Shown: positions 1 through 41,093 of the stretch, piece after piece | How the letters are laid out: each line of letters opens with the position of its first letter | How positions within the stretch are numbered: the stretch's first letter is position 1 | NCBI GenBank assembly: GCA_021648405.1 | Contig: JAKISX010000009.1 | Location: 1-41,093, forward strand | DNA length: 41,093 nt | DNA from: Sulfurimonas sp. | GTDB lineage: Bacteria; Campylobacterota; Campylobacteria; Campylobacterales; Sulfurimonadaceae | Direction of reading: 5' to 3' | Position numbers and translations under genes: made by a program | Notes under the pieces: model-generated | What the model saw: only the letters and a program-made list of their open reading frames with translations | The model's database searches: none | What the model was told of the DNA's origin: nothing

Positions 1-1226
1 ACATTAACATCACCCATAATTCTAATAGCTAAGCCTGGTCCTGGAAATGGATGTCGATTTCTGCTACCTGCTGGAAGTCCAAGTTCTAGTCCAATTTTAC
101 GCACCTCATCTTTAAAAAGCTCTCTTAATGGCTCAATTAGCTCAAAATCCATCCAATCAGGCAATCCACCAACATTGTGGTGAGATTTTATAACCTCTGA
201 TGGACCATTTACAGAGATTGACTCAATCACATCAGGATAAAGTGTACCTTGAGCTAAAAATTTAATACCATCATGTTTTTTTGCTTCTGCTGCAAATTCT
301 TCTATAAAAGTGTGTCCAATAATTTTTCTTTTTTCTTCAGGATCAGATACACCTTCTAACTTTCCTAAAAAGTTATCTACAGCGTCAATTGTAATTAAAG
401 GCACTTTTAAATTAATTTTAAAAACCTGCTCAACCTGCTCTCTTTCACCTTTTCTCAAAAGTCCATTATCAACAAATACTGGAACTAGTTGATCACCAAT
501 AGCTTCATAAAGCATTGCCGCAACAACAGAGCTGTCAACTCCACCACTTAAACCACAAAGAACTTTACCAGTCCCTACCTTTTCACGAATCATTTTGATT
601 TGTTCTTTTAAAAAATGCTCCATTTTCCATTTTTCAGTAATGCCACAGATATTTCTTGCGAAATTACGAAGCATTAGATAACCCTCTTGTGAATGCTGAA
701 CCTCAGGGTGATACTGCATTGCATATACTCGTTTTTCTTCATTTGCAATAGCAGCATATGGAGAGTTAGCAGATGTAGCGATTGGATTAAAACCCTCTGG
801 AAGTTCATCCACTTTATCAGAATGAGACATCCAAACAATAGCATTGTCATCACAACCATCTAAAAGAGGGGAACATGTTTTAGCAATATTATTGATTTTA
901 AGTTCAGCTTTTCCGTATTCATGATGATTAGAACGAATCACACTACCACCAAAATCTACTGCTATTCTTTGCATACCATAACAAATACCAAGGATAGGAA
1001 GTCCCATCTTGTAAACACCATGATCAACCTCATAAGCATCTTCATTATAAACAGAAGATGGACCACCGCTAAGTATGATACCTTTAGGGTTTTTCGTTTT
1101 AATTTCTTCTATTGATGTATGATAAGGAAGAATTTCACAATAAACCTTATCTTCACGAAGACGACGAGCTATAAGTTGAGTATATTGAGAACCGAAATCT
1201 AAAACTATAATGCTAACATTTGTCAT
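1..1226 (-). CDS. guaA: GMP synthase (glutamine-hydrolysing), 3' end outside window
   Basis: GuaA makes GMP from XMP, using ammonia released from glutamine by its own amidotransferase domain; it is the last step of guanine nucleotide synthesis in the cytosol. About 408 residues are visible, starting at the ATG at 1226 and running off the left edge; family members are about 510 residues, so roughly the C-terminal fifth is missing. The N-terminal class I glutamine amidotransferase domain shows GICYGMQ with the nucleophilic Cys82 and a later YHPEV with the histidine of the triad. The ATP-pyrophosphatase domain follows with the PP-loop LSGGVDSSV. An AAAGG Shine-Dalgarno lies about 10 bases upstream and a possible -10 (TATAGT on the minus strand, 1271-1276) sits before it. 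The gene is monocistronic as far as can be seen. Identification is secure. Confidence 0.97.
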
Positions 1227-1293
1227 TAGAGAGACCTTTTAATAAATATGATAAGTAAGGATAAAAGGATACTATAAAAAAGATTAATGTTAG

Positions 1294-1314
1294 ATTCCAA
1301 ACTTGATTCAGAAT
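1294..1314. repeat. Degenerate copy of the CTTGA-loop hairpin repeat
   Basis: ATTCCAAA, loop CTTGA, TTCAGAAT. The left arm is identical to the perfect copy at 23558-23578, but the right arm no longer pairs fully. It lies between the 3' end of nadB and the 5' end of guaA, so it is probably a decayed member of the dispersed family. Confidence 0.6.
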
Positions 1315-1320
1315 TTGATT

Positions 1321-2784
1321 TTAATTATCGCAATTGTCCTTTTTTATATAATGAACACCTATTGATTCTTCACGAGCCAATGCTGCTTTAATAATTTCCT
1401 TTGCAGCTAATAAACGAAACTTTAATAATTTACCAATTTTTTCTTTAAGAATCTCATCAACTTGTGATAGAGCCTTATTTAATCCCTTTTTTGTACGAAC
1501 AATTGAAACATTATCCCACATTATACGGCGAAGAAGATTCTTTTTTATTTTATCTGTTTTTAAACTCATAACCTCATCTAAAATTTCAAATTCTACAAAT
1601 TTCTTATTTTTTGAGTCTTCTAGTTTTGACAAAATATCATCAGCAGCTCTTAAAGCGAAAACTAAACCCTCTAAAAGAGAGTTTGATGCCAATCTGTTTG
1701 CCCCATGGACTCTAGTTGAGGCAACCTCACCAATAGCATAAAGATTTTTAACATTTGGGACTAACCCTTTTGAATCTGTTTTAATGCCACCAATAGCATA
1801 ATGAAATGCTGGAGAGATTGGTATTGGCTGAGTTGGTACATTAAATCCCAAAGCTTTAAGATTTTTGAAAATATTTGGAAATCGTTTTATAAAATACTGA
1901 TAATCAAAGTTATTTAAGTTTAGATATATTTTACTTCCTGTTTTTTGAGAATAATCAAAAATACTTTTAGAAACTATATCTCTTGAAGCAAGTTCAGCTC
2001 TATCATCATAATCAAATAAAAATCTTTTTCCATGCTCATCTTCTATTGTAGCGCCCTCACCCCTTAGTGCTTCAGTTAAAAGTAATTTTTGAGCATAAGA
2101 GTTGTTTACATATACTGTTGGATGAAATTGCATCATCTCCATATGCTCTAACTCAATACCTTTTAATACACAAAGACCTTGCATATCAGCACTTATTGTC
2201 GGTGCATTTGTATGGTACTCATAAAGTGAACCAACTCCACCACTAGCAATAATTACATTTTTTGCATATATGTTTCTCCGCTCACGATGCTCTAGCACAC
2301 TAACGCCATAACACTCTGCATCCTTTATAAGCAAATCAACTACACGCGTATTACCAAGCATTGGATGTGGATTTTTAGATAATAAAAAGTGATGCATATA
2401 TCTACCCGTTGCATCTCCTCCAGCGTGTAATATTCTAGAAGTTGAGTGTGCAGCCTCTTTTGTATAAGCTAACTCTCCCTTTTCATTTTTATCAAATTCA
2501 AATCCTAGATTTATTAAATCATCTATCGCTTTTTTTGAGTATTTAGTTAAAATATCTAAAGTTTCTTTATCACAAAGCCCTGCTCCAGCATCCATTGTAT
2601 CTTTTGTATGCAATAAAATATCTTGGGCATCTTTAGACAAAGCTATTCCACCTTGTGCATAAAAACTATTACATTTAAAACTTTCACGCTTGTTAATCAA
2701 TAAAACTTTTTGAGTCTTAGGTAGGTTAATAGCTGCGCATAAACCAGCTATGCCTGTGCCTATAATGATAGTATCATATCTCAT
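1321..2784 (-). CDS. nadB: L-aspartate oxidase
   Basis: NadB oxidises L-aspartate to iminoaspartate, the first step of de novo NAD synthesis, with FAD as cofactor. The start chosen is the ATG at 2784, giving 487 residues that open directly with the FAD-binding Rossmann strand (MRYDTIIIGTGIAGLCAA). A longer in-frame reading from 2859 only adds residues that are really the out-of-frame coding of the small lipoprotein upstream. The flavoprotein family motifs are present: a GGIALS-type segment near residue 45, HAGGDATGRYM, a EGATIED segment and the C-terminal NSLLEGLVFALRAA. The product ends in a helical domain rich in lysine, as in the succinate dehydrogenase/aspartate oxidase family. nadA and nadC are not in the window. 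The gene overlaps the preceding lipoprotein gene by 11 bases, which suggests co-transcription and coupled translation. Confidence 0.94.
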   Translation of the reverse strand: MRYDTIIIGTGIAGLCAAINLPKTQKVLLINKRESFKCNSFYAQGGIALSKDAQDILLHTKDTMDAGAGLCDKETLDILTKYSKKAIDDLINLGFEFDKNEKGELAYTKEAAHSTSRILHAGGDATGRYMHHFLLSKNPHPMLGNTRVVDLLIKDAECYGVSVLEHRERRNIYAKNVIIASGGVGSLYEYHTNAPTISADMQGLCVLKGIELEHMEMMQFHPTVYVNNSYAQKLLLTEALRGEGATIEDEHGKRFLFDYDDRAELASRDIVSKSIFDYSQKTGSKIYLNLNNFDYQYFIKRFPNIFKNLKALGFNVPTQPIPISPAFHYAIGGIKTDSKGLVPNVKNLYAIGEVASTRVHGANRLASNSLLEGLVFALRAADDILSKLEDSKNKKFVEFEILDEVMSLKTDKIKKNLLRRIMWDNVSIVRTKKGLNKALSQVDEILKEKIGKLLKFRLLAAKEIIKAALAREESIGVHYIKKDNCDN

Positions 2785-2890
2785 TTTTAGGTTCTTCTTT
2801 AAGATTTTGAGTCTTTTGCTCATCTTGGTAATATGGTGGTTTTTTAACTCCGCACCCACTAAAACTTAATAAAAATATTGCTATAATCAA
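2774..2890 (-). CDS. Small LptM-like outer-membrane lipoprotein (38 aa, TTG start)
   Basis: A short frame upstream of and overlapping nadB encodes about 38 residues: a hydrophobic stretch (IIAIFLLSF), the lipobox SFSGC with the lipidated cysteine at residue 13, then GVKKPPYYQDEQ and a charged tail. The Cys-Gly-x-Lys-x-Pro-x-Tyr pattern just after the lipobox is the hallmark of LptM (formerly YifL), a small lipoprotein that in enterobacteria helps mature the LptD/E translocon. Function here is inferred from that pattern only. There is no ATG in frame; TTG at 2890 is the likeliest start, and other non-ATG starts a few codons upstream are possible. The stop at 2774-2776 lies inside nadB. A consensus -10 (TATAAT, minus strand, 2912-2917) stands about 20 bases upstream, inside the divergent gene, and supports the call. 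Confidence 0.7.
   Translation of the reverse strand: MIIAIFLLSFSGCGVKKPPYYQDEQKTQNLKEEPKNEI
2882..2887 (+). promoter_or_regulatory. -10 element placed for a leaderless mRNA
   Basis: TGCTATAAT ends six bases before the ATG at 2894, so the expected transcription start coincides with the start codon. No Shine-Dalgarno is present. The element lies inside the 5' end of the opposite-strand lipoprotein gene. Confidence 0.6.
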
Positions 2891-2893
2891 TTT

Positions 2894-3340
2894 ATGAAAA
2901 ATGCTTCTCAAATTATAAATATTATTCAAAATAAACCTCAATTTTCTAAACTATCTAAAGTACAATGTATCAAAAAGATACAATCATTACTAATTTTACC
3001 AATTCAAAAGATGATAAGCTTTGCATATTTTAAAGGAAATACCCTATTTTTCGTATTTAATCATCCTGCTGGTAAACAAGAGTTTGATAATAATATACAA
3101 AATATTAAAAACGCTTTAAATTTTCACACTCCGAGTGAATGTGATGGGATAATTATAGAAGATATTAAAGCATTTGTAACTCACTCCCCTAAAAAACCTC
3201 CACTTAAAATGCCTATTACAGAGGATATTTACCCCGAAAGAGCTAGTGGTAATTTTAAAATAGATATACAAGATGAAAAACTTAATCTTCTTGTAAAAAG
3301 TATTAGAGATATTATAAAAGCCTCAAATGACACTAACTGA
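2894..3340 (+). CDS. DUF721/DciA-like protein upstream of uvrC
   Basis: A 148-residue protein with no signal peptide or membrane segment. Residues about 25-95 have the alternating pattern of the DUF721 family (basic helix, then a strand pair [18 protein letters not shown] followed by an amphipathic helix ending in NALNFHTP). DUF721 includes DciA, the loader or partner of the replicative helicase DnaB in many bacteria; that role here is inference and the match is by eye only. The C-terminal part carries a proline- and lysine-rich linker ([10 protein letters not shown]). It overlaps uvrC by 14 bases, so the two are co-translated. The mRNA is probably leaderless because a TATAAT stands six bases before the ATG. 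Confidence 0.6.
2912..2917 (-). promoter_or_regulatory. -10 element of the lipoprotein-nadB transcript
   Basis: TATAAT on the minus strand, inside the coding sequence of the divergent gene that starts at 2894. Transcription would begin near 2905 and leave a leader of about 15 bases before the TTG start at 2890. Confidence 0.5.
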
Positions 3341-5108
3341 AACAATAAAACAACTACCCTCCTATGCAGGAATTTACCAGTATTTTGATAAAAATGGGCA
3401 TCTTTTATATATTGGTAAAGCAAAAAATTTAAAAAATAGAGTTAAAAGTTATTTTTCAAATTCAAATCTTTCATTAAGAATTACAAAGATGATAGAGCAA
3501 ACTATATCTATGAATTATATAGTTGTAAACTCTGAACATGATGCTCTAATTTTGGAAAATTCACTTATAAAACAATTAAATCCAAAATACAATATTTTAC
3601 TTCGCGATGATAAAACTTACCCTTACATATATATAGATAACTCTCAACAATATCCACGCTTTGAAATAACAAGAAAAATTATTAAAAATAAAAATATTAC
3701 ATATTTCGGTCCATATTCCATTGGTTCTAGAGATATTTTAAATTCTATATATGAAATTTGTAAATTAGTTCAAAAAAAAGGTCCTTTAAAATCTAAAAAA
3801 CTTTGTCTTTACCATCAAATAGATAGATGTCTTGGTCCATGTGAACTTATGGTTTTGAATAATAGATATACTCAAGAGATAAATTTAGCGACATCACTGA
3901 TTAAAAATAAAAAACTATTACTAAATAAATTAAATAAAAAAATGGAGTTTTATGCGCAAGAGATGCGTTTTGAGGAAGCTGCAGAAATTCGTGATAGACT
4001 AGAGCGAATTGGTAAAAGTGAGATAAAAAGCGAGATAGATTTTGCCTCAAATGAGGATTATGATATTTTTATTATGTCCCATGATGAAAAACGGCTAGTA
4101 GTTCTAAAAATATTTATGCGCAATGGAAAAATCATATCTTCAAATCATAATTTTATAAACTTAAATGAAGGGTTTGATAAAAATGAAGTTATCTCAAGAA
4201 CTTTAATTGAATTTTATGGTAACGATAGGCCACCTATTGTTGCACCAATACTACTTGAAGAAACTTTTAAAGATATTAACTTAGTTAAATCTCATTTAAG
4301 TAAATTGTTTAATAAAAAAGCACAAATCCTCTTTCCTAAAATTGGTAAAAAAAAACAACTTATAAATTTAGCACTATTAAATGCTAAAGAGCTATTACAA
4401 AGAGATAACAAGACAACAAATATAAAACTATTAACCGAGATAAAAGAGTTATGTACTTTACAAAGACTACCATCAAGAGTTGAGTGCTTTGATAATTCCC
4501 ACATGGCTGGACATGCTACAGTTGGAGCTATGATAGTTTATGAAGATGGAGTTTATGCTAAAAGCTCTTATAGACTTTATCATCTTGATGCAAAAGATGA
4601 GTATTCACAAATGCGAGAAACATTAACTAAAAGAGTTCAAAGTTTTGCTAAAAACCCACCACCTGACTTGTGGGTGTTGGATGGTGGAGCTACTTTATTA
4701 AAACTCGCATGTGATATTTTAGACTCTTGTGGCGTAAACATAGATGTTATCGCTATCTCAAAAGAAAAAATTGATGCTAAAGCCCATCGTGCAAAAGGTA
4801 GGGCGAATGATACCCTTTATACTAAAGATGAAACATTCAAATTAAAACCAAGCGATAAAAGACTTCAATGGAGTCAAAATTTAAGAGATGAAGCTCATAG
4901 ATGTGCTATAGCTTTTCATAAAAAAACAAAATTAAAACTTGACAATGAAAGTAAATTATTAACTTTAAAAGGAATTTCTCAAGCTAAAGTTAAAAAACTT
5001 TTAAATCATTTTGGAACTTTTGAAATACTAAAAACTACTAGTATTGAAGATATTAGTATTATTTTAAATGCAAAAGATGCAAAGATTATTAAAAAAATAT
5101 ATAAATAA
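3327..5108 (+). CDS. uvrC: Excinuclease ABC subunit C
   Basis: UvrC makes both incisions around a DNA lesion in nucleotide excision repair, acting with UvrA and UvrB. The 593 residues show every domain of the family, near its usual length. The N-terminal GIY-YIG nuclease has GIY at 15-17 and YIG at 28-30, with Arg38 following. A UVR/UvrB-binding coiled region containing [14 protein letters not shown] lies near residues 195-230. The RNase H-like C-terminal nuclease begins at [11 protein letters not shown] (about residue 385) and includes [17 protein letters not shown] helix-hairpin-helix pair forms the last 50 residues ([19 protein letters not shown]). The ATG at 3327 lies within the end of the preceding gene and gives the expected family N-terminus. 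Domain order is complete with no frameshift. Confidence 0.97.
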
Positions 5109-5178
5109 GTTTTATTTTTTAACAAATATGTTACCATGCAATTAAATTTATTTTTTAATGTAAAAAAAGGTTTTTATA

Positions 5179-5592
5179 ATGGATAAAGTAACATCACTTA
5201 ACGAAGAATATATCTATACAGATGAGATATTAGTATCTCAATCAGACATAAATGGAAAAATAACATACGCAAATGATGCTTTTTGTAGAGTTTCAGGATA
5301 TAATCTCGATGATTTAATTGGCTCTACTTATGAAATTATTCGTCATCCAGATATGCCTAAAGCGATATTTGAAAAATTGTGGACTAACATTAATGATGGA
5401 CAAACATGGACAGGTTTAATAAAAAACCTTAGAAATACTGGGGAGTATTACTGGGACGATTTAAGTATATCGCCAATAAAAGATGAAAATGACTTAATTA
5501 CTGGATTTATCTCATGTGCGCGTCCTGCAGCACGAAAAAATATAAAAGAAAATGAAGCATTGTATGAAAAAATTTTAAGCTCAGAAATTTAA
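5179..5592 (+). CDS. Aer-like PAS sensor protein
   Basis: A 137-residue cytosolic protein consisting of one PAS domain (about residues 10-120). It shows SDINGKITYANDAFCRVSGY, the IIRHPDMPKAIFEKLW segment and GEYYWDDLSISPIKDENDLITGF, all typical of the Aer-type PAS domains that in E. coli bind FAD and sense redox or energy state. There is no output domain, so it must act through a partner. An AAAAAAGG Shine-Dalgarno precedes the ATG. It is the first gene of a tight plus-strand cluster (gaps of 10, 3 and 9 bases) with an HPt protein, a hybrid kinase and a receiver, so the natural inference is that it feeds that phosphorelay. A second Aer-like protein with the same HPDMP motif begins at 40587. 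Confidence 0.88.
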   Translation: MDKVTSLNEEYIYTDEILVSQSDINGKITYANDAFCRVSGYNLDDLIGSTYEIIRHPDMPKAIFEKLWTNINDGQTWTGLIKNLRNTGEYYWDDLSISPIKDENDLITGFISCARPAARKNIKENEALYEKILSSEI

Positions 5593-5602
5593 AGGGACAA
5601 GT

Positions 5603-7165
5603 ATGATTATATACAATAATAAAAAAGAATTTATAGGTATTGATGAAGAAAATTTAAAATCGTTGGGTTATTCTGATTTAGTAGATTTACAATCTGAAGC
5701 TGCTGATTTTGGTGATTTATTTGTAAAAACACCAGGGCATGTACATAATTTTAAACATGTTCATTGGATTGATTTTATACTTTGTGAAGAGAATAAAAAT
5801 GCTTGTAAGGCTATTATCCACACTAAAAAAGGAAATTTTAATTGTATTTTAGAGATAAAAACAATCTATCTAACTTCTTCTCCTAATTCTAAATCATATA
5901 TTATCAATCTAAATAACTTAAAAACTTTATCCTCAACTGAAACTAGTGATATTTCAAGTGAGCTACAAACAAGAAATATTCCAGTAGCAGCAATAGCTAA
6001 AGAGCTTGAAGAAACAGATACTAAAGAGACACAAATCATAAATACTGTTATACCAGAACCTGTCAAAAAAACTATTATAGATGATCCTTATGAAACTAAA
6101 GATGATTTTTCATTAGATTCTTATGAACTATCTAAGGAACAACATGATGCTATTGGTGAACCAGATGTTATAAACAAAACGGCACTTGATTCAGAAATAG
6201 AAACTAATCTTGAAGAATCTAATAAAGAAGAAACCTCTTCTGTTATCGAATATGAAAAAAACAATAGTTTTGATATCGAAAAAACAGCAGAAATTTTAGA
6301 GATGGATATAGCAACTATTAAGGACTTTGTAAATGATTTTGTATCTCAAGCAAAAGACTTTAAGAACAAACTCTATAATTCAGTTGTAGAAGAAGATCTT
6401 GTTGTATTAAAAGCACTCTCTCACCAATTAAAAGGAGTTGCTGCGAACCTTAGAATTCATGATTGTCAAGATATATTAGTTAAAATCAATAAGGCAGATA
6501 ATTTTACAACATCTAAAGCGGATTTGGATACTTTTTATGAACTTATCGCGAACCTATCTGGTACAAAACTTGATAAGCCACAAATTAATGAAACTCAAGA
6601 TATAGATGATGTGGATATCGACGAAAATGATGATTATATTTTAGAAATTGATGATACATTATCAACTGAAACTAAAAATAAAACAGAGACTTTAGAGATT
6701 GAAGATGATGATTATATTTTAGAGTTTAATGATACGATAATCTCCACTAATACTAGTAATGAAGATGATAATATACCAGATATAGAAGATTTTGATTCTT
6801 TAGATGTGCAACAAGATAAATTATTTCAAGAGGTACAAGAAGAAAGCTCAATTATAAAATATAATAAAGTTAAAATAGCTGAAGAGATTGGTTTAGATAC
6901 ACAAAGTTTTGATAAGCTTTTTGATGATTACCTAGATGAAAGCGAAGATTTAATCTCTATTATGGAAGTATCCATAGAGAATGACGATCCTATTAATTGG
7001 AACCATTCAGCCCTTAAGCTAAAAGGGATGAGCGACAATATGCGTATTGATAATTTTATACCAGAACTTCAAACTCTTATATTAACAGATAATCAAGCTA
7101 ATGCTCAAGAGGCACTTATAAAAGTACAAGCTTCTTTATCTCAAATAATAATTACAAAGGACTAA
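5603..7165 (+). CDS. Two-HPt-module phosphotransfer protein
   Basis: A 520-residue, very acidic cytosolic protein. Residues about 1-105 look like a small sensor fold of uncertain family. A long low-complexity acidic linker (110-225) leads to a first HPt helix bundle with the phospho-acceptor motif LSHQLKG (His274) and NLRI after it. A second acidic linker holds two near-copies of DDYILE at about 343-348 and 369-374. A second HPt-like bundle follows, where the equivalent motif reads ALKLKG, so the histidine is replaced by Leu471; His468 is nearby but three residues out of register. HPt proteins relay phosphate between receivers and hybrid kinases. The position between the PAS gene and the hybrid kinase (3-base gap) points to one relay. 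Identification of HPt1 is firm; the function of HPt2 and of the N-terminus is open. Confidence 0.85.
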   Translation: MIIYNNKKEFIGIDEENLKSLGYSDLVDLQSEAADFGDLFVKTPGHVHNFKHVHWIDFILCEENKNACKAIIHTKKGNFNCILEIKTIYLTSSPNSKSYIINLNNLKTLSSTETSDISSELQTRNIPVAAIAKELEETDTKETQIINTVIPEPVKKTIIDDPYETKDDFSLDSYELSKEQHDAIGEPDVINKTALDSEIETNLEESNKEETSSVIEYEKNNSFDIEKTAEILEMDIATIKDFVNDFVSQAKDFKNKLYNSVVEEDLVVLKALSHQLKGVAANLRIHDCQDILVKINKADNFTTSKADLDTFYELIANLSGTKLDKPQINETQDIDDVDIDENDDYILEIDDTLSTETKNKTETLEIEDDDYILEFNDTIISTNTSNEDDNIPDIEDFDSLDVQQDKLFQEVQEESSIIKYNKVKIAEEIGLDTQSFDKLFDDYLDESEDLISIMEVSIENDDPINWNHSALKLKGMSDNMRIDNFIPELQTLILTDNQANAQEALIKVQASLSQIIITKD

Positions 7166-7168
7166 TTT

Positions 7169-10100
7169 ATGCAATTAGGATTAAAAAATAGACTAAGACT
7201 AATATCTCTTTTCCCAATTATATTGGTTTTTTCATTTATAAGTTACTTTGTTTATGATTCATATATAACATATAATGAAGCTAATGCTGTTAAAAGTAAA
7301 TTAATTGAAAACAAACACTTGAATACATTAATTCAAAATCTATCTCGTGAACGTGGCATGACAGTTATGTACCTTGGTAATTCATCAAAAAATACATTAA
7401 AATCTTTAAAAAGACAAAGAAGTATTGTTGATATAAATTTTAATACATACGTAAACTATACACAAAGCAATAAGGATATTCACGAACACTCTAAAGGGAT
7501 ATCAAAATGTAATATATGTTCTAAAATAAGCACTATAAATGCAGCTTTTGAATTAATTAAAGAAACAAGGCAAAAGGTTGATTCTGGTAATGCTAGTTTT
7601 GATTTAGTTTTTACAAATGTTTATAGTAATATTATAAATTATGCTATTTCGCGTGATATTATTTCAAATCAAAAAGACCAACAGATTAATGAACTTCTAA
7701 ATGCGTATGTTAATTTTATTAATGCAGAATCTCACACCTCTTCAGAAAGAGATTATCTTACATACTTTATTGCTAAATCAAAAAAATTTACAAAAAAAGA
7801 TTTTAACTCTTGGTTATCTTTAATTTCAAAAGCAGATTCTTTTAATTACTCAAACATAAAGAATCCTACATTAGTAAATGAACTAAATAAACTTTTTAAT
7901 AGCAAAGATGCTAAAGAACTTTTTGAGGATATAAATACTGAGCGTACTACTATTATTGCCACTTCTGATGGTAAATATGAAATTAGCTCTGGTCTTTGGT
8001 TTACTATGTTATCTGAAAAAACAAACCTTTTATCAAATGCAAGAAATATGATATTAAAAGAATTAGATAATAGGTCTAACAATGTAATTGAAAAAACACT
8101 AGAGTTTTTAATAATTTCACTTACTGCTTGGATAGTTTCCATACTTCTTGCTATCTTAGGTTTTATTCTTTCAAGTGAAATTTCAAAAAATATTAGAAAG
8201 CTTGAGCGTGTACTTAAGAGTGCTGTTCATGAAAACGAAGATACTCGAGCAGAAGATATTGATTTACAAACAACTGCTGGTACAACAAAAGCGTATACTC
8301 TACTAGAAAATATTATTGAAACAACCAAGAGAGACAAAGAATTAGCACAAGAGGCTAATGAAGCAAAATCAATGTTCTTGGCAAATATGTCTCATGAGAT
8401 TCGTACACCATTAAATGGTATTGTTGGGTTTACTGAACTCCTTAAAGATTCAGGTCTCCAAGAAGAGCAAAGAGAATTTGTTGAAATTATTGAAAAATCT
8501 TCTGAAAATCTTCTAGAAATTATCAATAATATTCTTGATCTTTCTAAAATTGAGTCAAATAAAGTTGAAATTGAAAACATTGCGTTTAGCCCTATTGAAG
8601 AGTTTGAAAGTGCTGTTGAAGTTTATTCTGTTCGTGCTGCAGAAAAACAAATTGACCTTAGCTGTTTTATAGATCCATCACTAGAGCATCCCGTTAAAGG
8701 TGATCCAACTAAGATTAAAGAGGTTATCATTAATCTTCTATCAAATGCTGTTAAATTTACTTCAAGCTCTGGTAGCATCGATGTTATTATTAAAAAAGAA
8801 GAAGCAGATGAGGGTAAGGTTAAAATTAGTTTTGCGGTGCAAGATAGTGGAATTGGTATCACTGGTGAGCAAAAAGCAAAAATATTTGAAGCATTCTCTC
8901 AAGCTGATACATCAATTACTCGTAAATATGGTGGTACTGGTCTTGGTCTTACTATTTCATTTAGATTTATTGAACTTATGGGTGGCATGATTGATTTAGA
9001 ATCAAAACCAGGCAAAGGTACTAAATTCTTTTTTACAATTGAGCTAGAAGAGATTGAAACATTAAACGAAAGTATTCAAGGAAGCTTTTCAAATATAAAA
9101 GCACTAGTTCTTACAAATGAAAACAAAAGAAAAACTCAAGATGACAATCTGCTAAAATATCTTGATTTCTGTGGAGTTTCATATACAGCGTTTAATAATG
9201 CAGCTCAACTAGGTGACATAGTAACTAAGGATACTTATAACTTTATGTTTGCTGATTATTCTTATAGTAATGATGAAGATATTGTTACTTATGGAAAGAT
9301 GTCTCAACCACTAGTGCTTCTTACAAAATCTTCATTTATGAAAAAAATAGATTCTATAGATGCAAACATAATAAAAACTATATATGAACCATTAAATTTC
9401 TCTAAAATTAAAATGGTTCTTGAAGGTCAAAATACATCTGCAATTGAGCAAAAAGACACTAAACAATTAAATCGAAAAAAATCTTTTAATACTGCTACTA
9501 CTACTAAATTTAATGCAAATATATTAATTGCTGAAGATAATATAATTAATCAAAAACTTATAAAACGTACACTAGAAGATTTTGGATTAACTGTTTGTGT
9601 GGCAAACAATGGATTAGAAGCGTTTCAAAAACGAAAAGATGAAGATTTTGCTTTAATTTTTATGGATATTCAAATGCCATTCTTAGATGGGACTGAAGCA
9701 GTTAAAGAAATTTTAGAGTATGAACAAAGAGATAATAAAAAACATATACCTATTGTTGCTCTTACTGCTAATGCGCTTAAAGGTGATCGTGAAAGATTTT
9801 TAGAAGCTGGACTAGATGAGTATATAACAAAACCCCTTGTGCGTTCTGAAATTGTTTCTATTTTAAGTCATTTCTTATTAGATCACATTGTAGAAGTAAA
9901 TTTAGATAATTCAAGTGAATCTAAAGAAAGTTCAAAAGTTAATGAACTCGAAGAGTTCAGCACCCAAGAATTAGAGGAACCAGAAGAACCAATAATAATA
10001 AAAATTCCTCAAACTGAAGATTTTAATACTCAAGAGATAGAAGTCGATGAAACTGAACCAGAAGAACCAGCACAAAAAGCTGAATACAAAGCTGATATAC

Positions 10101-10447
10101 TTTTATCTAAAAAAAGTTTATTTGAGACAAAACTTTATGCTAATCTTTTAACATCGCTTGGATATACATATCACGATGTACACACATTAAGTGAACTATA
10201 TAAAGAAATCAACAATGAATCATATAAATTAATCATGCTTGATAAAGAATGCGAAGGATTGTCTCTTGAGTCAATTCATACTGATATATACACATCAGCG
10301 CAAAAAACAAATCTTAGCACTAAAGTTGTGCTAATTAGTGATCCTTTGACAATCAAAATCGATGAGGATGAAAAATATGTTGATGAAATTATAAATAATA
10401 TTATAGATAAAAATCAACTTAAATCACTTTTAGAAAAATATATATAA
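7169..10447 (+). CDS. NIT-type hybrid sensor histidine kinase with receiver domains
   Basis: A 1092-residue membrane kinase. Transmembrane helix 1 spans about 11-31. The periplasmic part (35-305) has the nitrate/nitrite-sensing (NIT) signature LSRERG at 58-63 and a CNIC pair (Cys114, Cys117). Helix 2 spans about 311-336. The HisKA box [10 protein letters not shown] has His409. The ATPase has the N box with Asn522, DSGIG at 559-563 and GGTGLGL at 588-594. A receiver follows with Asp790, phospho-acceptor Asp833 and Lys888. Between the ATPase and this receiver (640-755), and again at the C-terminus (973-1092), lie receiver-like folds without the full acid pocket. The linker at about 928-968 holds two similar acidic TQE(L/I)E...EEP segments. 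NIT domains answer nitrate or nitrite in studied proteins; the ligand here is not known. It is the core of the cassette with the HPt protein and the receiver. Confidence 0.92.
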
Positions 10448-10456
10448 AGGACAAAA

Positions 10457-10831
10457 ATGTTAAAATTACTAAATATACTAGCTGTCGATGATGATATGAT
10501 TAATTTAAAATTACTTAAATCTATGCTTAAAAAAACTGAAATTGTAGCTGAGGTAGTAGAAGCTGAAAATGGGTCTGATGCTATAAATATTTTAAAATCA
10601 AGAGATGATATAGATTTAATACTTTTAGATATTGTAATGCCTGTAATGAATGGTATTGAGATGCTAAAAATTGTTCGTGGGGATGAAAAGTTAAAGCAAT
10701 TACCAATAATTGTTTTAACTACTGATGAAACAAAAAAAAGTGAAGCATTAGAACTTGGAGCAAATGGTTTTTTAATGAAACCAATTCGCATAAACGAACT
10801 TAAAGAAAAAATGGATTCTGTTCTTATCTAA
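10457..10831 (+). CDS. Single-domain response regulator (CheY-like receiver)
   Basis: A 124-residue stand-alone receiver domain. It carries the acid pair in LAVDDD (residues 10-13), the phospho-acceptor aspartate in ILLDIVMPVMNG (about residue 56), the conserved threonine/aspartate in VLTTDE and the lysine in FLMKPI. There is no DNA-binding or enzymatic output domain, so it passes phosphate on or acts by binding a target. It follows the hybrid kinase by nine bases with an AAAGGA Shine-Dalgarno and is the last gene of the cassette. It could be the intermediate for the HPt protein or a CheY-like motility effector; the sequence does not decide. The gene is followed by a repeat array that separates it from the convergent lon gene. 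Confidence 0.92.
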   Translation: MLKLLNILAVDDDMINLKLLKSMLKKTEIVAEVVEAENGSDAINILKSRDDIDLILLDIVMPVMNGIEMLKIVRGDEKLKQLPIIVLTTDETKKSEALELGANGFLMKPIRINELKEKMDSVLI

Positions 10832-10862
10832 TTAAGAAACTTAGTATCTAAAAATCCAAATG

Positions 10863-10972
10863 CTTCGTAATTCCGTATTAGACCTTGTCATTTCGTATTA
10901 GACTTCGTCATTCCATATTAAACTTTGTCATTCCATGTTAGACTTCGTCATTCCGTGCTCGACACGGAATCT
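10863..10972. repeat. Five 20-bp tandem repeats ending in a hairpin
   Basis: Five units of exactly 20 bp (10863-10882, 10883-10902, 10903-10922, 10923-10942, 10943-10962) share the core CTTCGTCATTCCRTRTTAGA with one to a few differences each. The last unit runs into an inverted repeat: ATTCCGTG (10950-10957), loop CTCGA, CACGGAAT (10963-10970). The final unit and hairpin match the dispersed hairpin family of this window, so the array looks like repeated duplication of the left half of one element. It lies between convergent genes and may also end transcription on both sides. There are no spacers, so it is not a CRISPR array. Confidence 0.9.
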
Positions 10973-10998
10973 CATTTATTATCTATACAAAAAATCTA

Positions 10999-13419
10999 CT
11001 AAATTAAAATCTCTTTTAAAACTTCTTCTATTCTTTTTACCCCAATAATTTCAAGTGCTTTTAAAACCTCATCTGGAATATCATCGAGATCTCGTTCATA
11101 GTTTTTAGCAGGTATTAAAACTTTAGTCATAGATGCTTTATATGCTGCTATTAGTTTTTCTTTTAAACCACCAATTGGTAAAACATCTCCACTTAAAGAA
11201 ACTTCACCTGTCATAGCAATTTCAGAACGAACTTCACGAGAACTAAGGATAGATGCAATAACACTAACCATTGCGATTCCTGCACTAGGTCCATCTTTTG
11301 GAGTAGCGCCATCAGGCACATGAATATGAAGATCATATCGTTTATAAACTTCACTTACATCAATTTTTATACCATCTTCTTTTTCTTTAATAGTTTTAGG
11401 TATGTTATTTGGTTTTATTGGAAGTTTTTTAGTATCTATAAGAGTTTTAACTACACTGTAAGCAATCTTTGCTGATTCTTTCATAACATCCCCTAGACTT
11501 CCAGTTAATGCCATATTACCCTTACCTTTAATGCGAATAGACTCTATTTTTAAAACATCACCACCAACTGCTGTCCAAGCTAAACCATTTACAACCCCAA
11601 CTACTGGTTTTTTATCTGTTTTTTCAATCTCAAAAACTGTTTTATCAAAATAATCTTTTAAATTTTTAATATTTAAAGATATTTTTTTAGTATCAGGTTT
11701 TTCTAAAATTTCACGAGCAACTTTACGGGACATCTCGGCTAAACGCCGACGAAGATTCCTAACTCCAGCTTCCCTTGTATATGAATGAATCATCTCTTTT
11801 AATGCTGGTTTTGAAATATTCACTTCGCTTTTTTTAAGACCATGCTTTTTTAACTCTTGTGGCAATAGATATCTACTAGCTATCTCAAATTTTTCTTGAG
11901 GTGTATATGAACTTATATGTATAAACTCCATCCTATCACGAAGTGGTGCTGGAATTTTTCCAATATCATTTGCAGTAGCTATAAAGATAACTTTTCTCAA
12001 GTCAATATTAAAATTCAGATAATAATCACGAAATTCTTTATTTTGCTCTGGGTCTAATATCTCTAATAATGCAGCTGTTGGATCACCTCTAAGTGAACGA
12101 GAAACTTTGTCTATCTCATCTAAAACTATAATTGGGTTCATCTTTTTGGCATCAATTAACCCTTGTGTAATTCTACCTGGCATTGCTCCAACATAAGTTC
12201 GTCTATGACCACGCAACTCATTTACATCTTCTAAACCGCCAAGTGCTATGCGAACAAGTGGTCGCTTTAATGCTTTGGCGATAGAGTTTGCAAGAGAGGT
12301 TTTTCCAACACCAGGGGGTCCACTAAAACAAAGAATTGCCCCAGCTGCATCATTTTCATTTTTTATACCTCGAAGTTCCATCAACTCTTTTACAGCAAAG
12401 TACTCTACTATACGCTCTTTTGGTTTTTTTAGCGAGAAATGGTCTTCGTCTAGTTGTTTCTTAACATCATCTATTTTAAGTGATTTTTTTGCTATATCTC
12501 CAAATGGAATCTCTAGTACCCACTCTAAATAGGTTTGAGTCATAGAGGCATCAGATGAATCTGGATGCATACGAGAAAATCTATCAATTTGCTTATTTAT
12601 CTCTTTGTATGCATCTTCGTCCATTTTATTTTTTTTAGCTTCGAGTTTTTTACGATACTCCTCAATCTCTTCATCTCTTTGTGTATCAGTGCCTAACTCT
12701 TTTTGAATCTGTTTTAGTTGCTCTTTTAAAAAATACTCTTTATTTACTTTGTCTATATGTGTATGAACTTTTGATCTTATCTCTTTTTGTAGCTTATTCG
12801 CCTCATACTCTTCTATTAAAAAATCGATTAAATTAAGATATCTTTTTTCAGTATCTACCTCAACAAAAAGGTTATAGGCTTGTTCTTTTTTTAACTTTAT
12901 TGTTGAGCATATCAGATCAATGATACGATTATGATCATGATTTTCTTCAATACTTCGTAATAAATCAGGTGCAAAATAACTACTTACCCCAGATAACATA
13001 CGAACTTTTTCGCGTATAATTTGAAGTAGTGCATCTAATTTAAAAGAGTCATTATTTGTAGATTCTAATATTTCAACCCTTGCAACACTTGGCTCTTTTG
13101 AAATTTCATTTATTAATTTTGCCCTAGCTAAACCTTGGAAAAGTACTTTAACACGACCATCGGGAAGTGAAACTTTTCGCATGATTGAGCCAACTACTCC
13201 TACATCGTATAAAGCATCATAATCTCTCTGGGCTTCATGTGATGGTTTAGTTGAGCATACAATTACAAGTGAGTTGTCTTCAATTGTTTTTATAGCTGCA
13301 CTAATATTTGCTTCATCATTTAAAAAAAGTGGTGAAATCATAAATGGGTATAAAAAAAGTTCATCTTCTGCTATTACTGGAATATTTGTTGGAAAATCTT
13401 CATAATTACTTAGTTTCAT
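10999..13419 (-). CDS. lon: ATP-dependent protease Lon
   Basis: Lon is the cytosolic AAA+ serine protease that removes misfolded and short-lived regulatory proteins. The 806 residues cover the whole family length. The N-terminal LON substrate-binding domain spans about 10-205 and a coiled-coil linker about 205-300. The AAA+ module has Walker A GPPGVGKT at 367-374, Walker B IVLDEID near 431-437 and an arginine-rich sensor around LRDRMEF. The protease domain ends the protein, with the catalytic Ser712 in PKDGPSAG and Lys755 in GGLKEKL, 43 residues apart as in E. coli Lon. Its start overlaps the end of bamD by 14 bases, so it is translated as the second gene of a bamD-lon unit. No heat-shock promoter could be recognised upstream. 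Confidence 0.98.
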   Translation of the reverse strand: MKLSNYEDFPTNIPVIAEDELFLYPFMISPLFLNDEANISAAIKTIEDNSLVIVCSTKPSHEAQRDYDALYDVGVVGSIMRKVSLPDGRVKVLFQGLARAKLINEISKEPSVARVEILESTNNDSFKLDALLQIIREKVRMLSGVSSYFAPDLLRSIEENHDHNRIIDLICSTIKLKKEQAYNLFVEVDTEKRYLNLIDFLIEEYEANKLQKEIRSKVHTHIDKVNKEYFLKEQLKQIQKELGTDTQRDEEIEEYRKKLEAKKNKMDEDAYKEINKQIDRFSRMHPDSSDASMTQTYLEWVLEIPFGDIAKKSLKIDDVKKQLDEDHFSLKKPKERIVEYFAVKELMELRGIKNENDAAGAILCFSGPPGVGKTSLANSIAKALKRPLVRIALGGLEDVNELRGHRRTYVGAMPGRITQGLIDAKKMNPIIVLDEIDKVSRSLRGDPTAALLEILDPEQNKEFRDYYLNFNIDLRKVIFIATANDIGKIPAPLRDRMEFIHISSYTPQEKFEIASRYLLPQELKKHGLKKSEVNISKPALKEMIHSYTREAGVRNLRRRLAEMSRKVAREILEKPDTKKISLNIKNLKDYFDKTVFEIEKTDKKPVVGVVNGLAWTAVGGDVLKIESIRIKGKGNMALTGSLGDVMKESAKIAYSVVKTLIDTKKLPIKPNNIPKTIKEKEDGIKIDVSEVYKRYDLHIHVPDGATPKDGPSAGIAMVSVIASILSSREVRSEIAMTGEVSLSGDVLPIGGLKEKLIAAYKASMTKVLIPAKNYERDLDDIPDEVLKALEIIGVKRIEEVLKEILI

Positions 13420-14164
13420 TGTTTTGTCCTAATTCTTTTGTCTCATCAATATTTGAATTACGAGATACTACACTTTTTGTATCTGGTATTAAAAAATCAT
13501 ACCAACTACTTGTTCCATCGCCTTCAAACCAGCTTCTATACCAAGGGGAGTTTAAGCGATCTACTTCATTCCAGTTAATCCATGGCTGTGGTTTTAACTC
13601 TCTATAATACTTAGCACTTTTACTCTTATCTACTCTATCATACAAATCAGCGATAGACTCATTTAAAGCAGCTTCTCCTAGATAAAGACGAGTAACCATT
13701 GTATTTATTACTGGAAGATATATAGAGTTAGGATAATTTTTCTTAAAATTTTCACCCTCCATAATAGCTTCTTTTATGAGCGCTTGATCGCGACGAGGAT
13801 TTGGTAACGCCATATATTTTGCTTTGATTTTCATAAATTCAGCAGCTTCTTTTTCATCTAAATTTGCATAACGCTTTATATATTCATTTAAAAAGTGCTC
13901 ACTTAGTAAGTATTCTTCATCTCTCATATGTGCCATAGCAAGTATCATAGTCGCTTCAACTAAAAGAGGCGAGCCAATATGTTCACCTTGAAGAGATGCG
14001 TAATATTCATCCGCTTTTTCAAGATCGGGTTCTGAGACAGATTTTATAATTTTTGAGTACCAATACATCGCTGGTTTATTGTGTTCTTGTATCTCTTTTG
14101 CGCAACCACTAAAAAACAAGAGCGTTGCTAAGGTAAGTAAAAATATGTTTGTTTTAAATTTCAT
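13406..14164 (-). CDS. bamD: Outer membrane assembly lipoprotein BamD
   Basis: BamD is the essential lipoprotein of the BAM complex, which inserts beta-barrel proteins into the outer membrane together with BamA. The 252-residue product has a signal peptide (residues 1-20) ending in the lipobox FFSGC with the lipidated Cys21. Tetratricopeptide-like helical repeats follow: YWYSKIIKSVSEPDLEKADEYY, then LLVEATMILAMAHMRDEEY, then FLNEYIKRYANLDEKEAAEF, then RRDQALIKEAIMEGENF. This is the usual BamD series of TPR pairs. The C-terminal 60 residues (WINWNEVDRLNSPWYRSWF) are an extension less conserved between families. It lies directly upstream of lon, an arrangement I recall as common in Campylobacterota. 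A GGA Shine-Dalgarno stands about nine bases before the ATG. Confidence 0.88.
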   Translation of the reverse strand: MKFKTNIFLLTLATLLFFSGCAKEIQEHNKPAMYWYSKIIKSVSEPDLEKADEYYASLQGEHIGSPLLVEATMILAMAHMRDEEYLLSEHFLNEYIKRYANLDEKEAAEFMKIKAKYMALPNPRRDQALIKEAIMEGENFKKNYPNSIYLPVINTMVTRLYLGEAALNESIADLYDRVDKSKSAKYYRELKPQPWINWNEVDRLNSPWYRSWFEGDGTSSWYDFLIPDTKSVVSRNSNIDETKELGQNNETK

Positions 14165-14253
14165 TATTAGTAATCCATAGTTAAATAAGTTGATATTTTA
14201 TCTAAAAGATATATAACACATATTAAACTAGGTACATTTTATGCTTTAAATGC

Positions 14254-14259
14254 TATAAT
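14254..14259 (+). promoter_or_regulatory. Extended -10 promoter of fliW
   Basis: TGCTATAAT at 14251-14259, 35 bases before the fliW start, with a GAGGG ribosome-binding site at 14282-14286. It fits the housekeeping sigma factor of this phylum, which depends little on a -35 box; no flagellar sigma-28 or sigma-54 motif is evident. Confidence 0.6.
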
Positions 14260-14293
14260 GAGAAAATAAATTACAAATATTTGAGGGTTATTT

Positions 14294-14674
14294 ATGAAAT
14301 TTGAAATCACTACACCACTTTTGGGTTTTGAAAATATTAAAGAAGTTACACTAGAAAATATTGATGATATTTTTATGAAGATGCAAGCAGTAGATAATGA
14401 ATTTATATCTTTTACTCTAATAAATCCATTTATTCTCCGTGAATATGACTTTGAAGTGCCTCAAAACATACAAAATACTCTAGCTATAGATGATAAATCA
14501 AATCTATTAACCTTAAATATTGTCCTAATCCAAACCCCAATAGAAGATTCAGTTATAAACTTTATAGGTCCAATAGTATTTAATACAGACAACAACAAAG
14601 CTGCTCAAGTGATAATACAAGAATCCACAAAATACGGCGTTGCAGAAAAAATTTCTACTTTTTTAAATAACTAA
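14294..14674 (+). CDS. fliW: Flagellar assembly factor FliW
   Basis: FliW binds flagellin in the cytosol and antagonises the translational regulator CsrA, so that flagellin synthesis matches its export. The 126 residues have the family's length and beta-rich pattern: ITTPLLGFENIKEVTLENID at the N-terminus, FISFTLINPFILREYDFEVPQ near residues 38-58, and the closing LNIVLIQTPIEDSVINFIGPIVFNTDNNKAAQVI, which matches the usual FliW core of a strand followed by N-x-x-GP-(I/L)-x-x-N. It stands alone, with its own promoter, between bamD-lon and the pseudopilin block. csrA and flagellin genes are not in the window. H. pylori carries two FliW paralogues; which one this resembles cannot be told by eye. 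Confidence 0.92.
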   Translation: MKFEITTPLLGFENIKEVTLENIDDIFMKMQAVDNEFISFTLINPFILREYDFEVPQNIQNTLAIDDKSNLLTLNIVLIQTPIEDSVINFIGPIVFNTDNNKAAQVIIQESTKYGVAEKISTFLNN

Positions 14675-14758
14675 ATCAAATATTTAGTATGATTAATTTT
14701 AACTCTAACAAAAATAATTCAGCAACATATAAGCTAATTTTGTCGATAATGATGGCAT

Positions 14759-14764
14759 TATAAT
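14759..14764 (+). promoter_or_regulatory. -10 of the exported-protein/pseudopilin operon
   Basis: TATAAT preceded by a T-rich stretch, 33 bases before the ATG at 14798. A strong GAAGGGG Shine-Dalgarno follows at about 14785-14791. Confidence 0.55.
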
Positions 14765-14797
14765 ACTAAATTACTATCACCTAAGAAGGGGTCTCTC

Positions 14798-17700
14798 ATG
14801 AAAACTTTAAATCTTAAATTTTCTTTCCTGCTACTGTTTTTTATGTTGTTTAACATAAATTGTTTTGCTAAAGGAAATGCCACAGATCTTGAAAATCCAT
14901 TTTCTATAGTTTATAGCAATAACCTATATGGTGATTATGTTTCTATAGCTTCATCTATCCAATGTGTTGTTCCAAACGCTACTAGTACTATATGCAATTA
15001 TAACTATGTTGGCAATCTGTATAATGCACATTCTATATATGAAAATTCTCTTTCTACACTTATAATACCACTAAATTCATCAACAGAAACACTATCGCTA
15101 CCTAGCGACATTGATGGAGCAGATATCTTGTATGCTGGTTTATTTTGGCAAGGGCATATTGCTGGTGAGCAAGAAAATACCTATAATTCTGTCTTTAGTG
15201 CTAATGGTGGTATTGTTGGTAGGGATGAGGTAACCATGCAAGATTCTAGTGGTACTGTTCATAATATAACTGCTAGTAGAATTTGGTATCAGGATTTTTG
15301 GGGAGATGGTGATGATGATGATGGTGGGCATCGTTCTTTTTATCAAGGTTATGCAGATATTACAAATATTTTACAAAATTCTTATGATAAAAGTATAATT
15401 AATAACTACACAATTGGTAACATTAAATCTACAATTGGTAATGATTTTCCTACTTATTTTTGGATTGATAATCATAATGAATTTAATGGAGTTAGAATTG
15501 GTTTTTGGGGAAACTGGAACCTTATTGTTGTGTATAATCATTCAGATATAACTAGCTTGTCTCCTGTTCCAAAGCCTAAAAACATAACTATTTTTCATGG
15601 TTTTGATACTTTAATTCCATTTATAGCTTCAGGGACTGGTAGTGCAACAAAAAGTATTGAACTATCATTATCTGGCTTTTTAACCCCATCACAACTTCCC
15701 ATCTCTGCAAAGTTACTATTTTATGGTTCTGCTGGGGAAAAAAGCCTGCCATTCGACACCTTTAAAATCCAAGATAAGAATACAACTAATTTTCTTGACT
15801 TAAGCAATGCTACAAATCCTGTAGATAATGGATTTAATGGTTCAGTCTCAAGTTTTGGAATTCCAATAGATAGTAATATTAGTTATTACCCAGGATTAGA
15901 TAGTGATGAATTTGATATCTCTAATGCTATGGGAACTAAACAAACATCTACAAGACTAAGCCTTTCAGCTAGGTTCGAGCGCACTTCCGCTGTAGCTCAT
16001 GGTGACCAAATTATCCCTGGGCTGATTGCTTTTTCAACTGACATTTATGAACCTAACCTTTGTTACGATTATTCTATTAAACAAGATGGAAGTTATTTAA
16101 GTATTGATAGAGATAATTATCAAACAGCGCGTCTTGATACACAAATTTCTTCCTCTGATTTAGAAATTACCGTTTATTTAAAAACTCTAGAAGCAGATAT
16201 TCCAGCTGAGGGCATAGCAATTAGAACGGATGTAAATTCAAGTATTTTTAAGCATATTGGTAATATTTCCACTTCAAATACAAATGGTACTATACTGATT
16301 GACAGAGGCTCTCCAAACCATTCAACAGCATCACTTTGTGCTTATGATTTAAATGGTGATAATTCAGTAGGTAATAGTGGATGTTCTGATGGATATAATA
16401 TACGAAAAGGAAATGGTACTCTAAATGCTAATGAATTTGTATATACAAAATTTTTACTTGAGCCGACAAGCATTACTGGCGTAGAAGATATAAATGTATC
16501 ACTTGGTTTATCTATGAAATATTATATTACAGCTGGTGGCAATAAGATTGAGTATCCAGACTATGAACTTGGAGGTACTAATATTCCGCTTTGTCCACCT
16601 AATGCTTCATACGAACCTGCACTGGGACAATTTAATGTAGTTCAAAGTGGTCAACAAAATAATGATATAAAAAATAATATTTATACTCAAATATCAAGAA
16701 ATCCTTTTGCTGCTTCAGTAGTATTTGATTCTACCCCTTTAGATTATGATAACTCAGCTCCAACTTCAGACTTAAATACTACAGTTCTAGTTGAGATAAT
16801 AGATGTAGGCTCTTTTGGAGACATAAATGCTACATGTGTAAATCCAGATGCTTCTCTAAGTGCACCAATTTTTGTTCCACTTGAGTTTACACCTTTAAAC
16901 TTTCAAGCCCCTATAGCAACTCAAGGTGCTGATTACTACAATTTTGCGGTAAAAAATGCATCATTTAGGATTTGGTATTTTGCTGATAGCAATGGAACTC
17001 TTATACAAAACTGGACGGCAACTGTAGATACTAATAATACAAATGTTACTTCTATCTCAGGGCTATACAAAAGTGAACACCATCCTATTTGTTCAACAGA
17101 GTGTTCACCTGATACTACTAAAGGTTGTTTTGAATGTATAAAAAACAACTATTCCCAACAAATATGTGCACGAGACAATTTTTCAACCCGTCCAGAATCT
17201 TATAATGTGAAAATATATGATATTAACCATACAGCCTCAGATGCACTAAAAGACTCAACTAAGTTGGATATTTCTAACCAAGATGGATTTGATCCAACTT
17301 CGCACAAAACATCCAAGAGAATGAACCTTGCAGCGGGATACAACTACCGTTTTGATATAGATGCTACAGGCTATGATGGTATAAACACTGTCCCAGGCTA
17401 TACAAGAAATTTTAATGGTGGAGCTGATTATAACGCTACCATGATATGGGATCCTCAAACTACTAAATCAGGTTGTAATGATGATTCAAATGTAACTTTA
17501 GAATTTTTTGTTCAAAATGGAGCTATGATAAATCATGAAAACAATCATACAAATGTTGGTCAATACAAAATTAACATCATTGATCAATCTTGGACTGCTG
17601 TTGATAACACAAATAGAGCCCATCATATAGTTACTAACTCTTTTTACACTGACCCTGATTGTCAAGTAGGAACTACAGCAACAACTCTTTCAGCAGGTAG

Positions 17701-18904
17701 ATATGGCTGCTATATTAATACAGACCATAATGGTAGTAATAATAATTATGTACGATATTATCAGGATCATGATGTTGAATTTTTACCATATAAATTTGGC
17801 ATGACAGGTATAATTCCATCGCATGGTATAGACCATAACACTACATTTGATGCCAATACATTTATATATATGGCTGATATGTTATATAATTCATATAGCG
17901 ACCAAAATATGTCTTTTCACCTAAATGGTCCTATTTCTGCCCACGGTAAAGACGACTCTACATTAAGTAACTTTGTAGATAATTGTTACGCTAAAGAGAT
18001 AGATTTAACAATACAAAAATTTAATATTGCGGCTTCTTCATACGCAGATCATAGGTTTGTATTTCACAATACAGATATATCTACAAATAAACAAAACGGT
18101 AGCATGAAAAATTTAAGTGATACTATTACACTAAATACAGATGATTTTAATAAATCAAATAATGGTAGTGTAAATACTATTTTAAATCTAAATTTTGATA
18201 GAAATGTAAGTACTGTACAAAACCCTGAGACGCTAACTTTTACAAACTATAAAGTTTTTTGTAACAATCCTGCTAATAATTGCAAAATGAATGCAGAGTT
18301 AAATCCATTGTTTGAAACAAAAGGCAATATGGATCTTAATCAAACAGGTACCAATACTAATATAACTATAAATTATCTTTATGCCCGCTCTCATGCTACT
18401 AGAAATAGATTCTCTGCTCCTCTAGATCAAAATGCTTCTATATATTATGAAGTATATTGTGATGGGACTATAGCGGGTAATACATGTGATAAAGATTTAT
18501 TACCAAATGGTATAGATTCAAATACTACTGATGACCCAAGATGGTTTGTAAATGAAAATCATACATCAAATTATGGTAATGCTGGTAATGTTAATCAAAA
18601 AGGATATGCTGTAAATAATGGCTTTGTTACTCAAGATGGTGCCCCTACTAGTGCCCCTACTGGGAATCATCAAGATAAAGTAGTACTCGATTATAATAGC
18701 GCTAAAGGCTTTCCATATAAAACAACAATGCAGATGGAGTCTTCAAAATGGCTGATATATAACAAATACAATATTAATGCAACTAAAAACGAGTTTAAAG
18801 TTGAATATGCCTCTGATGCTTCATTGTGGGGTGGAAAAACTGAAACTGATTCTACTACAATAGAGGGTGGTGCGGATAGTACTAACCGGAGATTTATGTG
18901 GTAA
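14798..18904 (+). CDS. Giant secreted surface protein, first gene of the pseudopilin block
   Basis: A 1368-residue exported protein of unrecognised specific function. It has a Sec signal peptide (residues 1-24, cut after CFA) and no membrane anchor or LPXTG motif. The N-terminal 110-270 region, with DILYAGLFWQGHIAG, then SFYQGYADITNILQN, then NWNLIVVYNHSD and ITIFHGFD, follows the pattern of a beta-sandwich domain found at the front of many DUF11-type surface proteins. An acidic GDGDDDDGG loop at 169-177 may bind calcium. The remainder is Asn/Thr/Ser-rich beta-sheet with scattered cysteine pairs. The stop overlaps the next gene, a prepilin, by 7 bases. By layout it resembles MshQ or PilY1-type large proteins encoded with minor pilins, which sit at the pilus tip or on the surface; that is inference from position, as no PilY1 propeller motifs were seen. 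Confidence 0.75.
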   Translation: MKTLNLKFSFLLLFFMLFNINCFAKGNATDLENPFSIVYSNNLYGDYVSIASSIQCVVPNATSTICNYNYVGNLYNAHSIYENSLSTLIIPLNSSTETLSLPSDIDGADILYAGLFWQGHIAGEQENTYNSVFSANGGIVGRDEVTMQDSSGTVHNITASRIWYQDFWGDGDDDDGGHRSFYQGYADITNILQNSYDKSIINNYTIGNIKSTIGNDFPTYFWIDNHNEFNGVRIGFWGNWNLIVVYNHSDITSLSPVPKPKNITIFHGFDTLIPFIASGTGSATKSIELSLSGFLTPSQLPISAKLLFYGSAGEKSLPFDTFKIQDKNTTNFLDLSNATNPVDNGFNGSVSSFGIPIDSNISYYPGLDSDEFDISNAMGTKQTSTRLSLSARFERTSAVAHGDQIIPGLIAFSTDIYEPNLCYDYSIKQDGSYLSIDRDNYQTARLDTQISSSDLEITVYLKTLEADIPAEGIAIRTDVNSSIFKHIGNISTSNTNGTILIDRGSPNHSTASLCAYDLNGDNSVGNSGCSDGYNIRKGNGTLNANEFVYTKFLLEPTSITGVEDINVSLGLSMKYYITAGGNKIEYPDYELGGTNIPLCPPNASYEPALGQFNVVQSGQQNNDIKNNIYTQISRNPFAASVVFDSTPLDYDNSAPTSDLNTTVLVEIIDVGSFGDINATCVNPDASLSAPIFVPLEFTPLNFQAPIATQGADYYNFAVKNASFRIWYFADSNGTLIQNWTATVDTNNTNVTSISGLYKSEHHPICSTECSPDTTKGCFECIKNNYSQQICARDNFSTRPESYNVKIYDINHTASDALKDSTKLDISNQDGFDPTSHKTSKRMNLAAGYNYRFDIDATGYDGINTVPGYTRNFNGGADYNATMIWDPQTTKSGCNDDSNVTLEFFVQNGAMINHENNHTNVGQYKINIIDQSWTAVDNTNRAHHIVTNSFYTDPDCQVGTTATTLSAGRYGCYINTDHNGSNNNYVRYYQDHDVEFLPYKFGMTGIIPSHGIDHNTTFDANTFIYMADMLYNSYSDQNMSFHLNGPISAHGKDDSTLSNFVDNCYAKEIDLTIQKFNIAASSYADHRFVFHNTDISTNKQNGSMKNLSDTITLNTDDFNKSNNGSVNTILNLNFDRNVSTVQNPETLTFTNYKVFCNNPANNCKMNAELNPLFETKGNMDLNQTGTNTNITINYLYARSHATRNRFSAPLDQNASIYYEVYCDGTIAGNTCDKDLLPNGIDSNTTDDPRWFVNENHTSNYGNAGNVNQKGYAVNNGFVTQDGAPTSAPTGNHQDKVVLDYNSAKGFPYKTTMQMESSKWLIYNKYNINATKNEFKVEYASDASLWGGKTETDSTTIEGGADSTNRRFMW

Positions 18905-19527
18905 AATTTGCTTTAAATCGCTTAGCATTTACCCTAATAGAACTGCTTTTTGCAATTATGATTATGGGTATAACTATGGTATCTGTCCCCATTATTATGA
19001 GCTCAAACGCTAAAGGTTTTGAAACTACAATTATACAAGAAGCTATATTTGCAGCTTCAGCTGAGTTAAATCAAGCTCTTTCTTTTAGATGGGATGAAAA
19101 CTCACTTAATGAAGTAACTAATCCTACTGGTCTAACAAGAGTTATAGAGACAGGCGATTGTGATGATGTTACAAGACTTCGCCCAGGTCATATCAGACAA
19201 AAATATCATAGAAGATGCTTGGATGATGATAATATATCGGTTAGTACGCTTGGACCAGATAGTGGTGACTTAGACGACATTGACGATATTGATACCAACA
19301 TAAAAGATATGTTTTTAAATGATTCAACAACAGCAACTGGCTATAAACATAGATATCAAAGTACAATTGGGATTACTTATGGGGCTATTGGTAATGTAAA
19401 TGCAAGTAGCAACAATGCAAAATTAATTACAATTACAGTTAGTGATGATCAAGGTGAAACCGTTACAGTACTGCGTTCATATACCCTAAATATTGGCGAA
19501 GTTGATTTTTATGAGAGGACTTATTAG
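18898..19527 (+). CDS. Type IV pilin/pseudopilin-like protein (first)
   Basis: A 209-residue protein with a prepilin leader: a basic 10-residue leader ending in Ala, then FTLIELLFAIMIMGITMVSVPII. The mature N-terminus begins with Phe, has Glu at +5, and is followed by a hydrophobic helix. Cleavage after Ala rather than Gly is common in this phylum. The globular part has only two cysteines (in GDCDD and RRCLDD) and an acidic DLDDIDDIDTNIKD stretch near residues 122-135. The start is GTG at 18898, inside the end of the giant gene (7-base overlap), so the genes are translationally coupled. It ends one base into the next prepilin gene. It is too long and acidic to be a major pilin and looks like a minor pseudopilin; the exact family (GspH/I/J or PilV/W class) is not settled. 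Confidence 0.8.
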   Translation: MVKFALNRLAFTLIELLFAIMIMGITMVSVPIIMSSNAKGFETTIIQEAIFAASAELNQALSFRWDENSLNEVTNPTGLTRVIETGDCDDVTRLRPGHIRQKYHRRCLDDDNISVSTLGPDSGDLDDIDDIDTNIKDMFLNDSTTATGYKHRYQSTIGITYGAIGNVNASSNNAKLITITVSDDQGETVTVLRSYTLNIGEVDFYERTY

Positions 19528-20417
19528 TGATAAAAAAAATTAAAAAAGCCTTTACAATGCTTGAGCTTGTTTTTGTTATTGTTATTGTGGGACTACTTGC
19601 TACATTTGGTGTTGAATTTATGGTTCAGTCATATAAAAGTTATCTATTTTCAAAAATTAATAACCAACTGCAAAATGAAAGTGCAACAACAGTTAAGTTT
19701 ATAGCTAAAAGATTATCACATCGTATAAAAGATTCTGTAATAGCTAGAGATTTAGGATCAAGTGGTTTTGTTTCAATCCAAAATATAGTTAGTGGTAGTA
19801 GCTATACTGTTTTAGAGTGGGTTGGTGTAGATATTGATGGATGGCGTGGAAATACCCTTCCTTTTTGGAGTGGGATAATTGATTTAGAAGCTGATCTTGG
19901 ACAAACAACAAACTTAACATCACCAGAGACAAACACAGCAGCTATAAGTGGCTTTATAGCAACTTTATCTGGTGGAAGTAGCAGTATTGCCGATAGTGCA
20001 CTGTATTTTTTAGGCTCAGACAGTGATAGCTCTTATGGATGGGGTGGTCCTTTAACCTCACAACAAACCGCAGCTATGCATCCAGTAACTACTGGGACAA
20101 ATACCAATCAGTTTAGCTCAAGTATTGGAGCTGATTTTAGTGGTACTGTTGTTTCAGAATACTATAAACATGCATGGACAGCTTATGCAATAGTTCACTC
20201 AAATAATGGCGATTTAACACTCCACTACAACTATCAGCCATGGGCTGGAGAAACATATGATGCAATAGGGATTGGTGTGAGAACTGAGCTGATTATGCAA
20301 AATGTTACAACATTTCAATACAAAGCAATAGACACACTCATAAAAATTCAAGTATGTGTAGAACATGACCTAGCTGGAGAGGAGTACGCTATATGCAAAG
20401 AAAAAACTATATACTAG
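19527..20417 (+). CDS. Type IV pilin/pseudopilin-like protein (second)
   Basis: A 296-residue protein. Its leader (MIKKIKKA) is cut before FTMLELVFVIVIVGLLATFG, giving the prepilin signature with Glu at +5 of the mature protein. The globular part is unusually long for a pseudopilin. It begins with a helical stretch with KFIAKRLSHRIKDSV, continues into Gly/Ser-rich beta regions, and ends in two cysteines (VCVEHD and AICKEK) that could form a C-terminal disulfide loop. Size and the long helix recall the GspJ/PilW class, which stands second from the tip in pseudopili; this is a resemblance only. The start is GTG, sharing one base with the previous stop, and the gene overlaps the next by 25 bases. 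All four genes of the block therefore look like one translational unit. Confidence 0.8.
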   Translation: MIKKIKKAFTMLELVFVIVIVGLLATFGVEFMVQSYKSYLFSKINNQLQNESATTVKFIAKRLSHRIKDSVIARDLGSSGFVSIQNIVSGSSYTVLEWVGVDIDGWRGNTLPFWSGIIDLEADLGQTTNLTSPETNTAAISGFIATLSGGSSSIADSALYFLGSDSDSSYGWGGPLTSQQTAAMHPVTTGTNTNQFSSSIGADFSGTVVSEYYKHAWTAYAIVHSNNGDLTLHYNYQPWAGETYDAIGIGVRTELIMQNVTTFQYKAIDTLIKIQVCVEHDLAGEEYAICKEKTIY

Positions 20418-20920
20418 TACCTATAAAGAGTACACTTGGCTCTACTTTGAGTTCCCGTGAACATTTTTCTACGAAAAATATTCCATACGCTCAAGCCAAG
20501 CGCAGTGGCTTTGCAATGATTATGGCTGTAGTAGTTATGATAGTAGTAGCTACCATAATGATGTTTACTCTCAAACAAACCACTCAAACAGCTAAAACAA
20601 CAGCAGATATCTATTTGTATGAACAGTCAATACTTCATACAAAAAGTGCTATTGAGTATGCGTTATTTAGAATTGCTGAAAACAACACTACAGCAGGTTG
20701 TTTAAATAATTTATTATTTCAGCTACCACCTTATAATATAAACATAACTATGAGATATGTTTTTACTCCTGTAATTAGTAACTGTGACAGTTACATATCA
20801 AGTATAGTTACCCCCGAGCAAAATGGTTCTGTTTTAATGGATATTAGAGTTAGTGTAGATTCAGACGATACTGGTTCTGAGCCAATTACATACTTTAGAA
20901 GGACTATGCAAAAACTTTAG
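20393..20920 (+). CDS. PilX/GspK/MshP-like minor pseudopilin (third)
   Basis: A 175-residue protein with a hydrophobic segment RSGFAMIMAVVVMIVVATIMMF. The predicted prepilin cut is between Gly39 and Phe40. Glu at +5 is missing, as in the GspK, PilX and MshP classes, which cap or precede the other minor pilins. Downstream is a helix (TTADIYLYEQSILHTKSAIEYALFR) and two cysteines (GCLNN and NCDSY). The leader is oddly long at 39 residues. Residues 28-36 of it are encoded by DNA (20474-20499) that recurs upstream of der, so the real start may be internal, for example a TTG at codon 19, or the N-terminus may have been extended by a repeat. It is the last gene of the block, followed by hpf with its own promoter. 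Confidence 0.72.
   Translation: MQRKNYILVPIKSTLGSTLSSREHFSTKNIPYAQAKRSGFAMIMAVVVMIVVATIMMFTLKQTTQTAKTTADIYLYEQSILHTKSAIEYALFRIAENNTTAGCLNNLLFQLPPYNINITMRYVFTPVISNCDSYISSIVTPEQNGSVLMDIRVSVDSDDTGSEPITYFRRTMQKL
20474..20499 (+). repeat. 26-bp dispersed repeat inside the third pseudopilin gene
   Basis: The 26 bases match 31058-31083 (upstream of der) at 23 positions, and all three differences are transitions. Here the copy lies in frame inside the leader of a gene. Confidence 0.6.
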
Positions 20921-20948
20921 ATTTAATCTTTAGTAAACTTATTCATGT

Positions 20949-20954
20949 TATAAT
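20949..20954 (+). promoter_or_regulatory. -10 of long-form hpf
   Basis: TATAAT followed by an AAGGA ribosome-binding site about nine bases before the ATG at 20983. It makes hpf independent of the pseudopilin block. Confidence 0.6.
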
Positions 20955-20982
20955 CTTTATATTACAAAATCAAGGATTATTA

Positions 20983-21525
20983 ATGAATATATCATTAACA
21001 GGAAGACATTTAGAACTAACACAACCAATTAAAACTCACATAAACTCTTCGATTGAGACACTTAATAAATATAATATGGACATTACAAGCGTAAATGTTG
21101 TAGCATCAGCTCAAACTAAAAAAGGAAAAGAGCACTCAATGATTGAGTTTGTTATTAGCCTTGCTGGTAAAAATTCTATCATCATTAAACAAAACAATGA
21201 TGACTTATATGCATGTGTAGATATTGCTATTGAGCGTGCTCAAAAAGCTATGCGTCGTATCCATGACCGTGAAGTTGATCACCAAAAAGTTGGACTTAAT
21301 GAGCTTAAATCACAAGTAAATAATGGTATAGATATAAAACGAGAAGAGCTTCTAAATGAAGATGAAATAGTCCCTGTAGAACTCGACCTATACAAACCTC
21401 GTGAAGTTGAAGATGTTTTAAATGATTTAAAAGATGGCGAAAAAATGTTTGAAATCTTTTTAGATAATGATCAAAAAACTAGAGTTTTATACAAAAGAAA
21501 TGATGGAAGATTTGGACTTTACTAA
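20983..21525 (+). CDS. hpf: Ribosome hibernation promoting factor, long form
   Basis: Long HPF binds the decoding region of the 30S subunit and, through its C-terminal domain, joins two 70S ribosomes into inactive 100S dimers in stationary phase. The 180 residues show the N-terminal beta-alpha-beta domain (MNISLTGRHLELTQPIKTHI, then DITSVNVVASAQTKKGK, then DLYACVDIAIERAQKAMRR) and a C-terminal dimerisation domain (VEDVLNDLKDGEKMFEIFLDNDQKTRVLYKRNDGRFGLY). The domains are joined by a charged linker at about 95-130. The length and the presence of the second domain separate it from the short form encoded at 33188-33526. It has its own TATAAT promoter and is followed by a hairpin-repeat cluster. 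Confidence 0.9.
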   Translation: MNISLTGRHLELTQPIKTHINSSIETLNKYNMDITSVNVVASAQTKKGKEHSMIEFVISLAGKNSIIIKQNNDDLYACVDIAIERAQKAMRRIHDREVDHQKVGLNELKSQVNNGIDIKREELLNEDEIVPVELDLYKPREVEDVLNDLKDGEKMFEIFLDNDQKTRVLYKRNDGRFGLY

Positions 21526-21530
21526 AAAAC

Positions 21531-21628
21531 TAGATTCCCACTCCATCACCGTCATTCTCAGCTTGTACCACAAGGGTATGATAACTGGGAATCTAACATC
21601 TCGTCATTCTGAACTTGATTGGGAATCC
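21531..21628. repeat. Hairpin-repeat pair between hpf and recG
   Basis: Two members. The long form lies in 21531-21595 and is bracketed by a perfect inverted repeat, TAGATTCCCA (21531-21540) and TGGGAATCTA (21586-21595); inside it stand CTTGTACCACAAG and GGGTAT. The short form is CGTC, ATTCTGAA (21606-21613), loop CTTGA, TTGGGAAT (21619-21626). The pair fills the gap between convergent hpf and recG and probably marks the transcription ends. Confidence 0.75.
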
Positions 21629-21633
21629 AGACT

Positions 21634-23427
21634 CTAAACTAAATTACCCTTTACCTTTTTAACTATCTCTTCATCCTCGCCCATATCAATCCATCTAAAT
21701 TGTTTACCGCTTTGAGAACTCCCTTTTAGTAAATCTCCACTTTTTCTATATTTTAAATCTAAGTTTGCTATATCAAAACCGCTACTAATTTTACAAAACA
21801 TATCTAATCTCTCACTTGAATTTTGATTTGTATATAGATAACAGTATCCCTTAAGTCCTGTACGACTCACACGACCACGAAGTTGATGAAGAGTTGATAA
21901 TCCTAATCTTGGTGCTCCTACAATAACTACAGTGCTTAATCTCGGTAGGGATATTCCAACTTCAACAACCGTAGTAGCTATCAATATATCTCCATCTTTT
22001 GAAAAATCAAATAACACTTGTTCCTTTTCTTTATCTTTTCCATGTGTAACATATACATTGTTAAAATTTTTCTCCCAGTACTCTCGTGCTTCATCAATAC
22101 TTTGATATTCTAAAACTTCGCTATGCTCAACAAGTGGATAAACTAAAAGAATTTGGTTGCCTTTTTTAATCTCATTTTTAATATGTACCAATAAATTTGC
22201 AAAATCACTTTTATGAATGACCTTACTAGTTATATCTTTTTTAAATGGTGTAGAAGTTATCAAACTTACATCTATATTTGCCGTTTCTATCATAGCTAAT
22301 GTTCGAGGAATTGGAGTTGCTGAAAACTGCAAAAAATGTGGCCTTGTCTCACTTGAACTTACAAGTTTTTCAAGCATATTTCTCTGTTGCACTCCAAAGC
22401 GATGTTGCTCATCAACCATCACAAGACCAGCTTTTGGTAAATCCCTATATAAAAGGGCATGTGTACCTATTATAAAATCATATTCATCCAAAGAAATTTT
22501 TTTACTTGTTTTATTTGTAACTAGCACTATTTTTGCAAAAGTATTATATTTTTTTGCCTCATCATAAAGTTGATTTGCAAGAATTGTTGTTGGTGCCATT
22601 AAAATTGAACGATTTACTCCCATCATAAAAGCAGATGCTAAAATAACCATAGTTTTACCACTTCCTACATCACCAATTATCATCCTTTTAGCCGCAACAT
22701 CTTTGGAAAAATCTGTTTTAATATCTTTTATGGTCTCTATCTGTTTTAAAGTTAAGTTAAAAGGCAAGGTTTTTGCCCACTCTTCATAACTATAATCTCC
22801 ATATACTATAGTTTTAAAATATCTTCTTTTTAAAGATAGTTGTTTCATATATGTATATAGTTCTGTATATTTTAATGCGTATAAAGTTTTTTCATCAATC
22901 TCTTTTAAATTAATAGCTCTGTGTTTTACAAAATGAATATTTAGCAACTCCTCGCTAATTTTACTTGGTATACCCTCCTCTATTAACTTTTGTTTATTTA
23001 GATTTTCTTTGATAAATCTACTCATTACATCTGTTCTTAATTTTGTCTTATATTTTGGCATAATGCAACCAATATTTGTAACTTTTTTTGGCATACTCAT
23101 GCTACACTTACCCACTTTACACTCACACATACCAAAAAAATAATCTCTATCTCCAACATTAAACTGATGTAGCATATATGGTTTTGGACGAAACAGCACA
23201 CCAGTAACACTATGACCAAAATTATGTGCATAAAAGGTTATTTGTATAGAGTTTGGTGTGCGATTTACTGATTGGACTGTAGCATCTATAACTTGTGGTG
23301 TATGAGGGATTAGTTTATCTTTTAAACGAAGGTCTTCATAAGTAAAAGGGATTATAAGAGAGAGCTCACTCCAAGATGAGATATTTAGTTTTTTAAATTT
23401 TTCCACTACCTCTTTTGTAAAACTCAT
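21634..23427 (-). CDS. recG: ATP-dependent DNA helicase RecG
   Basis: RecG is a superfamily 2 helicase that regresses stalled replication forks and branch-migrates Holliday junctions. The product is 597 residues, shorter than the roughly 690 of E. coli RecG, mainly through a reduced N-terminal wedge region. An OB-fold wedge occupies about 40-125, with a CECKVGKC segment. Helicase motifs follow: Walker A GDVGSGKT at 252-259, motif Ia APTTILANQL, the DEQH box at 339-342, motif III FSATPIPRT and motifs V-VI (ATTVVEVGISLP, then LHQLRGRVSRTG). The RecG-specific C-terminal end SGFDIANLDLKYRKSGDLLKGSSQSG is intact. It is monocistronic. Its Shine-Dalgarno (AAAGGG) lies in the loop of a 6-bp hairpin at 23430-23447. 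The short length fits Campylobacterota RecG and is not a truncation. Confidence 0.95.
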   Translation of the reverse strand: MSFTKEVVEKFKKLNISSWSELSLIIPFTYEDLRLKDKLIPHTPQVIDATVQSVNRTPNSIQITFYAHNFGHSVTGVLFRPKPYMLHQFNVGDRDYFFGMCECKVGKCSMSMPKKVTNIGCIMPKYKTKLRTDVMSRFIKENLNKQKLIEEGIPSKISEELLNIHFVKHRAINLKEIDEKTLYALKYTELYTYMKQLSLKRRYFKTIVYGDYSYEEWAKTLPFNLTLKQIETIKDIKTDFSKDVAAKRMIIGDVGSGKTMVILASAFMMGVNRSILMAPTTILANQLYDEAKKYNTFAKIVLVTNKTSKKISLDEYDFIIGTHALLYRDLPKAGLVMVDEQHRFGVQQRNMLEKLVSSSETRPHFLQFSATPIPRTLAMIETANIDVSLITSTPFKKDITSKVIHKSDFANLLVHIKNEIKKGNQILLVYPLVEHSEVLEYQSIDEAREYWEKNFNNVYVTHGKDKEKEQVLFDFSKDGDILIATTVVEVGISLPRLSTVVIVGAPRLGLSTLHQLRGRVSRTGLKGYCYLYTNQNSSERLDMFCKISSGFDIANLDLKYRKSGDLLKGSSQSGKQFRWIDMGEDEEIVKKVKGNLV

Positions 23428-23429
23428 AA

Positions 23430-23447
23430 GTTTACCCTTTAGTAAAC
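23430..23447 (-). promoter_or_regulatory. Small hairpin presenting the recG ribosome-binding site
   Basis: On the minus strand GTTTAC, loop TAAAGG, GTAAAC: a 6-bp perfect stem whose loop holds the Shine-Dalgarno, three bases before the recG ATG. A stem this AT-rich is weak, so any regulatory role is speculative. Confidence 0.35.
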
Positions 23448-23460
23448 TACTTGCATAACT

Positions 23461-23581
23461 TAGATCCTGAATGCCCGTAGGAAATACCCTTGGGGTGCAA
23501 GTTCAAGATGACGAAAACTCATAACCTGTGTCATTCCAAACTTGTACCCCAAGTGTCATTCCAAACTTGATTTGGAATCTA
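23461..23581. repeat. Cluster of three hairpin repeats upstream of recG
   Basis: In minus orientation, the long form at 23461-23513: outer arms ATCTTGAA and TTCAGGAT with CTTGCACCCCAAGGGTAT inside. In plus orientation, a partial long form at 23530-23553 (GTCATTCCAAACTTGTACC and CCAAG), then a perfect short form: ATTCCAAA (23558-23565), loop CTTGA, TTTGGAAT (23571-23578). The first two copies face each other and can pair over about 20 bases. The remaining bases of this 243-base gap between the recG start and the M16 gene show nothing else recognisable. Confidence 0.75.
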
Positions 23582-23671
23582 ATTTGTTAGTTTTGCAAGA
23601 AGCTTAGTTAATTATTTAAAACTATAACCTAAAAAGTAAACTATTATAAAAAATATGTCAAATTGAAATAT

Positions 23672-24955
23672 TTATTTAGTAACTATTGCAAAACTAATAT
23701 CTAAAATCTCTTTATGTTTTTTTATAAATTTATTTAAGTCTTCAAGTTTTAAAGCTTTTATTTTTTCTAACTCTTTTGCAGAAGAGCCAAACTCATCTCC
23801 ACGATAATACTCTTGAAAAGTGCGAGAAAGTCTTTGACTAATAGTTTCAACTCTTAAAGGCTCACTACCTAGCAAAAACTTTTTAGTTTGCTCTAACTCC
23901 TCCTCAGTTACACCATTTTGTACAAATTCTGCCATAACCTCTTGTACTGTTTTTTTTGCTTCATCTAAAGATTCTAATTTAGTTTGAAGATATCCACTCA
24001 TATATGAACTTGATTTATTTACATTAAATCTTGCATAAGCCGAGTATGCAAGACCTTTTTTAACGCGAACTTCTTCCATTAGTCTGCTTCCAAATCCACC
24101 AGCACCTAATATGAAAGCAGCTACGCGTGATTTATACACATCATCAGATGATATTCCCATATTATACGGTGAACCAAAATATAGATATGCCTGCTCTGTC
24201 TCTCTTTTTAAGACTACCTCTTTTGGCTTTTGTCTGAGCTTATAATTTTTTAAAGATTCTAATTTGCCCTTTGGCATGTAAGATATAAGAAGTTGAAGTT
24301 TTTGCTTTACATCCTCCTTATCTATATCTCCACCAATCACAACAATAAGTTTAGAGCTAACTAGGTTTTCATCTATAAATTTTTGTACATCATCTAGTTT
24401 TATAGTTTTTACGCTCTGTATTGTTCCAGAAGCTGGATTTGATAAAGGGGTACCTTCAAACAAAATGCTTTTTAATTCATTGCCAGCTACATAATCATAG
24501 TCATTTTTTTTAGAACTTAATTTTCCAACTAATGTGGTTTGAACTTTAGTTAAAGTTTTTTCAGTGATGTTTGGATCTTTTAAAAGTGCATCAAAATAAC
24601 TCAATGCTTCATCAAATTCATCACTCAAACATGACATATCCATAACAAATGTTTCACGACCCGCTGATGCTGAGATATGAATTGCTCTAGCTTCAAGGAG
24701 CTCTGCAAATGCGTGCGAACCTAGTTTTTTTGTACCCTCGCCCATCATTTTAGCACTAAATTTTGCAAAACCAGAAATTTTTGTATCAGTTATGCTTCCA
24801 GAATTTTGAAATACAAACTGCATATTTATTAGTGGTAATCTCTTGTCACTCTCAAAAATTACTGGTATCTTAAAGCCATTTGCTTTTATATATTCTATTT
24901 GTGCTGCCATTAAAAATTGTCCTAAAATTAGTATTAATATAATTATTTTTTTCAT
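23672..24955 (-). CDS. M16-family (PqqL-like) zinc-protease homologue lacking the zinc motif
   Basis: A 427-residue exported protein with a signal peptide (1-17, cut after MAA). The fold is that of two M16B modules. The first should carry HXXEH, but here the segment SGFAKFSAKMMGEGT has Lys65, Ala68 and Lys69 in place of His, Glu and His, so zinc cannot be bound in the usual way. The second module keeps the R/Y-type motif (FGSRLMEEVRVKKGLAYSAYARF) that normally contributes to the substrate-binding side. M16B proteins often work as pairs, one with the zinc site and one with R/Y; this may be the non-catalytic partner, with the other member encoded elsewhere. It is the last gene of the kdsA-ribH-nusB-mqnC unit and overlaps mqnC by one base. 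Its biochemical role is not known. Confidence 0.82.
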   Translation of the reverse strand: MKKIIILILILGQFLMAAQIEYIKANGFKIPVIFESDKRLPLINMQFVFQNSGSITDTKISGFAKFSAKMMGEGTKKLGSHAFAELLEARAIHISASAGRETFVMDMSCLSDEFDEALSYFDALLKDPNITEKTLTKVQTTLVGKLSSKKNDYDYVAGNELKSILFEGTPLSNPASGTIQSVKTIKLDDVQKFIDENLVSSKLIVVIGGDIDKEDVKQKLQLLISYMPKGKLESLKNYKLRQKPKEVVLKRETEQAYLYFGSPYNMGISSDDVYKSRVAAFILGAGGFGSRLMEEVRVKKGLAYSAYARFNVNKSSSYMSGYLQTKLESLDEAKKTVQEVMAEFVQNGVTEEELEQTKKFLLGSEPLRVETISQRLSRTFQEYYRGDEFGSSAKELEKIKALKLEDLNKFIKKHKEILDISFAIVTK

Positions 24956-26001
24956 TAAAATCTCTCTAAAATCTCATAAGCTGTATTACGAACACACGGT
25001 AATTCTCCAACATCACGAATAAGATGAATCATCTCATCTTGTGCCATACTAAAGTTTGCTCCAGCACTACTTACTACATTTTCTTCCATCATAGTTGATC
25101 CTAAATCATTAGCTCCAAATTTCAAAGCCATTTGTCCAATATATGGACCTTGAGTTACCCATGAACTTTGAATATTTGGTATATTATCAAGATATAGACG
25201 AGCTACTGCAAGAAGCCTTAAATAACGGTTTGATGAGGGTTTATCCATATCTGGAATTTGGGCTAATAGTTCAGTATTTTCCCCTTGAAAACTCCACATT
25301 ATAAAAGCACGAAAACCACCTGTTTCATCTTGAAGCTTACGAATCATATCAAAATGCTCAACTATATCTTCATCACTCTCAATTGTACCATACATCATAG
25401 TAGCTGTTGACATAATATCTAATTTATGAGCTTTTTTATGAATATCTATCCAAACATCACTATCTATTTTTTTAGGTGCAATGATATCACGAACTTTATC
25501 ACTTAATATCTCCGCTCCAGCACCAGGGATAGAAGCTAAACCTTTAGCTTTTAGTCTTTGTAAAACTTCTTGCACACTTATTTTAGAAACTTTAGCAATA
25601 AAATCAATCTCAATAGCTGAAAACCCATGGATGGTTATGGTTGGGTATTTTTGATGAATATGCTCAACCAAGTCTTCATACCACTCAATTTTCAGCTTTG
25701 GGTGAACACCACCCTGAAACAAAATTTGAGTCCCACCAATCTCTAAAAGTTCATCTATTTTTGCATCTATTTCATTAAAAGTTAAAACATAAGCATCTTC
25801 ATCTTTTTCATGCCTATAAAATGCGCAAAATTTACAATCTACCCAACAAATATTTGTATAGTTTATGTTTCTATCTACTACAAAAGTTGTAACACCTTTT
25901 GGATGCAACTCTTTTTTTCTTGCACTTGCCATCTTGCCTAGTTCAATTAAATCAGCATTTTGTATCAACTCAAGTGCTTTTTGTTTTGTTAATCTTTGCA
26001 T
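24955..26001 (-). CDS. mqnC: Cyclic dehypoxanthine futalosine synthase MqnC
   Basis: MqnC is the radical SAM enzyme that cyclises dehypoxanthine futalosine in the futalosine pathway to menaquinone, the pathway used by Campylobacterota. The 348 residues carry the CX3CX2C cluster motif (Cys52, Cys56, Cys59 in ICWVDCKFCAF), the GGTQILFQGGVHP segment of the barrel, IPGAGAEILSDKVR and the C-terminal SWVTQGPYIGQMALKFGANDLGSTMMEENVVSSAG, which is highly specific for the MqnC/MqnE group. The QGG and GAGAEIL forms fit MqnC better than MqnE. The gene lies eight bases after nusB and overlaps the M16-like gene by one base. Menaquinone is the expected respiratory quinone of the host. Confidence in the radical SAM family is very high and in MqnC over MqnE high. 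Confidence 0.92.
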   Translation of the reverse strand: MQRLTKQKALELIQNADLIELGKMASARKKELHPKGVTTFVVDRNINYTNICWVDCKFCAFYRHEKDEDAYVLTFNEIDAKIDELLEIGGTQILFQGGVHPKLKIEWYEDLVEHIHQKYPTITIHGFSAIEIDFIAKVSKISVQEVLQRLKAKGLASIPGAGAEILSDKVRDIIAPKKIDSDVWIDIHKKAHKLDIMSTATMMYGTIESDEDIVEHFDMIRKLQDETGGFRAFIMWSFQGENTELLAQIPDMDKPSSNRYLRLLAVARLYLDNIPNIQSSWVTQGPYIGQMALKFGANDLGSTMMEENVVSSAGANFSMAQDEMIHLIRDVGELPCVRNTAYEILERF

Positions 26002-26009
26002 CGCTAAAA

Positions 26010-26414
26010 CTACTTTGATGTATCTTTTGAGATAGCATCCAACACACCATTTATAAATTTAGGGGATTGCTCTGTTCCAAATGCCTTTGTAATCTCAACA
26101 GCTTCATTTATAATTACAGCACAATCAAGATCCCCAAAAAGAATCTCAAAACTTGCTAATCTTAAAGTTGCACGCTCAATACTCCCAAGTCTCTCAAAAT
26201 CCCAATCTTTTAGATGTTTAATAATTGATGTATCACATGCTTCAATATTTTCTAATACACCCTCGTAAAGACCTAATGCAAAATCTTTTTGTTTGTTACG
26301 AATTTTTTTTTCTTCAAGTATCTCACTTGTATGCTCAGCAATATTTCCATTACCTAAATCATAAGCATATAATAAACTTACTACTGCCATTCTAGCGTGA
26401 TGTCTAGTAGCCAC
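26010..26414 (-). CDS. nusB: Transcription antitermination factor NusB
   Basis: NusB binds boxA RNA with NusE (S10) to keep RNA polymerase reading through rRNA operons. The 134 residues show the all-helical NusB pattern: RHHARMAVVSLLYAYDLGN at the N-terminus, the central KDWDFERLGSIERATLRLASFEIL and the closing CAVIINEAVEITKAFGTEQSPKFINGVLDAIS, which contains the family's INEAVELAK-type and FINGVLD motifs. It overlaps ribH by one base. The kdsA-ribH-nusB order is also found in H. pylori, which supports placement in this phylum. Confidence 0.95.
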   Translation of the reverse strand: MATRHHARMAVVSLLYAYDLGNGNIAEHTSEILEEKKIRNKQKDFALGLYEGVLENIEACDTSIIKHLKDWDFERLGSIERATLRLASFEILFGDLDCAVIINEAVEITKAFGTEQSPKFINGVLDAISKDTSK

Positions 26415-26878
26415 TATATTACCTCGTAAAGGTCAAGCATCTCAATAACAGTAGTCATTGCTTCAAAACCTTTATTTCCAGCTTTTGTTCCAGCTCGCTC
26501 TATTGCTTGCTCAATTGTGTCCGTTGTTAAAAGTCCAAAAGAGACAGGTTTTTGATACTTTAAACTCATAGTAGCAATCCCTTTTGTAGCTTCAGCAGAT
26601 ACATAGTCAAAGTGAGGAGTAGCACCACGAATAACAGCACCCAATGCACAAATTGCATCATATTTACCACTTGCAAATAGTTTATCAATTATCATTGGAA
26701 GCTCAAATGCACCGGGGACTATTATATGCTCAATATCACCCTCATCTCCGCCATGACGCTCAAACGCATCTTTTGCACCCTCAACTAAACGATCAACTAT
26801 AAAATGGTTCCACCTTGTGCTAACTATTGCTATTTTTTTGCCATTTATTACTTTTAAATTACCTTCAATTAATTTCAT
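26414..26878 (-). CDS. ribH: 6,7-dimethyl-8-ribityllumazine synthase
   Basis: RibH joins the ribityl-aminopyrimidine and dihydroxybutanone phosphate to make lumazine, the riboflavin precursor; it forms an icosahedral 60-mer in many bacteria. The 154 residues contain the family's signature segments: [17 protein letters not shown] (the N is part of the substrate pocket), [26 protein letters not shown] with the catalytic histidine, and [18 protein letters not shown] with GNKGFEA. It lies 35 bases after kdsA and overlaps nusB. The GTP cyclohydrolase II gene for the same pathway is at 39470-40033 in this window. Confidence 0.97.
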
Positions 26879-26913
26879 CTATTTTCCTTCAAATATTAAT
26901 TTTTATTTAGATT

Positions 26914-27708
26914 CTAATCTATATCTTGTATTTTTTTAATTGTTTCTATTAGAGTTTCTAGCTCACTTAACTTAATCATATTTGCTCCATCGCTTTTTGC
27001 AATGCTTGGGTCAAAATGTGTCTCCATAAAAAAGCCATCAACGCCAACAGCAGCTGCACCTTTTGCCAAATATGGAACCATTGAAGAATCTCCACCAGTT
27101 TTACCACCAACTGCCGTAGGCATCTGAACTGAATGAGTAGCATCAAATATAACTGGCGCAAACTCTCTCATTATTACTAAATTTCTCATATCTACCACCA
27201 TGTTGCCATATCCAAAAGAGTTCCCTCTTTCACATAAAAATACACCATGTCTTTTAGAATTCTCATAAGTTGCCGCGCTGCAACCACGAGTTTGAAGAAC
27301 TTTTAAAACTGGATACTCCATCGCTGAAGCACTTAAAAATTGCCCTTTTTTAATATTTATAATTTTATCAGTTTTTGCACATGCTACTAGCAAATCAGTT
27401 TGCCGACATAAAAAAGCTGGAATTTGTAACATATCTACAACTTGTGCTACCTGTGATACTTGAGTTGATTCATGCACATCTGTAACTATTTTATAACCAA
27501 ACTCATCTTTGACTTTTTGGAGAATTCTTAAACCCTCATCAATTCCAAGCCCACGAAAAGATTCTAAAGATGTACGGTTAGCCTTATCAAAACTAGCTTT
27601 AAAATAAAAATCAATAGTCTCATCATTATGATATTTTTTTAAAGACGAAGCAATTTTAAAAATATTTTCTTCACTTTCAATAACACAAGGTCCAGTTAAT
27701 AAAGTCAT
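26914..27708 (-). CDS. kdsA: 3-deoxy-8-phosphooctulonate (KDO-8-P) synthase
   Basis: KdsA condenses phosphoenolpyruvate with arabinose 5-phosphate to give KDO-8-phosphate for lipopolysaccharide. The 264 residues form a TIM barrel with GPCVIES at the N-terminus, [59 protein letters not shown] and DATHSVQMP. The cysteine in GPCVIES (Cys8) is the metal ligand of the metal-dependent class typified by Aquifex; the E. coli-type enzyme has Asn there. The gene starts the five-gene unit kdsA-ribH-nusB-mqnC-M16, downstream of an extended -10 at 27736-27741. Confidence 0.97.
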
Positions 27709-27735
27709 ATACCTACCTTTTTGAAATAAAAAGTG

Positions 27736-27741
27736 ATTATA
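27736..27741 (-). promoter_or_regulatory. Extended -10 of the kdsA operon
   Basis: TGCTATAAT on the minus strand, about 28 bases before the kdsA ATG at 27708, with an AAAGG ribosome-binding site between them. Confidence 0.6.
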
Positions 27742-27803
27742 GCATAATGAAGTATTACTTAGCTTTAGCTATCATACTTTGTAAAACCTAAATTTGGTTG
27801 TGT

Positions 27804-27920
27804 AATTGAACTCTCTGATTAAATATGAACTAGACCCTAAATCAAGTTTAGGGTGACGTGCATACCGTCATTCCAAGCTTGACTTGGAATCTACTGGCTA
27901 ATTATTCAGAGAGCTCAATT
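27804..27920. repeat. Nested inverted repeats enclosing two hairpin elements
   Basis: Outer arms at 27804-27822 and 27902-27920 pair at 17 of 19 positions. Inside are two back-to-back hairpin elements. In minus orientation, 27831-27858: ACCCTAAA (27834-27841), loop TCAAG, TTTAGGGT (27847-27854). In plus orientation, 27866-27893: ATTCCAAG (27870-27877), loop CTTGA, CTTGGAAT (27883-27890). Both share flanks CGTCA and TCTA while their stems differ. The structure borders the transporter remnant at 27902-28041. In the rest of the 27709-28089 gap, only the kdsA and djlA promoters were recognised. Confidence 0.75.
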
Positions 27921-28041
27921 AAAAGAATTCCGCCAAAACCTATAAATACAGCTAACCAAGCTTTTAAAATACAACCTCTAATGATGACATATGCTCTGAT
28001 ACAAGTTTAGCAAAAGCACTCATAATCGCAATTATACCCAT
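27902..28041 (-). pseudogene. Remnant of an EamA-family (DMT) transporter gene
   Basis: Two short frames on the minus strand match separate parts of a ten-helix drug/metabolite transporter. The first (28041 down to 27964) reads MGIIAIMSAFAKLVSEH followed by MSSLEVVF, the usual first-helix end of EamA proteins before FFRN. The second (27964 down to 27902) reads AWLAVFIGFGGILLIELSE, which is the helix-4-to-5 type segment WLAVFIGFGGILLI. Roughly 100 residues between them are gone and nothing recognisable of the C-terminal half remains. The second frame ends inside the inverted repeat at 27902-27920. The family call is from sequence pattern; that this is a decayed gene follows from the joined non-contiguous pieces. 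Confidence 0.65.
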
Positions 28042-28060
28042 CTATTTACTTCATTTCTTG

Positions 28061-28066
28061 TATAAT
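28061..28066 (+). promoter_or_regulatory. -10 of the djlA-like gene
   Basis: TTGTATAATG, 24 bases before the ATG at 28090, with AAAAAAGG as ribosome-binding site between them. Confidence 0.6.
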
Positions 28067-28089
28067 GCGGATAAAAAAGGTATTTATTT

Positions 28090-28842
28090 ATGGGAAATTT
28101 AATAGTAATAGCAATAGTTGGGTATATTTTTTATATCATATTCAAAAGCTATGCGCGCTATACAAACTATTCAAAAAAAGCATTTAAAAACTTTTCAGTT
28201 TCACATGAAAGTCTTAGCAAAAGTGATTTAGGACTTTTTGTAGCCCTTGCTGCAAAAGTTGCAAAAGCTGATGGAAAGATAGATAAACTAGAAGCTCAAC
28301 TAGTTGGATTGTTATTTGATGATATATCTGCTGTATTTCCAGAGCCACAAAAAACTAGAGATATTTTAAAACAAATTTTTGATGAACAAAAAGATCGCAA
28401 AGATGATATTGAGAGTATTGCTTCTGCCTTAGGTAATGCTATCAAAAGAGATAAAGCTAAACAACAACAATTTATGGGGTTTTTAATCCAGTTAGCTTTT
28501 GTTGATGGTAGTGTGAGTGAGAGTGAAGATGAACTACTTCAAACAATAGCTGAAGCATTCCAATTTGACCCAAATGCATATCATGCAATTTTTGAGCAGT
28601 TTGAAAAGATGATGCAAAACATCAAACCACAAGTAAATATAGACGATGCTTATAAACTTTTAGGTGTAAACAAAGATGATGATTTTAGTGTTATAAAAAA
28701 AGCATATAGAAAACTAATCCGTGAGTATCACCCTGATATTATTAAATCACAAGGAAAAAGTGAAGAGTATATGCAAGAAGCTACTGCAAAAACTCAAGAG
28801 ATAAATCAAGCTTATGAGATGATAAAAGAGTATAAAAAGTAA
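28090..28842 (+). CDS. DjlA-like membrane-anchored J-domain co-chaperone
   Basis: A 250-residue protein with an N-terminal membrane anchor (residues 4-20), a TerB-like acidic helical domain (about 40-175, with KVAKADGKIDKLEAQLV and AFVDGSVSESEDELL, two equivalent DG-(K/S)-(I/V) turns) and a C-terminal J domain (185-250) with HPD at 214-216. This order matches DjlA, an inner-membrane Hsp40 that stimulates DnaK ATPase. It stands alone, with its own promoter. DjlA function in envelope stress is known in E. coli and is inferred here. Confidence 0.9.
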   Translation: MGNLIVIAIVGYIFYIIFKSYARYTNYSKKAFKNFSVSHESLSKSDLGLFVALAAKVAKADGKIDKLEAQLVGLLFDDISAVFPEPQKTRDILKQIFDEQKDRKDDIESIASALGNAIKRDKAKQQQFMGFLIQLAFVDGSVSESEDELLQTIAEAFQFDPNAYHAIFEQFEKMMQNIKPQVNIDDAYKLLGVNKDDDFSVIKKAYRKLIREYHPDIIKSQGKSEEYMQEATAKTQEINQAYEMIKEYKK

Positions 28843-28869
28843 CTTAAATTAAGGGCACCTCTAAAAACC

Positions 28870-29301
28870 CTAGCTCTCCCAAAAAAACTCTATCCATTGC
28901 TCCGCTTCATTTATCCAAAAATGAGGTTCATAAATGGAAGTTTTTTTATAAAAAAGAGCTGCACTTTTAAATTCTATATGATTATTTTTACTTTTTAAAG
29001 ATTTCATAACAGCTATAAAAGTATCACCACTATCAGCTATATCATCAACAACTAGCACTCGTTTTACATCTTTAAACTTACAACTGTTAAAAATCGTAAC
29101 ACTTTCTCTTTTTTTAGTTTCGTCATAAAGCTCAGTACGCAAACTTTGTACATCCCGAATATCTAAACCCTCTGCCATAACATGTGCGATTGTAAGTCCC
29201 CCACGAGCAATAGCTACTATAGCATCTGGGTTATACTCTCTTGCTTGTTCTATCAATTTATTTGTATCTTGTTTAAAGTTTTCATAGCTATAATATTTCA
29301 T
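28870..29301 (-). CDS. Purine-type phosphoribosyltransferase
   Basis: A 143-residue phosphoribosyltransferase with the PRPP-binding motif VLVVDDIADSGDT and an earlier AIARGGL, the loop that binds pyrophosphate. The residues fit the hypoxanthine/xanthine-guanine group (Gpt/Hpt-like), which salvages purine bases; the exact base is not decided. The start chosen is the ATG at 29301 (MKYYSYENF), because the longer reading from 29322 would run through a consensus -10. With the shorter start the mRNA appears leaderless. The C-terminus WINEAEQWIEFFWES follows the usual pattern for this group. It is convergent with the DjlA-like gene and divergent from the first LPP20-like gene. Confidence 0.85.
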   Translation of the reverse strand: MKYYSYENFKQDTNKLIEQAREYNPDAIVAIARGGLTIAHVMAEGLDIRDVQSLRTELYDETKKRESVTIFNSCKFKDVKRVLVVDDIADSGDTFIAVMKSLKSKNNHIEFKSAALFYKKTSIYEPHFWINEAEQWIEFFWES

Positions 29302-29308
29302 AGATATA

Positions 29309-29314
29309 ATTATA
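29309..29314 (-). promoter_or_regulatory. -10 placed for a leaderless phosphoribosyltransferase mRNA
   Basis: GGTATAAT on the minus strand, seven bases upstream of the ATG at 29301, so transcription should begin at or next to the start codon. No Shine-Dalgarno is visible. Confidence 0.55.
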
Positions 29315-29376
29315 CCAATCAAGTATTATTTAAAACTTTTAAGATACACTTCTGCTATAAAAATTCAAGGAATACT

Positions 29377-30372
29377 ATGTATAAACATATTTTAACTGTA
29401 ATTATTATTGCTATTTTTATGGGGTGCTCAGCTCCAAAATCACAAAAACCACCACTTTTGGATATGTCTTTACCCACTTGGTACACATCTCCACCACAAG
29501 ATTTACAATTTTTCTATGCAACTGGTTCTGGTGAAACTCAAATAAAAGCTAAAAATAATGCAATTTCAAACTTAAGGGGCACAATTAAATATAATTTAGA
29601 TAAGGTTTTTTCAAGCAAAACTACTAAATTAAAAATAGCACAAAATCAAGATATTAAACCAATACTTTTAGAAAATGAGATATTTTCAAATACTATACCT
29701 ATGATGAGAACAAAAATTGAAAAAACAACTGTTTTTCAAAAAGAACATCTAACTTTAGTTAAATTACCTAGAAGTTTAGTTTTTGATTATGCAAATAAAA
29801 TAGCTCTTAAAAAACTAGAAGATTCTAAAGTAAGATATAAAACTCTTAAAGACAAAATTGCTATACAAAGATATGTTTTTCTTTTAGATGAGATGCCACA
29901 CTACCATAAACTTGCAACTCTAATTGCAGCAAAAAAATCATCACTTTCAACATATAAAAGTGATGATGAATTTGCATACTTAAACAAAATAGGAAGTGAA
30001 TTTTATAAACTAAAACAGAGTATTAGTTTTTATGTTTTAAGTGATGTTAATTCTAGGATATTTGTTCAAAATGCAAAAAAAGCGATTATTGCTAGTGGAT
30101 TGACTCTCAGCTCACAGCCAATAGGTGATAACCACTTAGAGCTTTTTATCACATCAAAAACAGTTGATGCACAAGAATATAGCTTTAATAAATCCAAAAC
30201 ATTGATTAAATATAGGACATACAATAAAAATAAAGAAGAGATTGCTTTTAGACAACATACATTTATAGGCAAATCTAGAGTGTCATATCTGGATGCTAAA
30301 AAACAATCAGCTATAGATGAAAATAACAAAATCAAAAAACTTGGTATATATAAATTTATTGGCTTTAATTAA
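29377..30372 (+). CDS. LPP20-like lipoprotein, long
   Basis: A 331-residue lipoprotein. The start is the ATG at 29377, preceded by AAGGA; a longer frame from 29182 reads through the divergent gene and is not used. The signal peptide ends in the lipobox IFMGC with Cys17. PTWYTSPPQDLQFFYATGSGETQIKAKNNAISNLRGTI at about 34-70 is the pattern of the LPP20 family (tryptophan-tyrosine, then a GxG and an Ala-rich helix). The rest, about 200 residues, is a helical and beta extension without a recognised family. LPP20 proteins are membrane-associated antigens of H. pylori of unknown function. It lies 64 bases before a short LPP20 protein that has its own promoter. Confidence 0.78.
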   Translation: MYKHILTVIIIAIFMGCSAPKSQKPPLLDMSLPTWYTSPPQDLQFFYATGSGETQIKAKNNAISNLRGTIKYNLDKVFSSKTTKLKIAQNQDIKPILLENEIFSNTIPMMRTKIEKTTVFQKEHLTLVKLPRSLVFDYANKIALKKLEDSKVRYKTLKDKIAIQRYVFLLDEMPHYHKLATLIAAKKSSLSTYKSDDEFAYLNKIGSEFYKLKQSISFYVLSDVNSRIFVQNAKKAIIASGLTLSSQPIGDNHLELFITSKTVDAQEYSFNKSKTLIKYRTYNKNKEEIAFRQHTFIGKSRVSYLDAKKQSAIDENNKIKKLGIYKFIGFN

Positions 30373-30401
30373 TTAATAACTGTTACTTAAGATTATATAG
30401 G

Positions 30402-30407
30402 TATAAT
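30402..30407 (+). promoter_or_regulatory. -10 of the short LPP20 gene
   Basis: GGTATAAT, 30 bases before the ATG at 30437. An AAGGAAACC ribosome-binding site lies between them, so the short LPP20 gene can be transcribed without the longer one. Confidence 0.6.
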
Positions 30408-30436
30408 CATCATATATTTCACATAAGGAAACCAAA

Positions 30437-31021
30437 ATGATAATCAAGACTATTAGTTCAATTGCTTTAGCAGGTTTGATGGCTGCTATTATTACTGGAT
30501 GTAGCGACAAGGAGCCTACAAGCCCTGATGCGCAAGCTGATTTTCGTTGTGAGCAAGAAAATGTTCTTGCTCCAAAATGGACTTGTGTACCTATAGTTGA
30601 TGGTTCATATGCTGGTGTTGGTGTTGCTAAAAAAAGTGACGCTGGAATGGGTCATATGAGAAAAGTTGCTGTTGCTAATGGTCGCTCAGATCTAGCTCAA
30701 CAAATAGAGTCCCAAGTAAAAGATAAAATTGAACTTTTTACTCGCACTACAGGTAATGGCAACAATGAAACGGTAGATCAAGTTACAACTGCTGTTTCTA
30801 AACAGGTTGCAAAAGTTGATTTACAAGGTTCTAAGGGCGTTGATGTTTGGACATCTCCATCAGGTTCACTTTATATGTTGGTAACTGTCCCAGAAGCTAC
30901 TGTAAATAAAGTTGTTAAAAGTTCTCTTAAAACTAGTTTTAAAAATGACAACGCTTTATGGCAACAATTTCAATCTAAAAATGCTTTAGAAGAACTTGAC
31001 AAAGAATTTCCAACTGATTAA
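30437..31021 (+). CDS. LPP20-family lipoprotein, short
   Basis: A 194-residue lipoprotein with a lipobox IITGC (lipidated Cys22). The mature part has WTCVPIVDGSYAGVGVAKKSDAGMGHMRKVAVANGRSDLAQQIESQVKDKI, the LPP20 signature of a GxG turn followed by a long Ala/Arg helix and a beta region ending in DVWTSPSGSLYMLVTVP. The length is close to that of H. pylori Lpp20. Two Cys residues in the mature N-terminus (FRCEQEN and WTCVP) may form a disulfide. A terminator-like hairpin follows at 31031-31048. Confidence 0.88.
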   Translation: MIIKTISSIALAGLMAAIITGCSDKEPTSPDAQADFRCEQENVLAPKWTCVPIVDGSYAGVGVAKKSDAGMGHMRKVAVANGRSDLAQQIESQVKDKIELFTRTTGNGNNETVDQVTTAVSKQVAKVDLQGSKGVDVWTSPSGSLYMLVTVPEATVNKVVKSSLKTSFKNDNALWQQFQSKNALEELDKEFPTD

Positions 31022-31030
31022 CTTTCTTTT

Positions 31031-31048
31031 TACTCCCTCTCGGGGGTA
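31031..31048 (+). terminator. Terminator-like hairpin after the LPP20 gene
   Basis: TACTCCC, loop TCTC, GGGGGTA, then ATTCTTT: a 7-bp GC-rich stem (one G-T pair) ten bases after the stop. The T run is short, so efficiency is uncertain. Confidence 0.6.
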
Positions 31049-31057
31049 ATTCTTTAT

Positions 31058-31083
31058 AAAAATATTCCATATGTTCAAACCAA
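31058..31083 (+). repeat. 26-bp dispersed repeat, intergenic copy
   Basis: Matches 20474-20499 at 23 of 26 positions with only transitions between them. It lies between the terminator-like hairpin and der. A further small hairpin, TTTTAC, loop TTC, GTAAAA, stands at 31152-31166 before der. Confidence 0.6.
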
Positions 31084-31206
31084 TAGCATTTTAGCTATAA
31101 TTCCAAAATATATAATGCAACAGTGTAAATTTTAATTCTTTTGCGGCTACATTTTACTTCGTAAAAAGTGCTCGTCTAAAAAAATTTCCATTGCAAGAGG
31201 AACACT

Positions 31207-32694
31207 ATGAAAAAAATCGCCATTATTGGTCGTCCAAATGTTGGTAAAAGCTCATTATTTAACCGCTTAGTCAAAAAAAGAGATGCAATTACATCTGATT
31301 TAGCTGGAACAACACGCGATGTAAAAAGAAGAGAAGTTACAATAAATAATAAAAGAGCTCTTTTATTAGATACTGGCGGACTTGACAAAGGGTGTGAGCT
31401 TTTTGATAAAATAAAAGAGATGTCATTAAAAGCTGCATATAAAGCTGATATCATTCTTTATATGGTTGATGGAAAAGGTCTGCCCGAAGATGAAGATAAA
31501 AAACTTTTTTATGAATTACAAACCCTAGGTAAAGATGTAGCTCTTGTTGTAAATAAGATAGACAACGATAAAATGAAAGAAAAACTTTGGGAGTTTTATG
31601 AGTTTGGATGTGATGCTATTTTTGGTATATCAGTAGCACATAATCGTGGTACGGTTGATTTAATTGATTGGGTATATAAACAAATTCCAGATGAAGACAT
31701 TATAAAAGAAAATAATGATGAAGAGATGGAGATAATAGAGCCAGAGATAGATGAAATGAATGATGAAGACTTCTTTAGAGAGATAGGAAATGAAGAGGAT
31801 GATGGTTATTTTCATCAAGATATGTTTTTAGATGAAGAAGCTGTTATAGATAACTCAATTTTTGCTCAAAATGATAAGATTAAAGAGTTTAATGAAGAAG
31901 ATGTTAATCATATAAAAATTGCAATTATTGGACGAACCAATGTTGGAAAAAGCTCACTTTTAAATGCATTACTTGGTGAAGAACGCTCAGTTGTATCTTC
32001 TGTCGCGGGAACAACTATCGACCCAATCGATGAAACAATAGACTATAAAGACAAACAGCTTACATTTGTAGATACAGCAGGGCTTCGCCGTCGTGGTAAA
32101 ATTTTAGGAATTGAAAAATATGCTCTAATGCGAACAAAAGAGATGCTTGAAAATTCAAATATGGCTCTTGTTGTTCTTGACGCTAGCGAGCCATTTTTAG
32201 ACCTTGATGAAAAAATAGCTGGTTTAGTTGATGAAAATAGATTAGCATGTATCATTGTGTTAAATAAATGGGATATAGCAGATAGAGAGCAACACGATAA
32301 AATTATTTTAGAAATTCGCGATAGATTTAAATTTTTAGCTTATGCACCTATCATTACCCTATCTGCAAAAAGTCATCAAAGAGTTGATAAGCTTCACGAC
32401 ATGATTTTAGAGATAAATGATAACTACTCGCAACGCATAACAACATCACAACTAAATGCGGTAATGGATAAAGCTCTTAGGCGTCATCAACTTCCAACTA
32501 TGCATGGTCAAGTTATCCGTATATACTACACTACACAATACGAAACTCGTCCACCAAAAATAGCTATAGTTATGAACAAACCAAAAGGACTTCATTTTAC
32601 ATATAGAAGATACCTTACAAATAAATTAAGAGAGGCTTTTAACTTTAGTGGAACTCCACTACTTTTTAAAGCCAAGAGTCGCGGGGAAAAATAG
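31207..32694 (+). CDS. der: GTPase Der (EngA), ribosome assembly
   Basis: Der is the bacterial GTPase with two tandem G domains needed for 50S subunit maturation. The 495 residues hold the first G domain with GRPNVGKS at 8-15, DTGG in the switch 2 region and NKID, and the second with GRTNVGKS at about 242-249, DTAGLRRRGK and NKWD. An acidic linker of about 60 residues (170-235, rich in Glu/Asp) joins them, longer than in many relatives. The C-terminal KH-like domain follows, with RHQLPTMHGQVIRIYYTTQ and GTPLLFKAKSR. An AAGAGGAA ribosome-binding site precedes the ATG. The gene ends at a strong hairpin (32712-32729) shared with the end of hemJ. Confidence 0.97.
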   Translation: MKKIAIIGRPNVGKSSLFNRLVKKRDAITSDLAGTTRDVKRREVTINNKRALLLDTGGLDKGCELFDKIKEMSLKAAYKADIILYMVDGKGLPEDEDKKLFYELQTLGKDVALVVNKIDNDKMKEKLWEFYEFGCDAIFGISVAHNRGTVDLIDWVYKQIPDEDIIKENNDEEMEIIEPEIDEMNDEDFFREIGNEEDDGYFHQDMFLDEEAVIDNSIFAQNDKIKEFNEEDVNHIKIAIIGRTNVGKSSLLNALLGEERSVVSSVAGTTIDPIDETIDYKDKQLTFVDTAGLRRRGKILGIEKYALMRTKEMLENSNMALVVLDASEPFLDLDEKIAGLVDENRLACIIVLNKWDIADREQHDKIILEIRDRFKFLAYAPIITLSAKSHQRVDKLHDMILEINDNYSQRITTSQLNAVMDKALRRHQLPTMHGQVIRIYYTTQYETRPPKIAIVMNKPKGLHFTYRRYLTNKLREAFNFSGTPLLFKAKSRGEK

Positions 32695-32711
32695 CTAAGA
32701 GAAAAGGATAC

Positions 32712-32764
32712 CTTTGGCTAAAGCCGAAGAACCCAAATCTCTTTCCTTGCGATGGAGATTAGGG
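32712..32764. terminator. Two adjacent hairpins between der and hemJ
   Basis: First: CTTTGGC (32712-32718), loop TAAA, GCCGAAG (32723-32729). Second: CCCAAATCTC (32732-32741) and GAGATTAGGG (32755-32764), nine of ten bases paired. The second right arm includes the hemJ stop codon. They separate convergent genes and can act from both sides; neither has a long T run. Confidence 0.5.
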
Positions 32765-33178
32765 CTTAAATATCACAAAATACACAATTACTAAAAGTAG
32801 TAATGTTGGTACTTCATTATAAATTCTGAAAAATTTTCCACTTTTTTGACAATCATCTTTTAAAAACTTTTGTCTATAATGCCCCATTGAAAAAAAATAC
32901 CCCATCATAATTGCAACAAATAATATCTTAGCATGTAACCATCCATTACCACCAAAGCCAATTTCGTAAGATAAGTAAAAACCACTTAATACAGTTGTCC
33001 ACATTGCAGGGACACCTATATATAAATAGATTTTCTTTTGCATTATTTTTACTACTTTTACAAAACCTTCATTGTTAATATTTTCTGCATGATAAACAAA
33101 AAGTCTCGGCATATAAAACAACACTGCCATCCATGAAGTAAACGAAAGTATATGAAACCATAAAATCCAATTATACAT
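32759..33178 (-). CDS. hemJ: Protoporphyrinogen IX oxidase HemJ (UPF0093 family)
   Basis: HemJ oxidises protoporphyrinogen IX to protoporphyrin IX in haem synthesis and is the enzyme in most bacteria without HemG or HemY. The 139 residues form four membrane helices. The N-terminus WILWFHILSFTSWMAVLFYMPRLFVYH carries the conserved histidine (His9) and the SWMA...LPRLFVYH-type core of the family, here with MPRLFVYH. A middle segment YIGVPAMWTTVLSGFYLSYEIGFGGNGWLHAK and the end LLLLVIVYFVIFKP complete it. It lies nine bases after the short hpf gene and is probably co-transcribed with it. The hemB gene of the same pathway is at 38411-39388. Confidence 0.9.
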   Translation of the reverse strand: MYNWILWFHILSFTSWMAVLFYMPRLFVYHAENINNEGFVKVVKIMQKKIYLYIGVPAMWTTVLSGFYLSYEIGFGGNGWLHAKILFVAIMMGYFFSMGHYRQKFLKDDCQKSGKFFRIYNEVPTLLLLVIVYFVIFKP

Positions 33179-33187
33179 ATATACCTT

Positions 33188-33526
33188 TTAGCTTAATGAG
33201 TCTATTGTTTCTAGGTCTTTAATAGACCCCGATTTATGAGAAACTATTTTATCGTGTAATCTACGAAGTGCTTTTGTAGCACGCTCAATTGCTAAATCAA
33301 TTGCTGCATCTAAGTTATCATCACTTTGAGAAATGATCACTGGTTGAGCATGAGCAACCCGAATATCAAATTCTATTGATACCCCTTTTTTTTCTGCTTT
33401 TAGATGTACATTTACTGAAGTAATATCTAACGAATATTTTGTAAAACTATCAATTGCCGATTGAATATGGGCTCTTGTATTGGTCTGAAGTGTAATATCT
33501 TTTGCTTGAATTTGAACATTCATCAT
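33188..33526 (-). CDS. Ribosome hibernation promoting factor, short form
   Basis: A 112-residue HPF-like protein made of the single N-terminal domain: VQIQAKDITLQTNTRAHIQSAID, then KYSLDITSVNVHLKAEKKGVSIEFDIRVAH, then AAIDLAIERATKALRRLHDK. It lacks the C-terminal dimerisation domain of the long form at 20983-21525. Short HPF joins ribosomes with RMF in enterobacteria, but no RMF gene is seen here, so its role beside the long form is unclear. Two ATGs are in tandem; the second (33523) has the better six-base spacing from AAAGGA, so the protein may start one residue later. It precedes hemJ. Confidence 0.85.
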   Translation of the reverse strand: MMNVQIQAKDITLQTNTRAHIQSAIDSFTKYSLDITSVNVHLKAEKKGVSIEFDIRVAHAQPVIISQSDDNLDAAIDLAIERATKALRRLHDKIVSHKSGSIKDLETIDSLS

Positions 33527-33606
33527 AAATCCTTTATTAAGTAATCTAGTTACTCTTTATATATTTAATGATAACACTTTTAGTATTTACTTTTTAGTAG
33601 TTTTGA

Positions 33607-33612
33607 TATAAT
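33607..33612 (+). promoter_or_regulatory. -10 of trpS
   Basis: TTGATATAATG, 41 bases before the ATG at 33654. A GGAG ribosome-binding site stands at about 33644-33647. Confidence 0.55.
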
Positions 33613-33653
33613 GTTGAAAAAAAATTATACTATTTTAATTCATGGAGTTATAG

Positions 33654-34619
33654 ATGAGAGTATTAACAGGCATTCAGCCATCTGGAGATTTACATATTGG
33701 AAATTATTTTGGTTCTATTAAACAGATGCTAGAAGCTCAAAAAACAAGTGATACTTTTGCTTTTATAGCAAATTACCATGCAATGACAAGTGTATTGGAT
33801 GGAAAAAGACTAAGTGAGCTTACGATGCAATGTGCTACTGACTTTTTAGCTTTAGGAATAGATCCTGAAAAATCAACTTTTTGGGTTCAATCTGATGTAA
33901 AAGAAGTGTTAGAACTTTACTGGATTCTTTCATCATTCACCCCTATGGGACTTTTAGAGCGGGCTCACAGCTACAAAGATAAAACTGCGCGTGGAATTGC
34001 ATCAAACCATTCACTTTTCTCTTATCCTGTTTTAATGGCGGCAGATATTTTACTTTTTGGCTCGGAGGTTGTTCCTGTTGGGAAAGATCAAATTCAGCAT
34101 GTTGAGATTGCAAGAGATATAGCTACAAAGTTTAACAATCAATATGGTGAAATTTTAACAATACCAGAATTTAGAGTTCAAGAAGATGTACAAACTATCC
34201 CTGGTATTGACGGACAAAAGATGTCTAAGAGTTATGGAAATATCGTAAACATATTTGGTGAAGAGAAAAAACAGCTCAAAATAATTAAAAAAATTGTTAC
34301 AGAGAATGTAGCAATGCAAGAACCAAAAGAGTATGAAACCTGCAATGTTTACAATATGGCAAAACTGTTTTTAGAGGGCGATAATCTTATAGAACTTCAA
34401 GATAGATATAAACGAGGCGGCGAAGGTCACGGGCACTTTAAAATTTATCTCGGTGAAGTGATGTGGGAGTATTTTAGAGAATTTAGACAAAAGCGTGATT
34501 ATTATGAAAAAAATCAAAATGAAGTTAGAGATATTTTAAAAATCGGAGCAGATAAAGCACAAACAATTGCAACGCCAATTATTGAAAAAATAAGGATGGT
34601 TACTGGTATTATATATTAA
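33654..34619 (+). CDS. trpS: Tryptophanyl-tRNA synthetase
   Basis: Class I aminoacyl-tRNA synthetase that charges tRNA-Trp. The 321 residues carry GIQPSGDLHIGNYFG with HIGN at 14-17, the tryptophan-pocket region QSDV...ELYWILSSFTPMGLLERAHSYKDK, the PVGKDQIQHVEIARDIA segment and KMSKS at 189-193. Length and motifs are standard for the bacterial enzyme. It has its own -10 and is followed by the chemoreceptor gene, which also has its own promoter. Confidence 0.98.
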   Translation: MRVLTGIQPSGDLHIGNYFGSIKQMLEAQKTSDTFAFIANYHAMTSVLDGKRLSELTMQCATDFLALGIDPEKSTFWVQSDVKEVLELYWILSSFTPMGLLERAHSYKDKTARGIASNHSLFSYPVLMAADILLFGSEVVPVGKDQIQHVEIARDIATKFNNQYGEILTIPEFRVQEDVQTIPGIDGQKMSKSYGNIVNIFGEEKKQLKIIKKIVTENVAMQEPKEYETCNVYNMAKLFLEGDNLIELQDRYKRGGEGHGHFKIYLGEVMWEYFREFRQKRDYYEKNQNEVRDILKIGADKAQTIATPIIEKIRMVTGIIY

Positions 34620-34656
34620 TTTTTAATATTTAACATTCACTTAAACATATCAACAC

Positions 34657-34662
34657 TATAAT
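34657..34662 (+). promoter_or_regulatory. -10 of the chemoreceptor gene
   Basis: ACTATAATC, about 30 bases before the preferred ATG at 34693, with GGTGGA as ribosome-binding site at about 34680-34685. Confidence 0.5.
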
Positions 34663-34692
34663 CTATTTAAATCAAATATGGTGGAAAATAAA

Positions 34693-36564
34693 ATGCTTAA
34701 ACATCTTACAATAAAAAAAAGACTAGAGCTATTAGCTTTCATCATAATTTTTGGACTTGCTTTACTTATGGCAATATCAAATTATAAAGATTCAAAAACT
34801 GACATCCTTATAAAATTTTCCAATGATATATCACACTTAGAGGTTTTAACACTTCAAGAAAGACGAAATGAAAAAGATTTTATTATGAGAAATAAAATCA
34901 AATATGCAGATAATTTCAATAAAAATATGTCTAAAATTGAAACTACTCTTAAATCAATTCACGAAGAAATGTTACTTTTAGAAATTTCTACTAATAAATT
35001 AACTTCACTAAGTCAATTATATAAAAATTATGCATCAAACTTTAATAATCTTGTTAGTGTCTATAAGACGATAGGACTAGATAGCAAAAGTGGCTTAAGA
35101 GGTAAAATGAGAGATGCGATTCATAACGCAGAAAAAACAGCTTTTTCTTTAAATAACTCAGAATTAAGAGCTCAAATACTGCAACTTAGAAGAAACGAAA
35201 AAGATTTTTTAATGAGAATGGATCCTAAATATATAGCAAAACATGCTAAAAATTCAACTAACCTTATAAAATACATTAATAAATTACAGATTGCAAATCA
35301 AATAAAATCAAAACTTTTGAGTCAAATATCAACTTATGAACAAAGCTTTAAAGATATCTCTGCTGCATATAAAAAACTTGGTTTTAATGAAAAACTAGGA
35401 ATTCAGGGAGCAATGCGCTCTAGTGTTCATAAAACACAAAGTCTTTTAGGTGAAATATATCTAAGTGCTACAAGTGAAATCCAAAAAACATTTAGTAGTA
35501 TTAAAAAACTATATTATTCGCTATATATCGGTTTAATTTTGATTATTGGAATTATAGGATTTTTAATATCTCGAAGTATTATCTCTCCACTTCAGTGTAT
35601 TACCAACGAAATTGCTTCAAATAAAAATGATTTAACAAAGCGTTATACTCACAGATATAATGATGAAATCAAAGTTATGGTTGATGCCTTAAACAGCTTT
35701 ATGGGCAGGCTTCAAACTACCATAGAAACATCAAAATCATCAAGCATGCAAAATGTATCTGTTTCATCAAAATTATCTAATACAGCAAGCATAATAGGCA
35801 AAAATATAGAAAAATCAACTAAAATAGTAGATGAAACAACAAATGACGCTCAGCAGATACAAATAGAATTAGTTACTACACTTGAATTAAGCGAAAACGT
35901 ACATAACGAAATTAGCAATACTGCAAAAAATATTGATGAAGTATCTTTTCAGTATGAAATTTTAATACAAAAGATTAAGGTTTCAGCAGAAATTGAACAC
36001 TCCCTTGCAGAAAAATTAAACACTTTATCTAGTGATGCTGAAAATGTTAAAGAAGTATTAACAGTAATTAGTGATATTGCAGATCAAACTAATTTATTAG
36101 CTCTAAACGCTGCGATTGAGGCAGCAAGAGCTGGAGAGCATGGGCGTGGGTTTGCTGTAGTAGCAGATGAAGTTAGAAAACTAGCTGAACGGACACAAAA
36201 ATCTCTTACGGAGATTCAAGCATCAATAAATATAATAGTTCAAAATATTGTAACTAGTGCTGGAGAGATGAGTGATAATGTTGTTATAATTAATGAGATG
36301 ATTGATATGTCAAACGAGGTTAGTGACAAAGTAAATATTAGCAAAAAAAGTATGAGTTGCGCTATTGATTTGGTAAATAAATCAACCAAATATACTCACG
36401 ATACAGGTAGTAAAATTATATTAATGATTGAAAATGTTAAAAAGATAAATTTATTATCCAAAAATAATACAAATAATGTACAAGAGATTTCAGACGCTAC
36501 TAAACATTTATCTTCTTTAACAGAAAACCTAAATACTCAGCTTGATCAATTTAAAACCGTTTGA
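34693..36564 (+). CDS. Methyl-accepting chemotaxis protein with HBM-type sensor domain
   Basis: A 623-residue chemoreceptor. The start chosen is the ATG at 34693 because GGTGGA lies seven bases before it; an ATG at 34678 would add five residues. Membrane helix 1 is near residues 11-31. The periplasmic helical domain (35-260) contains two copies of RRNEKDF(I/L)MR, the mark of the helical bimodular (HBM) domain, which in Pseudomonas McpS binds organic acids; the ligand here is unknown. Helix 2 (about 275-297) leads to HAMP and the signalling hairpin with [20 protein letters not shown] and [15 protein letters not shown] near 464-500. The C-terminus ([11 protein letters not shown]) has no NWETF-type pentapeptide, so adaptation enzymes would not tether there. 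An exported NIT-like protein follows. Confidence 0.95.
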
Positions 36565-36604
36565 TTATTTAATCTTAGTTAAGTTAATATTATTAATTTA
36601 CTGC

Positions 36605-36610
36605 TATAAT
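36605..36610 (+). promoter_or_regulatory. -10 and strong ribosome-binding site of the exported NIT-like gene
   Basis: TGCTATAAT at 36602-36610, 29 bases before the ATG at 36639. A full GGAGG stands at 36629-36633, stronger than at most genes in the window. Confidence 0.6.
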
Positions 36611-36638
36611 AATTTTTAAAATTATCACGGAGGTAAAC

Positions 36639-37475
36639 ATGCGTTTTTTATTGTTAATAACAATACTAATTTTTAACCTAAATGCTATATCAGTATTTAA
36701 TAACGACGAACAAGCTGAGAATTCAAAATATGTTGGAGCGCTTAAAAATCTACTAATCGCTACACAAAAAACAAGAGGTTTAACAAATAGTTACCTAAAT
36801 GGAAACATCGAAGCTATGTTATTAACTCATGGATATAGAGATGAGATGAGAGAGGCTATCGCAGAGATGGAATCGGTTCCATTAGCGACTGACCCAATAA
36901 TCCATAAAAGAGCATCTTCAATATCAAATGCACTTATAAAGATTAATCGTAGAGCTTTTAAAAAAGATCCAGATGTTGTCTTTGACGAATACACAGAGCA
37001 AATTCAACAAATTCTTATGCTTGCACAAACTGTATCAAATCGTGGAGCAAAAGAGTTAGATCCATTAGCTAAAAAGTTATTAACTGTAATGATGCAAACA
37101 ACTTTGCCACTTTGTGAATATATAGGACAATTACGAGGCTCTGGGGCTGGAATTATGTCCAAGGGTAAAATTACACAAGAGCAAAAAGCCAGAATACTAG
37201 TGTTGATGAATAAAATCAAAAAACTTACTAATAAACTTACTACTAGTTTAAAAGAGATCTCTTCAGATAGTAAAATGGATGAAAAACTAAGTTTAATAAC
37301 GAAAGATACTTCTGCATATTTAAAACTAGCAAAAAAAGAGCTTATTAAAAGTAAAAATATTGCTTATGATTCAGATGATTTTTTTGAACAAGGTACGGAA
37401 TTAATTTCGCTATATGTTGATGTTTTTGAGATGAATAATAACTCTATATTACAAAATTCAAAAGGTTGGTTTTAA
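36639..37475 (+). CDS. Exported stand-alone NIT-like domain protein
   Basis: A 278-residue protein with a cleavable signal peptide (1-16, ending in NAIS or nearby) and no other membrane segment. The mature part is helical. LLIATQKTRGLTNSYLNGN and later CEYIGQLRGSGAGIMSKGKITQEQKARI fit the two conserved helices of the nitrate/nitrite-sensing (NIT) domain, each with an RG turn. NIT domains are normally the extracellular part of kinases or chemoreceptors, so a free periplasmic one is unusual; it could bind a ligand and present it to a receptor such as the HBM chemoreceptor just upstream. That link is inference from position. It is convergent with argF, with only six bases between the stop codons. 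Confidence 0.72.
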   Translation: MRFLLLITILIFNLNAISVFNNDEQAENSKYVGALKNLLIATQKTRGLTNSYLNGNIEAMLLTHGYRDEMREAIAEMESVPLATDPIIHKRASSISNALIKINRRAFKKDPDVVFDEYTEQIQQILMLAQTVSNRGAKELDPLAKKLLTVMMQTTLPLCEYIGQLRGSGAGIMSKGKITQEQKARILVLMNKIKKLTNKLTTSLKEISSDSKMDEKLSLITKDTSAYLKLAKKELIKSKNIAYDSDDFFEQGTELISLYVDVFEMNNNSILQNSKGWF

Positions 37476-37481
37476 GATAAG

Positions 37482-38402
37482 CTATTTATGCTTGTCTAAC
37501 CAAACCATAAGACCTTTTTGAGCATGAAGTCTATTTTGGGCTTCATTAAAAATGATATTAGAGTGTTTGTCAAAAATTTCTTCACTAACCTCTAAACCTC
37601 TATACGCTGGTAAACAATGGAGAAATTTAGCATCTTTGCTTGCTAAACACATCATACTCTCATCAACCATAAAACCTTGAAATATTTTTATTCGCTCTTG
37701 TTTTTCATCCTCTTGTCCCATTGATGTCCAAGTATCTGTTGTAACTACTGTTGCATTTTTAACGGCAATTTTAGGATTATGAGTAGTTATAATTTTAGCA
37801 CCACTCTCTTTTGCCAAAATAAGTGCTTCTTTTAATATGTCCGCATCTACCTCATAACCTTTTGGGGTTGCAATTCGTAACTCAAATCCAAGCTTAGCTG
37901 CAAGTATCATCCAAGAGTGTGCCATGTTATTTCCATCGCCAACATATGCCGCAACTATATTTTGCTCAGCATTATGTTCAACTAATGTCATATAATCAGC
38001 CAGTAGTTGGACTGGATGAAAAGAGTCTGTAAGACCATTTATAACTGGCACACTAGAGTTTAAAGCAAACTCCTCTATCATAGAGTGCTCGTAAGTTCTA
38101 ATCATCACCATATTACACATGCTAGATATTACTCTAGCTGTATCTTTTATAGGCTCGCCACGCCCTAGATGAATATCGCGGTTTGAAAGAAATAGAGCAT
38201 GACCACCAAGCTGAAACATACCAGTCTCGAAACTAACTCTTGTTCTTGTTGAGCTTTTCTCAAATATCATACCGAGAGTTTGCATATCTAACTCTTTTTT
38301 ATATATTTTATTTTTGAGATTATTTTTTATCTCTAATCCAATATCAATAATTTCTAAAATCTCATCTTTTGTAAAATCTTTAAGTGTTAAAAAATGTCTC
38401 AT
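37482..38402 (-). CDS. argF: Ornithine carbamoyltransferase
   Basis: ArgF makes citrulline from ornithine and carbamoyl phosphate in arginine synthesis. The 306 residues carry the carbamoyl phosphate motif STRTR at 51-55, the [12 protein letters not shown] segment (HPxQ), the ornithine-binding [15 protein letters not shown], and the HCLPAYRG loop with the conserved Cys near residue 263. The length is standard. It starts eight bases after hemB, so the two are probably one transcript. Confidence 0.97.
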
Positions 38403-38410
38403 TTTTACTC

Positions 38411-39388
38411 CTATTTCTTTTGCTTTTGAAGCATCTTTGCAACTTCTTTAGCATGATAAGATATGATAATGTCAGCACCAGCGCGTTTAAAGCTTATCAT
38501 AGTTTCCATTACAACTCTATCATAATCTATCAAATTGTTTGCGCCTGCCATCTTTAACATTGCGTATTCGCCACTTACATTATAGACAGCCATTGGTAAA
38601 GAGGTTGCATCTTTTATTTCACGAACAATATCAAGGTATGCGAGAACTGGTTTTACCATCAAAATATCTGCACCTTGAAGTTCATCTGATATAGATTCAG
38701 CTATAGCTTCACGACGATTAGCTGGATCCATTTGATATGATGAGCGGTCTCCAAAACTAGGTGTTGATTCTGCTACATCCCGAAATGGACCATAGTATCC
38801 ACTTGCAAACTTAGTTGAGTAAGACATAATTGGTAAATTCTCATATCCTGCTCCATCAAGAGCATCACGAAGTGTAACTATAATTCCATCCATCATCCCT
38901 GATGGTGCTATCATATCAACTCCCGCTTTTGCATGGATTATAGCTTGCTCGGCCGATATCTCTAAAGTTGCATCATTATTTACAGTATCTCTCTCATCAA
39001 TAATTCCACAGTGCCCATGGTCTGTATATTCACAAAAGCACAAATCAGTAACTACAAACATATTTGGATATACTTTTTTTATTTCTCTTACTGCATTTGC
39101 AATAATTCCATGTTCACAAAGAGAATCACTCCCAATTGAATCTTTTACATCAGGGATGCCAAAAAGTATAATAGAATTTAATCCAAGTTTAGTTAGCTCA
39201 CCGCACTCTTTTAAAATTTCATCTAAAGACATTTGATATACACCAGGCATCGAGGTCACTTCAGTTTTTATTCCATTACCACTTCTTACAAATAAAGGAT
39301 ATATAAAATCCTCTACATTTACATTCGTTTGTCTCACTAAATTGCGTAAAGTGGGGTTTATTCTTGTTCTTCTAAATCTATCAAACAT
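38411..39388 (-). CDS. hemB: Delta-aminolevulinic acid dehydratase (porphobilinogen synthase)
   Basis: HemB joins two 5-aminolevulinate molecules into porphobilinogen. The 325 residues begin with [20 protein letters not shown] and contain the zinc-type cysteine cluster [14 protein letters not shown] (Cys117, Cys119, Cys127), the Schiff-base lysines in [19 protein letters not shown] and [13 protein letters not shown], and the C-terminal [10 protein letters not shown]. The three cysteines point to a zinc enzyme; many other bacteria have Asp here and use magnesium. It is followed by argF after eight bases. hemJ of the same pathway is at 32759-33178. Confidence 0.97.
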
Positions 39389-39416
39389 AATTAAGTCCTA
39401 TAATTAAAAATTTCGC

Positions 39417-39422
39417 TATAAT
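39417..39422 (+). promoter_or_regulatory. -10 of ribA
   Basis: CGCTATAATT, about 47 bases before the ATG at 39470, with a GGATAGG ribosome-binding site. No FMN riboswitch is recognisable in this short leader. Confidence 0.5.
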
Positions 39423-39469
39423 TTTTTTCTAAAAAATATTTTACCGTTTTTAACTTTGGATAGGCATTA

Positions 39470-40033
39470 ATGAATACAAAAATATCACAAGAAGCAAATT
39501 TACCATCTCGATTTGGAGAATTTAAAGTAAAAGCTTTTAAACAAAACAACAAAGAGCACCTTGTTATTTATACTAAAAATATGAGTAAAGTACCAACAGT
39601 TAGAATACACTCTGAATGTTTAACTGGTGATGCTATAGGTAGCCTTAAATGCGATTGTCGCGATCAATTAGAATATGCATTAGAGCTAATAAATAAAACA
39701 AATGGAATGGTTATTTACCTTCGTCAAGAGGGTCGTAATATTGGTCTTTTAAATAAAATAAATGCTTATGCACTTCAAGACAAGGGTCTAAACACGGTAG
39801 AGGCTAACCATCAACTAGGTTTTCGCACAGATGAAAGAACTTATGAGATGGTTACTTATATTTTAAATCATTTTGGAATAAAAAAGATAAAACTGCTAAC
39901 TAATAATCCTGATAAAATTAACTCTATTAACGATATTGAAATTGTACAAAGAGTGCCTATTGTAATGAAAACAAATAAATATAATGAAGACTATTTAAAC
40001 ATAAAAAAAGATGAAATGGGACATCTTATTTAA
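39470..40033 (+). CDS. ribA: GTP cyclohydrolase II
   Basis: RibA opens the GTP ring to start riboflavin synthesis. The 187 residues form a free-standing RibA without a fused RibB domain. The zinc ligands Cys50, Cys61 and Cys63 stand in HSECLTGDAIGSLKCDC, followed by IYLRQEGRNIGLLNKINAYALQD and TVEANHQLGF with the catalytic region. GTP-binding residues lie in RQEGRNIG. The N-terminus FGEFKVKAFKQNNKEHLVIY is normal. The next step partner ribH is at 26414-26878. Confidence 0.96.
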   Translation: MNTKISQEANLPSRFGEFKVKAFKQNNKEHLVIYTKNMSKVPTVRIHSECLTGDAIGSLKCDCRDQLEYALELINKTNGMVIYLRQEGRNIGLLNKINAYALQDKGLNTVEANHQLGFRTDERTYEMVTYILNHFGIKKIKLLTNNPDKINSINDIEIVQRVPIVMKTNKYNEDYLNIKKDEMGHLI

Positions 40034-40037
40034 CAAA

Positions 40038-40487
40038 TTATTTAACAAACATGGATTCTGGCAAAGCACCAAGTCTCCTTTGCGCTGATTCAAGTGCTTT
40101 TAAAAGCATTTTTGTAGTTGTTTCAAGCCCAGAGTAGTAAAGTTTAACTTTATCCAATTCCATAGCGCTAATACTAGGTCTTTGTAGTATTTTTGAAAAA
40201 AGACCCTTTTTTTCATCTTTATTAATAAGTATTTCATAAATTACAGTGTATTCGCTATGCCATCTTGTGTGTATTTTATCTATATTGTCAAAAAACAGTG
40301 AGCCTAATATATCGCGCATGAAACCATCTTTCGTGTGTAGCCATCTTGCAAGTTTGCACTCTGTCTTGGAAAATATTTCTAAATCCTCTATTTCGCTATT
40401 ATAAATAGCTGTTTTTATTTTTTGCATTTGATGCTTATGAGCTTCTAAAATAGCTTCAAGTGATTTTAATGTTGTTGTTTTATCCAT
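40038..40487 (-). CDS. CZB-like zinc-binding sensor protein
   Basis: A 149-residue helical protein without a signal peptide. His17 or His19 in LEAHKHQMQKIK, Cys44 in TECKLARW, and His73 and His77 in IHTRWHSEY fit the H, CxxGxW and HxxxH ligands of the chemoreceptor zinc-binding (CZB) domain, with Ala in place of the Gly. CZB domains sense zinc, urate or oxidants through the zinc-thiolate. Here it is a free-standing protein and faces a divergent Aer-like PAS gene. Both may serve the chemotaxis or cyclic-nucleotide network; that is inference. The gene is convergent with ribA, four bases apart. Confidence 0.75.
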   Translation of the reverse strand: MDKTTTLKSLEAILEAHKHQMQKIKTAIYNSEIEDLEIFSKTECKLARWLHTKDGFMRDILGSLFFDNIDKIHTRWHSEYTVIYEILINKDEKKGLFSKILQRPSISAMELDKVKLYYSGLETTTKMLLKALESAQRRLGALPESMFVK

Positions 40488-40551
40488 TTACTTCATATTG
40501 CTTTCTTTGTTTATTTTTAACATTATTACATAAATTAAACGAAATTAAGTA

Positions 40552-40557
40552 TATAAT
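40552..40557 (+). promoter_or_regulatory. -10 of the second Aer-like PAS gene
   Basis: AGTATATAATTG, 30 bases before the ATG at 40587, with AAGAGGAAA as ribosome-binding site. Confidence 0.5.
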
Positions 40558-40586
40558 TGCAAAAAACTATAAAACAAGAGGAAAAT

Positions 40587-41093
40587 ATGATACACCCAGT
40601 GCCTACAAATAAGGAAGTAAAATTAAGCTCAAAAAGATATATTGTCTCCAAAACAGACACTAAAGGCATAATAGAGTATGGAAATGATTATTTTGTAGAG
40701 ATTTCTGGCTATTTGGAATTTGAATTAATGGGCAAACCTCACTCTATCATAAGACACCCGGATATGCCTAAGATTATTTTTAAATTTATGTGGGACAGAA
40801 TTAAACAAGGTAAAAATATCATGGCTATTGTTAAAAACTTAACAAAAGATGGAAGCTACTACTGGGTTATAACAGATTTCGAACCAAAAAGAGACCCGCT
40901 TACAAATGAAATCGTTTCTTACACTGCTTTTAGAAAAGCTGCGCCTCAAAAGGCGATAGATACCATAACTCCAATCTATGCGAAACTCCTTGAGATAGAA
41001 AAAGAGGGAGGAATGGGAGCTTCTGAAAAATTTCTCATTGGATTTTTAGAAGAACGGCGGACTACTTATGATGATTTTATAGATGATTTAGTT
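40587..41093 (+). CDS. Aer-like PAS domain protein, 3' end outside window
   Basis: 169 residues are visible from the ATG at 40587 to the right edge. The N-terminal 20-130 is an Aer-type PAS domain with SKTDTKGIIEYGNDYFVEISGY, SIIRHPDMPKIIFKFMWD, and GSYYWVITDFEPKRDPLTNEIVSY. This is the same HPDMP-containing class as the protein at 5179-5592, but beyond the PAS domain it continues with a helical segment (YAKLLEIEKEGGMGASEKF and EERRTTYDDFIDDLV). It may carry an output domain beyond the window, or be a short PAS protein with a helical tail. It is preceded by its own promoter and lies divergently from the CZB-like gene. Confidence 0.85.
   Translation, partial: MIHPVPTNKEVKLSSKRYIVSKTDTKGIIEYGNDYFVEISGYLEFELMGKPHSIIRHPDMPKIIFKFMWDRIKQGKNIMAIVKNLTKDGSYYWVITDFEPKRDPLTNEIVSYTAFRKAAPQKAIDTITPIYAKLLEIEKEGGMGASEKFLIGFLEERRTTYDDFIDDLV

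Follow-up and report, generated by a model that had tools for sequence, protein, structure and literature searches.

How do the products of four overlapping genes, coding for a giant surface protein and three pilin-like proteins with no assembly machine beside them, reach the outside of the cell, and what might they build there? The genes lie in a stretch of 41,093 nucleotides of Sulfurimonas sp. DNA, hereafter called the window, which is contig C68 of a 1.68-Mb genome that is 82% complete. The initial annotation had noted the lack of an ATPase, a secretin or a prepilin peptidase nearby, and profile searches of the genome gave no match to any of the three on the window's contig. We consider, with a probability of roughly 0.78, that the four genes constitute the tip cassette of an MSHA-type type IV pilus, in which the minor pilins are capped by pC and the giant serves as the adhesive head, and that the machine is encoded on another contig. 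The features on which the argument turns are listed below.

14798..18904, + strand: giant; 1368 aa, ATG start; putatively exported; distant MshQ/DUF6701 homologue with beta-sandwich domains; proposed tip protein
17168..18904, + strand: conserved C-terminal part of the giant, starting near residue 790 (C-x-RDNF-x-x-RPE) and ending with the final Trp; aligns with DUF6701; tandem Ig-like domains predicted
18889..18904, + strand: Shine-Dalgarno GGAG and start of pA, within the last codons of the giant (NRR-x-x-W-stop)
18898..19527, + strand: pA; 209-aa minor pilin, GTG start; MshD/GspI-like by position; N terminus RLA|FTLIEL
19527..20417, + strand: pB; 296-aa minor pilin, GTG start; MshO/GspJ-like by position and size; N terminus KKA|FTMLEL
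20393..20920, + strand: pC; 175-aa minor pilin, ATG start; MshP/GspK/PilX-like, without Glu5; N terminus RSG|FAMIMA

Gene overlaps and genomic surroundings

The anatomy of the set was confirmed as first annotated: the 1368-residue giant overlaps the first of three pilin genes, the overlaps measure 7 bases between the giant and pA, 1 between pA and pB and 25 between pB and pC, and two of the genes use GTG starts. The first overlap reads GTGGTAA, so that the giant ends in ATG TGG TAA (Trp, stop) and pA begins with the GTG contained in it, and the Shine-Dalgarno sequence of pA, GGAG, is carried by the NRR codons of the giant just 5' of the pA start. In the 35 related loci listed, this overlap is always NTGGTAA, NTGGTAG or NTGGTGA, and AGGAG or a similar purine run precedes it in nearly all of them; the near-invariant final Trp of the giant can thus be explained by the start codon of the next gene. 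In the 25-base overlap, the conserved C terminus of pB, CKEKTI[YF], is overprinted by MQRKN, the leader of pC, which prepilin peptidase would cut off. As both the overlap and the gene order recur in relatives, the arrangement is not the product of chance, and the overlaps may serve to keep the four products in step.

Upstream of the giant, fliW (14294-14674) lies on the same strand and a bamD-like gene lies further upstream on the opposite strand; an hpf/S30AE gene is found downstream of pC. Genes that we take, from their sequences, to be lon (upstream) and recG (downstream) are both on the opposite strand. Scans of the region for promoters and terminators gave matches no more frequent than those in shuffled sequences.

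Minor pilins

Against the NCBIfam prepilin model TIGR02532 (cut-off, 16.3 bits), pA scored 17.8 and pB 21.7 bits; with the Pfam N_methyl model, both fell just below the cut-off in hmmscan, and pA exceeded it in the genome scan (25.2 bits). The match of pC to the GspK model was weak (18.2 bits; E = 0.0014), but its alignment revealed a prepilin-type N terminus without Glu5 in 36 of 36 homologues. Two cysteines of pB, Cys277 and Cys290, are conserved. When compared with the proteins of the Aeromonas MSHA locus, pA matched MshD (E = 1.8e-7), pB matched MshO (E = 5.9e-8) and pC matched MshP (E = 7.8e-6), mostly over the helix common to all pilins; the corresponding matches to GspI, GspJ and GspK of the same genome (E = 9.6e-7, 1.3e-4 and 3.4e-3, respectively) were somewhat weaker.

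Homology of the giant to MshQ

The window giant returned no significant family from Pfam, NCBIfam or PDB sequences, and the DUF6701 domain (PF20419; Pfam cut-off, 27 bits) was not matched up to an E value of 1 in Pfam or 0.01 in the genome scan. A profile search nevertheless found DUF6701 in 83 of 399 genomes of the order, and giants from the same genus as the window exceeded the cut-off in G083 (54.8 bits), G105 (44.7 bits), G077 (44.6 bits), G075 (43.4 bits) and G103 (35.3 bits). In same-genus genomes, the open reading frame that matches DUF6701 is the giant directly upstream of pA-pB-pC, and 25 of 26 checked matches lie no more than 4 kb from pB. The MshQ fragment of the Aeromonas MSHA locus (L141) scores 333 bits to the same domain. 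A profile of the DUF6701-matching giants (A7; 18 rows, one of which is the C-terminal part of the window giant) matched Aeromonas MshQ with an E value of 2.1e-13 and a probability of 98, and it matched the profile of the window family (A5) with an E value of 2.1e-80; direct comparison of Aeromonas MshQ with A5 (E = 0.027) or with the profile A1 was not significant. Through these bridging orthologues, which match both MshQ and the window family, the window giant is, on sequence evidence, a distant homologue of MshQ/DUF6701; we use the term distant homologue, and not Pfam member, because the protein itself is below the DUF6701 cut-off.

A plasmid search for further MshQ sequences yielded the Aeromonas record only. 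This record (NZ_AP026896.1; Aeromonas caviae, 4.9 Mb) is filed as a plasmid and is chromosome-like; its mshQ is fragmented on the + strand, and minus-strand open reading frames, perhaps IS elements, lie between the pieces.

DUF6701 is not mentioned in the openly licensed literature that we searched, and MshQ is listed there among the MSHA components with function unknown (PMC9815625). Family alignments show that the C-terminal part of the giant is conserved and the N-terminal part is variable, and its extreme N terminus is hydrophobic and, judged by eye, Sec-like. AlphaFold predicted beta-sandwich domains with a mean pLDDT of 81.1 for residues 749-1368 and of 75.5 for residues 24-790. The predicted C-terminal half resembles tandem Ig domains, and its top VIA match, a modest one, is the E. 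coli adhesin FdeC (Z 8.2, rmsd 7.3, 283 residues). For the N-terminal half, Foldseek and VIA returned only beta-sandwich or adhesin-like look-alikes; the best of these, PitA (Z 8.8, rmsd 2.7 over 120 residues), was tied with unrelated adaptor domains. As the structural matches are mere look-alikes, we assign no ligand to this half.

These data bear on the suggestion that the giant is a PilY1-like primer or stabilizer of assembly and not an adhesin, with binding left to the major pilin. Deletion of mshQ in Vibrio, where the product was termed a putative adhesin, reduces the amount of surface MSHA, and the pili that are left can still be retracted and allow phage transduction (PMC7096442), a phenotype compatible with an assembly factor, as is the distribution of conserved and variable sequence along the giant. 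On the other hand, the variable N termini of some relatives bear Ig, cadherin-like, DUF11, Calx-beta and CshA-type modules, the predicted folds resemble, at modest scores, those of adhesins such as FdeC and antigen I/II domains, and the occurrence of tandem giants in some clusters suits alternative heads; we regard a role confined to assembly as unlikely.

Conservation of the cassette

A single-sequence search found a relative of the giant in 161 of 200 genomes of the family; the named relatives of the giant that emerged from the contig search are Sulfurimonas metagenome-assembled genomes (MAGs). Forty-one loci were inspected, and in all 37 with sequence past the pA position pB and pC come next; pA itself was recognized in 34, and an unlabelled open reading frame of similar size takes its place in the 3 others, which are divergent. 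The pB family was detected by profile search in 255 of 399 genomes and in 58 of 87 genera of the order, and most of the 20 loci taken from twelve other families display the order giant-pA-pB-pC. The expectation of the initial annotation that giants should not occur in relatives without pilins held in part: none do so among same-locus orthologues, but family f16 has paralogous DUF6701 giants with no pilin gene next to them (L159-L161 and L168). The tight, order-wide association of a K-type cap with J- and I-type pilins and a giant provides gene-order evidence, from an independent lineage, that connects MshQ with the tip of the pilus.

Assembly machinery on other contigs

Over the whole genome there are six matches to PF00437, four of them over the cut-off, together with two secretins and one prepilin peptidase. 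On C55 (L021), MshL exceeds its equivalog cut-off (268.2 versus 250.2 bits) and is accompanied by an ATPase with MshEN and T2SSE domains, a PilO-like protein and a T2SSF (GspF/MshG-like) protein; an AAA ATPase at this locus resembles the PEP-CTERM ATPase family and was assigned to MshM by position, and no pilin gene was recognized in the cluster. With MshL, MshE, MshG and MshM in one locus, C55 is, as judged by profile matches and gene position, an MSHA-type machine. These are the four mandatory genes of MSH systems, for which a loner MshA is allowed; such systems are almost always encoded in a single locus, and all are without a prepilin peptidase (PMC6668835). C67 carries two major-type pilins, one of which is weakly like Aeromonas MshA (E = 1e-4 for the pair), and two PilT-family ATPases, with scores of 455 and 407 bits (cut-off, 319 bits), are encoded on C65 and C16. 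A type II secretion system (T2SS) is encoded on C15 (L020); its GspG is over the cut-off, GspD, GspE and GspF are best matches but lie under their equivalog cut-offs, and H-, I-, J- and K-type genes of its own were recognized by order and N-terminal sequence. The view that the four genes depend on a machine encoded elsewhere is supported, as an MSHA-type machine, a T2SS and a prepilin peptidase lie on other contigs, and the genome does not lack the means of prepilin processing.

The T2SS on C15 raises the question of whether the three pseudopilins could form the head of a second T2SS pseudopilus tip, with the giant as a dedicated secreted substrate. The minor pilins of T2SS and type IV pili are alike, and the tip pseudopilins of T2SS contact secreted effectors (PMC10191384). 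Against this, the T2SS on C15 owns minor pseudopilin genes, the giant is homologous to MshQ, and the clusters of genus g16 include a major-type pilin, and this last feature speaks for a pilus rather than for a secretion pseudopilus. The distribution of the genes points in the same direction: with orthologue thresholds for pB, MshE and GspE set by us, pB and MshE were found without a GspE orthologue in 63 of the 200 genomes of the family, including 9 that are closed or two-contig, and among the 22 closed or two-contig relatives pB and MshE are each present in 22 and GspE in 13. Since pB is retained where the GspE orthologue is absent, the module can do without a T2SS; we rejected the second-tip reading on these grounds (GspE is missing from 9 of these 22 relatives) and consider it distinctly improbable. 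The association of pB with MshE is itself modest (Fisher P = 0.003 over 200 genomes) and confounded by the completeness of MAGs, and the co-occurrence is statistically weak because MshE is near-universal. Seven genomes have pB but neither ATPase (G033, G058, G061, G139, G186, G194 and G198) and five pB-bearing genomes have GspE without MshE; most of the genomes in both groups are fragmented.

We consider it highly improbable that the giant represents PilY1 in a T4aP system of the classical type, in which minor pilins and a large non-pilin protein share one operon (PMC7541494 and PMC10191384): PF05567 is absent from the match table of the window giant and from the matches listed (25 of 34 families) for 34 family members at E values up to 1, on which basis the reading was rejected, the secretin is MshL and not PilQ, and the orthologues match DUF6701.

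A probable relocated MSHA tip cassette

The gene order, the location of the machine elsewhere, the lack of Glu5 in pC and the homology to MshQ together support the reading of the four genes as a relocated, Q-first MSHA minor-pilin/MshQ cassette. In type 4 filaments, the subunit that caps the tip complex lacks Glu5 (PMC10191384). We propose that pA, pB and pC, which are I-, J- and K-like and by analogy MshD, MshO and MshP, would be cleaved by prepilin peptidase and would assemble first in the MSHA-type machine, with the Glu5-less pC capping the minor-pilin complex. The giant, exported via Sec, would sit on the pC cap and be carried outward as an adhesive head by the growing pilus, and PilT-type motors could retract the pilus that bears it. 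Assembly in the C55 machine, export of the giant, its location at the tip and its part in adhesion are what we infer as most likely. The initial annotation had envisaged a tip complex carrying a large adhesin or a substrate-binding protein; the anatomy fits a large adhesin-like cargo, and substrate binding through a T2SS is disfavoured.

The mshC-D-O-P-Q genes of Vibrio, Aeromonas and Shewanella likewise combine I/J/K-type minor pilins with a giant exported DUF6701 protein, and the MSHA pilus shares with the present system the type of machine and the absence of a prepilin peptidase from the locus. In contrast to these systems, the giant comes first here (Q-D-O-P) and directly overlaps pA, the cluster contains no MshC-like gene, the giant of this genome has diverged too far for Pfam to recognize it, and the cassette is on a different contig from the machine and the major-type pilins. 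In the FimU-PilVWX-PilY1 set of T4aP, a single operon likewise encodes minor pilins with a Glu5-less cap and a large tip protein, but no match to the PilY1 family was detected in the giant described here and the secretin is of the MshL type. The I-J-K-type pseudopilins of the T2SS GspHIJK tip are homologous, but the T2SS has no giant partner and is encoded by a gene set of its own in this genome.

MSH systems were reported in Epsilonproteobacteria in 2019 by means of MacSyFinder-type models (PMC6668835); the bacterial group and the type of machine are the same, and the term MshQ is absent from the text of that paper. The split, Q-first cassette, its spread through the order, its homology to MshQ and its load of sequons were not found described in the openly licensed literature searched. 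The claim that the four genes represent an undescribed system is not supported, given the homology of the giant to MshQ/DUF6701, the MSHA type of the machine and the earlier report: the cassette belongs to a known kind of system, of which it is a divergent form spread through the order. As the present case illustrates, the machine and the tip of an MSH system can lie far apart in the genome, and locus-based detection can miss such an arrangement.

N-glycosylation sequons

The window giant contains 20 D/E-x-N-x-S/T sequons compared with 2.7 in shuffled sequences, while NxS/T sites without the acidic residue occur at the expected frequency (25 versus 24.5). Across 34 giants of the family there are 600 sequons versus 90 expected, with a total of 76 for the mirror motif, and D or E occupies position -2 in 42% of NxS/T sites as against 6-13% at the other positions tested. 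Other proteins of the genome that were checked show no comparable enrichment (pC, 2 versus 0.1; Lon, 2 versus 0.5), and the Aeromonas MshQ fragments contain zero sequons. PglB of C. jejuni requires an acidic residue at -2 (PMC4894442), and an STT3/PglB oligosaccharyltransferase is encoded in the genome of the window (G000:C38:10634-11788 [L169]; E = 2.9e-32). N-glycosylation of the giant by PglB is probable; as a pattern in the sequence the lead is strong, and the chemistry is presumed.

Enrichment extends to most families of the order and is missing in f11, G105 and G085. The f11 giants (L126 and L137) have 0 sequons although STT3 is present, G105 has STT3 and no enrichment, and G085 has neither enrichment nor a detected STT3; the giants of G262 and f22 are enriched, and STT3 was undetected in these genomes. 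A clean correlation between STT3 and sequons, as suggested by G085, was weakened by G262, f22, f11 and G105 and was not retained. We suggest tentatively, at a little under even odds, that in most Campylobacterales a giant of the MshQ type forms the head of the MSHA-type pilus and is a main client of PglB-dependent N-glycosylation, with tens of glycans per molecule, and that the sugar coat together with the protein sets binding at the tip or resistance to proteolysis. If the sequons are used, this would be a pilus-tip glycoprotein that joins two well-known systems of the Campylobacterota, so far studied separately.

Natural variants of the cassette

Natural variants of the cassette, such as tandem heads and swapped N-terminal modules, could be used for testing the function of MshQ. 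Tandem giants precede pA-pB-pC at L056:4788-15365, L063:4011-14656 and L064:3115-13245, and are perhaps alternative tip heads. Three consecutive DUF6701 giants without pilins, perhaps likewise alternative heads, are encoded at L168:2561-12623 in an f16 genome, and in one relative (L109) pA-pB-pC stand with no giant beside them. Another type of cluster, present in some genomes (L162, L164, L166 and L167), comprises a DUF6701 giant, pA, pB, pC and an extra pB-like pilin, and its giants end in forms such as RGVRIFR and not in NRRxxW. In genus g16, the gene for the major-type pilin separates pB from pC (L068:4011-4436, L092:3828-4304 and L115), and this inserted pilin is 53% identical over 55 residues to a C67 pilin of the window's genome. 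Two genomes of the same genus as the window, G119 (99% complete) and G148, have no orthologues of pB, MshE or GspE, an apparent joint loss. At L059:6678-9185 (G006), the giant is interrupted by two in-frame stops, and the pilin genes look intact.
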